Assembly (NCBI GenBank): GCA_017624495.1
Contig: JAGAMY010000032.1
Coordinates: 1-55,023 of the forward strand
Length of the DNA stretch: 55,023 bases
Source of the DNA: Lachnospiraceae bacterium
GTDB taxonomy: Bacteria; Bacillota; Clostridia; Lachnospirales; Lachnospiraceae
Direction: 5' to 3'
Position 1 is the first letter of the stretch. Each line of letters starts with the position of its first letter. Shown here in pieces: positions 1-55,023 of this stretch. The position numbers and the translations under genes were made by a program. A model generated the notes under the pieces. It was not told the DNA's origin. It worked only from the letters and a program-made list of their open reading frames with translations, and did not search any database.

Positions 1-639
1 CAGGCAGCTGGTACACAGGTTATCTTATTTGACCGTACAATCGAAGCTGATGATAGCTTATATGTAGCTTCTATCGTTTCTGATATGGCTAAAGAAGGTG
101 AAACTGCTGTTAACTGGTTAAAAGAGCAGGGATTAAGCGAATACAACATCATCCACATTCAGGGTGTAATGGGTTCTGCAGCTCAGGTTGGACGTTCTGG
201 TGCAGTTGACGCAGCAGTTGCTTCTGACGGATGGAATCTTGTAACACAGCAGACAGCTGAATGGAACGCAGAAAAAGCTCAGCAGATCGTTCAGTCTATC
301 ATCGATGCTGGTACATCTTTCAACGTAATCTACGCTGAAAACGACGATATGGCTAAAGGTGCTGTAGCAGCTCTTGATAAAGCTAACATCTCCCACGGTG
401 TTGACGGTGACGTTATCGTAATGGGATTTGACTGTAACAAATGGGCATTAGAAGAATTATTAAATGGTAACTGGAACTACGATGGTCAGTGTAACCCATT
501 CCAGGCTCCATACATTGATGAAATCATCAAGAAACTTGAAGCTGGTGAAGAAATCACAGAAAAAGTTATCATCTTAGATGAAAAAGGCTTTGACGCTACA
601 ACAATTACTCAGGAAGATGTTGATACATACGGAATCTAA
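1..639 (+). CDS. ytfQ: Galactofuranose-type sugar-binding protein, C-terminal part (YtfQ-like)
   Basis: This is the C-terminal 212 residues of an extracellular solute-binding protein whose start lies before the window; the frame is open from base 1. It would capture a sugar and deliver it to the transporter encoded just downstream. The stretch FDRTIEADDSLYVASIVSD corresponds to the DRS-D-KDKSLY region of E. coli YtfQ, and the protein continues with the family pattern GVMGSAAQVGR and YAENDDMAKGA. It resembles the second YtfQ-like protein at 6196-7242. The sugar (galactofuranose or another pentose or hexose furanose) is inferred from the family only. The gene is separated from the ATPase gene by a stem-loop. 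Confidence 0.85.
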   Translation, partial: QAAGTQVILFDRTIEADDSLYVASIVSDMAKEGETAVNWLKEQGLSEYNIIHIQGVMGSAAQVGRSGAVDAAVASDGWNLVTQQTAEWNAEKAQQIVQSIIDAGTSFNVIYAENDDMAKGAVAALDKANISHGVDGDVIVMGFDCNKWALEELLNGNWNYDGQCNPFQAPYIDEIIKKLEAGEEITEKVIILDEKGFDATTITQEDVDTYGI

Positions 640-672
640 TATCTAATTGAGAAGATATAACTTATTGTAATC

Positions 673-718
673 AAGCGCGGTGTAGCGTAACGGGTTGTAT
701 ATACGTTGCACTGCGCTT
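673..718 (+). promoter_or_regulatory. Intercistronic stem-loop between binding-protein and ATPase genes
   Basis: The arms AAGCGCGGTG (673-682) and CACTGCGCTT (709-718) pair with one G-T pair, and an inner AACG/CGTT pairing extends the stem. No T run follows, so it is unlikely to be a full terminator. By analogy with other binding-protein operons it probably stabilises the upstream mRNA or limits readthrough, so that the binding protein is made in excess. That role is inferred. Confidence 0.5.
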
Positions 719-757
719 AAACTTTGAAAAATATTATGTTTAAGGAGTGAGTTACTG

Positions 758-2272
758 GTGAGAGATAAAGCTGTATTGGAAATGAGAAATATCCACAAAA
801 GCTTCCCAGGAGTACGCGCATTGCAGGCTGTAGATTTTACTCTTTGCGAAGGTGAAATTCATGCATTGATGGGCGAAAATGGTGCCGGAAAATCTACTTT
901 GATTAAAGTATTGACCGGAGTTTACTCAAAAGACGAGGGAGATATTTTCCTTAAGGGACACGATAAAGCGGTTGCTATCAATTCCCCACAGGATGCACAG
1001 AATTTAGGAATTAGTACTGTATATCAGGAGATTACACTTTGTCCAAATCTTTCTGTTGCTGAAAATATGTACATTGGACGTACACAGGGCATGGGAACAA
1101 ATTGGAAAAAGATGAATGAAGATGCAGAGAAAATACTGAAATCATTAGATATTCCTGCAACAGCAACACAGGAATTAGGAAGCTGTTCTTTAGCAGTTCA
1201 GCAGATGATTGCTATTGGTCGTGCTGTTGATATGGATTGTAAAGTATTGATTTTGGATGAACCGACATCTTCTCTTGATGAAGGCGAAGTAGAAAAATTA
1301 TTCAAGCTTATGCGTGATTTAAGAGCAAAGGGCGTAGGAATCATCTTCGTTACACACTTCTTAGATCAGGTATATGAGGTTTGTGATAAGATTACAGTAT
1401 TGCGTGACGGACAGTTAGTTGGAGAGTATGAAATTGAAAATCTTCCTCGTGTTCAGTTAGTTTCTAAGATGTTAGGTAAAGAATTAGACGATATGTCAGA
1501 CATCAAGAGTGAAACAACAGAGTACACTGGCGAAGGTGCAGGAGATATGGTATTTGAAGCAAAAGGTCTTTGCAGTGATGCAGGAATCAAACCTTTCGAC
1601 TTCTATATCAAAAAAGGTGAAGTTAACGGATTTACCGGTTTGTTAGGTTCCGGACGAAGCGAATGTGTTCGTGCAGTCTTTGGTGCTGATAAAGTAACAA
1701 GCGGAACAGTGAAGATGAATGGTAAAGATGTTAAGATTAACAAACCTATCGATGCAATGAAAAATGGTATTGCATTCCTTACAGAAGACCGTAAAGGCGA
1801 AGGTATTGTTGGAGACTTATCCGTGCGTGATAACATTATCCTTGCTTTACAGGTAATGAAAGGATGGTTCAAACCATTTACAAAAGCACAGGCATATGCT
1901 TTTGCTGATGAATATATCAAACTTTTATCCATAAAAACAGCGTCTGCAGATACACCAATCAAACAGCTTTCCGGTGGTAACCAGCAGAAGGTTCTTATCG
2001 GTCGCTGGCTGCTTACACATCCACAGTATTTAATCATGGATGAACCGACCCGTGGTATCGACGTTGGTACAAAGATTGATATTCAGAAATTAGTGCTTAA
2101 GCTTGCTTCAGAAGGTATGAGTGTAACATTTATTTCTTCTGAGACAGATGAAATGCTGCGTACATGTTCACGTTTGGTAGTTATGCGTGACCGTAAGGTA
2201 GTAGGCGAGCTTTCAGGCGAAGACTTAACTCAGAATAAGATTATGAGTACTATTGCCGGAGGTGACAAATAA
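758..2272 (+). CDS. ytfR: Sugar ABC transporter ATP-binding protein, two fused ABC domains (YtfR-like)
   Basis: This 504-residue protein powers sugar uptake through the two permeases that follow. It has two ABC domains in tandem, as in the RbsA/MglA/YtfR class. The first has Walker A GENGAGKST (about residue 40), a signature-like region around SCSLAVQQM, and Walker B VLILDEPTSS. The second has a degenerate Walker A-like GLLGSGRSE (about 290), signature LSGGNQQKV and Walker B LIMDEPTRG. The GTG start at 758 is chosen because AAGGAG lies 10 bases upstream. The next gene begins three bases after the stop, so ATPase and permeases are co-transcribed. Confidence 0.93.
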   Translation: MRDKAVLEMRNIHKSFPGVRALQAVDFTLCEGEIHALMGENGAGKSTLIKVLTGVYSKDEGDIFLKGHDKAVAINSPQDAQNLGISTVYQEITLCPNLSVAENMYIGRTQGMGTNWKKMNEDAEKILKSLDIPATATQELGSCSLAVQQMIAIGRAVDMDCKVLILDEPTSSLDEGEVEKLFKLMRDLRAKGVGIIFVTHFLDQVYEVCDKITVLRDGQLVGEYEIENLPRVQLVSKMLGKELDDMSDIKSETTEYTGEGAGDMVFEAKGLCSDAGIKPFDFYIKKGEVNGFTGLLGSGRSECVRAVFGADKVTSGTVKMNGKDVKINKPIDAMKNGIAFLTEDRKGEGIVGDLSVRDNIILALQVMKGWFKPFTKAQAYAFADEYIKLLSIKTASADTPIKQLSGGNQQKVLIGRWLLTHPQYLIMDEPTRGIDVGTKIDIQKLVLKLASEGMSVTFISSETDEMLRTCSRLVVMRDRKVVGELSGEDLTQNKIMSTIAGGDK

Positions 2273-2274
2273 TC

Positions 2275-3342
2275 ATGAAAGCTAAATTTAATTTTAAAGA
2301 TTTAATGAGAAGTCAGATTTTTATTCCAGTTGTAGCATTGTTATTATTACTGGTATTCAACTTGATTATGGATCCAAGCTTCTTCAAGATTACATTGGGA
2401 CACAATAGTGCAGGTGATCCGGTATTATCCGGTTACTTAATCACTATCTTAGATATGGGTTCTGAGCTTGCAATTCTTGCCATTGGTATGACACTTGTAA
2501 CAGCTGCTTCCGGCGGACAGGATATTTCCGTTGGTGCTACAGTAGCTATCACAGGTAGTGTGCTTTTAAGAATTCTTTGCGGTGGAAATTCCAGACCGGA
2601 AGAATACGCAGCACCTCTTATTGTAGCTTTCCTTGTTTCTGTAATTGCGGGAATGTTATGTGGGGCATTTAACGGTGTGCTGGTATCTATTTTCAAGATT
2701 CAGCCGATGATTGCGACTTTGATTCTGTATACAGCAGGTCGTTCTATCGCAGCATGGGTAAATAATAACGAACTTCCGGTTATCAGTGAGCCATCCTTTG
2801 GTTACTTTGGTGGATTTATTCCGGGAATTTGTATTCCTACACCATTTATCATTGCGTTAGTATGTATTATCATCATTGCATTAGTAATGAAATTTACAAC
2901 ATTAGGATTATTTACACAGGCAGTTGGTATCAATCCAAATTCATCCAGATTAAATGGTTTGAATCCTGTATTTGTTAAATTCTTAAGCTTTGTAATCCTT
3001 GGTGTATGTGTAGCAGTAGTAGGTTTAATTAAAGTAAGCCGTATTTCTACAATCAACTACTCCGTTGTTGCAAAAGATATCGAAATGGATGCTATCTTAG
3101 CAGTTGCATTAGGTGGAAATGCATTAAGCGGTGGTAAATTTAACATGGCAGCATCTATTGTAGGTGCTTATGTAATTCAGTGTCTTACAACTACATTGTA
3201 CAAATTCCAGGTACAGGCTGATGCGCTTCCGGCATACAAAGCGGTTGTCGTTATCGTATTAGTAGTTTCTAGTGCTCCAACTGTAAAAGACTGGTTCGCT
3301 AAGACAATGAAAAAAGTGAAAGCTAATAAGGAGGTTGGTTAA
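2275..3342 (+). CDS. ytfT: Sugar ABC transporter permease (YtfT-like)
   Basis: This 355-residue integral membrane protein belongs to the BPD_transp_2 (RbsC/YtfT) family and would form half of the sugar channel. Hydrophobic segments run along its whole length. The family pattern GMTLVTAASGGQDISVGA near residue 75 and the glycine-rich ALGGNALSGGKFN near residue 275 are visible. GGAGGTGA lies before the ATG, within the end of the ATPase gene, indicating coupled translation. The next permease starts two bases after its stop, and the two should form a heterodimer. Confidence 0.92.
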   Translation: MKAKFNFKDLMRSQIFIPVVALLLLLVFNLIMDPSFFKITLGHNSAGDPVLSGYLITILDMGSELAILAIGMTLVTAASGGQDISVGATVAITGSVLLRILCGGNSRPEEYAAPLIVAFLVSVIAGMLCGAFNGVLVSIFKIQPMIATLILYTAGRSIAAWVNNNELPVISEPSFGYFGGFIPGICIPTPFIIALVCIIIIALVMKFTTLGLFTQAVGINPNSSRLNGLNPVFVKFLSFVILGVCVAVVGLIKVSRISTINYSVVAKDIEMDAILAVALGGNALSGGKFNMAASIVGAYVIQCLTTTLYKFQVQADALPAYKAVVVIVLVVSSAPTVKDWFAKTMKKVKANKEVG

Positions 3343-3343
3343 A

Positions 3344-4378
3344 ATGAAAAATAAAATGAAAAATCTCACCAATGCAAACCTCTTGCTCATGATTACAATC
3401 GTAGTATTCTTTGTTATGTATATAGGAGCAATGGTATTTTTGGGAGAAGGATTTTTAAAAGCACAGACCTTCTTTAATATCTTAAATGCAAATGCATCTT
3501 TGATTATTGTAGCATGTGGTATGAGTTTGGTAATGATTACCGGCGGTATTGATATTTCTGTTGGTGGTGTGGTTGCATTAGTAAGTATGTGTTGTGCAGT
3601 ATACCTTGATGGTGTTGAAGGCGGATTATTCGGCAGCTTACAGGGTGGTGTAGGCGGTGCCGTTGTTATCGCAATTATCATCGGACTTGCATACGGTGTT
3701 GTACAGGGCTTATTAGTAGCTTACTTAGAGATTCAGCCATTTATTGTCAGCTTAGCAGGTATGTTCTTTGCCCGTGGTATGACAACAATCGTAAATACAG
3801 AACCATTCAACGTTAAAAATGAAGCATTTCAGGCAGCGAAAAGTACACGAGTAATCATTCCTGCAATGGGTTCTGTAAATAGAAAAGGTATTTATGTTGA
3901 TGCTTATGTTGAAATCGGTGTTATCATAGCATTATTAGTAGTTGTAGTAATGTTCTGTATGCTTAGATGGAGCAAGCTTGGTCGTGCTTTCTATGCCGTA
4001 GGTGGTAATGCACAGAGTGCGTTAATGCTTGGTATCAACGTGAAAAAGACAAGATTCCTATCCCATTTACTCTGTAGTTTATTAGCCGGTATCGGTGGAT
4101 TCGTTTACTTCCTGCATGTAGGTTCCGGTTCAGCATCTCATGCAAGTGGTATGGAAATGAATGCGATTGCATCAGCGATTATCGGTGGAACAATGTTGAC
4201 AGGTGGTGTAGGTAATATCATCGGAACATTCTTCGGTGTATTATCACTTACATTGATTCAGAATATTGTTTCTTCTATCGGTCTTGACCAGGCTTGGTGG
4301 ACAGGAATCACAGTTGCAGCAATGCTTTGCTTATTCTTAGTAATTCAGAGTGTTGTAGTAGCTCGTAAAAAGGGGTAG
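3344..4378 (+). CDS. yjfF: Sugar ABC transporter permease (YjfF-like)
   Basis: This is the second permease of the galactofuranose-type transporter, 344 residues with about eight to ten membrane segments. It carries the pattern GMSLVMITGGIDISVGGV near residue 60 and AIIGGTMLTGGVGN near residue 275, both typical of RbsC-class permeases. The ATG at 3344 is preferred to the TTG at 3335 because AAGGAGG lies about nine bases before it. Its stop codon sits inside the left arm of a terminator, so the transport operon ends here. Confidence 0.92.
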   Translation: MKNKMKNLTNANLLLMITIVVFFVMYIGAMVFLGEGFLKAQTFFNILNANASLIIVACGMSLVMITGGIDISVGGVVALVSMCCAVYLDGVEGGLFGSLQGGVGGAVVIAIIIGLAYGVVQGLLVAYLEIQPFIVSLAGMFFARGMTTIVNTEPFNVKNEAFQAAKSTRVIIPAMGSVNRKGIYVDAYVEIGVIIALLVVVVMFCMLRWSKLGRAFYAVGGNAQSALMLGINVKKTRFLSHLLCSLLAGIGGFVYFLHVGSGSASHASGMEMNAIASAIIGGTMLTGGVGNIIGTFFGVLSLTLIQNIVSSIGLDQAWWTGITVAAMLCLFLVIQSVVVARKKG

Positions 4379-4394
4379 ATTTCTACCTCTTTTT
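4367..4394 (+). terminator. Intrinsic terminator after the Ytf-type transporter operon
   Basis: AAAAAGGGGTAG (4367-4378) pairs with CTACCTCTTTTT (4383-4394) and ends in a T run. The stem includes the stop codon of the upstream permease. A second, AT-only inverted repeat follows at about 4400-4422. Confidence 0.75.
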
Positions 4395-4447
4395 CCTACA
4401 TTTTTCTTTAAAAAAGAAAAATCATTGTCAAAAAGGAGAGATTGATA

Positions 4448-6142
4448 GTGAATAATGTGAAAAAAGAGAAAGTAAAGAAAGCCCCAAAAACTAAAAATAA
4501 GAAAAAAGATGGATTCCGTTTAAGTTTGTTTGTCATGCTGATGATACTTTCTTTAATTCCCTTGATTTTATCCGTGGGAATCGTCAGTGTGACATCCTTA
4601 AATATTACCCAGAGTAATTTGGAACAGGCATCGGAAGATTCACTTTACATTGTTTCAAACAGTTTGGCGAATTATTGCCGTCAGAACGAAATTACTGCTA
4701 TCAATGCCGGTGATTATTATGAATATTTAGACAGCTTGAAGGAGCAGGGCATTGAAATGGCAATTCTTATGGAGGGTGCATTAGGGGCAACTTCTATTAA
4801 AAATGAGAATGATTATCGTGTAAGAGATATTCCGTATGAAGTTTCTGAAACCGGTTACTACGATAAAGATATAGAAATCGATGGAAAGAAATATTATGGA
4901 TATTATCTGCCAATTACCTATGATGGAGAAATTATGGGTATGGCATTTGCAGCACAGTTAAGTGCTGATGTGGAGAAGACAATTAGTTCTACAGCGATGA
5001 CTTTTGTTATTATTGCAGTTGTACTGATTGCTGTGTTTGCAGTAATTACTTTGGTATTTACCAGAGTGTTGTCAAAATCATTCATAACCGTGGGCAAGCA
5101 TGTAAATGCGTTATCCAAAGGTATTTTAAGTAAACAGGATTCAGCTTCTAGTCTGATTAAGGAAATGAGTGCATTATTATCTGAAACAGGCATGATGCAG
5201 GAGAATCTGCAGGAGACAATTGGTAAGGTAAAATCTGTTTCTCATGAACTGGTAGGAAATATATCTGAGGTTACAGAACTTAGTGAAAGTACAAGTGACA
5301 GAGCAAAACAGATTACTACTTCCATGGAGGAATTATCTACTGCTACCATGGCGATGGCAGAAAATGTACAGGATATCAATATGCAGATGATGGAAATCGG
5401 CAACTGTGTAAATGATATTTCAGGAAACGTAGAACAGTTATATGGCAGTTCAGAAAATATTGTGAAATCCAATGATGAAGCAAAAGACAACATGGATACA
5501 ATTATGAAGAACAGTCACGAATCTGTATCAGCGGTAAATGATATTACTGTACAGATTAAGCAGACAAATGACTCTATTGCTGAAATTGATCAGGCGGTAG
5601 AATTGATTTTATCTATTTCTGAACAGACAAATCTTTTAAGCTTAAATGCATCTATTGAGGCAGCAAGAGCCGGAGAAGCAGGAAGAGGATTTGCAGTTGT
5701 TGCAGAAGAAATCAGACATTTGTCCGAACAGAGTGCTGAGGGTGCAGAAATGATTAAAAACTTAGCACAGACAATTACAGATAAGTCACAGAAATCTGTA
5801 AAATTGGCAGATAAAGTTCGTTCATTAATTGTGCTTGAACAGGAAAATCTGAACAAGACACAGAAAAAATATGAAGAGCTTAGTGAAGATATTGACAAGT
5901 CTGTAGTGGAAATCCGGTCAATTGCAGATAAAACGGATAATCTGACAGATTATAAAGAAAAAGTAATTGAAAATGTACAGGGTCTGAGTGCGATTAGTGA
6001 AGAAAATGCAGCAAGTAATGAAGAAGTAAGTGCGAACATTATTGAAATTATTACGGAAGTGCAGACTGTAAATGATAATTGTACCAGAATGAATTCTATG
6101 GCTCAGGAATTAGAAAAAGCTGTAGCATATTTCCGTGATTAA
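4448..6142 (+). CDS. Methyl-accepting chemotaxis protein with extracellular Cache-like sensor
   Basis: This transmembrane chemoreceptor (about 564 residues) would signal to CheA/CheW. A lysine-rich start (about 1-25) is followed by one membrane helix, an extracellular domain of about 130 residues that looks like a single Cache domain (ending [19 protein letters not shown]), a second helix near 185-205 and a long cytoplasmic coiled coil. The signalling tip is [20 protein letters not shown]. The GTG at 4448 is chosen because AAAGGAG lies nine bases upstream; a TTG six bases earlier is too close to it. The gene directly precedes a tethered YtfQ-like protein, which may present bound sugar to it; that link is inferred. 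Confidence 0.88.
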
Positions 6143-6195
6143 AATGTAAGTAAACGGTAAAGTTATAGAAATTATGATGTATTAGGAGGCGAAAG

Positions 6196-7242
6196 ATGAA
6201 AAAGCAATCTTTAGCCATTGTAATTATTGCCATGCTCTGTATATTGGTAATTTCTTCCATGAGTAGTTTTACATCTGAAAATGAGCCTGTGCATACAGAG
6301 GCATCAACATCTGGCGAATGTATTGTGGTTGGCTTTTCACAGCTTGGTGCGGAATCCGACTGGAGAAGTGCCCATACAGAGTCTATACAGTCGACTTTTA
6401 CCGTTGAGAACGGATACAAATTATTATTAGAAGACGGACAGCAAAAGCAGGCAAATCAGATAACTGCAATTCGTACCTTTATTCAGCAGGATGTGGACTA
6501 TATTGTGTTGGCTCCTGTTACGGAGACCGGGTGGGATACCGTATTACAGGAAGCAAAAGATGCCGGAATACCTGTAATTATTGTAGATCGTATGGTGGAT
6601 GTTTCGGATGATAGTTTGTTCACCTGCTGGATAGGTTCTGATTTTTATCTGGAAGGTAAAAAAGCTGCTGAATGGTTGAACCAGTATACAATAGCAGAAG
6701 GTATTGATGCAAAAGATTTGAATATCGTAAATATACAGGGTACAATTGGTTCATCCGCCCAGATTGGGCGTACCAGAGGTTTGGCAGATGCAGCAAAGTT
6801 GTACGGCTGGAATCTTAAAGCAGAACGGGCAGGCGATTTTACACAGGCAAAAGGAAAAGAAGTTATGGAAACACTTCTTAAAATGTATTATGATATCAAT
6901 GTTGTGTATTGTGAAAATGATAATGAAGCCTGTGGAGCTATTGAAGCCATTGAAGCTGCCGGTAAAAAGGTAGGATCTGATATCAAAAATGGAGAGATTA
7001 TGGTAATCTCTTTTGATGGTGTCAAGGAAGAAGCGATGGATTATGTGCGTCAGGATAAAATTTCTCTTATCGCAGAGTGTAATCCGCTTCATGGTCCTCG
7101 TGTAGAAGCAATTATAAAATTGCTTGCAGAGGGCAAAGAGCCGGAGAAGTTTTCGTATATAGACGAAAAAATATATAGTTCTACTGCCACTGTGGGGGAA
7201 ATTATGGTGGAGGAAACGGTTTATCCGGTAACAATTCCATAA
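6196..7242 (+). CDS. YtfQ-like sugar-binding protein, probably membrane-tethered
   Basis: This 348-residue periplasmic-binding-protein-fold protein closely follows the YtfQ pattern: VVGFSQLGAESDWRSA, LEDGQQKQANQITAIRTF, APVTETGWDTVL, VNIQGTIGSSAQIGR and CENDNEACGAIEAIEAAG. The first 25 residues form a hydrophobic segment with no clear lipobox cysteine at the cleavage position, so it may stay anchored by that helix. AGGAGG precedes the ATG. It is not next to transporter subunits but lies between a chemoreceptor and a terminator, which suggests sensing rather than uptake. It is a diverged paralog of the protein at 1-639. Confidence 0.85.
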   Translation: MKKQSLAIVIIAMLCILVISSMSSFTSENEPVHTEASTSGECIVVGFSQLGAESDWRSAHTESIQSTFTVENGYKLLLEDGQQKQANQITAIRTFIQQDVDYIVLAPVTETGWDTVLQEAKDAGIPVIIVDRMVDVSDDSLFTCWIGSDFYLEGKKAAEWLNQYTIAEGIDAKDLNIVNIQGTIGSSAQIGRTRGLADAAKLYGWNLKAERAGDFTQAKGKEVMETLLKMYYDINVVYCENDNEACGAIEAIEAAGKKVGSDIKNGEIMVISFDGVKEEAMDYVRQDKISLIAECNPLHGPRVEAIIKLLAEGKEPEKFSYIDEKIYSSTATVGEIMVEETVYPVTIP

Positions 7243-7266
7243 AATATAATATTTTTTGTGAAAAAG

Positions 7267-7303
7267 CTGTTGTAAAAGTGAAAACTGTTACAATAGTTTT
7301 TTT
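7267..7303 (+). terminator. Intrinsic terminator after the chemoreceptor/binding-protein pair
   Basis: CTGTTGTAA (7267-7275) pairs with TTACAATAG (7288-7296), with one G-T pair, and is followed directly by seven T residues. Confidence 0.7.
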
Positions 7304-7314
7304 CGTCAAAATTG

Positions 7315-7344
7315 TTTACAAGAATATATAAAAAAATATATAAT
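7315..7344 (+). promoter_or_regulatory. Probable sigma-A promoter for the secreted Ig-like protein
   Basis: TTTACA (7315-7320) and a perfect TATAAT (7339-7344) are separated by 18 bases, just after a terminator and 33 bases before the next gene. The region is very AT-rich, so chance matches are possible. Confidence 0.45.
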
Positions 7345-7376
7345 ATTACTAAAATATACATAAAGGAGAGGATTTG

Positions 7377-8468
7377 ATGGTGAAATATAGAAAAAAGCGT
7401 ATATCTGTTCTGCTGGTGATTCTTATGATATTACCGACACTTTTATCTATACTTCCAGTGAAAATGCTGGAGGTGTCAGCGGCATCAAATGATTATATAT
7501 TATGGACGGGATTTGTTGCATCGGATGCTAAAACTATTCAGGTAGAACAGGGACAGGTATTTAATCTTGGGGATTATATCTATGTATATGATGGTAACAC
7601 ATATAAGTATGGATGTGGCTCATTGTTTGATAAATTGTCCTATTCGTCAAGTGAAAAATCGGTTGTAACCGTGGATAAAGATGGGATTTTTACAGCAAAA
7701 AAACCTGGTATTACAACTATAACGGTTAAATTTAGAACGAAAAATATTAAGTGTAAATTTCAGGTAATGGAAGTAGGAAGTTTTGGAGAGTCAGAAGCTG
7801 TTGTAAATTTGAGAGCGTTATGTGAAAAAAGTTTCAAGAATATACCAAAGAAAATTACAATAGCAAATGGGTATAAATATCTAAAAATGAAAAAGCAGTA
7901 TTCTACTGATATATTCGAATATAGGTTTGCTGTTAGTAATAGCGGATTTATAAAAGAACCAGTGAAGATTGGTAACTATACATCTTATCAGGATACATGT
8001 AAGCTGGCAGTGCCACAAATGGGAAGATATTGGTATTTGGATGCATTATTGTCGAAATTTGAAGAAAAAAATAGTCCAACATCTACTAAAAGCAGTAAAG
8101 TGATGAAAATTGCTTCAATATCTGCAAATACCCGGCAGATAACAGTTAAGTTGAAGAAAAAGGTATCGAATGAACAGATTCTGGCAACGAATATTGGGGA
8201 TTTTTATTTGAATCCATCATTTAACAAGAAAACAGCAAATATTTCTATGTATGTTTATGATATGACAGAAGAAAAATTATATTCTGCCAAAGGGATTATA
8301 AAAAAAGGAAGTAATACTATGAAAATTGAAATTGGAAAATTTCAGTATACTTCTAAGAATGGTATTAATATTACAAAACTAAAAAAGGAAAAACTGAAAA
8401 AAGGACATACCTATAGGTTATGTGCAGATTATACATGGACGAAGGGGAAAAAGGTAAAGATAAAGTAG
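7377..8468 (+). CDS. Secreted protein with Ig-like (BIG2-type) domain, function unknown
   Basis: This 363-residue exported protein starts with a basic stretch and hydrophobic signal peptide, with probable cleavage after VSAA near residue 36. Residues about 75-125 (SYSSSEKSVVTVDKDG, followed by FTAKKPGITTITVKF) match the bacterial Ig-like group 2 pattern found in cell-surface proteins. The rest is lysine-rich with no recognised domain; the C-terminus looks like another beta-sandwich. The ATG at 7377 has AAGGAG upstream and is preferred to the TTG at 7374. The gene sits between chemotaxis genes, but no functional link is shown. Confidence 0.7.
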   Translation: MVKYRKKRISVLLVILMILPTLLSILPVKMLEVSAASNDYILWTGFVASDAKTIQVEQGQVFNLGDYIYVYDGNTYKYGCGSLFDKLSYSSSEKSVVTVDKDGIFTAKKPGITTITVKFRTKNIKCKFQVMEVGSFGESEAVVNLRALCEKSFKNIPKKITIANGYKYLKMKKQYSTDIFEYRFAVSNSGFIKEPVKIGNYTSYQDTCKLAVPQMGRYWYLDALLSKFEEKNSPTSTKSSKVMKIASISANTRQITVKLKKKVSNEQILATNIGDFYLNPSFNKKTANISMYVYDMTEEKLYSAKGIIKKGSNTMKIEIGKFQYTSKNGINITKLKKEKLKKGHTYRLCADYTWTKGKKVKIK

Positions 8469-8507
8469 TTTAAAACATACATGAAAAAAGATTTAAGGGG
8501 GTATATT

Positions 8508-10595
8508 ATGAGAAGTATTAGAACGAAAATTATTCTTGGAATTTTATTGTGCTCTGTTTTGACAGCATTAATTACCGGTTTGTTAACTGTCTGGAACTCT
8601 ACACAGGTAGCAGGAAATGATGCAAAAGAACAGATGGCGGCAGCGACGCAAATGGAGGCTGCAAAGATAAACAGTATAATAGCTGGAATTGAGCAGTCTG
8701 TGGATACCTTAAGTGACCGTGTTATGCAGAATCTGGATATTGAGAAGTTTATGTCTGATAAAAATTATGCGGATGAGTATACAAAGCAGTTAGAAGTAGA
8801 GGTAAACAATTTTGCTTCCCATACTTTTGGAGCAATCACTGCTTATGTACGCTATAATCCGCAGTATTCTAATCCGACATCTGGAGTATTTGCTACCAGG
8901 AATACATTAGAAGAAGCATTTTCTTTTGTAACACCGACGGATTTTTCCATGTATGATGAAAACGATGCAGAACATGTGGGTTGGTATTATATTCCGGTAA
9001 AGAATGGAGCTCCAATCTGGATGGACCCATATTTGAACCAAAATATTAATGTATATATGATATCTTATGTTGTACCGCTTTTTAGTGAGGATGGCACATC
9101 GATTGGAATTGTGGGTATGGATATTGATTTTTCCCAGATAACAGATATTGTGGATAATGCACAGGTATTTTCTTCCGGTTATGCTTTCCTGGCAAAAGAA
9201 GATGGTATGGTAATTCACCATAAAGAGTTGGAAATGGGAGAAAATGTTTTTGATGCGGATGCATCGTTAACTTCATTTTCTGGCTTTTTTGCAAATGAAA
9301 ATGAACAGGGAGAGACAAAGGTTTACAGTTATACTGGTGAAAAAAAGCGTATGCTTTTCTATAATCTGGATAATGGTATGAAATTTGTAATGACAGCACC
9401 AAATATGGAGATTTTTTCCCAGGCAAATCAGGTGGTTACTGTAGTGATTATTGGAATTGTACTTGCGGTTATTATTTCCAGTGTGATAGGTATCCTTGTT
9501 GGTACAAGTTTATCCAAACCGATAAAACAGCTAACCGGAGTAATTAGTCAGACAGCAGGACTGGATTTTACACCTACGATGGATGGAAGTAAATTGCGCA
9601 AGCAGAAAGATGAAATTGGTAAGATGGCTGTGGAGATTCACAGTATGCGTATTATTTTGCGTGAAATGATTGCCAGTATTCATAATGCAGAAACGACCAT
9701 ATTAGAAAGTGTAGAAAATTTAGATTATATTATGCAGGATAACAGTCATCGTTCAGAGGATAACTCTGCGGCTACACAGGAAATTGCAGCTGGCATGGAA
9801 GAAGCTTCTTCAAATACAGCAGAAATTACAGAGAGCATTGAAGTGGTTAAGCAGAATGCAGAAAATATTTTTGCACTTGCTCAAAGTGGAGAAAAGAATT
9901 CAGAGGAAGTGTTGATTCGCGCAGAGGAAATGGAAAAAGTCAGTCGACAGTCCAGTGAAAAAACGAATACTATCTATGCTGTGATGAAACAAAAATCGGA
10001 TGCTGCCATAGAAAAATCCAAAGCAGTACAAAGAATTAATGAATTGACAGATGATATTAAAAATATTTCATCACAAACAAATCTACTGGCATTGAATGCC
10101 AGTATTGAAGCGGCAAGAGCCGGAGAGGCTGGAAGAGGATTTGCGGTTGTTGCAACGGAAATTGGTTCATTAGCATCCCAGACTTTCCAGACGGTTGATA
10201 ATATTCATGCTATTGTGGATGAAGTAAATGAGGCAGTAAAAAATATGACGGAATGTATAACTGCAATGATGGAATTTTTAGAAGAAACCGTACTTTTAGA
10301 TTATGATACATTCAAAGAAACCGGTGGACAGTATCATGCGGATGCAGATGGCTTTATTGATATTATGCGAAGCGTAAAAGGTGCAGTAGAGCAGCTTGAC
10401 CGATATATGGAAAAAATTGTGACGGCAGTAGAGGATATTAATATAACCGTGAGTCAATCTGCAGAGGGAATTAATCTGATTGCAGAGAAATCGTCCGAAA
10501 CAGCCAGTACGTCCATGGAAGGTTATGAAAGATTGCGTGAAAGCCGGGAATCTGTGGATGCACTCCGTGAAATTGTAACGAGATTTGTTTTATAA
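8508..10595 (+). CDS. Methyl-accepting chemotaxis protein with dCache-like sensor
   Basis: This chemoreceptor of about 695 residues has an N-terminal membrane helix, a large extracellular region of about 270 residues resembling a double Cache domain ([15 protein letters not shown] and [19 protein letters not shown]), a second membrane helix near 320, a HAMP-like linker and a cytoplasmic coiled coil with the tip [20 protein letters not shown]. Double Cache domains bind small ligands such as amino acids or sugars; the ligand here is unknown. The ATG at 8508 is chosen because AAGGGGG lies about eight bases before it; the ATG at 8481 has no ribosome site. Confidence 0.9.
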
Positions 10596-10604
10596 GTGAA
10601 TGAT

Positions 10605-10644
10605 AAAGAGGAAGTTTATTCTATGGATAACTTTCTCTTTTTTT
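10605..10644 (+). terminator. Intrinsic terminator after the second chemoreceptor
   Basis: AAAGAGGAAGTTTAT pairs with ATAACTTTCTCTTT, with small bulges, and runs into a T tract ending at 10644. Confidence 0.7.
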
Positions 10645-10692
10645 GTCTAGTAATAGATATACGATTTTTAATTAAAAATTAGCTAAAAAACA

Positions 10693-10721
10693 TTGACGTT
10701 AAAAAAACTTTAACTTATAAT
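10693..10721 (+). promoter_or_regulatory. lacI-family gene promoter with embedded operator palindrome
   Basis: TTGACG (10693-10698) and TATAAT (10716-10721) are 17 bases apart, close to the sigma-A consensus. The palindrome GTTAAAAAAACTTTAAC (10698-10714, arms GTTAAA/TTTAAC) fills the spacer. A repressor bound there would block RNA polymerase, so autoregulation by the downstream LacI-family protein is likely but inferred. Confidence 0.65.
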
Positions 10722-10797
10722 AAAATTAGCTAAAATTTAATTACAAAAACTACATGAACAAAAAGTTGAGATAGAATAAAGAAAAGGGGATAGAAAT

Positions 10798-11820
10798 ATG
10801 GCAAAAGCAGTAAAACTTGCAGATATTGCAGTACGCCTTGGCGTGAGCACAGTGACCGTTTCAAAAGCACTATCCGGTCAAAAGGGTGTAAGCGATGAAA
10901 TGCGTGAAAAGATTCGTCAGTTAGCGGAAGAAATGGGCTATCAGCCGCCGTCTACCCAAAAGAAAGAGAAAAGAAGCTATAATTTAGGTGTCGTGATTGC
11001 TGAACGTTATCTGGATAAATATGATTCATTTTATTGGCAGATGTATCAGCAGTTAGCCACAAAGGCAGTGACAAAAGAATGTTTTACCATGACAGAAACG
11101 ATTACTGCAGAAGTGGAAAACGGTTGTGAATTACCGAAGTTATTGCAGGAACAGAAGGTGGATGGACTGGTTGTTATCGGAAAGATAGCAGATGGATATC
11201 TTGAATTTTTATCGGATAATGCAGAAGTACCTTTGATTTTTCTTGATTTCTGCAATAATAAGCAGAATATGGATGCGGTAATTTCTGACAGTTACTATGG
11301 CGCATATTGTCTGACGAATTATCTGTTTGACATGGGACATAAGAAGATTGCTTATGTGGGTACTATTTTATCCACCGGGTCAATTACAGACCGGTATTTA
11401 GGCTATGTAAAATCTCTTTTAGAGCATGGTGAGTCACCAAAGGCTGAATGGCAGATAGACGACAGAAGAAAAGATGACTGCTTTATTGATGCAGAGAATC
11501 TTTTGAAGCTTCCTACAGAGGATATGCCTACGGCATTTTTCTGTAACTGTGACCTGACAGCCAGTATTTTAATTAAGAAGCTAGGTGAGAATGGCTATCG
11601 TGTGCCGGAAGATATATCTGTAGTCGGATATGATAATTATTTATTTCCGGGACTTTGTGATGTGGGAATTACCACATATGAAGTAGATATGAAGGAAATG
11701 GCAAGACGAACAATCCATACAATATTGAAAAAAATCCGTGGTGAAAGCTACCGGAAGGGAATTCATATTGTAGAGGGACATCTTGTGATTAAAGAAAGTG
11801 TAAAAAGAATAAAGGGCTAA
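10798..11820 (+). CDS. LacI-family transcriptional regulator of the mannan-oligosaccharide cluster
   Basis: This 340-residue regulator has an N-terminal LacI helix-turn-helix (KLADIAVRLGVSTVTVSKAL, residues about 6-25, then the hinge-helix region) and a C-terminal sugar-binding core with PEDISVVGYDN near residue 275, typical of the family. It is followed by a terminator and then by the oligosaccharide uptake and degradation genes, so it most likely represses them until a mannose-containing sugar binds. A palindrome in its own promoter and repeated TTAAGTTAA elements before the binding-protein gene are candidate operators. The effector is not deducible from sequence. Confidence 0.88.
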   Translation: MAKAVKLADIAVRLGVSTVTVSKALSGQKGVSDEMREKIRQLAEEMGYQPPSTQKKEKRSYNLGVVIAERYLDKYDSFYWQMYQQLATKAVTKECFTMTETITAEVENGCELPKLLQEQKVDGLVVIGKIADGYLEFLSDNAEVPLIFLDFCNNKQNMDAVISDSYYGAYCLTNYLFDMGHKKIAYVGTILSTGSITDRYLGYVKSLLEHGESPKAEWQIDDRRKDDCFIDAENLLKLPTEDMPTAFFCNCDLTASILIKKLGENGYRVPEDISVVGYDNYLFPGLCDVGITTYEVDMKEMARRTIHTILKKIRGESYRKGIHIVEGHLVIKESVKRIKG

Positions 11821-11826
11821 ATAGAC

Positions 11827-11871
11827 AAAACACCTGGGCAGCTGCTGAGAGAATTGCTGACAGGTGTTTTT
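11827..11871 (+). terminator. Intrinsic terminator after the lacI-family gene
   Basis: AAAACACCTG (11827-11836) pairs perfectly with CAGGTGTTTT (11861-11870), followed by more T. It separates regulator transcription from the transport operon. Confidence 0.8.
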
Positions 11872-11906
11872 GTAAAATAAAGTAAATTTATACTTAAATT
11901 AGTTGA

Positions 11907-12046
11907 TTAAGTTAATTAATTAGGGTTAAAACAAGAATATTACTATTAAAAATTAACAAAAAACAAGTTAAAAAACTATGCAAAGAGTAGAATGTTAAGT
12001 TAAAATTAAGAAAAGTATTGCTAAAAAATTAAGTTAATGATAAGAT
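11907..12046 (+). promoter_or_regulatory. Promoter/operator region of the mannan-oligosaccharide operon
   Basis: The 260-base gap before the binding-protein gene contains three copies of TTAAGTTAA (11907-11915, 11995-12003, 12029-12037). The third lies within the spacer of a candidate promoter, TTGCTA (12018-12023) and TAAGAT (12041-12046), 17 bases apart. The region is strongly AT-rich. Binding of these repeats by the LacI-family regulator is inferred. Confidence 0.5.
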
Positions 12047-12080
12047 AAATTCAACTTAAAAAAGGAGGAAACAAATTAAT

Positions 12081-13535
12081 ATGAAAAGCAAAAGTTTAAA
12101 AAGAGTTTTAGCAGTTGCAATGGCAGCTACCATGACAGTAGGTATTGTGGGATGTGGAAACAAAACAACAGAAGAAGCAGCAGCAGACAAAGCTGCAGAA
12201 AGCAGTGATGCAGAAGAAAGTGCAGATGCAGAAGGAACAGAAGAAAGCGCAGCAGCAACAGATTTATCCTATGCAGATTTTGAAGTTGGTGTAGACGGAG
12301 TGGATTTAGAAACAACTATTTCTTTCTTCAACAACAGAACAGACCTTGATTCTGATGAGTACGGCGGAGTGAACTGGAAAGAGTACATTGCTGAATTCAA
12401 CAAGATGTATCCGGGAATTACCGTTGAAGTATTAACAGATACCAATTACGCAGACAGCTCTTTAACACATTTACAGTCCGGCGATTATGAAACAGTTATG
12501 ATGATTCCGGATGCTATTGACAGAGCAGACTTAAGCAATTACTTCATTTCTTATGGTGACTATGACACCATGAGTGCAGAAATCAATTATGCAAACCGTT
12601 GGTTATATGAAGATCAGGTATACGGTGTACCTTCTACAGCAACTACACGAGGAATTGTTTACAATAAGAAAGTATTTGAAGCAGCAGGTATTACAACACT
12701 TCCTGCAACACCGGCAGATTTTATGGCAGCGTTACAGGCAATTAAAGATAACACAGATGCCATTCCATTGTACACAAACTATGCGGCAGGATGGACAATG
12801 AGTGCATGGGATGATTATATTGGCGTAACAGCAACCGGTGATATTCAGTACATGAATCAGAAATTAGTACATACACAGGACCCATTCAAAAACTATGGTG
12901 ATGATACACACGCTTATGCTGTTTACAAAATTCTTTATGATGCAGTAGCAGGTGGCTTAACAGAAGAAGATTACACAACAACAGACTGGGAAGGCTGTAA
13001 GAGCATGATTAACAATGGAGAAATCGGTTGTATTGTACTTGGCTCATGGGCTTATCCACAGATGGAAGCAGGTGGACCAAATGCAGCAGATATCGGTTAT
13101 ATGCCATTCCCAATCACAGTAGGTGGCAGACAGTATGCAACAAGTGGTGCAGATTACTGCTACGGTATCAATGTAAATGCATCTGACGAAGAAAAATTAG
13201 CAGGTATGGCATTTGTAAAATGGATGACAGAGCAGTCCGGATTTACATATAACGAGTGTGGTCTTCCGGTTGTAGCAGGAAGCAGTGAAACAAAACTTGC
13301 ATTTGATGGTGTAATTCTTCAGGCAGACGAAGCAGCATTAGAAGGCGAAGAAGATTTCTTAAATGCAGTAAACAGCGAATCTGAATTAATGGTTACAGCT
13401 GGTGGAGATACAAAAATCCAGAAAATTATCGAACATGCAGCAAATGGAGATAAATCCTTTGATGATATTATGGCTGAATGGAATCAGGCATGGACAGATG
13501 CACAGGAAGTAAATGGAATTGAAGTAACAGAATAA
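12081..13535 (+). CDS. Oligosaccharide-binding lipoprotein of an ABC transporter (probable mannan oligosaccharides)
   Basis: This 484-residue extracellular binding lipoprotein of the SBP_bac_1 class has a basic N-terminus, a hydrophobic segment and the lipobox IVGC with lipidated cysteine near residue 25, followed by an acidic, alanine-rich linker of about 40 residues. Family motifs include the ligand-binding domain with SWAYPQM and a C-terminal FDDIMAEWNQAW. It would capture manno-oligosaccharides at the cell surface and pass them to the two permeases that follow, as in the Roseburia mannan locus. Specificity rests on gene context. AAAGGAGGAA precedes the ATG. Confidence 0.87.
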   Translation: MKSKSLKRVLAVAMAATMTVGIVGCGNKTTEEAAADKAAESSDAEESADAEGTEESAAATDLSYADFEVGVDGVDLETTISFFNNRTDLDSDEYGGVNWKEYIAEFNKMYPGITVEVLTDTNYADSSLTHLQSGDYETVMMIPDAIDRADLSNYFISYGDYDTMSAEINYANRWLYEDQVYGVPSTATTRGIVYNKKVFEAAGITTLPATPADFMAALQAIKDNTDAIPLYTNYAAGWTMSAWDDYIGVTATGDIQYMNQKLVHTQDPFKNYGDDTHAYAVYKILYDAVAGGLTEEDYTTTDWEGCKSMINNGEIGCIVLGSWAYPQMEAGGPNAADIGYMPFPITVGGRQYATSGADYCYGINVNASDEEKLAGMAFVKWMTEQSGFTYNECGLPVVAGSSETKLAFDGVILQADEAALEGEEDFLNAVNSESELMVTAGGDTKIQKIIEHAANGDKSFDDIMAEWNQAWTDAQEVNGIEVTE

Positions 13536-13576
13536 AAGAATTTCAATAACCTGGTCAGGCAGAAATATTTAGGCAT

Positions 13577-13612
13577 ATAGGGAAACCGGGCGACACGTTA
13601 AGGTTTCCCTAT
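13577..13612 (+). promoter_or_regulatory. Intercistronic stem-loop after the binding-protein gene
   Basis: ATAGGGAAACC (13577-13587) and GGTTTCCCTAT (13602-13612) form a perfect 11-base-pair stem with a 14-base loop. There is no T run, so it probably works as an mRNA-stability or partial attenuation element that lets the binding protein exceed the permeases. This role is inferred from the position. Confidence 0.6.
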
Positions 13613-13672
13613 TGCTGATTTTGTGAAAGCATGAGAGATAGTCTGGTGGAAATGCAAATGGAGGAAGTGCAC

Positions 13673-14683
13673 ATGGAAGCAAAAAAAGAGTCCTTTAATC
13701 TGATTAAATGGGCAAAAAGCAGAAAAGGGCAGAAAGTATTAATCTGTCTGGCATTTACAGCGATTCCATTATTGTTATTGCTGGTGTTTACCTATATTCC
13801 TTTTGGGGAAATGGTAAAGTTTAGTTTTTATAAAATGAAATACTCAACTCCGGTGGAGAAAAGAGTATTTGTAGGATTGAAAAATTACATAGACGTATTC
13901 CAGAGAGAAGATTGTTTTGGCGCATTAAAGTTGAGTCTGTTTTATATGGCAGGTTCTTTGATACAGCTTGCACTGGCATTATATCTGGCAACAATTTTAA
14001 GTTTTAAGGTAAAAGGTGGAAATTTCTTTAAGGGACTGATGTTTTTCCCTTATCTGATTAGTGGTATTGCAATTGGTTTTATTTTCAAATTTTTCTATAC
14101 CAGAGGATTTGTGTTAGATACCATTTTGCAGTGGATTGGTTTTGAATTGGAAAATCTTCCATACTGGTTGAAGGATCAGTCGGTAAACAACTGGTCACTT
14201 GTGGCAACTTCGGTCTGGCGGTATTTTGGTCAGAATATGGTACTTTTCATCGGGGCAATTATGTCTGTAGATGCAGAATTATACGAAGCTGCGGAACTAG
14301 ATGGTGCAAATAAATTTCAGCAGTTTATACATATTATCCTGCCAAGTATCCGGACAATTGTAACCTTAAATGCAATTTTATCCATTACAGGTGCATTGAG
14401 TGCATTTGAACAGCCATACGTTATTACCAATGGTGCAAATGGAACCGGAACATACTTTGTAGTTATGAATGAAATCGCACATGTAAGCCAGAAGGTAGGT
14501 CTTGCCTGCGCAATGGCAATTGTGTTGTTGTTAATTATCTTTGCCTGCACAATTTTACAGAAATTGTTCTTTAAATTTGTATTCCGTGATGCGGATAGCG
14601 AGGATGAATCCTATGCAGCAAAGAAAGCAAAAAGAAAAGCAGAAAAAGAAGCAAAAAAGAATATGAAGAAGGGAGTTGCATAA
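13673..14683 (+). CDS. Oligosaccharide ABC transporter permease (MalF-type)
   Basis: This 336-residue inner-membrane permease has six predicted hydrophobic segments and the cytoplasmic EAA loop AAELDGANKFQQFIHIILP near residue 220, which docks with an ATPase. No ATPase gene is in this cluster, so it probably relies on a shared MsmX-type ATPase encoded elsewhere, as is common in Firmicutes. The ATG at 13673 is chosen because GGAGG lies eight bases upstream; the in-frame ATG at 13631 has no such site. The C-terminus is a lysine- and alanine-rich tail. The next permease starts three bases after the stop. Confidence 0.9.
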   Translation: MEAKKESFNLIKWAKSRKGQKVLICLAFTAIPLLLLLVFTYIPFGEMVKFSFYKMKYSTPVEKRVFVGLKNYIDVFQREDCFGALKLSLFYMAGSLIQLALALYLATILSFKVKGGNFFKGLMFFPYLISGIAIGFIFKFFYTRGFVLDTILQWIGFELENLPYWLKDQSVNNWSLVATSVWRYFGQNMVLFIGAIMSVDAELYEAAELDGANKFQQFIHIILPSIRTIVTLNAILSITGALSAFEQPYVITNGANGTGTYFVVMNEIAHVSQKVGLACAMAIVLLLIIFACTILQKLFFKFVFRDADSEDESYAAKKAKRKAEKEAKKNMKKGVA

Positions 14684-14686
14684 ACG

Positions 14687-15547
14687 ATGAAAGCAAATAA
14701 AAAGAGAAAGAAATACAGCATCGGTTCGATTATATGGACAATTGTACAGTATGCATCCCTGATTTTCTTCGGATTGTGTGCACTGATACCGATTGTATCT
14801 TGTGTAATAACAGCTTTTAAGACCGAAGAGGAATATAAGGCAACGAATGTAATGACTTTACCGGAAAGCTGGCTGAATTTTGACAATTTTGTGAAAGCCT
14901 TCGAGGAAGCAAACATGGGCAGAGCATTTTTAAATTCATTGATTGTTATGGTCTGTGTGCTCTTTGTTTCCGTAATTATCGGAACACAGTTAGCTTATGT
15001 ACTGAATCGTTTTAAATTTCCGGGAAATAGTCTGATTCGTAACTTATTCCTCTTCGCCTCCCTCCTCCCACAGGTGGCGATGCAGGTAACGGTTTATAAT
15101 ATCATGACTAATTTAGGACTTGTAAATTCTTTACATGGTTACATCATTATGATGTGTGGAACAGATGTTATTTCTATTTACATCTTTATACAGTATATGG
15201 AAAATATACCTTTATCTTTGGATGAAGCAGCAATTATTGATGGTGCATCCTATTGGACAATTTACTGGAAAGTTATGCTTCCGCTGTTAAAGCCGGCAAT
15301 TGTTACTTCCTGTATTTTAAAGGGTGTGAATGTATATAACGAATATTATGCAGCAAACCTGTATCTGCAGGATAAGTCATTACATACGATTTCGAGATGT
15401 CTGTATACCTTCGTTGGTCCGATGGGAAGTCAGTATAATCTGATTTGTGCGGGAGTAATTATTTCCTTCCTTCCGGCATTGATTATATTTATTCTCTGTC
15501 AGAAACAGATTTACAGTGGTGTTGCAGCAGGTGCAGTCAAGGGTTAA
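14687..15547 (+). CDS. Oligosaccharide ABC transporter permease (MalG-type)
   Basis: This 286-residue permease is the partner of the preceding gene. It has six hydrophobic segments and the EAA loop DEAAIIDGASYWTIYWKVML near residue 185. The N-terminus is rich in lysine and arginine before the first helix. The two together would form the channel for oligosaccharides delivered by the lipoprotein at 12081-13535. Confidence 0.9.
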   Translation: MKANKKRKKYSIGSIIWTIVQYASLIFFGLCALIPIVSCVITAFKTEEEYKATNVMTLPESWLNFDNFVKAFEEANMGRAFLNSLIVMVCVLFVSVIIGTQLAYVLNRFKFPGNSLIRNLFLFASLLPQVAMQVTVYNIMTNLGLVNSLHGYIIMMCGTDVISIYIFIQYMENIPLSLDEAAIIDGASYWTIYWKVMLPLLKPAIVTSCILKGVNVYNEYYAANLYLQDKSLHTISRCLYTFVGPMGSQYNLICAGVIISFLPALIIFILCQKQIYSGVAAGAVKG

Positions 15548-15568
15548 TGGAACGGAGAATAGAAAGTT

Positions 15569-16765
15569 ATGAGTAAAACAACAGTATTTGCGGCTGAAGT
15601 GAAAGCGCATTTGACCGATGTCATTATTCCTTTCTGGAAAAAATTAAGAGATGATACCTATGGCGGTTATTATGGCTATATGGGATATGATTTGACATTA
15701 GATAAAGAAGCAGAAAAGGGCTGCATTTTAAACAGCAGAATTACATGGTTTTTTGCAAATGCCTATACATTGCTAAAGGACGAAAGTCTTTTAGCAGAGG
15801 CAAAGCATGGCTATGAATTTATGAAAAACCATTGTCTGGATAAAGAACATGGTGGGATTTTCTGGTCCTTAAACTACGATGGAACACCAAAGGATGCCAC
15901 AAAGCATACCTATAATCAGGCGTTTTGTATCTATGCCCTGGCTTCTTATTATGAAGCTTCTAAGGATACCGAGGCACTACAGATGGCAATGGATTTATTT
16001 GCGCTGATTGAAGAAAAATGCACAGACGAAATCGGCTATTTAGAAGCCTTTACAAAAGATTTTCAGCCGGAATCCAATGAAAAATTATCGGAAAACGGTG
16101 TGCTGGCAGATAAGACCATGAATACACTTTTGCATGTATTTGAGGCCTATACGGAATTGTACCGGGTAACAAAAGAGCAAAAAGTAAAAGAAAAATTACT
16201 GTGGATGCTGGATGTATTTGCAGATAAAATTTATAATCCTACATTGCATCGGCAGGAAGTATTTTTTGATGCAGAATACAATAGCATTTTGGATTTACAT
16301 TCCTACGGACATGATATTGAAACCGCATGGCTGATAGACAGAGGCTTGGAAATTCTTGAGGATACAGCGTATATGCAAAAGCTTTCACCGATTACAAAGG
16401 ATTTGACGGCACAGATTTATCAGGTGGCATTTGACGGACATTCTCTTGCCAATGAATGTGACAGAGGAAAAGTGGATACAAACAGAGTCTGGTGGGTACA
16501 GGCAGAAACAGTGGTAGGATTTTTAAATGGCTATGAGAAAGAGCCTTCCCGTCAGGAATATTTAGAGGCAGCATTAAGTACATGGGAATTTATCCGGGTC
16601 TATGTCGTGGATAAACGGAAAGGTTCAGAATGGTACTGGTTATTAGATAAAGATGGAAGACCTGTAACAGGAGAACCGATTGTAGAGCCATGGAAATGCC
16701 CGTATCACAATGGAAGAATGTGTATAGAAGTTATACGTCGTTTAGCAGATGTAAAAGGAGAATAA
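15569..16765 (+). CDS. AGE-family cellobiose/mannobiose 2-epimerase
   Basis: This 398-residue cytoplasmic enzyme of the N-acylglucosamine 2-epimerase family would convert beta-1,4-mannobiose into mannosyl-glucose by epimerising the reducing-end sugar at C2. It shows the alpha/alpha-barrel family motifs [14 protein letters not shown] near residue 52, [13 protein letters not shown] near residue 245, RVWWVQAE near residue 310 and CPYHNGRMC near the C-terminus, which carry the expected arginine and histidines. The neighbouring mannosylglucose phosphorylase supports the epimerase call over a GlcNAc 2-epimerase. Exact substrate is inferred. Confidence 0.87.
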
Positions 16766-16767
16766 TT

Positions 16768-17946
16768 ATGCTTCATAAAAATTATTATATCGAATTAGAA
16801 AAACAGCAGAAGATTTTGGATAGAAAAAATGTTAAATCCGATTTTTATAATGGTGTATATGACCGTTATGAATATCCGGTATTGACAAGAGAACATATTC
16901 CCCTTACCTGGAGATATGATGTAAACCCGGAAACAAACCCATATTTTATGGAACGTTTGGGTATCAATGCTGTCATGAATTCCGGTGCTATTGAATTAAA
17001 CGGAAAATATTATCTGGTGGCACGAATTGAAGGAAACGACCGCAAATCTTTCTTTGGTGTAGCAGAAAGTGATAATGGAATTGATGGATTTAAGTTCTGG
17101 GACTATCCGATTTTATTAGAGGATGTCTGCCCGGAAGAAACAAATGTCTATGATATGCGCTTGACAAAGCATGAAGACGGATATATTTACGGTGTGTTCT
17201 GTTCAGAAAGTAAGGATACCACCACCAATGATTTATCAGCAGCAGTTGCGGCAGCAGGAATTGTCCGTACAAAGGATTTAAAAACATGGGAAAGACTTCC
17301 AAATTTAAAAACCCTTCGTTCACCACAACAGAGAAATGTGGTATTACACCCGGAATTTGTGGATGGAAAATATGCGTTTTATACCAGACCAATGGATGAT
17401 TTCATTGAAACCGGTTCTGGCGGTGGTATCGGCTTTGGTCTTTGCGAAGACATTACCAATGCGGTCATTGATGAAGAAAAAATGACCAGTTTAAGAAAAT
17501 ATCATACCATTACAGAGGCAAAAAATGGTGCGGGAGCAGTACCGATTAAGACAGAAAAAGGCTGGATACATATTGCCCACGGTGTGCGTAATACGGCAGC
17601 AGGACTTCGTTATGTTATTTATGCTTTTGCTACAGATTTGCATGACCCTGCAAAGGTAATCGCAGAGCCATCCGGTCTGCTGATTGGACCAAGAGCCGAA
17701 GAACGTGTGGGAGATGTATCGAATGTAGTATTTACCAATGGTGCCATTGCAAAGGACAATGGTGAGGTATACATTTACTATGCATCTAGTGACACCCGTG
17801 TGCATGTGGCAACAACAACCATAGAGAAGTTAATGGATTATGTGTTTAATACACCGCAAGATCCACTGCGTTCAGTAGAATGTGTAGCACAAAGATGTGC
17901 GTTGATTCAGAAAAATTTAGAATTTTTGAAAAATAACGAAAATTAA
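16768..17946 (+). CDS. GH130 phosphorylase, probable 4-O-beta-mannosyl-glucose phosphorylase
   Basis: This 392-residue cytoplasmic glycoside phosphorylase would split mannosyl-glucose with phosphate into mannose 1-phosphate and glucose. GH130 features visible are the N-terminal [20 protein letters not shown], the catalytic-Asp motif [12 protein letters not shown] near residue 125, and [20 protein letters not shown] near residue 255. The length of about 390 fits subfamily GH130_1. The ATG at 16768 with AAAGGAG before it is used, three bases after the epimerase stop; an earlier in-frame ATG lies inside the epimerase gene. It should act directly on the epimerase product. Confidence 0.85.
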
Positions 17947-17969
17947 GACAATAGATGGAGGAAAATAGA

Positions 17970-18992
17970 ATGAGCAAGTATCAGATGATAAGCCCGGAAG
18001 TACCAAACGTGCCATGGCAGGAAAAGCCGGCAGATATCAAAGGTGCACCGGTTTGGAGATATAGTGAAAATCCGATTATTGGAAGAAATCCTGTTGAAGG
18101 CGTAGCTAGAATTTTTAACAGTGCGGTAGTACCTTATGAAGGAGCATTTATTGGTGTGTTCCGTGGTGAACAGGTAAATGGTATACCATATATTTATTTA
18201 GGCAGAAGCAAAGATGCTATTCACTGGGAATTTGATAAAGAAAAGATTCCATTTGTGGATGAAAACGGTGAAGAATTTATGCCGGTATATGCGTATGACC
18301 CAAGATTGGTAAAAGTAGAAGATACCTATTATATTATCTGGTGTCAGGATTTTTACGGTGCGGCTATCGGTATGGCAAAAACCACAGATTTCAAGACCTT
18401 TGTAAGAATTGAAAATCCCTTTTTGCCCTTTAATAGAAATGCAGTGTTGTTCCCTAGAAAAATTAATGGAAATTTTGTGATGATGTCAAGGCCATCCGAT
18501 AGCGGGCATACACCGTTTGGAGATATTTTTATCAGCGAAAGCCCGGATATGCTTTACTGGGGCAAACACCGTCATATGATGGGCAAAAACCCTGAATGGT
18601 GGCAGTCCGTAAAAATTGGCGGCGGTGCAGCACCAATTGAAACCAGTGAAGGCTGGCTGTTATTCTATCATGGTGTAACAGGAACCTGTAATGGTTTTGT
18701 GTACTCCATCGGTGGTGCAATTTTAGATATTGATAATCCGTCAGTAGTAAAATACAGATGTGAGAATTTCTTATTAACACCGGAAGAATGGTACGAGGAA
18801 AGAGGATTTGTACCAAATGTATGTTTCCCTTGCGCAACCATTCATGATTCTAAGAGTGGAAAAATTGCCATCTACTACGGTGCGGCAGATAGTTATGTTG
18901 GTCTGGCGTTTACACAGTTGGATGATATTGTAGATTATATAAAAGAACATAGTGTGGTTAGAGAGGCAGATACAGAAATCGGCAGACGTTAA
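17970..18992 (+). CDS. GH130 phosphorylase, probable beta-1,4-manno-oligosaccharide phosphorylase
   Basis: This 340-residue GH130 enzyme is distinct from its upstream neighbour: it is shorter, as in GH130_2, and has the motif YAYDPRLVKVEDTYYIIW near residue 107, with the expected catalytic Asp, and GGGAAPIETSEGWLLFYHGV near residue 215. It would release mannose 1-phosphate from the non-reducing end of longer manno-oligosaccharides. The ATG at 17970 is preferred because GGAGG lies eight bases upstream; the ATG at 17955 overlaps that site. Confidence 0.85.
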   Translation: MSKYQMISPEVPNVPWQEKPADIKGAPVWRYSENPIIGRNPVEGVARIFNSAVVPYEGAFIGVFRGEQVNGIPYIYLGRSKDAIHWEFDKEKIPFVDENGEEFMPVYAYDPRLVKVEDTYYIIWCQDFYGAAIGMAKTTDFKTFVRIENPFLPFNRNAVLFPRKINGNFVMMSRPSDSGHTPFGDIFISESPDMLYWGKHRHMMGKNPEWWQSVKIGGGAAPIETSEGWLLFYHGVTGTCNGFVYSIGGAILDIDNPSVVKYRCENFLLTPEEWYEERGFVPNVCFPCATIHDSKSGKIAIYYGAADSYVGLAFTQLDDIVDYIKEHSVVREADTEIGRR

Positions 18993-18999
18993 TCAGACA

Positions 19000-19036
19000 A
19001 AAAAGTGCCCATTCAAAAAATTGGATGGGTGCTTTA
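19000..19036 (+). terminator. Terminator-like hairpin between GH130 and esterase genes
   Basis: GTGCCCATTC pairs with GGATGGGTGC, with one or two imperfect pairs, across a short A-rich loop, followed by TTTATTT. It lies in the only sizeable gap of the degradation gene run, so it may partly terminate and lower esterase expression. Confidence 0.6.
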
Positions 19037-19055
19037 TTTATGAAAAGGAGAAGTT

Positions 19056-20123
19056 ATGCAGCAGATTTTACCGGATTGCACGAAGTTAGAATATAGTGGA
19101 AGAATTGATTTTTCAAATCCAATGGAGCCGTTGATGGTTTATCCGGCAAGCTATGTAAAAATGCGTTTTACAGGAAATAAAATTGGATTTCGGGTAAAAA
19201 ATCAACAAATGTACTGGGATAATTATGTGGGGTATATAATAGATGGAAGTCAGGGAAAAAGACTGCTGCCTTTAGAAGGTGAAACAGAATTAGAAATTAC
19301 TCTGCCGGATAATGGGGATGATTTGGCAGAACACGAAATTATGGTATTTAAGCGTATGGATGCCTGTCACGTTATGTCTTTTTTGGGATTTTTCATTGCA
19401 GATTATGGAAAAGTGCTGGATTTACCGGAAAAGCCCCTTAGAAAAATAGAAGTATATGGGGACAGTGTGTCAGCGGGTGAAGTGTCAGAAGCGGTGGAGT
19501 ATACCGGAAAGGAAGACCCGGAGCATAATGGGGAATATTCGAATAGCTGGTATTCCTATGCGTGGATGACTGCTAGAAAGCTTGGCGCAAATCTTCATAA
19601 TATTGCACAGGGCGGGGCAGCTCTTATGTCTAAGACCGGGTGGTTTTTAGAGCCGGATGCCATGGGAATGGAAGAAATTTATGATAAAATTACCTATCAT
19701 CCGGGCTTTGGAAAGGCGAAAGCATGGGATTTTTCCCTGTATCGTCCACAGGTAGTCATTGTGGCAATCGGACAAAATGATAATCATCCGGTGGATTTTA
19801 TGGCAGAAGATTTTGAAGGAGAAATGGCGGTAAAATGGAAAAAACATTATCAGCAATTTGTCCGCAGACTGCGTACAGTATATCCGAAGGCAACCATTAT
19901 TTTATCCACAACATTGCTGCAGCATGAAAAGGCATGGGATAATGCAATTGCGGAAGTGTGCCGCGAATTAAATGACGAAAATATACATCATTTTCTATAT
20001 AAACGAAACGGAACGGCAACACCCGGGCATATCCGTATCGGTGAAGCAGAGGAAATGGTAGAAGAATTAGCGACTTTTATCGAGTCATTAGGAGAACAGA
20101 TATGGGAAATAACAGACGTTTAA
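19056..20123 (+). CDS. CE2-like carbohydrate acetyl esterase
   Basis: This 355-residue protein combines an N-terminal beta-sandwich (about 1-125) and an SGNH hydrolase domain, the layout of carbohydrate esterase family 2. The catalytic-serine motif is YGDSVSAGE near residue 137, with AIGQND near residue 235 and a late histidine in TPGHIRIGEAEEM near residue 330. No signal peptide is seen, so it acts in the cytoplasm on imported, acetylated oligosaccharides. In the Roseburia mannan locus a CE2 enzyme removes 3-, 4- and 6-O-acetyl groups; a similar role is inferred. Its end overlaps the next gene by 22 bases. Confidence 0.8.
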   Translation: MQQILPDCTKLEYSGRIDFSNPMEPLMVYPASYVKMRFTGNKIGFRVKNQQMYWDNYVGYIIDGSQGKRLLPLEGETELEITLPDNGDDLAEHEIMVFKRMDACHVMSFLGFFIADYGKVLDLPEKPLRKIEVYGDSVSAGEVSEAVEYTGKEDPEHNGEYSNSWYSYAWMTARKLGANLHNIAQGGAALMSKTGWFLEPDAMGMEEIYDKITYHPGFGKAKAWDFSLYRPQVVIVAIGQNDNHPVDFMAEDFEGEMAVKWKKHYQQFVRRLRTVYPKATIILSTTLLQHEKAWDNAIAEVCRELNDENIHHFLYKRNGTATPGHIRIGEAEEMVEELATFIESLGEQIWEITDV

Positions 20124-21181
20124 AACAGGCAATGTGTAAGGCGGCAGATGGGAAAAATGTAACAATTGCATTTATTGGAGGTTCCATTACGCAGGGCAGT
20201 TTAGCAAGCCGGAGTGAATTTTGTTACCAGAAGAGGGTGGCAAATTGGTGGAGAAAGACATATCCAAAGGCAGAGATTAAGGATATTAATGCGGGAATTG
20301 GTGGCACAACTTCGCATTTTGGTACGGCAAGAGTTACAGAGGATGTGTTAAACTATTGTCCGGATGTGGTCTTTGTGGAATTTTCTGTAAATGACGAGGC
20401 AAATGATTTTTTTATGGAAACCTATGAGGGACTTTTGCGTCGCATTTTAAATGCAGAAAATGCACCGGCAGTTGTTTTAATTCACAATGTGCGGTATGAT
20501 ACAGGAGGAAATGCGCAGGTTTTTCATGCAAAAGTGGGCAGATATTATGATTTGCCGTCGGTAAGTATGCAAAATACAATTTTTCAAAAAGTGGTATCCG
20601 GCGAGTTAGAAGCCAAAGAAATTACGGAAGATAATCTGCATCCGAATGATTACAGACATCAGTTAGTAGCAGAAGTCATAACCGATTTTTTGGCAGATAT
20701 ACATAAAAACAGACAAGAGCAAGAAATGGCATATGAAGTGCCTAAAACGCCTTTGACAATAAATGCCTATGAAAATGCCAGACGTATCAATGCAAAGAAT
20801 TGTGCGCCTGAAGATACGAAATGTGATGGATTTGCTAAGGATAACCGTTTGCAGCAGGAGATTACGGATGTATTTAAAAATGGCTGGATGGCGGACAGGG
20901 AAGGTGCGAAAATCTGTTTTCGGGTAACCGGCAGTGAAATTGCCATACAGTATAGGAAAACCATACAGCACCCGGCACCTGTGGCGGAGATAACCATAGA
21001 TAACGGACAGACGGAAAGCGTGCTTTTAGATGCAAATTTTGAAGAAACATGGGGAGATTGTCTGTATTTGCAGCCAGTGCTTATCCATGGGGAAAACAAA
21101 GAACATACAATAGAAATAAAGGTCATATATGCCCCGGATAAAAAGATTCCTTTTTATCTGAATGCGGTGATTGTGGCATAG
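20102..21181 (+). CDS. CE17-like mannan 2-O-acetyl esterase (SGNH plus C-terminal beta-sandwich)
   Basis: This 359-residue cytoplasmic protein has an N-terminal SGNH hydrolase domain with nucleophile motif FIGGSITQGS near residue 25, NAGIGGTTSHFG near 64, EFSVNDEAND near 97 and the DxxH motif DNLHPNDYRH near 180. Residues about 215-359 look like a CBM35-type beta-sandwich. This two-domain order matches CE17 esterases paired with CE2 in Roseburia-type mannan loci, which are specific for 2-O-acetyl mannose. The start overlaps the previous gene, with AGGAG eight bases upstream, so translation is coupled. Confidence 0.8.
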   Translation: MGNNRRLKQAMCKAADGKNVTIAFIGGSITQGSLASRSEFCYQKRVANWWRKTYPKAEIKDINAGIGGTTSHFGTARVTEDVLNYCPDVVFVEFSVNDEANDFFMETYEGLLRRILNAENAPAVVLIHNVRYDTGGNAQVFHAKVGRYYDLPSVSMQNTIFQKVVSGELEAKEITEDNLHPNDYRHQLVAEVITDFLADIHKNRQEQEMAYEVPKTPLTINAYENARRINAKNCAPEDTKCDGFAKDNRLQQEITDVFKNGWMADREGAKICFRVTGSEIAIQYRKTIQHPAPVAEITIDNGQTESVLLDANFEETWGDCLYLQPVLIHGENKEHTIEIKVIYAPDKKIPFYLNAVIVA

Positions 21182-21190
21182 GAGGAAAAG

Positions 21191-22150
21191 ATGAATACAA
21201 AACCAATTTTATTTTTAGAACCGGTATTTAAGCAGATGATTTGGGGAGGAAACCGTTTGGGAACAGATTTTCATTATCCGATTCCGGGCGAGGATACCGG
21301 AGAATGTTGGGGGATTTCTGCACATCCGAATGGAGATGCAAAAATTGTTTCCAAGCCTTTTGAAGGAAAAACCTTATCTGCATTATGGGAAGAAAACAGG
21401 GAGCTGTTTGGTAATTTAAAAGAGGATCGTTTTCCACTTTTGATTAAGATTATTGATGCTAAAGCAGATTTAAGTATTCAGGTTCACCCGGATGATATGT
21501 ATGCTAAGGAAGCAGAAAACGGTTCTCTTGGAAAAATGGAATGTTGGTATATCATTGACTGTCCGGCAGATGCAAAGCTTGTATTAGGACACAATGCGAA
21601 GGATAAGGCAGAATTAGAGGATATGATTCATGGAGCAAAATGGCAGGAGTTTTTGCGCTATGTGCCGATAAAAAAAGGTGATTTTATCCAGATTGATCCG
21701 GGAACAGTCCATGCAATTACCAGCGGCTGTCTGTTGCTTGAAACCCAGCAGAATAGTGATATTACCTATCGTGTATATGATTATGACCGTTTAAGTGATG
21801 GAAAACCAAGGGAGCTGCATGTTGAAAAGAGTATTGACGTCATCAATGCCCCGGAGAAATCCGCAGACACAATGGTGGCACATGTACAAAAACTGCCGGA
21901 GAATACATTAAATGAGCTGATTGCGTGTAAGTATTATAAGGTGTTTAAGATGGATGTGAAGGAAGAATTTGTATTTTCACAGGAATATCCGTTCTTGAAT
22001 ATGAGTGTGATTGAAGGTAGTGGAACGATAAATGGCGTAAGTATTAAAAAAGGAGACCATTTTATTTTACCGGCTGGGTATGGAAAGGTGGAATTGGCTG
22101 GTGAGATGGAAGTGGTGGCTTCTTGCGCAAACGTCCATGTTTGCGCATAA
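21191..22150 (+). CDS. manA: Mannose-6-phosphate isomerase, class I
   Basis: This 319-residue zinc enzyme interconverts mannose 6-phosphate and fructose 6-phosphate, linking mannan breakdown to glycolysis. The metal-site motif SIQVHPDDMYA near residue 95, KMECWYII near 115 and the DPGTVHAI histidine near 175 are present, as in short class I (ManA/YvyI-type) enzymes. AGGAGG precedes the ATG and it follows the CE17 gene by nine bases, so it ends the same transcription unit. A phosphomannomutase needed to convert mannose 1-phosphate is not in the window. Confidence 0.92.
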   Translation: MNTKPILFLEPVFKQMIWGGNRLGTDFHYPIPGEDTGECWGISAHPNGDAKIVSKPFEGKTLSALWEENRELFGNLKEDRFPLLIKIIDAKADLSIQVHPDDMYAKEAENGSLGKMECWYIIDCPADAKLVLGHNAKDKAELEDMIHGAKWQEFLRYVPIKKGDFIQIDPGTVHAITSGCLLLETQQNSDITYRVYDYDRLSDGKPRELHVEKSIDVINAPEKSADTMVAHVQKLPENTLNELIACKYYKVFKMDVKEEFVFSQEYPFLNMSVIEGSGTINGVSIKKGDHFILPAGYGKVELAGEMEVVASCANVHVCA

Positions 22151-22228
22151 CTATGTCGCTTAGAAAATGTAAGAAACACTACTTTTCACTACCAATTCCA
22201 CAGAGCTGCTCCCCCTGCCTGTTTCACT

Positions 22229-22545
22229 GATTTACGTTGTGATACCGGACTAGAGAGCGTGGGACGTACCATAGCCAATATCCTAGTCCGGTTTCAAAAT
22301 GTAAATCTGGCAAAAAGAGCCGGGGACTATGCAACGGCAGACTTGGGAGTGGAATTAGTATTTCTTATTATTTTCAGCTATAGTATAGCCATGCGCCGAC
22401 AGGACGTCGGCGCAAGTTTGAACCATGACATGGATGTCAATGTTGAAAACGGTGGCGTCCGTTGCCACAGTCTATATGAAAATAATTAGAAATACTTATT
22501 TCACGGACACCTTGTCGTTGCATAGTCCCCGGCTCTTTTTGCCAA
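22229..22545. repeat. Large nested inverted-repeat element (possible structured RNA or MITE-like element)
   Basis: The 593-base gap between manA and the thioesterase gene has no convincing gene but strong symmetry. A first hairpin has arms GATTTAC and ACCGGACTAG (22229-22253) against CTAGTCCGGT and GTAAATC (22283-22307). Next, 22309-22336 is perfectly complementary to 22516-22543 (28 base pairs). Inside that, about 22350-22384 pairs imperfectly with about 22470-22503. The tip holds two short hairpins, GCGCCGAC/GTCGGCGC (22393-22413) and GTGGC/GCCAC (22452-22468). The element is more GC-rich than its flanks. Short open frames inside have no ribosome site or recognisable product. Confidence 0.8.
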
Positions 22546-22662
22546 ATCCCAACACCTTTTATACCGGACGGAAATTTAGCCACACAGTGTACGTCTGCCG
22601 TTCGTTTCACTCCGGCATTTCGGGATAAACTGCATTGCCAAACCGTAATTTAATTCAAAATA

Positions 22663-22691
22663 TTGAAATTCCACCCCCACTGTGACATAAT
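22663..22691 (+). promoter_or_regulatory. Probable promoter of the thioesterase gene
   Basis: TTGAAA (22663-22668) and CATAAT (22686-22691) are 17 bases apart, about 50 bases before the thioesterase start. CCCCCAC and GTGGGG flank the -10 region and could pair around it. Confidence 0.5.
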
Positions 22692-22743
22692 AGTAATGTT
22701 AATGTGGGGAGAGTATACCATAATAACAAAGGAGGACTACACC

Positions 22744-23208
22744 ATGGCAAACACAGAATTACAGATTTACGGACAGGGAGAACCTATTCAGATAAAACCT
22801 TACGAGCATCGTGCAAAATACTACGAAACAGATCAGATGGGTATCATCCATCATTCGAACTACATCCGCTGGATGGAGGAAGCTAGAATGGATATGATGG
22901 AGCAGATTGGTCTATCCTATAAAGGTATGGAAGAAATGGAAATTATCAGTCCGGTACTTTCCGTTTCCTGTGAATATAAAAGTATGGTACATTTTGATGA
23001 TACAGTAGTCATTGAAACGAAAATAACAGAATACAACGGTATTAAGTTAAAAATTGAATACCGCATGACAGATAAAAAAACCGGTGAGCTTCGCACCGTG
23101 GCAAACAGTGAACACTGCTTTTTAAACCGCAGTGGAAAGCCAATTTCTTTAAAACGTTCCTATCCTGAACTGGATACAAAATTTTTCGAATTTTACGAGG
23201 AGAACTAG
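22744..23208 (+). CDS. Acyl-CoA thioesterase, hotdog fold (YbgC/FadM-like)
   Basis: This 154-residue protein has the 4-hydroxybenzoyl-CoA thioesterase pattern: YETDQMGIIHHSNYIRWMEE (residues about 30-50) contains the catalytic-type Asp and the HHSNY segment. It would hydrolyse a short acyl-CoA thioester; the physiological substrate is unknown. AAAGGAGG precedes the ATG at 22744, which is preferred to an upstream in-frame ATG at 22663 that lies within the promoter region. The Xaa-Pro aminopeptidase gene follows after three bases. Confidence 0.85.
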   Translation: MANTELQIYGQGEPIQIKPYEHRAKYYETDQMGIIHHSNYIRWMEEARMDMMEQIGLSYKGMEEMEIISPVLSVSCEYKSMVHFDDTVVIETKITEYNGIKLKIEYRMTDKKTGELRTVANSEHCFLNRSGKPISLKRSYPELDTKFFEFYEEN

Positions 23209-23211
23209 ACA

Positions 23212-25008
23212 ATGAACCATGCAGCAGAGCGTATAGCCGCTTTACGGACACAAATGAAAGAAAGAAATATCTCCATGTACATTGTGCCAACCTCCGATTA
23301 CCATGCATCGGAATATGTCGGAGAATACTTTAAAGCACGAAAGTATATCACGGGATTTACAGGCTCAGCGGGAACAGCAGTAATCACCGAAAAGGAAGCC
23401 TGTCTGTGGACGGATGGCAGATATTTTATACAGGCAGAAAAACAGTTAGAGGGAAGCGGCATTATGCTGCAGCGCATGGGTGAAGAAAATGTTCCCAAAA
23501 TCGAAGAGTATATAAAGGAAAATTTACCTCCAAAGGGTTGTATTGGCTTTGATGGCAGGGTGATTTCTGCAAAAACAGGAGAAAAATACAAAGCAATCGC
23601 AGAAGAAAAAGAAGGCACAGTGTATGTGACAGAGGATTTGGTGGACAGCATCTGGAAAGAGCGGCCGAAAATGTCTAATGAACCATTTTTTATTCTGGAA
23701 GAAAAATATTCCGGTCAAAGCACGGCTGAAAAATTGGCAAAAATCCGTATGAAAATGGAAGAAGAAAAGGCAGATTGGCATATTCTTTCTTCACTTTATG
23801 ATATTGCATGGATATTAAATGTCCGTGGAGGAGATATTGCCTATGTTCCGGTAGTGCTTTCTTATCTGGCGATTGGACGGGACAGTTGTATTTGGTTTGT
23901 GCAGGAAGAAGTGATTTCTATGGAGCAGAGAATGTATCTGAATGAAAATCACATTTCCACAAAACCTTATGATGAATTTTATGAATTTGTGCAAACAATA
24001 GATGCAAATGATACAATTCTTATGGATAAAAGCGGACTAAACTATCGTGTAGTCAGTAGTTTAGCAGAAGGCATAAAAATCGTGGACAAACCAAATCCCA
24101 GTGAGTGGATGAAAGCCGTAAAAAATGCGACAGAGGTGGAAAACACCATAAAAGCCCACATCAAAGATGGCGTAGCAGTTACCAAATTTATGTACTGGCT
24201 GAAAACAAACATTGGAAAAAAAGAAATCACGGAGATTTCTGCTTCTGACTACTTAGAGGAAAGAAGAAAAGAGCAGGAGCATTTTCTGGATTTGAGTTTT
24301 GATACCATCAGTGCCTATGATGCAAATGCAGCCATGATGCATTACAGTGCCACAGAGGAATCTAATGCAGCATTAAAGCCGGAAGGATTTTTGCTGGTGG
24401 ACTCTGGTGGACATTATTTAGAAGGGACAACGGATATTACGAGAACCTTTGCATTAGGTACACTGACAGAGGAAATGAAAACACACTTTACAGCGGTCTG
24501 CCGTGGAAATCTAAATCTTGCTGCGGCAAAGTTTTTATATGGCTGTCGTGGTGAAAATTTAGACATTTTAGCCCGTGGACCGCTATGGGATTTAGGGATA
24601 GATTACAAATGCGGTACAGGTCATGGCGTTGGACATATTTTAAATGTACATGAAGGTCCAAATGCCTTCCGCTTTAAAATTACAGATGACAATAAGCCCG
24701 GCGGTATTTTAGAAGAGGGTATGATTACCACGGATGAACCGGGCGTTTATATAGAAGGTGCTTACGGCATCCGTATCGAAAATGAATTAGTCTGCCGTAA
24801 AGCAGAAAAAAATGATTCCGGTCAGTTTATGTGCTTTGAAACCATAACCTATGCACCCATTGACTTAGATGCCATAGTACCGGAGCAAATGAGTGAAAAA
24901 GAACGTAAATTATTAAATAATTATCATAAAATGGTCTATGAAACCCTGTCACCCTACATGACAGAGGAGGAAAATATCTGGCTGAAAGAATACACGAGGG
25001 CAGTATGA
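23212..25008 (+). CDS. pepP: Xaa-Pro aminopeptidase, M24B family
   Basis: This 598-residue cytoplasmic peptidase removes N-terminal residues preceding proline. Two creatinase-like N-terminal domains (about 1-300) precede the pita-bread catalytic domain. The five metal ligands are visible: two Asp in LVDSGGHYLEGTTDITRTF near residue 400, His in GTGHGVGHILNVHEGPN near 475, Glu in TTDEPGVYIE near 510 and Glu in IRIENEL near 525. The long three-domain form is usual in Firmicutes and eukaryotes. Its end overlaps the start of polA by four bases. Confidence 0.92.
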   Translation: MNHAAERIAALRTQMKERNISMYIVPTSDYHASEYVGEYFKARKYITGFTGSAGTAVITEKEACLWTDGRYFIQAEKQLEGSGIMLQRMGEENVPKIEEYIKENLPPKGCIGFDGRVISAKTGEKYKAIAEEKEGTVYVTEDLVDSIWKERPKMSNEPFFILEEKYSGQSTAEKLAKIRMKMEEEKADWHILSSLYDIAWILNVRGGDIAYVPVVLSYLAIGRDSCIWFVQEEVISMEQRMYLNENHISTKPYDEFYEFVQTIDANDTILMDKSGLNYRVVSSLAEGIKIVDKPNPSEWMKAVKNATEVENTIKAHIKDGVAVTKFMYWLKTNIGKKEITEISASDYLEERRKEQEHFLDLSFDTISAYDANAAMMHYSATEESNAALKPEGFLLVDSGGHYLEGTTDITRTFALGTLTEEMKTHFTAVCRGNLNLAAAKFLYGCRGENLDILARGPLWDLGIDYKCGTGHGVGHILNVHEGPNAFRFKITDDNKPGGILEEGMITTDEPGVYIEGAYGIRIENELVCRKAEKNDSGQFMCFETITYAPIDLDAIVPEQMSEKERKLLNNYHKMVYETLSPYMTEEENIWLKEYTRAV

Positions 25009-27653
25009 GTAAAAAAATAGTTTTAATTGATGGACACAGTATATTAAACCGGGCATTTTTCGGTATCCCGGATTTGACAAATGCAGAAGGTATCCATACC
25101 AATGCGGTATATGGATTTTTAAATATTTTATTTAAGATTTTAGAGGAAGAAAAACCACAATATTTAACGGTGGCATTTGATGTGCATGCACCCACATTCC
25201 GGCATGAAATGTTTGCCGAATATAAAGGCACCAGAAAGCCAATGGCAGAAGAACTTCGCCAGCAGGTGCCGTTAATGAAAGAAATGCTCACCGCCATGGG
25301 CATAAAAATCATAGAAAAAGCAGGCTATGAAGCGGATGATTTGTTAGGTACGATTTCCCACAGGGCGGAAGAAGCCGGTATGGAAGTATCTGTAGTATCC
25401 GGTGACAGGGATTTGTTACAGTTAGCCACAGAGCATGTAAAAATCCGTATTCCAAAGACGAAACGAACCGGAACGGAAATTGAGGATTATTATGCGAAAG
25501 ATGTCAAAGAACGTTATCAGGTGACACCAACAGAATTTATCGATGTAAAGGCACTCATGGGTGATACTTCAGATAATATCCCCGGAGTGCCGGGAATTGG
25601 TGAAAAAACTGCCACAAATCTCATTGTATCCTATGGAAGTATTGAAAATGCTTATGCACATGTGGAAGAAATCAAACCGAATCGTGCAAAGGAAAATTTA
25701 AAGACACACTATGAACTGGCACAGATGTCAAAAACTTTAGCGACCATTGATACACAGGCACAAATCGATTATAGCTTTGATGAGGCAGTATTGGGAGATT
25801 TGTTTACACCGGAAGCCTATGTGATGTGCAAACGCTTAGAGTTTAAAAACATGCTGTCCCGTTTTGCTGTGGATGCACCGAAAAATACGGCAGAAGAGCA
25901 TTTTACCTATCTGACGGATTTTACGGAAATAGAAAACTTTTTGCAAAAAGCAGAAAAATCCGGCTATGCCGGCATGAAGCTTTTGATAGAAAATGATGAG
26001 CTTTTGGGCGCAGCTTTGTGTATACATGAAGAAGAAACGGCGTTTCTTGCAGTGAATGGATTTGTGACAGAAAGCTATTTAAAAGACCGTCTTTTAAAAA
26101 TGCTTCTTTCCGGTATGCAGCTTTCTGTACTGGATTTAAAACAGATGGTAAAATCCTTGCAGTTATCTTTTACAGGTGCACAGCGGAAACAGATTTTTGA
26201 CTGTGAAATCGCAGCATATCTGTTAAATCCATTACAAAGCGAATATCCCTATGAGGATATTGCCAAGAATTATTTAGACTTGCTGATTCCGTCAAAGACA
26301 GATTTGTTAGGGAAAATATCCTTAAAAAAAGCTATGGATGAACAGGCAGAGAGCTTTTTAAGCTGTGTCTGCTATGAAGCATATGTAGCATGGAAAGCCA
26401 AAAACGTGCTGACAGAACAGTTAAAAGAAACAGAAATGTCTGCACTTTATGAAGAGATAGAGATACCGTTAGTATACACCCTTGCCGATATGGAAAATGC
26501 AGGCATTGCGGCAGACCGGGAAGCCTTAAAAGTATATGGCGAAAATCTTTCCAAAAGAATTGCAGAATTAGAACAGGGTATTTATGCAAAGGCAGGAGAA
26601 GAATTTAACATTAATTCGCCAAAACAGCTAGGTGTCATTTTATTTGAAAAATTACAAATGCCAAATGGCAAAAAGACCAAAACCGGATATTCCACAGCAG
26701 CAGATGTATTAGAAAAGTTAGCACCGGACTATCCGATAGTAGCCGAAATTTTAGAATATCGTCAGCTTGCAAAATTAAAATCCACCTATGCGGACGGACT
26801 GGCAAATTATATCGATGAAACAGGAAGGATTCACAGTACCTTCCACCAGACGATTACAGCCACCGGACGTATCAGCAGTACAGAGCCGAATTTACAGAAT
26901 ATCCCTATCCGTATGGAATTAGGCAGAATGATACGAAAGGTATTCTATCCGGCAGAGGGCTGCGTATTTGTAGATGCGGACTATTCCCAGATTGAGCTTC
27001 GTGTACTAGCCCATATGTCCGGGGATGAGCAGTTGATACAGGCATATAAAGAAGCAAAAGATATCCATAGAACCACAGCTTCACAGGTATTTCACATACC
27101 ATTTGAAGAGGTGACGGACTTGCAGAGAAGAAATGCAAAGGCAGTAAACTTTGGTATTGTATATGGTATCAGCTCTTTTGGTTTGAGTCAGGATTTAAGT
27201 ATTACACCAAAGGAAGCAAAGGAATATATTGACAGATATTTTGAAACCTATCCAAAAATTAAGGAGTTTTTAGACCGTCTGGTGACAGATGCAAAGGAAA
27301 AGGGATATTCCCTTACCTTATTTAATCGAAGAAGACCAGTACCGGAATTGTCTTCCAGTAATTTTATGCAGCGTTCCTTTGGTGAACGGGTTGCCATGAA
27401 TGCGCCAATTCAGGGAACAGCGGCAGATATTATCAAAATAGCCATGATTCGAGTACATGACCGTTTAGCAGAAGAAGGACTAAAGTCAAAGCTGATTTTA
27501 CAGGTGCATGATGAGCTTTTAATCGAAGCAGCAAAAGATGAGCTTGCACAGGTAGAAAAGATTTTGACAGAGGAAATGCATGGTGCAGCAGAATTGGCAG
27601 TAAAATTAGAAATTGACATGCATACCGGCAGCAACTGGTATGAGGCAAAATAA
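25005..27653 (+). CDS. polA: DNA polymerase I
   Basis: This 882-residue polymerase acts in repair and Okazaki fragment processing. The N-terminal 5'-3' exonuclease domain (about 1-290) has AGYEADDLLGT, VSGDRDLLQL and GDTSDNIPGVPGIGEKTA. The polymerase domain shows motif A VDADYSQIELRVLAHMSGD, motif B RRNAKAVNFGIVYG and motif C LQVHDELLIE. In the middle domain (about 300-480) the DxE metal-binding motif of the proofreading exonuclease is replaced by MKLLIENDE, so proofreading is probably absent, as in many Gram-positive PolA proteins. It overlaps pepP and is followed closely by coaE. Confidence 0.95.
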   Translation: MSKKIVLIDGHSILNRAFFGIPDLTNAEGIHTNAVYGFLNILFKILEEEKPQYLTVAFDVHAPTFRHEMFAEYKGTRKPMAEELRQQVPLMKEMLTAMGIKIIEKAGYEADDLLGTISHRAEEAGMEVSVVSGDRDLLQLATEHVKIRIPKTKRTGTEIEDYYAKDVKERYQVTPTEFIDVKALMGDTSDNIPGVPGIGEKTATNLIVSYGSIENAYAHVEEIKPNRAKENLKTHYELAQMSKTLATIDTQAQIDYSFDEAVLGDLFTPEAYVMCKRLEFKNMLSRFAVDAPKNTAEEHFTYLTDFTEIENFLQKAEKSGYAGMKLLIENDELLGAALCIHEEETAFLAVNGFVTESYLKDRLLKMLLSGMQLSVLDLKQMVKSLQLSFTGAQRKQIFDCEIAAYLLNPLQSEYPYEDIAKNYLDLLIPSKTDLLGKISLKKAMDEQAESFLSCVCYEAYVAWKAKNVLTEQLKETEMSALYEEIEIPLVYTLADMENAGIAADREALKVYGENLSKRIAELEQGIYAKAGEEFNINSPKQLGVILFEKLQMPNGKKTKTGYSTAADVLEKLAPDYPIVAEILEYRQLAKLKSTYADGLANYIDETGRIHSTFHQTITATGRISSTEPNLQNIPIRMELGRMIRKVFYPAEGCVFVDADYSQIELRVLAHMSGDEQLIQAYKEAKDIHRTTASQVFHIPFEEVTDLQRRNAKAVNFGIVYGISSFGLSQDLSITPKEAKEYIDRYFETYPKIKEFLDRLVTDAKEKGYSLTLFNRRRPVPELSSSNFMQRSFGERVAMNAPIQGTAADIIKIAMIRVHDRLAEEGLKSKLILQVHDELLIEAAKDELAQVEKILTEEMHGAAELAVKLEIDMHTGSNWYEAK

Positions 27654-27668
27654 ATCATAGAGGGTACG

Positions 27669-28265
27669 ATGAAATTTATTGGTATTACAGGTGGCGTAGG
27701 AGCCGGAAAATCCGAGCTTTTACATTTTATGGAGAAAGAATATCCGGTAAAGGTGGTTTTAGCGGATGAACTGGCACATGAGCTGATGATGCCGGGAGCA
27801 GTGTGTTTTAACAGAATCAAAGAAGCTTTTGCCGGAGAAGACATTTTTTCATCGGATGGCAGATTGGATGCAGGAAAAATGGCACAGGTCATATTTTCGG
27901 ATGAAAATAAGCGGGAACGCATGAATGAAATTGTGCATCCGGCAGTAAAGCAGGAAGTTTTGCGCAGAGTGGAAAAGGAACGTCAAAAAGGAGAAATTTC
28001 TTGTTTTATTTTAGAAGCAGCACTGTTAATTGAAGATGGATATGATAAAATATGCGATGAATTGTGGTATATTTATACGGCAAAGGATGTGCGCAGGGCA
28101 CGTTTGAAAAGCAGCCGTGGGTATAGCGATGCAAAAATAGATGCCATTTTTGCAAGCCAGCTTTCGGAAGAGACTTATCGAAAGTATTGCAAAGTGGTTA
28201 TTGATAATAATGATAGTTTAGAAAAGTCCTTTTGCCAGATTAGGCAGGCATTTGCCGGATTGTAG
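27669..28265 (+). CDS. coaE: Dephospho-CoA kinase
   Basis: This 198-residue kinase phosphorylates dephospho-CoA in the last step of coenzyme A synthesis. The P-loop is GITGGVGAGKSELL at residues 5-18, followed by VVLADELAHELM, and the lid region LKSSRGYSDAKIDAIFASQ near residue 155 fits the family. It lies 15 bases after polA, an arrangement common in Firmicutes. Confidence 0.93.
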   Translation: MKFIGITGGVGAGKSELLHFMEKEYPVKVVLADELAHELMMPGAVCFNRIKEAFAGEDIFSSDGRLDAGKMAQVIFSDENKRERMNEIVHPAVKQEVLRRVEKERQKGEISCFILEAALLIEDGYDKICDELWYIYTAKDVRRARLKSSRGYSDAKIDAIFASQLSEETYRKYCKVVIDNNDSLEKSFCQIRQAFAGL

Positions 28266-28281
28266 ATGTTAAGGAGATAGA

Positions 28282-30459
28282 ATGATGGAGAGAAAAGAAG
28301 CAGGCGAAGAACTGGTATTTGGTCTGGATATTGGTACCAGAAATGTGGTAGGTACGGTAGGGTACCGCATTGGTAAAGAGTTTGTGGTACTTGCCCAGTA
28401 TTCCAAAGAACATGAAACCCGTGCCATGATTGACGGGCAGATACATGATATCGGACGGGTTGGTGCAATTATCCGCGAGGTAAAAGAAAATTTAGAAGAG
28501 CAGATAGGCAGAAAACTTACTTCTGTATGTATTGCAGCAGCAGGTCGTGTTTTAAAAACCATTACAACGAATATAGAGTATACCTTTGATGCAGAAACAT
28601 TAGTTACAGCAGAGGATATCCATACCATGGATTTACTGGGTATCGAAAAAGCCCAGAAAGAGTTAGCGGAACAGAATGATACCAAATACAAATTTTATTG
28701 TGTGGGATATTCTGTGGTGCGCTATTACCTGAATGGAGAGCTTTTCTTTAATTTAGAAAGCCATAAAGCAGACAAAATTGGTGAAGATATTATTGTAACC
28801 TTTCTGCCGGAGGATGTTATTGATGGCTTGTATTCAGCCGTTGCACTGGCAGAGCTGACAGTAGCCAATATGACGTTAGAGCCGATTGCCGCAATTGATG
28901 TGGCAATACCGGAAAACTATCGTATGTTAAATATCGCATTGGTGGATGTTGGCGCAGGTACATCGGATATTTCCATCACTAAAGAGGGAAGTATTATTGC
29001 CTATGGTATGATTCCGCAGGCGGGTGATGAGATTTCAGATTTGATTGTACAGAAATATCTGGTAGATTTTCATATGGCAGAGCACATCAAGTTAGAGTCT
29101 ACTAAGGGCGGTGATATTGAATATACCGATATTATGGGGTTAAATTACACCATAAGTTCAGAAGAAATCTGGGATTTGGTAGAAGAAACTGTGGATAAGA
29201 TTGCTACTGATGTGGCAGAAAAAATCAAAGAATTAAATGGTGATAAATCCGTAAGTGCCACATTTGTCGTAGGTGGCGGCGGAAAAATTCATGGATTTAC
29301 AGAAAAATTAGCAGAAAAATTAGGGCTGCCAAAGGAGCGTGTGGCACTTCGAGGTGAAGAGGTATTGCAAACGGTTACCTTTGAACAGCCGGATATCAAA
29401 AAAGACCCATTATTGGTTACACCAATTGGTATCTGCTTAAATTATTATGACCAGAAAAACCGATTTATTATGGTACATTTTAACGGACAGCATATCAAAC
29501 TGTATGACAACAATAAACTGACCGTTGTAGATGCAGCTATTCAGGCAGGTTTTCCAAATGAATCTCTTTTCCCAAAACGTGGAAAAGAAATCAATTACAC
29601 TGTAAATGGCAATCCGAAAATTGCCAGAGGTGAAGCCGGGGAATCAGCAGTAATCAAGGTCAATGATAAGATAACAAGCATCAATGCACCATTAGTACCG
29701 AACAGTGTAATTACCGTAGAGCCTTCGACCATGGGAGCACCGGCAAAGGTCACAATTGCAGATATTGCTGATTTTACCAAGGAAGATGTGAATTTTGTTG
29801 TCAATGGGAAAAATATTCATTGTCCGAAATTTGTGGAGGTCAATGGAAATATTGAGCTTTCTTCTTATGAAATTAAGGAGGGCGATGTCATTGAAACCAG
29901 AAGCTTCTATACGATTGAGCAGCTGGCAGAATTTATGGATGTTACCATTGATACCGATCATGCCATTATGGTAAATAACCGTTCAGCAGATTTAAGTACT
30001 TTAGTATATGAGAATTTTACCATTGAATGGGTTGCGGAAGCTGCCAGCGCAGATATTTCTAAGGAAGAAGAAACTGTCGGAACAGAAAATGACATAGATG
30101 CAGAAGAAACCAGCGGAACAGAAATCGTCGAAACAGAAAATGACACAAATGCAGAAAATGTGGAAGATTCCACAGATATGCCGACAGTAGAATCTATAAC
30201 CTCTGTACCCTTAGAAGCATCAAAGCCGGAGAAAGCAGAGCCTGCACAGGTAGTTGTGCCGATTATCGTGAATGGAATTCCGATGCAGCTTACCGGAAAA
30301 ATGAACTATATTTTTGTGGATATTTTTGATATTATAGATTTTGATTTGTCAAAAGCCCGTGGACGTGGTATTGTAACAAGAGTCAATGGCAAAAATGCAG
30401 AGTATATGCAGCCGGTAAACAGCGGTGATGTCGTTGAAATTTATTGGGAAGAGAATTAG
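28282..30459 (+). CDS. FtsA-like ATPase with long C-terminal extension
   Basis: This 725-residue protein belongs to the FtsA/actin-like ATPase family. Phosphate and nucleotide motifs are FGLDIGTRNVVG near residue 14, LVDVGAGTSDISI near 218 and VVGGGGKIHG near 335; an FtsA-type 1C region lies near 150-210. After about residue 375 it continues for 350 residues with beta-rich segments (VNGNPKIARGEAG and NFVVNGKNIHCP), an acidic Thr/Glu-rich linker near 590-650 and a ubiquitin-like small domain at the end. It lacks the C-terminal amphipathic membrane-anchor helix of classical FtsA. The role (division or envelope scaffold) is uncertain; it sits between coaE and a WalJ-like gene. Confidence 0.82.
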   Translation: MMERKEAGEELVFGLDIGTRNVVGTVGYRIGKEFVVLAQYSKEHETRAMIDGQIHDIGRVGAIIREVKENLEEQIGRKLTSVCIAAAGRVLKTITTNIEYTFDAETLVTAEDIHTMDLLGIEKAQKELAEQNDTKYKFYCVGYSVVRYYLNGELFFNLESHKADKIGEDIIVTFLPEDVIDGLYSAVALAELTVANMTLEPIAAIDVAIPENYRMLNIALVDVGAGTSDISITKEGSIIAYGMIPQAGDEISDLIVQKYLVDFHMAEHIKLESTKGGDIEYTDIMGLNYTISSEEIWDLVEETVDKIATDVAEKIKELNGDKSVSATFVVGGGGKIHGFTEKLAEKLGLPKERVALRGEEVLQTVTFEQPDIKKDPLLVTPIGICLNYYDQKNRFIMVHFNGQHIKLYDNNKLTVVDAAIQAGFPNESLFPKRGKEINYTVNGNPKIARGEAGESAVIKVNDKITSINAPLVPNSVITVEPSTMGAPAKVTIADIADFTKEDVNFVVNGKNIHCPKFVEVNGNIELSSYEIKEGDVIETRSFYTIEQLAEFMDVTIDTDHAIMVNNRSADLSTLVYENFTIEWVAEAASADISKEEETVGTENDIDAEETSGTEIVETENDTNAENVEDSTDMPTVESITSVPLEASKPEKAEPAQVVVPIIVNGIPMQLTGKMNYIFVDIFDIIDFDLSKARGRGIVTRVNGKNAEYMQPVNSGDVVEIYWEEN

Positions 30460-30464
30460 AGAAT

Positions 30465-31262
30465 ATGGAATTATGTAGTATAGCCAGTGGCAGCAGCGGC
30501 AACTGTATTATGGTAGGTGCAAATAACTGCCATCTGATGATTGATGCAGGTATCAGTGGCAAGCGTATTGAACAGGGCTTAAATGCCTTAGGGCATAAAA
30601 CCTCTGAAATGCAGGGGGTATTAGTGACCCATGAGCATATAGACCACATCAGTGGTTTAGGCGTAATTGCCCGAAGATATGGATTGCCGATTTATGCAAC
30701 AAAGGGCACAAAAGAAGCAATATTAAATACAAAAACTGTCGGAAAAATCGACGAATCCCTGTTTCATGTGATTCGACCGGATGAAAAATTTACTATCGGT
30801 GAATTAGAGATTGAGCCGGTACATATTTCACATGATGCGGCAGACCCGGTGGCATATATTGTCAGAGAGGGGGATAAATCTGCCGGAGTTATCACGGATT
30901 TAGGCACTTATGATGAATATATCATCGAAAAAATGCGTGGAATACAAATTTTATTGTTAGAGGCAAATCATGATGTAAATATGCTTCAGTTAGGACCATA
31001 TCCCTATCCGTTAAAGCAAAGAATATTAGGAGACAGGGGACATTTGTCCAATGAGCTTTCCGGACAATTACTAGGAAAGGTACTGCATGATAATTTCCAA
31101 TCCGTTGTGCTTGGGCATTTGAGCAAAGAAAATAATCTTGCGGAGCTTGCCTATGAAACCGTAAGATTAGAAGTTACCATGGGCGATAATCCCTATAAAG
31201 GCAATGATTTCCCGATACAGGTAGCCAACAGAGACAGTGTATCAGAGTTAATTGCAGTGTAA
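30465..31262 (+). CDS. Metallo-beta-lactamase-fold hydrolase, WalJ/YycJ-like
   Basis: This 265-residue cytoplasmic protein starts with MELCSIASGSSGNC, the usual start of YycJ/WalJ proteins, and has the metal-binding motif THEHIDHISG near residue 55, with later ligands in HISHDA and ITDLG. Relatives are nucleases or phosphodiesterases involved in DNA replication-repair and cell-wall homeostasis. The ATG at 30465 is chosen over the in-frame TTG at 30444 because it matches the family N-terminus, with GAAGAG about ten bases upstream. It begins five bases after the FtsA-like gene. Confidence 0.85.
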   Translation: MELCSIASGSSGNCIMVGANNCHLMIDAGISGKRIEQGLNALGHKTSEMQGVLVTHEHIDHISGLGVIARRYGLPIYATKGTKEAILNTKTVGKIDESLFHVIRPDEKFTIGELEIEPVHISHDAADPVAYIVREGDKSAGVITDLGTYDEYIIEKMRGIQILLLEANHDVNMLQLGPYPYPLKQRILGDRGHLSNELSGQLLGKVLHDNFQSVVLGHLSKENNLAELAYETVRLEVTMGDNPYKGNDFPIQVANRDSVSELIAV

Positions 31263-31313
31263 TGACAAAGTAATTACAAGGAAGAGATATAGAAAAGAAT
31301 AAGGAGAAAAACA

Positions 31314-31598
31314 ATGGAAAGAGTAACAGATAAGACAATTATTACCGTAGTAGGACAGGATACCGTAGGCATTATTGCAAAGGTATGTACATATTTAGCA
31401 GAAAATCAGATTAATGTATTAGACATTTCCCAGACTATTGTACAGGGATATTTTAACATGATGATGATTGTGGATATGAACGCAGCAGCAAAACCATTCG
31501 GAGACTGCTCTAAGGACTTAGAGAAATTAGGCGAAGAAATCGGCGTAAGCATTAAGTGCCAGCGTGAAGAAATTTTCCAGAAAATGCATAGAATTTAA
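31314..31598 (+). CDS. ACT domain protein (UPF0237)
   Basis: This 94-residue protein consists of an ACT ligand-binding domain: [20 protein letters not shown] at the start and [21 protein letters not shown] follow the UPF0237/GcvR-like pattern. Such proteins are thought to bind small metabolites, often amino acids, and regulate partner proteins. It almost always sits beside a UPF0210 gene, as here with 26 bases between them, suggesting a shared function that is still undefined. Confidence 0.88.
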
Positions 31599-31624
31599 GC
31601 AGAAGAAAAAGGAGAGAAATAACA

Positions 31625-32989
31625 TTGATTAATATATGGGAAGTAAAAGAAACCAATACCATGATTGAGCAGGAAAATTTAGATGTGCGTACCATCACCC
31701 TTGGTATCAGCCTTTTAGATTGTATTGACTCTGATTTAGAACAGCTCAACAAAAATATTTATAACAAAATCACCACAGTTGCAAAGGATTTAGTTGCTGT
31801 AGGGGAAAAAATCGAAAATGAATTTGCGATTCCAATTGTAAATAAACGTATTTCTGTTACACCAATTGCATTAGTTGGCGGAGCAGCCTGTAAGACCCTG
31901 GAGGATTTTGCGACCATCGCAGATACCTTAGATGCAGCAGCAAAAGCCGTAGGTGTCAACTTAATCGGTGGATATTCCGCCTTAGTATCGAAGGGTATGA
32001 CAAAGGCAGACGAATTATTGATTCGCTCCATTCCAACCGCACTTTGCCGTACAGAGCGTGTATGCAGCTCCGTAAACTTAGCCTCCACAAAGACAGGTAT
32101 CAATATGGATGCTGTCCGTCTGATGGGAGAGATTCTTTTAGAAGTAGCCGAGCAGTCAAAAGACAGAGATTCCGTAGACTGTATGAAGCTGGTAGTATTT
32201 TGTAATGCACCGGATGATAACCCGTTTATGGCAGGTGCATTCCACGGTGTAACCGAAGCAGATGCAGTGATTAACGTTGGTGTCAGTGGACCCGGTGTTG
32301 TAAAAACTGCATTGGAAAAGGTGCGGGGGGAAAGCTTTGAAGTATTATGTGAAACCATTAAGAAAACAGCCTTTAAAGTTACCCGTGTGGGTCAGTTAGT
32401 AGCACAGGAAGCCTCAAGGATGTTAAATATTCCGTTTGGAATCATCGATTTATCCTTAGCACCAACACCGGCTATTGGTGACAGTGTTGCCGACATTCTT
32501 TGTGAAATCGGTTTGGAATATGCCGGTGCGCCGGGTACAACAGCCGCCCTTGCCATGTTAAATGACCAGGTGAAAAAAGGTGGTGTGATGGCATCCTCTT
32601 ATGTGGGTGGCTTAAGTGGAGCATTTATTCCGGTCAGTGAGGATCAGGGAATGATTGATTCCGTACAGGCTGGAGCTATCACCTTAGAAAAATTAGAAGC
32701 CATGACCTGTGTTTGCTCCGTAGGTTTGGATATGATTGCCATTCCGGGAGATACTAAGGCGACTACAATCTCCGGTATTATTGCCGATGAAATGGCACTG
32801 GGTATGGTAAACCAGAAAACTACAGCAGCCAGATTAATTCCTGTAATCGGAAAGGATGTAGGGGATACAGTAGAATTTGGCGGACTTTTCGGTTATGCAC
32901 CAATCATGCCGGTAAACAAATTCTCCTGTGATGATTTTATCAATCGTAAGGGTAGAATTCCTGCACCAATACATAGTTTTAAAAATTAA
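31625..32989 (+). CDS. UPF0210 (DUF711) family protein
   Basis: This 454-residue cytoplasmic protein matches the UPF0210 family, which has a glycyl-radical-enzyme-like (PFL-type) fold but an unproven function. The start [20 protein letters not shown] and the segment [15 protein letters not shown] are characteristic. The gene uses a TTG start with GGAGAG about eight bases upstream; the family N-terminus supports this choice. It follows the ACT domain gene in one operon and ends before a terminator. Confidence 0.88.
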
Positions 32990-33003
32990 TAGGTTTGTAT
33001 ATT

Positions 33004-33036
33004 AAGGGTAAACTGCTTTTCGTGGTTTGCCCTTTT
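33004..33036 (+). terminator. Intrinsic terminator after the UPF0210 gene
   Basis: AAGGGTAAAC (33004-33013) pairs with GTTTGCCCTT (33025-33034), with one mismatch corrected by a wobble, followed by TT. Confidence 0.7.
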
Positions 33037-33071
33037 GGCTTACATACTGTTAGCAGCAAGGAGGCGTAAAC

Positions 33072-34400
33072 ATGTTGTTTTCAAATAAGGATTTACGAAA
33101 ACTGATTATTCCACTGGTATTTGAGCAGATGTTAATTATGCTTGTGGGTTTATGTGATACGGTTATGGTGTCTCAGGTTGGCGAGGCAGCAGTATCCGGC
33201 GTATCTTTAGTGGATATGATAAATCAGTTAATTGTAGCGGTTTTATCCGCATTAGCCACTGGGGGAGCGGTGATTTCTGCCCAGTATATCGGACATCAGG
33301 ACAAAAAACATGCCTGCAAGACGGCAAATCAGTTGTTTTTGGTGGTAGTATTTGCAGGTGTATTGTTGATGGGGATAGTGCTACTTGGAAATGAAACGAT
33401 TCTTTCCCTTGTATTTGGTGCTATTGAGCCTGAGGTTATGCAAAATGCAGCCATATACTTTCTGATTTCCGGTTTGTCTTATCCATTTTTGGCAGTTTAC
33501 AATGCAGGTGGAGCATTATTTCGCTCCATGGGAAATTCAAAAATCACATTGAAGGTATCTGTTTTAATGAACATTGTGAATGTAATAGGCAATGCCATAT
33601 TTATTTTTGGCTGCAATATGGGTGCAGCAGGTGCAGCTCTTGGTTCATTGATTGCAAGAGCAGTGGCTGCAGTTGTGATAAATCTGCTTTTACGAAATTC
33701 TGAATTGGAAATACATTACACTGCATGGGAACGTCCGATTGTACATATGGATACCATCAAAAAGATTCTGTATATTGGTATTCCTAATGGTATAGAAAAT
33801 GGTATTTTTCAGTTTGGCAGAATTATTGTGGTTGCGATAATTGCAGGATTTGGCACAACGCAGATTGCAGCAAATGCCGTGGCAAACAACTTTGACGGTA
33901 TTGGCTGTATTCCGGGCTGTGCCATGCAGCTTGCCATGATTACTGTTGTAGGGCAGTGTGTGGGAGCAGGAGATTATAAACAGGCAGAATATTATACCAA
34001 AAAATTAATGAAAATCTCCTTTGTGGCATTTGCAATATGGAATGGAGTGATATTGTCAACCCTTCACCAGACATTACAGGTATATGCATTATCCGAAGAA
34101 ACCATGAAGTTAGCCTATTTATTAATTTTCATCCATGATGGAATAGCGATTTTTCTATGGTCGCCATCCTTTGTGCTGCCGAATGCCCTTCGTGCCGGAA
34201 ATGATGTGAAATTTACCATGCGGGTGTCGATATTTTCCATGTTTGCATTTCGTGTGGCAGCAAGCTATATCTTAGGTGTATATTTTGGCATGGGAGCAGT
34301 TGGGGTATGGATTGCCATGATTATTGACTGGACATTTCGGACACTTTTCTTTGTATGGCGGTTCTTTAGTCGGAAATGGCAGAGTGTGCGGCTGGTATAG
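33072..34400 (+). CDS. MATE family efflux transporter
   Basis: This 442-residue integral membrane protein has about twelve hydrophobic segments and the MATE family features FEQMLIMLVGLCDTVMVSQ near the start and the mid-protein repeat IPNGIENGIFQFGRI. It would expel drugs or metabolites in exchange for sodium or protons; substrates cannot be read from sequence. AAGGAGG precedes the ATG. It stands alone, between a terminator and the sigma factor gene. Confidence 0.92.
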   Translation: MLFSNKDLRKLIIPLVFEQMLIMLVGLCDTVMVSQVGEAAVSGVSLVDMINQLIVAVLSALATGGAVISAQYIGHQDKKHACKTANQLFLVVVFAGVLLMGIVLLGNETILSLVFGAIEPEVMQNAAIYFLISGLSYPFLAVYNAGGALFRSMGNSKITLKVSVLMNIVNVIGNAIFIFGCNMGAAGAALGSLIARAVAAVVINLLLRNSELEIHYTAWERPIVHMDTIKKILYIGIPNGIENGIFQFGRIIVVAIIAGFGTTQIAANAVANNFDGIGCIPGCAMQLAMITVVGQCVGAGDYKQAEYYTKKLMKISFVAFAIWNGVILSTLHQTLQVYALSEETMKLAYLLIFIHDGIAIFLWSPSFVLPNALRAGNDVKFTMRVSIFSMFAFRVAASYILGVYFGMGAVGVWIAMIIDWTFRTLFFVWRFFSRKWQSVRLV

Positions 34401-34433
34401 GTAGCGGTATCGGCAGAAGATAAGGAGTATATA

Positions 34434-34979
34434 ATGATTTATTTCATGTTGTTAGAAACGGAAGAGGATAGAAAATATTTTCGAAAAATTTATGAGGAGA
34501 ATTATTTGAAAATGTATCATATTGCCTTAGGGTTTTTGCATGAAAAATCCGAAGCAGAAAATGCGGTACATGAAGCTTTTTTATCCTTAGCAGAAAATTT
34601 TCAAAAATATTCGCATATTTCCGGTAGACAAATGGACAACTTCTGCGTTTCTATAGTGAAGAACAAATCCATTGACATCCTGCGAAAAAGAAATCACTAC
34701 AGTGAAGACGAGTTAGAAGCTTTGGATTTGCAGCAGAATAATGAAACCGCGAACCCGGAAAATGTGCTATTAAATAAAGAAACAAAGCAAATGATAGAAA
34801 AAGCATTAACGAAGGTATCTGAAGTTTTTAGGGAAACATTAATATTAAAATATGTGTATGAAATGAGTAATAAGGAAATTGCCCGTATACAGGGCGTTTC
34901 CGTAAAAACAGTAACCATGCGCATATACCGGGGAAAGCAGCAGCTAAAGGAGGTTATCCATGAAGAAGACATTCCGTAA
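34434..34979 (+). CDS. RNA polymerase sigma factor, ECF-like sigma-70 family
   Basis: This 181-residue sigma factor has region 2 (AENAVHEAFLSLAENF and FCVSIVKNKSIDILRKR) and region 4 with helix-turn-helix (LKYVYEMSNKEIARIQGVSV, then KTVTMRIYRG). It lacks regions 1 and 3, as ECF factors do. It overlaps the following DUF4367 gene by 20 bases, the usual layout of a sigma factor with its membrane anti-sigma partner. Targets are unknown; the small exported protein genes downstream are candidates. Confidence 0.88.
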   Translation: MIYFMLLETEEDRKYFRKIYEENYLKMYHIALGFLHEKSEAENAVHEAFLSLAENFQKYSHISGRQMDNFCVSIVKNKSIDILRKRNHYSEDELEALDLQQNNETANPENVLLNKETKQMIEKALTKVSEVFRETLILKYVYEMSNKEIARIQGVSVKTVTMRIYRGKQQLKEVIHEEDIP

Positions 34980-35646
34980 TGAAGATGTGGAAATTCGGGA
35001 TTTTTTAGTACAGATGCATGAATACCAGATGGCGCAGATTCCACCGCGAGAGGTGTTAGAGGAAACCTATCTCTTATCTGATATTTTTTATCAGAGAATT
35101 GAGCGTCTGCTAAAGGCACAGGAGAAAAAAGCGAAATTTCGAGAGCTGCGAAGAGGTCTGGCGGCGGCAGCCGCCGTGGCTGTTATCCTATTTAGCGTAG
35201 CAAATCCCCAGTATGTAATAGAAGCGGCGGAAAAGGTGGTACAATGGTTTTCAGACCATGTTTCCTATAACTTTTATGAGGGGAAGGATGTTAACGTTTT
35301 TCCACGACATGCATTGGGATATGTACCGGAAGGGTATGTGTTGGAAGTGAGTGAATATTATGATGGTTTGGGAGTAGAAGAATATGTAAATGAATATGGA
35401 GAGACATTATCTTTTGTATATGCAGTAACAAGCAGTGAAACAAATCTGGATAATGAAGAAAAAGATTACATTGTTTTGGAAGGAAGTAAAGGGGAGACTA
35501 TACATTATCTTAGAGCATGGGATGGTGAAGAAAGTTCTATGATGTGGGTAAATGAAGATAAAACCATAGATTATTGTATTATGGGAATATTTAGCGAAGA
35601 GGAATTATTGAAAATACAGGAAAGTTTATATATTGTAGAAGAGTAA
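34960..35646 (+). CDS. Membrane protein with DUF4367, probable anti-sigma factor
   Basis: This 228-residue protein has a cytoplasmic N-terminal region of about 65 residues, one membrane helix near 67-85 (GLAAAAAVAVILFSVA) and an extracellular DUF4367-type domain (ALGYVPEGYVLEVSEYY, near 115, to the end). AAAGGAGG precedes the ATG within the sigma gene. The arrangement fits an anti-sigma factor that holds the sigma factor at the membrane; the anti-sigma function is inferred from overlap and topology. No zinc-binding HxxxCxxC motif was seen. Confidence 0.8.
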   Translation: MKKTFRNEDVEIRDFLVQMHEYQMAQIPPREVLEETYLLSDIFYQRIERLLKAQEKKAKFRELRRGLAAAAAVAVILFSVANPQYVIEAAEKVVQWFSDHVSYNFYEGKDVNVFPRHALGYVPEGYVLEVSEYYDGLGVEEYVNEYGETLSFVYAVTSSETNLDNEEKDYIVLEGSKGETIHYLRAWDGEESSMMWVNEDKTIDYCIMGIFSEEELLKIQESLYIVEE

Positions 35647-35655
35647 CGATTTGTG

Positions 35656-35699
35656 AAAGGTTGAAAATAGGTGAATTTCAAGGCGTGTTTTCAACCTTT
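35656..35699 (+). terminator. Intrinsic terminator after the sigma/DUF4367 pair
   Basis: AAAGGTTGAAAA (35656-35667) pairs perfectly over 12 bases with TTTTCAACCTTT (35688-35699), followed by a broken T tract. Confidence 0.7.
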
Positions 35700-35824
35700 A
35701 TTTATAAGAAAAAATTTTTTGAAAAATTTTCAAAATTTGGTAGACATTTTGCTTTCTTCTACGTTTCTTATATAGGAGCATGTATTAAAAGTGTTTCTAT
35801 TACGAAAGAAGGGAGGAAAATATA

Positions 35825-36226
35825 ATGTCTAAAATGAAAAAAATCATTGGGTTAATGTTGGTGTTTGCAATGGTAATAGGATTTGAGAGTACGGTAGTTC
35901 ATGCATCAGAAGTAGCACTTTGTTATGTGAATTCATCGAATTGTACCGTTACACTTAAATTTAGCAGTAATACAGCAAATTGTTCACTTTATGTTAAAGG
36001 CAAAAGTGGAACATCAAGTATTTCCGGCACATTGAAATTGTACGATGTAACAGCTTCAAAAACAGTAAAAACGTGGACAATTTCCAAAACAGGTTCTTTA
36101 TACACAGGCAGCAAATCCAAAGCAGTGACCGCAGGACATAAGTACAGATTAAGCTTTAGCGGAAAAGTGTATGACAAGAATAATGTTGCTGAATCTGTAT
36201 CGGCGAAAGTTACGAAAAAGAATTAA
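35825..36226 (+). CDS. Small secreted protein, function unknown
   Basis: This 133-residue protein has a signal peptide with likely cleavage after VHA near residue 27. The mature part (about 105 residues) is rich in Ser, Thr, Lys and Val with alternating hydrophobic residues, typical of a beta-sandwich. It contains two cysteines in NSSNCTVTL and NTANCSLYV that could form a disulfide. GGGAGG precedes the ATG. It follows the sigma/anti-sigma pair, and could be part of its regulon, but no domain is recognised. Confidence 0.65.
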   Translation: MSKMKKIIGLMLVFAMVIGFESTVVHASEVALCYVNSSNCTVTLKFSSNTANCSLYVKGKSGTSSISGTLKLYDVTASKTVKTWTISKTGSLYTGSKSKAVTAGHKYRLSFSGKVYDKNNVAESVSAKVTKKN

Positions 36227-36287
36227 AGAGGAAGTAGTACATGGACATTTGAATTATTTAACTCAGTTATATAATGGAGTATGAAGT

Positions 36288-36617
36288 ATGGTAAAAAAAT
36301 TAAAATTTGATTTTTTGTTGAGTTTAGTGGCAGTTGTTTATATACCACTTAGCAACTTTGCCAGATATTATACACAAAGAAATTATAATATTAGTTTGGG
36401 TTTAGTTGTTCAGTTGTGTGTACCAGTTGTTCTGGGAATACTTATGTTTTGGGTTTCACAGTATGAAAAAAATAAGTCTGAATTAATATTGTGGTTTATA
36501 TGTAATGGCATATTTGCCTTTGCCGAATATTTTCTTTTTTTACAGATACCTATATATAATATTATGCTATGTGGATATTTTGGAATGGCTTTAATGACAT
36601 ATAGAAAATCTAAATAG
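36288..36617 (+). CDS. Small integral membrane protein, function unknown
   Basis: This 109-residue hydrophobic protein has three or four predicted membrane helices (LLSLVAVVYIPLSNF, LVVQLCVPVVLGILMFWV, LILWFICNGIFAFAEYFLFL and a final short one) and a basic end. A weak GGAG site lies before the ATG. No family is recognised. Confidence 0.55.
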   Translation: MVKKLKFDFLLSLVAVVYIPLSNFARYYTQRNYNISLGLVVQLCVPVVLGILMFWVSQYEKNKSELILWFICNGIFAFAEYFLFLQIPIYNIMLCGYFGMALMTYRKSK

Positions 36618-36724
36618 GTTTCACGAAGGGCAGAAACATCTAATTTAAGTACAAATGTGATAAAGATATTTGTGAAGAAATTTGTAAATTGTATGAAGAA
36701 TTTGTTGAAAATAAAATGTAACTG

Positions 36725-36767
36725 TTTAGTACAGGTCAAAATATTTGCTGTTTTGACCTGTACTAAA
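36725..36767. repeat. Perfect 17-base inverted repeat
   Basis: TTTAGTACAGGTCAAAA (36725-36741) and its exact complement (36751-36767) flank a nine-base loop. T or A runs at the stem ends allow it to act as a bidirectional terminator; it could also be the footprint of a small mobile element. It lies in the 232-base gap between two small membrane protein genes, which otherwise shows nothing. Confidence 0.75.
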
Positions 36768-36849
36768 GTGCAATATGAGGAAATTATGAGATACTATACA
36801 AAAGAAAAAACAGAATCCGCCGGATACATAGAAAATGGATGGTGATAGT

Positions 36850-37119
36850 ATGAAATTGTTAAAAAAGAAAATGATATTAGATATTTTGGTGATTGGAGGT
36901 ATCATTTGTATAACATTGGTAAGATTAGCAAGGTTAGGTGAAGTAGAGTTGTCTTTATGTGCGCAATTTGTACTAGTAATTATGGGGATAATACTGTTGA
37001 TTGGAGGGGGAGTCTATTTGTTCCGTAAATATCGTTGCCCTTGGTGTCATCGTATATATCCAGGTGTATTTACTGTATGGACGGAAGAGTGTCCGCATTG
37101 TGGAGATAAAATTGAATAA
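36850..37119 (+). CDS. Small membrane protein with C-terminal zinc ribbon
   Basis: This 89-residue protein has a basic start, two membrane helices (ILDILVIGGIICITLV and QFVLVIMGIILLIGGGVYLF) and a C-terminal zinc-ribbon-like motif with CPWC near residue 65 and CPHC near residue 83. No function is known. The ATG at 36850 is preferred, but one at 36835 is in frame. A decayed copy of its middle and end lies at 38162-38265, on the far side of the Fic gene. Confidence 0.6.
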   Translation: MKLLKKKMILDILVIGGIICITLVRLARLGEVELSLCAQFVLVIMGIILLIGGGVYLFRKYRCPWCHRIYPGVFTVWTEECPHCGDKIE

Positions 37120-37269
37120 ACATAAGTAAAGGATTAGGATGTTTTTTGAAACGGCAAAAATAAAACAAGTATCTTGATGGAAAATGTAATTATTGCCGAT
37201 AATATGTTATACTTTTTACTGGATTAATATAGTTATTAAATTGAGATATAAGACAACGGAGGAGAGCAT

Positions 37270-38160
37270 ATGCGATATCTATCTGTTACAGAAATAGCGA
37301 AAAAATGGAATATATCTGAACGAAGTGTAAGAAACTATTGTGCTCATGGGCGTGTGGATGGTGCTTTTCTTACTGGTAAGACATGGAACATTCCTGAGAA
37401 TGCAGAAAAACCAGAACGTACAAATAAAAAAAAGGAGCAACCGAAGACACTATTAGATATTTTACAAAATGAAAAGCAGAATAAGTATTCTGGTGGTATT
37501 TATCACAAAACACAGATTGATTTGACTTACAATTCTAATCATATTGAAGGTAATCGACTAACATATGAACAGACAAGATATATCTTTGAAACAAATACAA
37601 TCGGTGTAGAGAACGAAGTTTTAAACGTGGATGATGTTATCGAAACAGCAAATCATTTCCGTTGTATAGATATGATTATTGATAATGCTAAAGCTTCTTT
37701 ATCGGAAAAATTCATTAAGGAAATACACTTGATTTTAAAATCTGGAACAAGTGATGCAAGAAAAGATTGGTTTGCAGTGGGAGACTACAAAAAAATGCCG
37801 AATGAAGTAGGCGGGATGACAACTGTATTGCCGGAAGATGTTGCCGATAAGATGAAGAGTTTGCTGGCAGAATATAATTCAAAAGACAATAAAACATTTG
37901 AAGATATTTTGGAGTTCCATGTTAAATTTGAAAAAATACATCCGTTTCAAGATGGAAACGGACGTGTTGGTAGACTGATTATGTTTAAAGAATGTCTGAA
38001 ATATAATATTGTTCCATTCATTATCGAAGATACTTTAAAGTTATTCTATTATCGTGGTTTGAAAGAATGGAACAATGAAAGAGGATATTTGCGTGATGCA
38101 TGTTTGACAGCACAAGATAAATATAAGGCGTATTTGGATTATTTTAGAATTGAATATTAA
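37270..38160 (+). CDS. Fic family protein with N-terminal helix-turn-helix
   Basis: This 296-residue protein has an N-terminal helix-turn-helix-like region (LSVTEIAKKWNISERSVRNY, residues 4-23) and a C-terminal Fic domain with the complete core motif HPFQDGNGRVGR near residue 225. Fic enzymes usually transfer AMP from ATP to a hydroxyl of a target protein. The segment SNHIEGN near residue 93 matches the inhibitory motif S/TxxxEG/N upstream of the Fic core, indicating an autoinhibited (class II) enzyme. GGAGAG precedes the ATG. The target is unknown. No separate antitoxin is adjacent. Confidence 0.9.
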   Translation: MRYLSVTEIAKKWNISERSVRNYCAHGRVDGAFLTGKTWNIPENAEKPERTNKKKEQPKTLLDILQNEKQNKYSGGIYHKTQIDLTYNSNHIEGNRLTYEQTRYIFETNTIGVENEVLNVDDVIETANHFRCIDMIIDNAKASLSEKFIKEIHLILKSGTSDARKDWFAVGDYKKMPNEVGGMTTVLPEDVADKMKSLLAEYNSKDNKTFEDILEFHVKFEKIHPFQDGNGRVGRLIMFKECLKYNIVPFIIEDTLKLFYYRGLKEWNNERGYLRDACLTAQDKYKAYLDYFRIEY

Positions 38161-38161
38161 T

Positions 38162-38265
38162 TTAGCTGAAGTAGAGTTGTCTTTATGTGCACAATTCGTA
38201 CTAGTAATTATGGGAATATGACTGGAAGTGTGTTCGTACGGTAGTGATAAAACTGAATTTGAATA
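38162..38265 (+). pseudogene. Decayed duplicate of the zinc-ribbon membrane protein gene
   Basis: Bases 38162-38219 repeat 36934-36991 of the upstream gene with about four or five differences. After a deletion of roughly 100 bases, 38229-38265 again resembles the end of that gene (GTGATAAAACTGAA against GAGATAAAATTGAA). The copy has no start and lacks both CxxC motifs, so it is not functional. It begins directly after the Fic stop codon. Confidence 0.7.
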
Positions 38266-38283
38266 AAGAAGGAGAATTTGCAT

Positions 38284-39000
38284 ATGAAAAAAATATTCAT
38301 AGGTATTGTGACTGTAGTTGTTTTAGGCATTATTTTTTATGCTTGGGATACCACTAGAGATATTCAGGTATTTCAGGAAATGAAGGCATCGGATTTTAGC
38401 AAAATTGAAATATGGAGTGGTGATACGTTAGCAGAGATTACGGAAGAAAAGGATATACAACGATTTATAGACATACTTCAGTCTACACATATACATAAAA
38501 GAAAATCGCCTGACAGGGCAGGCGGATGGATTTTGGCAGACCTGTATTATAAGAGTGGGGAGCAGCAGGTGATGTCAATTGCAGTAGACCAGATAAATGT
38601 AGGGGATGGGGAATATAAAAGTGAAAAGAATATTTATGATGAAATAAGTAAACTGTATGAAGAATTTGCTGCTGGAAATCCATACAAAGGGTGTATTCTT
38701 ACCATAGAAGAGCTAGAGAGGGTAACAGATATATATTTTTATGTTTCGGACAAAAAGCAAAGAGTTTTATCGGAAAAGGATAAAAGTGCCATTTTAGTTG
38801 AAATTATGAACATAAAATTGACAGAAGAAGATAAAATTCCAGAAGATGAGTGGATAGAAGGCGGCGTGATGGTGACACTTGCGCTAGAAGATGGGGAAAC
38901 GATAGAATTTGCATGTGATGATAATTTTGTCGCCTTTGGGGAGCAATATTTTGTGCAGAATAAAGTTGCTTCTATGTTGATGGAAGTGGAGAGTGAATAA
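38284..39000 (+). CDS. Exported or membrane-anchored protein, function unknown
   Basis: This protein of about 238 residues has an N-terminal hydrophobic helix (IFIGIVTVVVLGIIFYAW) that is either an anchor or uncleaved signal, then a soluble acidic region. Two similar segments, FSKIEIWSGDTLAEITEEKD near residue 40 and VTDIYFYVSDKKQRVLSEKD near residue 145, suggest an internal repeat of a small alpha/beta domain. The ATG at 38284 has AAGGAG nine bases upstream. It is not clearly linked to the transporter genes further on. Confidence 0.65.
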   Translation: MKKIFIGIVTVVVLGIIFYAWDTTRDIQVFQEMKASDFSKIEIWSGDTLAEITEEKDIQRFIDILQSTHIHKRKSPDRAGGWILADLYYKSGEQQVMSIAVDQINVGDGEYKSEKNIYDEISKLYEEFAAGNPYKGCILTIEELERVTDIYFYVSDKKQRVLSEKDKSAILVEIMNIKLTEEDKIPEDEWIEGGVMVTLALEDGETIEFACDDNFVAFGEQYFVQNKVASMLMEVESE

Positions 39001-39019
39001 AAAATGCAGGGATATGTTA

Positions 39020-39217
39020 TATGAGCATATCCAAATTAATACCACCATGTCATCACCTAAATCGTTATTTAAAGAATATAAAAATAAAACACAGGTAGTT
39101 GAATATACGAACAAGAGTATTGCAAAAAAAGGTGCATTGGGAACGTTATATTTAGGTGGTAATGAAAATAATACAAAAAGTTATACACTTACATTAGCAG
39201 GAAGATATACATCGTAG
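39020..39217 (+). pseudogene. C-terminal remnant of a small secreted-type protein
   Basis: An open stretch ends with a Thr/Ser-rich, beta-strand-like sequence (KKGALGTLYLGGNENNTKSY then TLTLAGRYTS) that looks like the end of an exported protein, but it has no signal peptide and no ribosome site. It may be a gene fragment left by deletion. An alternative is a very small gene using an internal start. Confidence is low. Confidence 0.35.
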
Positions 39218-39229
39218 GAAAGCATTATA

Positions 39230-39256
39230 ATGTGCCAGACTGTTGCGGTCTGGCAC
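39230..39256 (+). promoter_or_regulatory. Stem-loop directly before the first exported-protein gene
   Basis: TGTGCCAGAC and GTCTGGCACA form a perfect 10-base-pair stem around a seven-base loop, 18 bases before the ATG at 39275. It is followed by AAAAG, not a T run, so it is more likely a leader structure or operator than a terminator. Confidence 0.5.
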
Positions 39257-39274
39257 AAAAGAAAGAGGAACAAT

Positions 39275-40444
39275 ATGAAAAAACAAAAACCAATCATTTT
39301 GTCTGCATGCTGTATACTAACCGTACTATTTTTATACAACCATATACAGGCAGGAAAAGAAATTATTACATCGGAAACAAGTGCAGATAGTATAGAAAAT
39401 GAAAACATAGAATTCCCAACAGAATACAAAAAGGATGTCAGTTCCACACTATGTTTTGATGCAGACGTAGTTGTACCAAAAGATGTAGATGTAAACAATA
39501 TATACTGGGGAACAGCAACAAGTGCACCGCTTGACAGTAAAAAGATAAATACATACCTCTTTGGCAACAGTACAGATGTCATGCGTGAAAAAAACACAAA
39601 AGAAAATCCGGCAGTTAATCGTCAGGGAGAAGAGATTGATTGGGAGATTGCAGAAGACGAAAATGGCAGATATATGTTATTGGAAGAAAATTCATATCTG
39701 TCCTTTAGCGATGACCCGGAATACACCTACATTGAAAATTGTATCTGGAGTGATAAACGTGGTGGTTCAGATAATCTAGATGTCTATTCTACAACAGACA
39801 ATTTAGATTTTATGGAAAGAACACAGGCAAAAGAGAATATTAAGCAGGCATTTTTAGAGATGGGAATTGATACAGAGCATACACAGTGCACATCATATGC
39901 TATGGATTTAGAAACTATGAAAACACAGGAAAATATATTAATGCAGGAAAATGCCATGGAAACTTCGGATAAGAATCCCAAATGGGATAAACTACAGGAA
40001 GGATATTACTTCTTCATGCGTCAGACTTTTCAAGGGCTTCCGGTATATGCAATCACGGATGTAAATCGTGGAATATGGGATAATCCTGCGGATAGTCCAT
40101 TGCAGATTTTTTATAATAGTCAGGGTGTGGCAGGGATATCTATTTTGAACTATTTCAAAATGGAAAAAAGTGAGGAAAAAATGCAGTTGGCATCCTTTGA
40201 TAAAATCGTGGATACAATAGAAGAAAAATATGAGGATATTATCAATGCAAATAAATTGACGGTAAAGCGAATGGAATTAGTAGAATTTCCGGTATATAAA
40301 AAAGATGGAATTTATCAGATGCAGCCGATTTGGATGTGTTATTTGCAGGTGACAGACGAGAATGGAAATAATCCGGAAACTTTATATATACAAATGCCGG
40401 TTTATGCAGATACAGCAAAAGAAGCAATGGAGATTGAAACCTGA
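39275..40444 (+). CDS. Exported protein of duplicated ABC cassette, copy 1
   Basis: This 389-residue protein has an N-terminal hydrophobic segment (IILSACCILTVLFLYNHIQA) with two cysteines that could allow lipidation. It is followed by an extracellular region with no recognised domain. It shares order and motifs with the protein at 42090-43238: EFPTEYKKDVSSTLCFDADV (39275 copy) parallels VFPERFEKNVSDTFSIQADV, and QGLPVY occurs in both near residue 260. The ATG at 39275 with GAGGAA before it is used. It touches the next gene, so all three cassette genes are co-translated. It may belong to a DUF6034-like group; that is from memory and untested. Confidence 0.75.
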   Translation: MKKQKPIILSACCILTVLFLYNHIQAGKEIITSETSADSIENENIEFPTEYKKDVSSTLCFDADVVVPKDVDVNNIYWGTATSAPLDSKKINTYLFGNSTDVMREKNTKENPAVNRQGEEIDWEIAEDENGRYMLLEENSYLSFSDDPEYTYIENCIWSDKRGGSDNLDVYSTTDNLDFMERTQAKENIKQAFLEMGIDTEHTQCTSYAMDLETMKTQENILMQENAMETSDKNPKWDKLQEGYYFFMRQTFQGLPVYAITDVNRGIWDNPADSPLQIFYNSQGVAGISILNYFKMEKSEEKMQLASFDKIVDTIEEKYEDIINANKLTVKRMELVEFPVYKKDGIYQMQPIWMCYLQVTDENGNNPETLYIQMPVYADTAKEAMEIET

Positions 40445-41244
40445 TGAGAAAATACCTAAAAATGGATATAAACAGAGCTGTATGTGCAAAGGATTTTTAT
40501 ATAGGAATCCTTTGTGTAATATGTGCCTGTTGGTTTTGTACATATCAAATGAAAGAGTATGATGTATATACAATGTTTACTTACATAAGCTGGCAGGGAA
40601 CATATACATTAGTTTATGCGGCAGCAGTAATTTCTTATGCGGCGGTTTTTTTAGAGGATGCGGAATATCAGTTTTGGAATTTGTCAGTTTTAAGAGGGGA
40701 TTTTAAAAGCTATGTTTGGGCAAAGGTATTGGCATGCTTTTTCGTAAGTACATTGACGATGACACTTGGAATGACTATTTTTTGCTTTTTATGGCATTTA
40801 AAAAATCCATGGTCGCACTTTGCAGCAAGTGATATGGAAGTAATACAGAATATGGATTGTTTTCGGAATCTGATGAAACCAGAGACCATTACTCTCTATT
40901 TTATTTGTGGTGCATTATTAAGGAGTCTTTTGGCAGGAATCCTTTCTTTGATAGCAGCATACGTTTCCTTATATATAAAAAACAGATTGTTTGTATTGAC
41001 AGTTCCGGTAGTTGCTTATTTTTTTCTTGTAAATTATCTGATGTCAGGTCTGAAATTGCCGGAGATTTGTAACATTTGTTATATTTTTGAGCCGCAGGGA
41101 GCAATTTTTTCAGATTCTGTCTGGCAGATACCTTATGCAATAGGTGTAAGCGCAGGTATTATTTTTCTTTTGAAAATAGTAATCGAAAGAAAACTTTACA
41201 GAGAAATTCGCAGCGAAAAAATGAGAGGTAAGGTAAAATGCTAG
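40444..41244 (+). CDS. ABC-2-type membrane subunit A, copy 1
   Basis: This 266-residue integral membrane protein has about six hydrophobic segments, matching the ABC-2 export permease pattern. The motif LEDAEYQFWNLSVLRGDFKS after the second helix is shared with its paralog at 43241-44029 and resembles the cytoplasmic coupling region seen in bacitracin- and lantibiotic-type exporters. Its ATG overlaps the stop of the exported-protein gene, and its end overlaps the next gene by seven bases. No ATPase follows directly; the shared ATPase is at 44861-45502. Confidence 0.78.
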   Translation: MRKYLKMDINRAVCAKDFYIGILCVICACWFCTYQMKEYDVYTMFTYISWQGTYTLVYAAAVISYAAVFLEDAEYQFWNLSVLRGDFKSYVWAKVLACFFVSTLTMTLGMTIFCFLWHLKNPWSHFAASDMEVIQNMDCFRNLMKPETITLYFICGALLRSLLAGILSLIAAYVSLYIKNRLFVLTVPVVAYFFLVNYLMSGLKLPEICNICYIFEPQGAIFSDSVWQIPYAIGVSAGIIFLLKIVIERKLYREIRSEKMRGKVKC

Positions 41245-42068
41245 AGCAGATGTCAAATATCCGAAGCCGAATATGGAATGTCAGAGGAATTTCATTTTTG
41301 GTATTGCTGGTATATATTATAAATATGTACATGCTGACACTATATGATGCAATGGAATTGTTAGGTGGAAAAGTGAATGTTTCATTGTTTCCATTTTTAT
41401 TAAATGATTCTTATTTTCACAAATTGTTTTTGTTATTAGTTTTGCTTTTTTATGCAGACGCACCTTTTATGGAAAAGAACCAGATGTATAGTGTACTGCG
41501 GATAGGAAAACAACGATGGAATAAAAGGAATATTACATACATTTTTATAAGCAGCTTTTTATTGGTTTTGTGTGCAGAAGTACTTACAATGATTCATGTG
41601 CTGCCTATAGGAGAGTTTTCAAATACATGGAATAAAGTTTCACGCACAATTGCATTAACAGATATAGGAAATAGTATTTATTTTGGACTGGATTATACTG
41701 TGATGAAGCAGTTTTCACCGATAGAATTGTTTGTATATGGTTTTTTATCTACACAGGCAGTAGTGATGTTTTTTGGGATGCTTATGTATACAGTTAGCCT
41801 TTGTGGAGGAAGAATCTGGGCGTATACAGTGTCTGCGGCAGTTCTGTTTATACCACAGATAACCTTTTTGATGATGTTTCATTCGGATATAAGTTATTTT
41901 TCACCGGCAGAGTGGATGCGGTGTAAATGGTGGAGAGGAGAAGCAAATCCGGCAGGTATGGATTTGTTATATATTATTCTGGCAACCGGAGTACTGTTGG
42001 TTGTTTTATCCGTTATTGCAGAATGGAAGGTGCAAAAAGCGGACTGGGAAGCTAAAAATGATAAATAA
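41238..42068 (+). CDS. ABC-2-type membrane subunit B, copy 1
   Basis: This 276-residue membrane protein has about six hydrophobic segments. YADAPFMEKNQMYSVLRIGK and RWNKRNITYIFISS near residue 75-105 are conserved in the second copy at 44032-44853 (APFMNRSELYVVIKTGR and NWGKRNIGYI), showing ancestry in common. With subunit A it would form the transport channel. The start overlaps subunit A, with GAGGTAAGG just upstream. Confidence 0.78.
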   Translation: MLEQMSNIRSRIWNVRGISFLVLLVYIINMYMLTLYDAMELLGGKVNVSLFPFLLNDSYFHKLFLLLVLLFYADAPFMEKNQMYSVLRIGKQRWNKRNITYIFISSFLLVLCAEVLTMIHVLPIGEFSNTWNKVSRTIALTDIGNSIYFGLDYTVMKQFSPIELFVYGFLSTQAVVMFFGMLMYTVSLCGGRIWAYTVSAAVLFIPQITFLMMFHSDISYFSPAEWMRCKWWRGEANPAGMDLLYIILATGVLLVVLSVIAEWKVQKADWEAKNDK

Positions 42069-42089
42069 AGGGAAGCGAAAGGACAAATC

Positions 42090-43238
42090 ATGAAAAAAAT
42101 TATTAAATCTGGAGTAATTATTGCTATATGCATAGTAGCAGTTGGGGTTATGTGGACACAATCACATTCAAAAGAAAGTGTACTTGAAGTAACAAAGGAA
42201 AATACCAGTGACAAAACAGAAACGGATGAGGAAATTGTTTTCCCGGAAAGGTTTGAAAAAAATGTAAGTGATACCTTTTCAATTCAGGCAGATGTTATTG
42301 TGCCGGATGCATTTGATGCACAACAGCTTTATACAGCAGAAGCACACATTATAAAACCGGATGAAGAGAAATGGAAAGCTGCTTTTTTGAATGGAACAGA
42401 CTATGTAGAAAGTGACTATGAAGAGGTTAGCAGAGAGCAGAAAAATATTGTATGTAAAGGGTATGAAAAAGAGGGAGACAGGGCATTGTATTTGTCAGAA
42501 CAGGCAGCATCTTTGTATTTAGATAAGTATACCTATACATCGAATTGTCTGATATGGGATTATTCTACATCCGAAGGATATAACAGGGACAATTTTTCAA
42601 CGGACGAAAATCTGCCTTTTGCAGAGAAGGAAGAGGTCTGGAAAAGTATAAATGAAAAGTTAGAAACATTAGATATTCCTATGGAAAATGCATTTACAGA
42701 AAAGGTTTATGCACTGCCATACCAGTCTTTACAGGAGCAGGAATTGTTAGCAGTAGAACGTGGAGATTTAGACAGAGAAGAAACAAAAGACATCTGGAAT
42801 GAAAAGGATGATGCATACTTTTTTTATATATGGCAGAATTGTCAGGGGCTGCCGGTATATCCGGACGGCTATGTACAGGAATATGATGTTGAAAATATTC
42901 CCGGTGGAATAGAAGTATGCTGTACAGAAGAGGACTTTTTATTTTTAAATGTTTCTTATTGGATGGAGTTTGAAAAATCAGCAGAAAAAATAAAGTTATT
43001 ATCATTAGATAAAATTATGGATACGGTAATTGAAAAATATGGACAGGTAATCAACGATTCTCCGATGACATTAACATCCTGCAGATTGTTTGAAGCACCG
43101 ATTTTAAAGGAAGAGAATACATATGAAGTAGTACCTGTATGGATTTGTAAAATAGAATTGGAAGAAATGTCATATGATATGTATTTGCCAATTCATGCGG
43201 TAACGGGAGAAATTGTAAAAGAAATGGAATTAAGATAA
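42090..43238 (+). CDS. Exported protein of duplicated ABC cassette, copy 2
   Basis: This 382-residue protein has a hydrophobic N-terminal helix (IIKSGVIIAICIVAVGVMW), then an extracellular region that parallels the protein at 39275-40444 along its length: VFPERFEKNVSDTFSIQADV near 50, a central FYIWQNCQGLPVYPDGY, and the late SLDKIMDTVIEKYGQVINDS matched by SFDKIVDTIEEKYEDIINAN. The copies have diverged well beyond recent duplication. Function is unknown; a substrate-capturing or peptide-sensing role for the transporter is possible. Confidence 0.75.
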   Translation: MKKIIKSGVIIAICIVAVGVMWTQSHSKESVLEVTKENTSDKTETDEEIVFPERFEKNVSDTFSIQADVIVPDAFDAQQLYTAEAHIIKPDEEKWKAAFLNGTDYVESDYEEVSREQKNIVCKGYEKEGDRALYLSEQAASLYLDKYTYTSNCLIWDYSTSEGYNRDNFSTDENLPFAEKEEVWKSINEKLETLDIPMENAFTEKVYALPYQSLQEQELLAVERGDLDREETKDIWNEKDDAYFFYIWQNCQGLPVYPDGYVQEYDVENIPGGIEVCCTEEDFLFLNVSYWMEFEKSAEKIKLLSLDKIMDTVIEKYGQVINDSPMTLTSCRLFEAPILKEENTYEVVPVWICKIELEEMSYDMYLPIHAVTGEIVKEMELR

Positions 43239-43240
43239 AA

Positions 43241-44029
43241 ATGGTAAGAAATTATTTAAAAGCGGATATGTACAGATTATTGTGCTCACCGCAGCTTTAC
43301 ATAGCAGCAGGAAGTGTATTAGCGGTGTATATGGTAAGTACTCTGCAAAATATGTGGGGAGGGTGTGTATTAGACACCTTTTGGATTGTAAAATTTTATA
43401 GTTTTATTATCTGTATGTTTGCAGGGGCAAGTATTAGTTTTTCCAATAGTCTGTTAGAAGATACGGAGCATAAATTTTTCGAAATCTCTATTCTAAGAGG
43501 AAATTGTAAGGCATATGTCCGGTCAAAGGTTATTTGCTGTTTTGTAGCCTCTGTAAGTGCGATAATATGTGGAACAGTACTTTATGCTGCATTATTGCAT
43601 ACGAAAATCCCTTTTTTTTCAGAGATAGAAGGATATTCCAATGTGGATGCCATCAGGGAAAATGAGATTTTTGGCAGTCTGATTACAGAAAATGGATTTG
43701 TGTTATATTTTGTATGCTCAGGCTTGATGATGGGATTGCTGGGAGGCATGTTATCACTGGTATCCATGTGGCTGTCTTTAATTGTAAAAAACCGGATGTT
43801 TGCCATTTGTTTTCCAATTATAGGATATTATTTTGCTGTAAATTATTTAAGCGGACTATTTGGCATGGAAAGTGTTCTGTTTGATATCAATGGTATATAT
43901 TTGTATTTCTGTTATGTATTTGAAGGAAAACCGATATATTCCTTTTTATATGCGGTTTTTCTGGCAGTTTGTGTTAGTCTGGTGTTGGAAAAAGGCATAT
44001 ATCAGCGTGTATGTCGGAGGTGGAGGTAA
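43241..44029 (+). CDS. ABC-2-type membrane subunit A, copy 2
   Basis: This 262-residue membrane protein is the paralog of 40444-41244. LEDTEHKFFEISILRGNCKA and YVRSKVICCF near residue 75-105 match LEDAEYQFWNLSVLRGDFKS in copy 1, and MLSLVSMWLSLIVKNRMF matches ILSLIAAYVSLYIKNRLF. It begins two bases after the exported-protein stop and is followed after two bases by subunit B. Confidence 0.78.
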   Translation: MVRNYLKADMYRLLCSPQLYIAAGSVLAVYMVSTLQNMWGGCVLDTFWIVKFYSFIICMFAGASISFSNSLLEDTEHKFFEISILRGNCKAYVRSKVICCFVASVSAIICGTVLYAALLHTKIPFFSEIEGYSNVDAIRENEIFGSLITENGFVLYFVCSGLMMGLLGGMLSLVSMWLSLIVKNRMFAICFPIIGYYFAVNYLSGLFGMESVLFDINGIYLYFCYVFEGKPIYSFLYAVFLAVCVSLVLEKGIYQRVCRRWR

Positions 44030-44031
44030 GT

Positions 44032-44853
44032 ATGAAGCTAAAAAACAGCAGAGAAGCATATTTTCACAGGTGGTGCTCATTTCGCACGCTGACACTTCTA
44101 TTCATATGGATATATTTGTTAGACTTAAATTTACAGGGCTATCGTGATATTGCAAAAATGTGGGGAGAAACAGATACCTTTGCAATTTTACCTTTTTTAC
44201 AGACAGATACATATTTTACAAAACTGTTATTAACCGGTGTGCTGTGTTTCTTTTCTAATGCACCGTTTATGAATCGTAGTGAACTATATGTGGTTATAAA
44301 AACAGGAAGAAAAAACTGGGGAAAAAGAAATATAGGGTATATAGTTTCTAGTAGTATTTTATTAGCAGTAGTATTGCAAGTATTAAGTATGCTTATGATA
44401 TTGCCCACCATAACATGGACGAATAGCTGGGGAAGTATATATAAGACTTTGGCAGTCAGAGGAAGTGAATTAGGATTTAACTTTTCGGATGCTGCGATGG
44501 ATGTGTATACGCCCCTACAGTTAATCATCTATGTTTTTCTCATTGATATACTGGCATTTACTTTTATGGGTATGCTTTTATATACGCTTAGCCTGTATAT
44601 ATCAAGAATAGGGAGTTATTTAGTTACTATTGGCTGTATATTTGTGACAACAATGGAAGCATTTGTACCCTTTTCCATCAGCTATTATTCACCTTTTTCG
44701 TGGATTGATTTGGAAATGTGGAGGTATGGAACAAGTTTGGATAAACCGAATCTTGTATATATTTTTACGGCATATATTTTTGTGATATTTGTGCTTTGCA
44801 TGCTGGCACAAAAGCGTATATGCACGGTAGAATGGAATGAAAAAGAGGAGTAG
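44032..44853 (+). CDS. ABC-2-type membrane subunit B, copy 2
   Basis: This 273-residue membrane protein is the paralog of 41238-42068 and shares the APFM-x-x-x-x-x-Y and W-x-KRNI-x-YI motifs. Both copies end with a region containing SYYSPFSWIDLEMWRYG or SYFSPAEWMRCKWWRG. The ATG at 44032 is chosen because GGAGGTGGAGGT lies just before it, inside the end of subunit A. The ATPase gene starts seven bases after its stop. Confidence 0.78.
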   Translation: MKLKNSREAYFHRWCSFRTLTLLFIWIYLLDLNLQGYRDIAKMWGETDTFAILPFLQTDTYFTKLLLTGVLCFFSNAPFMNRSELYVVIKTGRKNWGKRNIGYIVSSSILLAVVLQVLSMLMILPTITWTNSWGSIYKTLAVRGSELGFNFSDAAMDVYTPLQLIIYVFLIDILAFTFMGMLLYTLSLYISRIGSYLVTIGCIFVTTMEAFVPFSISYYSPFSWIDLEMWRYGTSLDKPNLVYIFTAYIFVIFVLCMLAQKRICTVEWNEKEE

Positions 44854-44860
44854 AGGAAAA

Positions 44861-45502
44861 ATGGCAGAAATTATTTGTGTAAAAAATGTTTCAAAAAAAT
44901 TCGGTGCGCAGACCGTTTTAGAAGATGTTTCATTAACCTGTGAAGCAGGAAAAATCTATGGCATTATAGGGTATAATGGTTCTGGAAAAAGTGTTCTTTT
45001 TAAATGTATTTGTGGTTTGTATCATGCAGATACCGGAGAAATACATATTCGGGAAAAACAGTTAGGAAAAGACATGGATATGATTGAAAATGCAGGTGTT
45101 ATTATCGAAGAACCAGCCTTTTTAAAACAGTATAGCGGCTTACGGAATTTAGAATTGTTATGGCTTTTAAATAATAAGAAAGATAGCAAAAAATTGCAGG
45201 ATGTAATGCGGACAGTAGGATTAGACCCGGCAAATCGTAAGCCTGTGGGTAAATACTCCCTTGGGATGAAACAAAGACTTGCCATTGCACAGGCGATTAT
45301 GGAAGAGCAGGATATATTGATTTTAGATGAGCCGATGAATGGTTTAGATAAAGACGGTGTAGCACAGATGCGGGAATTATTTTTGCGTTTTAAAGAAGAA
45401 GGGAAGACATTGTTGTTTGCCAGTCATAATGCGCAGGATATTGATGTACTTTGTGATGAGGTATATGAAATGGATAAGGGAAGATTAGAAAGGATACGTT
45501 GA
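44861..45502 (+). CDS. ABC transporter ATP-binding protein (BcrA/LanF-like)
   Basis: This 213-residue ATPase has Walker A GYNGSGKSV near residue 38, Q-loop region IIEEPAF near 83, signature-like YSLGMKQRLAIAQA near 133 and Walker B ILILDEPMNGLD near 155, with the switch His in FASHN. The SLGMKQ signature is typical of bacitracin/lantibiotic self-protection and drug-export ATPases. It is the only ATPase for two permease pairs, so it probably energises both. Start with AGGAAAA before the ATG at 44861; the upstream in-frame start lies inside subunit B. Confidence 0.9.
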   Translation: MAEIICVKNVSKKFGAQTVLEDVSLTCEAGKIYGIIGYNGSGKSVLFKCICGLYHADTGEIHIREKQLGKDMDMIENAGVIIEEPAFLKQYSGLRNLELLWLLNNKKDSKKLQDVMRTVGLDPANRKPVGKYSLGMKQRLAIAQAIMEEQDILILDEPMNGLDKDGVAQMRELFLRFKEEGKTLLFASHNAQDIDVLCDEVYEMDKGRLERIR

Positions 45503-45513
45503 TGGTATCCTTT
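45489..45513. terminator. Terminator between ATPase and convergent PadR gene
   Basis: AAAGGATAC (45489-45497) pairs perfectly with GTATCCTTT (45505-45513), spanning the ends of both genes, with a T-rich tail on the plus strand. Confidence 0.65.
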
Positions 45514-45892
45514 ACTCTTTTTCTGTTTGTTTTTCATAAGTATCTCCCTCATTTGAAGTAAGCAAAAATGCAATTATATCGGTGAAATCTGCATAAGACT
45601 GTTTTAAATCAGATAAATATGCAAGACCGGATTCTTCTAAATGATAATACACTCTGGTCTGTCGTTTGCCGACTTTTTTTTCGTAGAAAGAAATATGATT
45701 CTGGTCTGTAAGACGATAGAGGATAGGATACATAGACCCTTCTAAAATCGTATAATTGCCATTGCTTCTTTTTTTCAACTCTTGAGAAAGCTGGTAGCCA
45801 TACATGTCACCTTCAGCTAAAAGTTTAAGAAGAAACATTTCAATAGTGGCTTTTTTTAAATTTGATAATAATGTTGATTTTGTTTTTTTCAT
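45512..45892 (-). CDS. PadR family transcriptional regulator
   Basis: This 126-residue DNA-binding protein has the PadR winged helix: LLKLLAEGDMYGYQLSQEL near residue 20, LEGSMYPILYRL near 49 and KRQTRVYYHLEESGLAYL near 76. PadR proteins commonly repress neighbouring drug or peptide transporter genes and are released by the transported compound. It is convergent with the dual-cassette ABC operon, so control of that operon is likely but inferred. Confidence 0.9.
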   Translation of the reverse strand: MKKTKSTLLSNLKKATIEMFLLKLLAEGDMYGYQLSQELKKRSNGNYTILEGSMYPILYRLTDQNHISFYEKKVGKRQTRVYYHLEESGLAYLSDLKQSYADFTDIIAFLLTSNEGDTYEKQTEKE

Positions 45893-45928
45893 ATAGACAA
45901 CTCCGTTAAAATGTGCATCTCTTTTTAT

Positions 45929-45957
45929 AGTATAAGTGTGGTTGTTTGTGAAATCAA
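45929..45957 (-). promoter_or_regulatory. Probable promoter of the padR gene
   Basis: On the minus strand TTGATT (45957-45952) and TATACT (45934-45929) are 17 bases apart, about 37 bases before the padR start. The rest of the gap to 46172 shows no gene. Confidence 0.55.
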
Positions 45958-46172
45958 TACCTAGAATGAAAATATGGTTATAAACTGTAAAAAATTAAAT
46001 GATTTTCTTGCTAGAGTACTGTAAACATGCTAAAATCAACACAAAGCATATTTTCTTTATGACAAATCGAATATCTAATATCTTTTAATTCAGAAAATCC
46101 ATGCTTGATACCCAATATATACAAAAGCAGAAGGATTTTCAGAAAGCCTCCTGCTTACATAAGGAGGAGAAG

Positions 46173-46766
46173 AAATTTTAGAAATTACAACTCTAGAAAA
46201 TGCTATTTATATGAATTATAAAAATGATATATCCTTTGTTTTTGATTTTTATTTGGCGCTTTATGAGCATCAGTCTACCATAAATCCCAATCTGCCTCTA
46301 AGGGACTTAATTTATGTTACAAAAGTTTTGCAAGGAATCATTAGAAACATTAGAAGCTTGTCAGACATTGAAGGAATATGCTGAATATGTAGAACAGGTC
46401 AGAAGCTTTGCGAAGATATTACCTTTACAGGAAGCGGTGGAAAAAGCTGTAGACTATTGTATACAGAATAATATTTTAACAGATTTTCTAAAAAAGAATC
46501 GTGCGGAGGCGATAGAAATGAGCATATTTGAGTATGATGAAGAAAAACATCTGAAAAACGAACGTGAATATGGATATGAGCGTGGGAACGATGCAGGATT
46601 ACAAGAAGGTGTAAAACTAGGAGAAGAGCGGTTGATGAAATTAATACAGATAATTATGGCAGAAGAAAAGGATGTAAAGAAAGATGAAATGTTAACACGC
46701 CTTTTTGTAGATGCAGAATATCGAGAAATGCTATATAAGAAATACAGGATGTTTTTTAACGATTAA
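46173..46766 (+). pseudogene. Broken Rpn-type (PD-(D/E)XK) nuclease/transposase-family gene
   Basis: Bases 46173-46313 encode, in one frame, TLENAIYMNYKNDISFVFDF followed by LYEHQST and LPLRDLIYVTKVLQG, typical of the N-terminal half of Lachnospiraceae Rpn-type proteins. From about 46314 the next frame gives the usual C-terminal half: LETLEACQTLKEYAEYVEQV, NRAEAIEMSIFEYDEEKH and YERGNDAGLQEGVKLGEERL. The middle part and frame are lost at about 46310-46350, and the extreme N-terminus is missing too. The intact part from 46314 to 46766 could encode 150 residues but would lack the nuclease centre. Confidence 0.7.
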
Positions 46767-46811
46767 AATAAAATTATTGACTTTTCCTTCAAACCATGCT
46801 TAAATAAAAAC

Positions 46812-46908
46812 AGTTATATGACTGACGGAAAGTGGAGATTACCACATGAAGTATAACAGCACAAATGCCGACCGTCTGGGCGAAGAGCCTAGTCGTGTTG
46901 GCTTTTTT
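46812..46908 (+). ncRNA. ZTP (pfl) riboswitch with expression-platform terminator
   Basis: The leader of the purine genes follows the pfl consensus: TGACTGACGG, a GTGG/CCAC hairpin (46832-46845), and the 3' strand CCGACCGTCTGGGCG (46868-46882). GACGG (46824-46828) pairs with CCGTC (46872-46876). After it, AGCC/GGCT (46886-46903) and a run of six T form a terminator. CTGGGC and GCCTAG could pair alternatively. ZTP accumulates when 10-formyl-tetrahydrofolate is low; binding would turn on the downstream formyltransferase genes. Only the consensus match was used; no covariance search was run. Confidence 0.88.
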
Positions 46909-46937
46909 AACTTTTCAATTTACAGGAGGAAAAATTC

Positions 46938-47651
46938 ATGGAAATGATGTCATTGGAAACACAGCTTAGCAAAAATGCTTATCCGGGAAGAGGAATCGTT
47001 ATCGGAAAAAGCGCAGATGGAAAATATGCAGTAACTGCATACTTTATCATGGGAAGAAGCGAAAACAGCCGTAACCGTGTCTTCGTAGAGGATGGCGAAG
47101 GTATCCGCACACAGGCGTTTGACCCTGCAAAATTAAGTGACCCAAGTCTGATTATTTACGCACCTGTTCGTGTACTTGGAAATAAAACAATTGTAACAAA
47201 CGGAGATCAGACAGACACCATTTATGAATTAATGGATAAACAGCAGACTTTTGAACAGTCCCTGCGCACAAGAGAATTTGAGCCGGATGAGCCAAATTAT
47301 ACACCTAGAATTTCCGGTGTTATGCATGTGGAAAATGGTAACTACAGCTATGCAATGTCTATTTTAAAGAGTAATAACGGCAATCCTGCATCCTGCAACC
47401 GTTACACATTTGCATACGAAAATCCACAGAACGGTGAAGGTCGTTTCATCCATACATACATGAACGATGGCAATCCGTTACCAAGCTTTGAAGGCGAACC
47501 GGAATGGGTAAAAATCGAGGGAGACATCGATACCTTTACCAACATGGTATGGACAAACTTAAACGAAGACAATAAAGTATCTTTATTTGTTCGTTATATC
47601 GACATTGCAACAGGAAAATACGAAACAAGAATTATCAATAAAAATAAATAA
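46938..47651 (+). CDS. IMP cyclohydrolase (PurO-like)
   Basis: This 237-residue enzyme would close the ring of FAICAR to give IMP, the last step of purine synthesis. Its N-terminus (SKNAYPGRGIVIGKSADGKY, near 10) and TAYFIMGRSENSRNRVF follow the PurO-type IMP cyclohydrolase family, and not the PurH N-terminal domain. It follows a ZTP riboswitch and precedes a formyltransferase gene by 14 bases, so two steps usually joined in PurH are made by separate proteins. Confidence 0.85.
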   Translation: MEMMSLETQLSKNAYPGRGIVIGKSADGKYAVTAYFIMGRSENSRNRVFVEDGEGIRTQAFDPAKLSDPSLIIYAPVRVLGNKTIVTNGDQTDTIYELMDKQQTFEQSLRTREFEPDEPNYTPRISGVMHVENGNYSYAMSILKSNNGNPASCNRYTFAYENPQNGEGRFIHTYMNDGNPLPSFEGEPEWVKIEGDIDTFTNMVWTNLNEDNKVSLFVRYIDIATGKYETRIINKNK

Positions 47652-47665
47652 GCAGGAGAGAGACG

Positions 47666-48844
47666 ATGAAAGAATTAGAATTAAAATATGGTTGTAACCC
47701 AAATCAGAAGCCATCCCGTATTTATGTAGAAAATGCAGAGCTTCCAATCAAAGTATTAAGCGGAAAACCGGGATATATCAACTTTTTAGATGCGTTCAAT
47801 GGCTGGCAGTTAGTGCGTGAATTAAAAGAAGCAACAGGACTTGCAGCAGCAACCTCTTTCAAACATGTATCTCCTGCAGGAGCAGCAGTAGGACTTCCAT
47901 TATCTGATGTAGAAAAGAAAATCTACTGGGTAGACGATATGGACGTTGAGTTCAGCCCAATTGCAAATGCCTATGCAAGAGCAAGAGGTGCAGACCGTAT
48001 GTCATCCTTTGGTGATTTTATTGCCCTTTCTGATGTTTGTGATAAAGCAACCGCTTTAATTATCAAACGTGAAGTATCTGACGGTGTTATTGCTCCGGGC
48101 TATGATGATGATGCATTAGAAATCTTAAAAGCAAAGAAAAATGGCAATTACAATGTTATCGAAATCGACCCAGCTTATGTACCGGAACCAATCGAGAAAA
48201 AACAGGTATTTGGTATTACATTTGAACAGGGAAGAAATGAATTAAAGATTGACGATGAATTCTTTAACAACATCGTAACAGAAAATAAAGAATTAACAAA
48301 ACAGGCAAAAATCGACCTTGCCATTTCCATGATTACCTTAAAATATACCCAGTCGAACTCTGTATGTTATGTAAAAGACGGACAGGCAATCGGTATCGGT
48401 GCAGGTCAGCAGAGCCGTATTCATTGTACACGTCTTGCCGGACAGAAAGCAGACAACTGGTTCTTACGTCAGTCACCACAGGTACTTGGACTTCAGTTTG
48501 TAGACGGTATTCGCCGTGCAGACCGTGATAATGCGATTGATTTATATATCGGTGAAGATTACATGGATGTACTTGCAGATGGTGCATGGGAAAACATCTT
48601 CAAAGTAAAACCGGAAGTATTTACAAGAGAAGAAAAACGTGCATGGTTAGACCAGATGTCAGGTGTAACACTTGGTTCTGATGCATTCTTCCCATTTGGT
48701 GATAATATTGAAAGAGCACACAAGAGCGGTGTACAGTATGTAGCACAGCCGGGTGGTTCTATCCGTGATGACCATGTTATTGATACATGTAACAAATATG
48801 GAATGGTAATGAGCTTTACAGGTATTCGTTTGTTCCATCACTAA
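47666..48844 (+). CDS. Phosphoribosylaminoimidazolecarboxamide formyltransferase (stand-alone AICAR transformylase)
   Basis: This 392-residue enzyme would transfer a formyl group from 10-formyl-tetrahydrofolate to AICAR. It corresponds to the C-terminal domain of PurH: LKYGCNPNQKPSRIYV at the start, AATSFKHVSPAGAA near 65 (with the catalytic Lys-His), KYTQSNSVCYVKDGQAIGIG near 228, and DAFFPFGDNIERA and YVAQPGGSIRDD near the end. There is no IMP cyclohydrolase domain, which is supplied by the upstream gene. Both genes are under a ZTP riboswitch. Confidence 0.92.
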   Translation: MKELELKYGCNPNQKPSRIYVENAELPIKVLSGKPGYINFLDAFNGWQLVRELKEATGLAAATSFKHVSPAGAAVGLPLSDVEKKIYWVDDMDVEFSPIANAYARARGADRMSSFGDFIALSDVCDKATALIIKREVSDGVIAPGYDDDALEILKAKKNGNYNVIEIDPAYVPEPIEKKQVFGITFEQGRNELKIDDEFFNNIVTENKELTKQAKIDLAISMITLKYTQSNSVCYVKDGQAIGIGAGQQSRIHCTRLAGQKADNWFLRQSPQVLGLQFVDGIRRADRDNAIDLYIGEDYMDVLADGAWENIFKVKPEVFTREEKRAWLDQMSGVTLGSDAFFPFGDNIERAHKSGVQYVAQPGGSIRDDHVIDTCNKYGMVMSFTGIRLFHH

Positions 48845-48865
48845 GATAAATTAAAGAAATATTTT

Positions 48866-48910
48866 ACAGGAGTAATTGTTCGTAAGGATGAATGATTACT
48901 CCTGTTTTTC
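48866..48910 (+). terminator. Intrinsic terminator after the purine genes
   Basis: ACAGGAGTAAT (48866-48876) pairs perfectly with ATTACTCCTGT (48895-48905), followed by TTTTTC. Confidence 0.8.
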
Positions 48911-48925
48911 TTAATTTTACAAAAA

Positions 48926-48981
48926 AGTCAAGTATAAATGAGTAAATCGTACTTGACTAAAACATAGATGTGTATTAAGAT
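48926..48981 (+). promoter_or_regulatory. Promoter with overlapping inverted repeat before the ATPase gene
   Basis: AGTCAAGTA (48926-48934) and TACTTGACT (48950-48958) form a perfect inverted repeat. Its right half contains TTGACT (48953-48958), which lies 17 bases from TAAGAT (48976-48981), a plausible promoter. A regulator bound to the repeat would cover the -35 element. The regulator is unknown. Confidence 0.5.
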
Positions 48982-49007
48982 ATATGAGATGAAATGGAGG
49001 TATTGCA

Positions 49008-50393
49008 ATGTTTATAGGCAGAGACAAAGAATTAAATGGATTGGATAAGTTATATAAATCAGATAAGTTTGAATTTGTTGTAATTTATGGACGTCGTCGG
49101 GTAGGTAAAACGGCACTTATTAATCAATTCATAGGTAATAAAAAATCAATTTACTTTATGGGGATAGAAAGTAACGAGAAACAGAATCTTGAAAATCTTA
49201 GTAAAAGTATTATCGAATTTAGCAGCGGTATTCAAACAGAAACCTCCTTCGCATCGTTTCAGGCTGCTTTAGAGTATGCATTTAAGCTGGCAGAAAATGA
49301 GCGGCTTATTCTTGCTATGGATGAATATCCTTATGTAGCACGTTCGTCTAAGAGTTTGGCATCCACATTACAGTTACTAATAGATAAATATAAAGACACA
49401 TCCAAATTAATGTTAATATTATGTGGTTCTTCAATGTCATACATGGAAGATCATGTGCTTGCATATAAAGCACCTCTTTATGGAAGAAGAACGGCGCAGA
49501 TGAAGATTTTGCCCTTTGATTTTGAAGAAAGTTGCCGTTATTTTCATAATTTAGCTGATGAAGATAAAGCGTTATTGTATGGTATCGTGGGGGGAACTCC
49601 GCAATATCTTCTGCAGATGAGTGATAAGTTAAGTATAGAAGAGAACATTAAAAACACCTACTTGAATCCAATGTCATTTTTATATGAAGAACCAATAAAT
49701 CTGTTGAAGCAAGAAGTGCGTGAGCCGGCAATTTATAATGCTATAATTACCGCAATTGCTACCGGACATACACGCATGTCAGAGATTTCTTCTAAAATAG
49801 GTGAGAATACGAATATATGCTCGAATTATATTAAGAATTTAATAAATCTTGGCATTATAAAAAAGGAAACACCCTATGGAGAAAAGGAATCAAAGAAGTC
49901 AATTTATTCTATTGAAGACAATATGTTTTATTTCTGGTATCGATTTGTATTAGATAATAATTCTGTTATTGCAAGAGGAGCAGCAGACCTTATATATAAA
50001 AGAATTGAGCCACAATTGTCAGATTATATGGGAAGAGTATTTGAAGAGATTTGTATGCAATATCTTTGGAAACAACTTCTTGTTGGAAATTCTCCAATAG
50101 AATTTATTTCTCTAGGGCGTTGGTGGGGAAATGATCCTATACAAAGATGTCAGACAGAGATAGATATTATGGGTGAACAGGATAGTGAAACTGCTTTATT
50201 TGCTGAATGTAAATGGAGAAATGAAAAAGTAGATTTGGATATTCTGGAAACTCTAATTCGACGTAGTAAATTGTTTCGTTATACAAAAGTTCATTATTAT
50301 CTGTTTTCAAAATCCGGTTTTACAAAAGGTTGCATGGATAGGGGAAAGGAAATGGGAAATGTAACGCTGGTTAGTTATGCGGACATGTTGTAG
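49008..50393 (+). CDS. ATPase of the DUF234/archaeal-ATPase group with C-terminal nuclease-like domain
   Basis: This 461-residue protein has an N-terminal ATPase domain with Walker A YGRRRVGKTALI near residue 30, Walker B LILAMDEYPYVA near 102 and GSSMSYM near 144, then a winged-helix segment near 245-300 and a DUF234-like C-terminal domain. The C-terminus has EIDIM followed by AECKWR near residues 384-404, the D...ExK pattern of PD-(D/E)XK nucleases. Such proteins are widespread and of unknown function, with mobile-element or defence roles proposed. It stands alone with its own promoter. Confidence 0.85.
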   Translation: MFIGRDKELNGLDKLYKSDKFEFVVIYGRRRVGKTALINQFIGNKKSIYFMGIESNEKQNLENLSKSIIEFSSGIQTETSFASFQAALEYAFKLAENERLILAMDEYPYVARSSKSLASTLQLLIDKYKDTSKLMLILCGSSMSYMEDHVLAYKAPLYGRRTAQMKILPFDFEESCRYFHNLADEDKALLYGIVGGTPQYLLQMSDKLSIEENIKNTYLNPMSFLYEEPINLLKQEVREPAIYNAIITAIATGHTRMSEISSKIGENTNICSNYIKNLINLGIIKKETPYGEKESKKSIYSIEDNMFYFWYRFVLDNNSVIARGAADLIYKRIEPQLSDYMGRVFEEICMQYLWKQLLVGNSPIEFISLGRWWGNDPIQRCQTEIDIMGEQDSETALFAECKWRNEKVDLDILETLIRRSKLFRYTKVHYYLFSKSGFTKGCMDRGKEMGNVTLVSYADML

Positions 50394-50416
50394 GGAATGG
50401 GTAGTGAATAATGCTT

Positions 50417-50443
50417 AAAAGGGACAAAAATATAGTCCCCTTT
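50417..50443. terminator. Terminator between the ATPase and convergent fprA gene
   Basis: AAAAGGGAC (50417-50425) pairs with GTCCCCTTT (50435-50443) with one mismatch, in the 87-base gap between convergent genes. Confidence 0.6.
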
Positions 50444-50480
50444 AAACATTGCTTCACAAAACAATTTGTCATGTGTTTGT

Positions 50481-51650
50481 TCAAGCAACCACCAGTATTT
50501 TCGCCAACTCCCGCATCTGCTCCACATTCTCTTCCTTCATAACCGATTTCACAGTCACAATATTCTCCGCCACCGTAACATTTTTCATGCCACCTAAATA
50601 TTCTTTCATCCGCTTTCCAGCCACAGGTCCCCATGAACCGTTTTCAATCAGTCCAACAAAGCGATTCTGGTAATTTTTGGATTTAAGCTGTAACAGCAGA
50701 TTTTCCATACATGGCAGCAGTCCACCCTCATAGGTTGCTCCGGCGAGTATCATGCGGTCAAAGCGAAAAGCATCCGCAATGACATAAGACACATCCGAGC
50801 GTGCTAAATCATAAAGCACCACATTTTTTTCACCCTGTTCCCACAAAAGTTTTACCATTTTGCGAGCAGCAGAAGCGGTATTGCCATGAATAGAAGCATA
50901 CGCAACGACCACACCGGATTCTTCCGGACGGTAACTGCTCCATGTATCGTATTTTTCGATATAATAGCCTAAATTTTCTGTTAAAACGGGTCCATGTAAC
51001 GGACAAATCATGTGAATATCCAAATCAGCCACACGTTTTAATAAAGCCTGTACCTGAACACCGTATTTTCCTACGATATTGATGAAATAACGACGTGCTT
51101 CCTCTAACCAGTCTTCCTCATGGTCTAATGAACCAAATTTTCCAAAAGCATCCGCAGAAAACAGAATTTTTTCGGTCTGTTCATAGGTCACCATAACCTC
51201 CGGCCAGTGTACCATGGGTGCAATAAAAAATTGTAATGTATGTTTGCCAAGGGAAAGGATTTCTCCATCTGTTACAATAACTTGCCGGTCTTTTGTATCT
51301 AAGGAGAAAAATTGTGGCAGCATGGCAAAGGTTTTGGCATTTCCTACCAGTTTCATATCGGGATAGAGCAAAGCCAGCTTTTCAATATTTGCAGCATGAT
51401 CCGGTTCTAAATGTGAAATGACAAGATAATCAATATCTCTGCCGGATAAGGCTTCTAACAGATTTGTCAGCCATGTATCCGTAGCTCTGGCATCAATAGT
51501 ATCCATGACAGCAACCTTTTCATCTAAGATTACATAAGAATTATAGGATACGCCATTTTTAACAGGGTATTTACTTTCAAATAAATCGATATCTGTATCG
51601 TTAGCTCCAATATAAAGAATAGAGTCTGTAATTACTGGGGTAAAATGCAT
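50481..51650 (-). CDS. fprA: FprA-type flavodiiron protein
   Basis: This 389-residue cytoplasmic protein has an N-terminal metallo-beta-lactamase-like domain with the diiron motif SHLEPDHAANIE near residue 79 and further ligands in MVHWPEVM and CPLHGPV, and a C-terminal flavodoxin domain with FMN-binding VAYASIHGNTASAA near residue 252. Flavodiiron proteins reduce oxygen to water or nitric oxide to nitrous oxide, protecting anaerobes. AGGAGG lies upstream of its ATG on the minus strand. The rubredoxin or other electron donor is not encoded here. Confidence 0.93.
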   Translation of the reverse strand: MHFTPVITDSILYIGANDTDIDLFESKYPVKNGVSYNSYVILDEKVAVMDTIDARATDTWLTNLLEALSGRDIDYLVISHLEPDHAANIEKLALLYPDMKLVGNAKTFAMLPQFFSLDTKDRQVIVTDGEILSLGKHTLQFFIAPMVHWPEVMVTYEQTEKILFSADAFGKFGSLDHEEDWLEEARRYFINIVGKYGVQVQALLKRVADLDIHMICPLHGPVLTENLGYYIEKYDTWSSYRPEESGVVVAYASIHGNTASAARKMVKLLWEQGEKNVVLYDLARSDVSYVIADAFRFDRMILAGATYEGGLLPCMENLLLQLKSKNYQNRFVGLIENGSWGPVAGKRMKEYLGGMKNVTVAENIVTVKSVMKEENVEQMRELAKILVVA

Positions 51651-51751
51651 AAAATAATAGCCTCCTCACTAAAATGATAACGAAAATATCCTACAATAGA
51701 TTTTATGGAAAAACAAATGGAAATATTTGTATAGAACAGAGGAAATCCGTT

Positions 51752-52999
51752 CTATAGCAGAACGAGTTCCCTCTGAAATTCATTTTTTACTGTTGTATTT
51801 ATCTTTTGGGAGAGTGTGCCGTAATACAGATTAGAGGCAGAAAGTTCTTTTTGAAAAAGGGCATAGGCTTTTGCAGAAAGCATGTCCTTCGCCTTTGTGG
51901 TTTTGGTAATCATGGGAAGGGCAGTTTTTTTGCGTATTTCCGTTAAAAGTACAGAGGATTCCTTTTTAAATCCTAAAATCCGAAGCCATGGAATATACTG
52001 AAGCTCTTTTCCTGATAGATAATCTGTCTGCCGGATATTTAAAAGAATATGCAGCAGAAGTCTGCGAATTCTGGTATGTGTGACATCCTTTGTTTTTACC
52101 AGTGTACAAAACTGCTCAAAATCCAGATAGGAATCCAGCAGATTTACTATACGATTAGAAAGGTAGGGCGAACTGTCGCCATAGGCTTCAAATCCCATTT
52201 CCTGTTCTAAAAAAAGTTTATAATACAGCATGGAAGAAAAATCGTTTTCATGCAAAAATGCCCCGGAAGAATCCGCAAGAGCCTCTAAACTGTCAGAAGG
52301 TATATTTTGCTGAAATACTTCTTTTTTATACGCAGACGCTGCATCAGAAAACAGCAGCTTACGCAATGCGCTGGCAGAACTAAGGGAAGCATGCAAATCT
52401 GTTTCATGATAGCCTGCTCCAGTACGCAGAATAGGACAAGGCTGTATATTCGAATTAAGGCTGTAAATTGCCTTGCAATATTCAATAGCAAGAATATTAT
52501 TCGGAGAAGACAAAATTTCATGCAGTTCGTTATCAAAATCATTTTTTAAATAGGTGAAAAGTGCCTTTTCCCTTGCTGCAGGATAGGTCATTCCCTGTTT
52601 TAGACTGTCTTTTAATAAAGCAGAAAATTCTTCCGGCTCTTCTGCGAGGATTTTAGCAGCAGTCGTCAAAAGGGAAAAATTTTTTGTTTCACAGCCAAAG
52701 CTGATAAAATCGACAATACCAAGACTATCTAAAAGTTTAACCCCAGCCATGGAAAAATACTCTGCAGAAGCTGTAGACCAAAGTACAGGCAGCTCAAATA
52801 CTAAATCAGCACCATTTTTTAATGCCATGGAAGTACGGGCGAATTTGTCAATAATAGCAGGTGTGCCACGCTGCACATAATTTCCACTCATAACGACAAT
52901 TACATAATCTGCTCCGGTAATTTCTTTTGCTTTTTGTATCTGGTAAGCATGTCCATTGTGAAATGGATTGTATTCTGCAATAATGCCGACGACTTTCAT
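51752..52999 (-). CDS. tmcAL: tRNA(Met) cytidine acetate ligase
   Basis: This 415-residue nucleotidyltransferase-fold enzyme installs N4-acetylcytidine at position 34 of elongator tRNA-Met using acetate and ATP. The start GIIAEYNPFHNGHAYQIQKA contains the HxGH-type motif, followed by VVMSGNYVQRGTPAIIDKFA, both signatures of TmcAL (YlbM). Its end lies in a hairpin (about 51735-51775) that may serve as terminator. It is divergent from ackA, fitting a link to acetate metabolism only by position. Confidence 0.92.
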   Translation of the reverse strand: MKVVGIIAEYNPFHNGHAYQIQKAKEITGADYVIVVMSGNYVQRGTPAIIDKFARTSMALKNGADLVFELPVLWSTASAEYFSMAGVKLLDSLGIVDFISFGCETKNFSLLTTAAKILAEEPEEFSALLKDSLKQGMTYPAAREKALFTYLKNDFDNELHEILSSPNNILAIEYCKAIYSLNSNIQPCPILRTGAGYHETDLHASLSSASALRKLLFSDAASAYKKEVFQQNIPSDSLEALADSSGAFLHENDFSSMLYYKLFLEQEMGFEAYGDSSPYLSNRIVNLLDSYLDFEQFCTLVKTKDVTHTRIRRLLLHILLNIRQTDYLSGKELQYIPWLRILGFKKESSVLLTEIRKKTALPMITKTTKAKDMLSAKAYALFQKELSASNLYYGTLSQKINTTVKNEFQRELVLL

Positions 53000-53102
53000 A
53001 ACGACTCCTTTGATTTTTGTGAATAATTTAACGCATTACGGGTATTGTATCATTATTAAGAAAATGTTTCAAATTTTGTACATGAAAAACGATTATTTTA
53101 CA

Positions 53103-53130
53103 TTGTATACAAGAAAAAAAAGGTTTATAC
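53103..53130 (+). promoter_or_regulatory. Probable ackA promoter
   Basis: TTGTAT (53103-53108) and TATACT (53125-53130) are 16 bases apart, about 80 bases before ackA. The rest of the 212-base divergent gap with tmcAL shows no gene. Confidence 0.5.
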
Positions 53131-53211
53131 TAAAAGTTAGTTATGACTATTAGTGATATGTGTAACAATTCAGCGTAAGAGTTACCGTTTTGACGAAAAG
53201 GAGATAAGAGC

Positions 53212-54408
53212 ATGAATGTATTAGTTATCAACTGTGGAAGTTCCTCATTAAAATATCAGGTAATCAATTCTGATAGCGAAGAAGTATTAGCAAAGGGTAT
53301 TTGCGAACGTATCGGAATTGACGGAAGATTAGTATATAAGCCGGAAGGCGGAGAAAAAGAAATCACAGAAGCAGCTATGCCTACCCATACAGAGGCAGTT
53401 CGTATGGTATTAGATGCTTTAGTAAATCCAAAAACAGGTGTATTAAAGAGCTTAGATGAAATCGAAGCCGTTGGACATAGATTAGTACACGGTGGAGAAA
53501 AATTTGCTTCTTCTACCGTTATTACAGAAGAGGTTATCAAAGCAGTAGAAGAGTGTTCAGAATTAGCACCGCTTCACAATCCGGCAAACTTAATCGGTGT
53601 ACGCGCTTGTCAGGAAGTTCTTGGAAAAGATATTCCAATGGTAGGTGTATTTGATACAGCTTTCCATCAGACAATGCCTGAAGAAGCATATATGTACGGT
53701 ATTCCATATAAATATTATGAGCAGTACAAAGTGCGTAAATATGGTTTCCATGGTACAAGCCACAGCTATGTATCCAAACGTGCCTGCGAAATGTTAGGCA
53801 AGAACTACGAAGATATGAAGGTTATCGTTTGCCACTTAGGCAATGGTGCAAGCATCTGTGCAGTAAAAAATGGTAAATCCATTGATACATCCATGGGACT
53901 TTCTCCATTAGAAGGTCTGACTATGGGTACACGTTCCGGTGATATTGACCCATCCGCAGTAGAGTATATTGCAAAAAAAGAAAATTTAGATTTTGATGGT
54001 GTTATGAATATTTTAAATAAAGAATCCGGTGTATATGGACTTTCCGGACTTTCCAGTGATTTCCGTGACCTTGAATTAGCTGAGGAAAAAGGAGACGAGC
54101 GTTCTAAGATGGCAAGAGCTGTATTTTGTTACAGAGCTGCAAAATATATCGGTTCCTATATTACAGCCATGAACGGTGTAGATGTTATCTGCTTTACAGC
54201 CGGTGTAGGTGAAAATGACTGGGGTATCCGTGAAGGTATCTGTGAGTACTTTGGATACATGGGAATTGAAATGGACAAAGAATTAAATAAAAAAGTTCGT
54301 GGTATTGAAGTGACATTATCAACACCTGAATCTAAGATTCCGGTATTAATGGTTCCTACCAATGAAGAATTGGCAATCTGCCGTGAAACAGTAGCATTAG
54401 TAAAATAG
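53212..54408 (+). CDS. ackA: Acetate kinase
   Basis: This 398-residue enzyme makes ATP and acetate from acetyl phosphate, an energy-conserving step of fermentation. Family motifs are MNVLVINCGSSSLKYQVI at the start, HRLVHGGEKF near 90, GVFDTAFHQTMP near 145, KYGFHGTSHSYVS near 175, CHLGNGASICAVKNGKS near 205 and FTAGVGEND near 325. AAAGGAG precedes the ATG. The phosphotransacetylase gene that usually precedes it in other clostridia is not here. The next gene has its own promoter. Confidence 0.96.
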   Translation: MNVLVINCGSSSLKYQVINSDSEEVLAKGICERIGIDGRLVYKPEGGEKEITEAAMPTHTEAVRMVLDALVNPKTGVLKSLDEIEAVGHRLVHGGEKFASSTVITEEVIKAVEECSELAPLHNPANLIGVRACQEVLGKDIPMVGVFDTAFHQTMPEEAYMYGIPYKYYEQYKVRKYGFHGTSHSYVSKRACEMLGKNYEDMKVIVCHLGNGASICAVKNGKSIDTSMGLSPLEGLTMGTRSGDIDPSAVEYIAKKENLDFDGVMNILNKESGVYGLSGLSSDFRDLELAEEKGDERSKMARAVFCYRAAKYIGSYITAMNGVDVICFTAGVGENDWGIREGICEYFGYMGIEMDKELNKKVRGIEVTLSTPESKIPVLMVPTNEELAICRETVALVK

Positions 54409-54417
54409 AAAAAATAG

Positions 54418-54446
54418 TTGACAAATAAGTAAAGCCTATGTATAAT
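54418..54446 (+). promoter_or_regulatory. Consensus sigma-A promoter for yceD-rpmF
   Basis: TTGACA (54418-54423) and TATAAT (54441-54446) are perfect consensus hexamers with the ideal 17-base spacing, 10 bases after ackA and 27 before yceD. Confidence 0.8.
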
Positions 54447-54472
54447 TGTTTAGGTGTGAATAGGAGACGAAT

Positions 54473-55000
54473 GTGAAAGTAGATATTACAGACTTACTAT
54501 CCGTAGAAAATAAGATAGTTGAAAAAGAGGTCGTATTTGACCTTGCAAGCTTTAATTCGAAATTGGGTGAGTTCCCTATCACCAAAAAAGCACCATTCAC
54601 GTTGCATCTTGAGAATCAGGAGAATAAGCGTATACTTATTCAGGGAGAAACAGATGTGACGCTTGCAATTCCTTGTGACAGGTGTTTAGAGGAAGTGTCA
54701 GTTGAAATCCATCTTGTGATTGACCGTGTATATCCGTTAGGAGAAGCACTTTCAGAAGAGGATGAGGATGCAGAGGATACAGACTATATGACTGGGTCCG
54801 AACTGGATGTTGAGAAACTTGTCTATGACGAGATCTTGGTAAACTGGCCAATGAAGGTATTGTGCAGGGAAGATTGTGAAGGTATCTGCAGAAAATGTGG
54901 TACAAATCTGAACTACAAGACCTGTTCATGTGACAGAACAGAACCTGATCCGAGAATGGCAGCTATCCAAGATATTTTTAATCAATTTAAGGAGGTGTAA
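54473..55000 (+). CDS. yceD: YceD family protein (DUF177)
   Basis: This 175-residue cytoplasmic protein is encoded before rpmF, as in most bacteria, and its family is linked to 23S rRNA accumulation and ribosome assembly. Two CxxC pairs are visible: IPCDRCLEEV near residue 70, and a C-terminal set LCREDCEGICRKCGTN and TCSCDRTEPDPRM near 130-160, as usual for DUF177 proteins. The start is GTG at 54473 with AGGAG about eight bases upstream. Confidence 0.92.
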   Translation: MKVDITDLLSVENKIVEKEVVFDLASFNSKLGEFPITKKAPFTLHLENQENKRILIQGETDVTLAIPCDRCLEEVSVEIHLVIDRVYPLGEALSEEDEDAEDTDYMTGSELDVEKLVYDEILVNWPMKVLCREDCEGICRKCGTNLNYKTCSCDRTEPDPRMAAIQDIFNQFKEV

Positions 55001-55003
55001 CCT

Positions 55004-55023
55004 ATGTCAATTTGTCCAAAGAA
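55004..55023 (+). CDS. rpmF: 50S ribosomal protein L32, first codons only
   Basis: Only six codons plus two bases remain before the window ends: MSICPK, the usual start of Firmicutes L32. AAGGAGG lies just before the ATG within the end of yceD. The position after yceD supports the call. Confidence 0.85.

Follow-up and report, generated by a model that had tools for sequence, protein, structure and literature searches.

Can a single ABC ATPase gene serve two sets of permease genes? This question is raised by a locus in a 55 023-nucleotide stretch of DNA from a Lachnospiraceae bacterium (the whole stretch is called the window below), which is contig C47 of a 1.93 Mb draft genome that is about 55% complete. 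Seven plus-strand ORFs in the order S1-A1-B1-S2-A2-B2-N form one compact operon, in which neighbouring genes overlap by at most 19 bp or are separated by at most 21 bp, and a convergent PadR gene follows. An earlier note on this DNA described the tandem S-A-B order, the single ATPase and the convergent PadR gene, and all of these ORFs lie where it placed them. The features of the region are as follows (C is a secreted protein family discussed below).

35825..36226, + strand: 133-aa protein with a Sec-type signal, possible distant member of the C family
38993..39217, + strand: 74-aa ORF lacking a signal peptide, likely what remains of a 5'-truncated C
39275..40444, + strand: S1, exported protein with an N-terminal membrane anchor
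40444..41244, + strand: A1, permease subunit A
41238..42068, + strand: B1, permease subunit B
42090..43238, + strand: S2, exported protein, YycI/YycH-like fold
43241..44029, + strand: A2, permease subunit A
44011..44853, + strand: B2, permease subunit B, ABC-2 exporter fold
44837..45502, + strand: N, ABC ATPase
45489..45513, no strand assigned: terminator-like hairpin between N and PadR
45512..45892, − strand: PadR-family regulator, convergent (PF03551, 63.6 bits)

Five terminator-like sites are found in the region, against 3.2 expected in shuffled sequences. Between the two C-like ORFs lie a gene for a protein that by eye resembles a Fic-family enzyme (37270-38160) and a gene for a 240-aa exported protein (38278-39000). 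Downstream, at 46314-46766, a 150-aa ORF shows 47–51% identity to ORFs of about 310 aa that adjoin S-A-B-N in two loci of the survey described below, L086 (the same as L038) and L173.

The common ancestry of the two cassettes, proposed in the earlier note, is clear: S1 and S2 are 28% identical (E 4e-44), A1 and A2 32% (E 4e-32), and B1 and B2 32% (E 3e-50). A1 has no resemblance to B1. The stretches conserved between the copies do not cluster more than expected by chance (P 0.06 for S, 0.41 for A and 0.14 for B), and the shared motifs LEDxE/LRG and KRNI are therefore taken as homology, nothing more.

N (P0007) is an intact ABC ATPase. It scores 110.9 bits for Pfam ABC_tran and keeps the Walker A motif, the signature SLGMKQ, the Walker B/D-loop and the H-loop, with a Glu at the place of the Q-loop. 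Such a Glu is a hallmark of LanF; our literature search found no paper on it as a hallmark. Among NCBIfam models, that for the lantibiotic protection ATPase (TIGR03740) scores best, at 179.5 bits, without reaching its cut-off of 309.75. The BcrA/LanF type assigned earlier agrees with this. N also matches 14 ATPase-bearing PADLOC models (best mad3, 94.3 bits); the products of S1 to B2 and PadR (P0001-P0006 and P0008) match none of the PADLOC anti-phage families at E ≤ 0.01. N is the only ATPase of its type in the assembled part of the genome (356 bits, the next best scoring 124), which contains no further S or B beyond the two cassettes. As the genome is incomplete, a second N-type ATPase could sit in the missing part.

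S1 and S2 carry an N-terminal hydrophobic anchor and no lipobox; the consensus of the S family has a lipobox-like LxGC. A pattern count of lipoboxes (62 of 95 distinct S proteins) was set aside as too coarse, since it overlooks probable lipoboxes and includes S1 in error. The S family profile matches PDB 5coz (EUBREC_2869 of Eubacterium rectale, an entry titled uncharacterized). S shares its fold with 5COZ and resembles YycI/YycH, and the similarity to the YycI/YycH fold covers the greater part of the solved chain. At the level of family profiles, S1 (P0001) and S2 (P0004) give no match to YycI (PF09648) at E ≤ 1, under its gathering score, and 2 of 25 members of the S family match PF09648 (best E 5.7e-5). 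NisI and SpaI are absent among the fold matches listed for S, an absence that carries no weight against a LanI-type lipoprotein. The literature search gave no report on 5COZ, EUBREC_2869 or DUF6034 as a protein, and a YycI-like protein with a bacteriocin transporter, or one with Lachnospiraceae, is absent among the matches listed.

B2 is modelled as an ABC-2 exporter subunit with PmtD as its closest relative (best Foldseek E 0.049, weak taken alone). The intact ATPase motifs of N and this permease fold, which comes from B2 only, are those of an ABC-2 exporter. Pfam scans gave nothing for 24 A proteins and two single stray matches for 24 B proteins; PDB sequence profiles of A and B found no credible relative, and a search of viral contigs, at the sensitivity applied, gave no relatives of B2 or S2. 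PmtCD (6xjh) and NosFY share 10–12% identity with B2 in the aligned part. A further explanation, which we consider quite unlikely, is that the operon exports a hydrophobic peptide or lipid in the manner of PmtCD; S would then be an extracytoplasmic accessory, and C would only be co-regulated.

With a two-row profile, B-like genes were detected in at least 52 of 299 genomes of the family, and with a 24-row profile in at least 95 of 397; these counts are lower bounds because only some candidates per genome were scored. A total of 134 stretches were annotated: 40 from genomes of the family, 80 named loci found by their ATPase (the best 80 of at least 586 confirmed in this way) and 14 more. Seven stretches whose ATPase sequence is identical to that of another locus were dropped, leaving 127 distinct loci, in which two stretches overlapping on one contig (L054 and L163) are counted as two. 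At the score limits used, S-A-B-N is found in 84 and A-B-N in 108 of the 127 loci, a set drawn in part from the best 80 of at least 586; in L059 and L168, N scores at or under the limit of 200 bits. A single S-A-B accompanied by an ATPase of its own is the common form, an outcome that the earlier note had named as refuting its reading. The idea of a four-permease architecture of its own is not borne out by this neighbourhood survey, and the order S-A-B-S-A-B-N occurs in none of the 127 loci of this set.

The single ATPase and single operon of the window would suit one heteromeric transporter built of A1, B1, A2 and B2. This arrangement is scarcely probable at all, the relatives having one A and one B per ATPase in the S-A-B-N loci counted above; two A-B pumps with a common N would be the simpler solution. 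Three loci (L046, L116 and L139) have two A-B pairs with an ATPase for each. In the search with the 24-row profile, B genes less than 5 kb apart were found elsewhere only in genomes G201 (contig C32, locus L046), where they are 4.8 kb apart with an ATPase between them, and G225, where the pair consists of two pieces of one gene. Contig C13 of genome G130 (L163, L054) has the order N-A-B-S-S-S-A-S-B, with one N in 34.5 kb. Among the seven B copies examined in G130, N adjoins three (the first copies on C13 and C17, and that on C33), and four have no neighbouring N (the second copies on C13 and C17, L055 and L164); one further B match lies on C33 outside these seven. Since A-B pairs without a neighbouring ATPase occur elsewhere, the sharing of N in the window is credible. 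The doubled form is real, and its sole recurrence in the survey is the differently ordered locus of G130. Nothing was found in the literature on duplicated permeases with one ATPase in common.

Other variations of the module were observed. In G130 (L163/L054, L055, L066 and L164), where B is present in seven or more copies, there are also S-like ORFs about 900 aa long. Two tandem S genes precede a single A-B-N in L036 and L079, and in L079 there is a C gene upstream of each S. In a cluster of 17 loci, including L094 (Bacillus niameyensis) and L128, a related exported protein of about 490 aa is encoded just 3' of N; a second ATPase gene also lies downstream of N in L094. Related exporters had been described in the earlier note as often controlled by PadR or two-component systems. 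A profile built from the PadR of the window gave, besides the window, weak matches in two of the 40 family loci (L050 and L056), none in the 80 named loci and none above 25 bits in the 14 further stretches; PadR is not a regular partner of the module.

The origin of the tandem was examined within the genus, where 7 of 15 genomes gave any match. Genome G308 (L161) has a single S-A-B-N, the S, A and B of which are 41, 37 and 42% identical to those of cassette 1 and 23, 34 and 29% identical to those of cassette 2. In genome G301 (L160; the contig is that of L073, Lachnospiraceae bacterium IMSAGC_012), the single S-A-B-N shows the reverse pattern, with 37, 43 and 46% identity to cassette 2 and 26, 33 and 35% to cassette 1. 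The N of the window is 71% identical to that of G301 and 59% to that of G308. Both cassettes thus have separate single-cassette orthologues, and a distinct architecture of the repeat finds no support here. Maximum-likelihood trees of 13–14 rows (the B row of L139 being taken from its second cassette) group copy 1 with G308 (supports 96/96 for S, 93/90 for A and 90/89 for B), copy 2 with G301 (98/97, 94/97 and 85/81, respectively) and the window N with G301 (92/92). Support is moderate for A1, B1, B2 and N, and in the N tree none of the branches earns the program's star. In earlier 30-row trees, which did not include G308, S1 grouped with L033, copy 2 grouped with L073, and the placement of A1 and B1 was not settled.

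The single-cassette relatives and the agreement of the four trees indicate that cassette 2 and N belong to one lineage and cassette 1 to another. These sequence comparisons show the locus to be a composite of two lineages, in which no ATPase specific to cassette 1 adjoins it; cassette 1 stems from a lineage that elsewhere has one. Insertion may have placed cassette 1 between C and S2, or N1 and C2 may have been lost from a full tandem of the kind seen in L046 and L139. Alternatively, the tandem could have arisen by duplication in place and be decaying, with cassette 1 redundant and being lost, as the presence of only one ATPase and the truncated look of the C ORF might suggest. We regard this as very improbable: all six cassette ORFs are open, and each copy has a different single-cassette relative to which it is closer than to the other copy, which makes the split an old one.

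In the closest relative within the genus, G143, two flanking proteins are 98 and 91% identical to those of the window and the flanks have 83–90% DNA identity. The 12.4 kb segment at 34401-46776 of the window is swapped there for 1.5 kb of other DNA (L176, 6021-7562), so that the locus lies in a variable segment. By eye, both versions of the segment start with a sigma-factor and anti-sigma gene pair.

In many loci (L034, L035, L039, L073, L075, L113, L138 and others), the ORF directly upstream of S encodes a protein of 130–160 aa, here called C, which bears a Sec-type signal and has a C-terminal end resembling G-R-Y-T-P. The Pfam, NCBIfam and PDB scans run gave no credible relative of C. Among the 74 S-A-B-N loci with 700 bp or more of sequence upstream, an iterated profile finds C no farther than 700 bp ahead of S in 30. 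Of 45 C matches in distinct loci (some of them pieces), 44 lie within 1.5 kb upstream of a module gene. Both counts are partly circular because the profile was seeded from such loci. A less biased search of 299 whole genomes with 29 C seeds gave 11 non-seed matches at E < 1e-5, together with many weaker matches, mostly to the signal part. Six of the 11 lie within 4 kb of a B gene from the 24-row profile search (in G082, G201 twice, G025, G260 and G169), and five are away from B genes (in G146, G171, G014, G103 and G116). C is an unnamed family of secreted proteins, newly linked here to S-A-B-N.

Co-variation was analysed in 31 loci where C, S, A, B and N are each clearly present once; loci carrying two modules, or lacking a part, were excluded. 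C correlates with S, A and B (r 0.61–0.63) more strongly than with N (0.41); the partial correlation is 0.53 for C and S given N, and 0.23 for C and N given S. Mean identities are 20% for C, 18% for S, 20% for A, 23% for B and 54% for N, by far the most conserved of the five. Matched specificity would produce such co-variation of C with S, A and B; shared descent contributes too.

The window probably keeps only a truncated C, judging from the sequence of the 74-aa ORF, which stops 57 bp before S1. The end of this ORF matches the C proteins of L073 and L075, both close relatives of cassette 2: in a set of 45, its identity to the L073 protein is 32% across 74 columns (E 1.9e-6), and that to the L075 protein is 50% across 24 aa. 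A further comparison gave E 5.6e-5. With a C profile lacking its own row, the ORF is found at E 0.0037 in the whole genome, outranked by a match on C37 that looks unrelated and covers just the signal part (E 0.0019), and for this reason it is called a probable truncated C. A match at E 1.7e-5 was discarded, as the ORF was a row of that alignment. The relatives of cassette 1, L033 and L161, have no C directly upstream (L161 offers only 510 bp). The 133-aa protein at 35825 may be a distant C: an iterated C profile built without this protein recovers it at E 1.3e-4, and it is 31% identical to a small ORF in L109; it gave no match to the C profile at E ≤ 1 in the genome search and lacks the usual C-terminal end.

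The frequent presence of a secreted protein beside the module in relatives suggests protection against secreted antimicrobial proteins, and the protective role proposed in the earlier note is favoured on this ground. Our preferred reading, tentative and rated at somewhat under even chances, is that the module provides self-protection against C-type proteins in the manner of LanI/LanFEG, and that the window contains a probable orphan immunity locus in which one motor serves two specificities. The module recurrent in Clostridia comprises the exported protein S, the ABC-2 permeases A and B and the ATPase N; C would be a bacteriocin-like protein. S would capture or sense C outside the membrane, and A-B-N would expel C, or shield or free its target, a task that LanI and LanFEG perform against lantibiotics. 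Several points speak against this reading: the Sec-type signal of C makes A-B-N unnecessary for exporting it, C is found at only 30 of the 74 suitable loci, five of the 11 non-seed matches are away from B genes, and the cassette 1 relatives L033 and L161 show no C directly ahead of S. In the window, N would dock on both A1B1 and A2B2; as cassette 1 has no adjoining ATPase, N most likely powers both pumps. Without an intact C, the locus would protect and not attack, and its two diverged cassettes on one motor could give protection against two different C-type proteins.

The resemblance of S to regulators in the tests run means that S could signal instead of protect. YycH and YycI act on the kinase WalK, and BceAB reports peptide flux to its kinase. 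S could similarly be a regulator of a membrane kinase, with A-B-N reporting peptide flux and C or an Agr-type peptide as the signal. This signalling role, which the fold of S allows equally well, is the main rival of self-protection; we consider it unlikely. Before removal of duplicates, response regulators were labelled by eye near 36 loci and sensor kinases near 30, and an AgrB cluster is found in seven loci (confirmed with Pfam in one, L075). A response regulator or sensor kinase cluster lies near 31 of the 84 S-A-B-N loci. Against the signalling role, 53 have neither within the stretch examined, some of their contigs ending sooner. In the ORF lists of the window there is no such cluster, and PadR is found instead.

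It is also possible, and in our view somewhat doubtful, that C-S-A-B-N is an undescribed antagonism system widespread in Clostridia, with a receptor-like S and permease pair matched to C and a generic ATPase; the window would then be an orphan with modular S-A-B cassettes on one motor. In such a system, C would be secreted by the Sec pathway, often with the common C-terminal end G-[RKWN]-[YW]-x-P, and some loci would be under Agr-like quorum sensing. The module would open unnamed secreted proteins of gut Clostridia to antimicrobial testing. If S-A-B cassettes are exchangeable specificity units served by a common ATPase, the window is a natural experiment in how ABC protection pumps acquire targets.

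Among known systems, lactococcin 972 combines a Sec-secreted bacteriocin protein with adjoining transporter genes; C gave no match to that family in the Pfam and PDB scans. The fold relatives of S are 5coz, YycI (2o3o), YycH (2fgt) and YpeB (5boi), from which S differs in being operon-linked to an ABC transporter. The earlier note knew of no system with this composition. LanI/LanFEG, and CprABC with its adjacent lipoprotein, already combine an exported protein, two permeases and one ATPase (PMC5786555), so that only the doubling is unusual. The locus resembles LanI with LanFEG (NisI with NisFEG) in having a membrane-associated exported protein, two permeases and one ATPase (PMC5786555). N is nearest to TIGR03740 and has the Glu at the Q-loop place, as in LanF. 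In contrast to LanFEG/LanI, N misses the cut-off of TIGR03740, the fold of S is YycI-like, the ATPase gene comes last, the cassette is doubled, and the product associated with the module is a Sec-type secreted protein of about 130–160 aa. CprABC of Clostridioides difficile is similar in gene content, being made up of an ATPase and two permeases with the adjacent lipoprotein CD1348 and lying outside any lantibiotic biosynthesis operon (PMC5786555); it differs in being a single set controlled by CprRK. NsrFE1E2G was rejected as a precedent for extra permeases, E1 and E2 being described there as having two and four helices, 12 in total with NsrG (PMC5786555). The window locus is a variant of the ABC protection-type exporter and not a new class; the greater novelty is in C-S-A-B-N.
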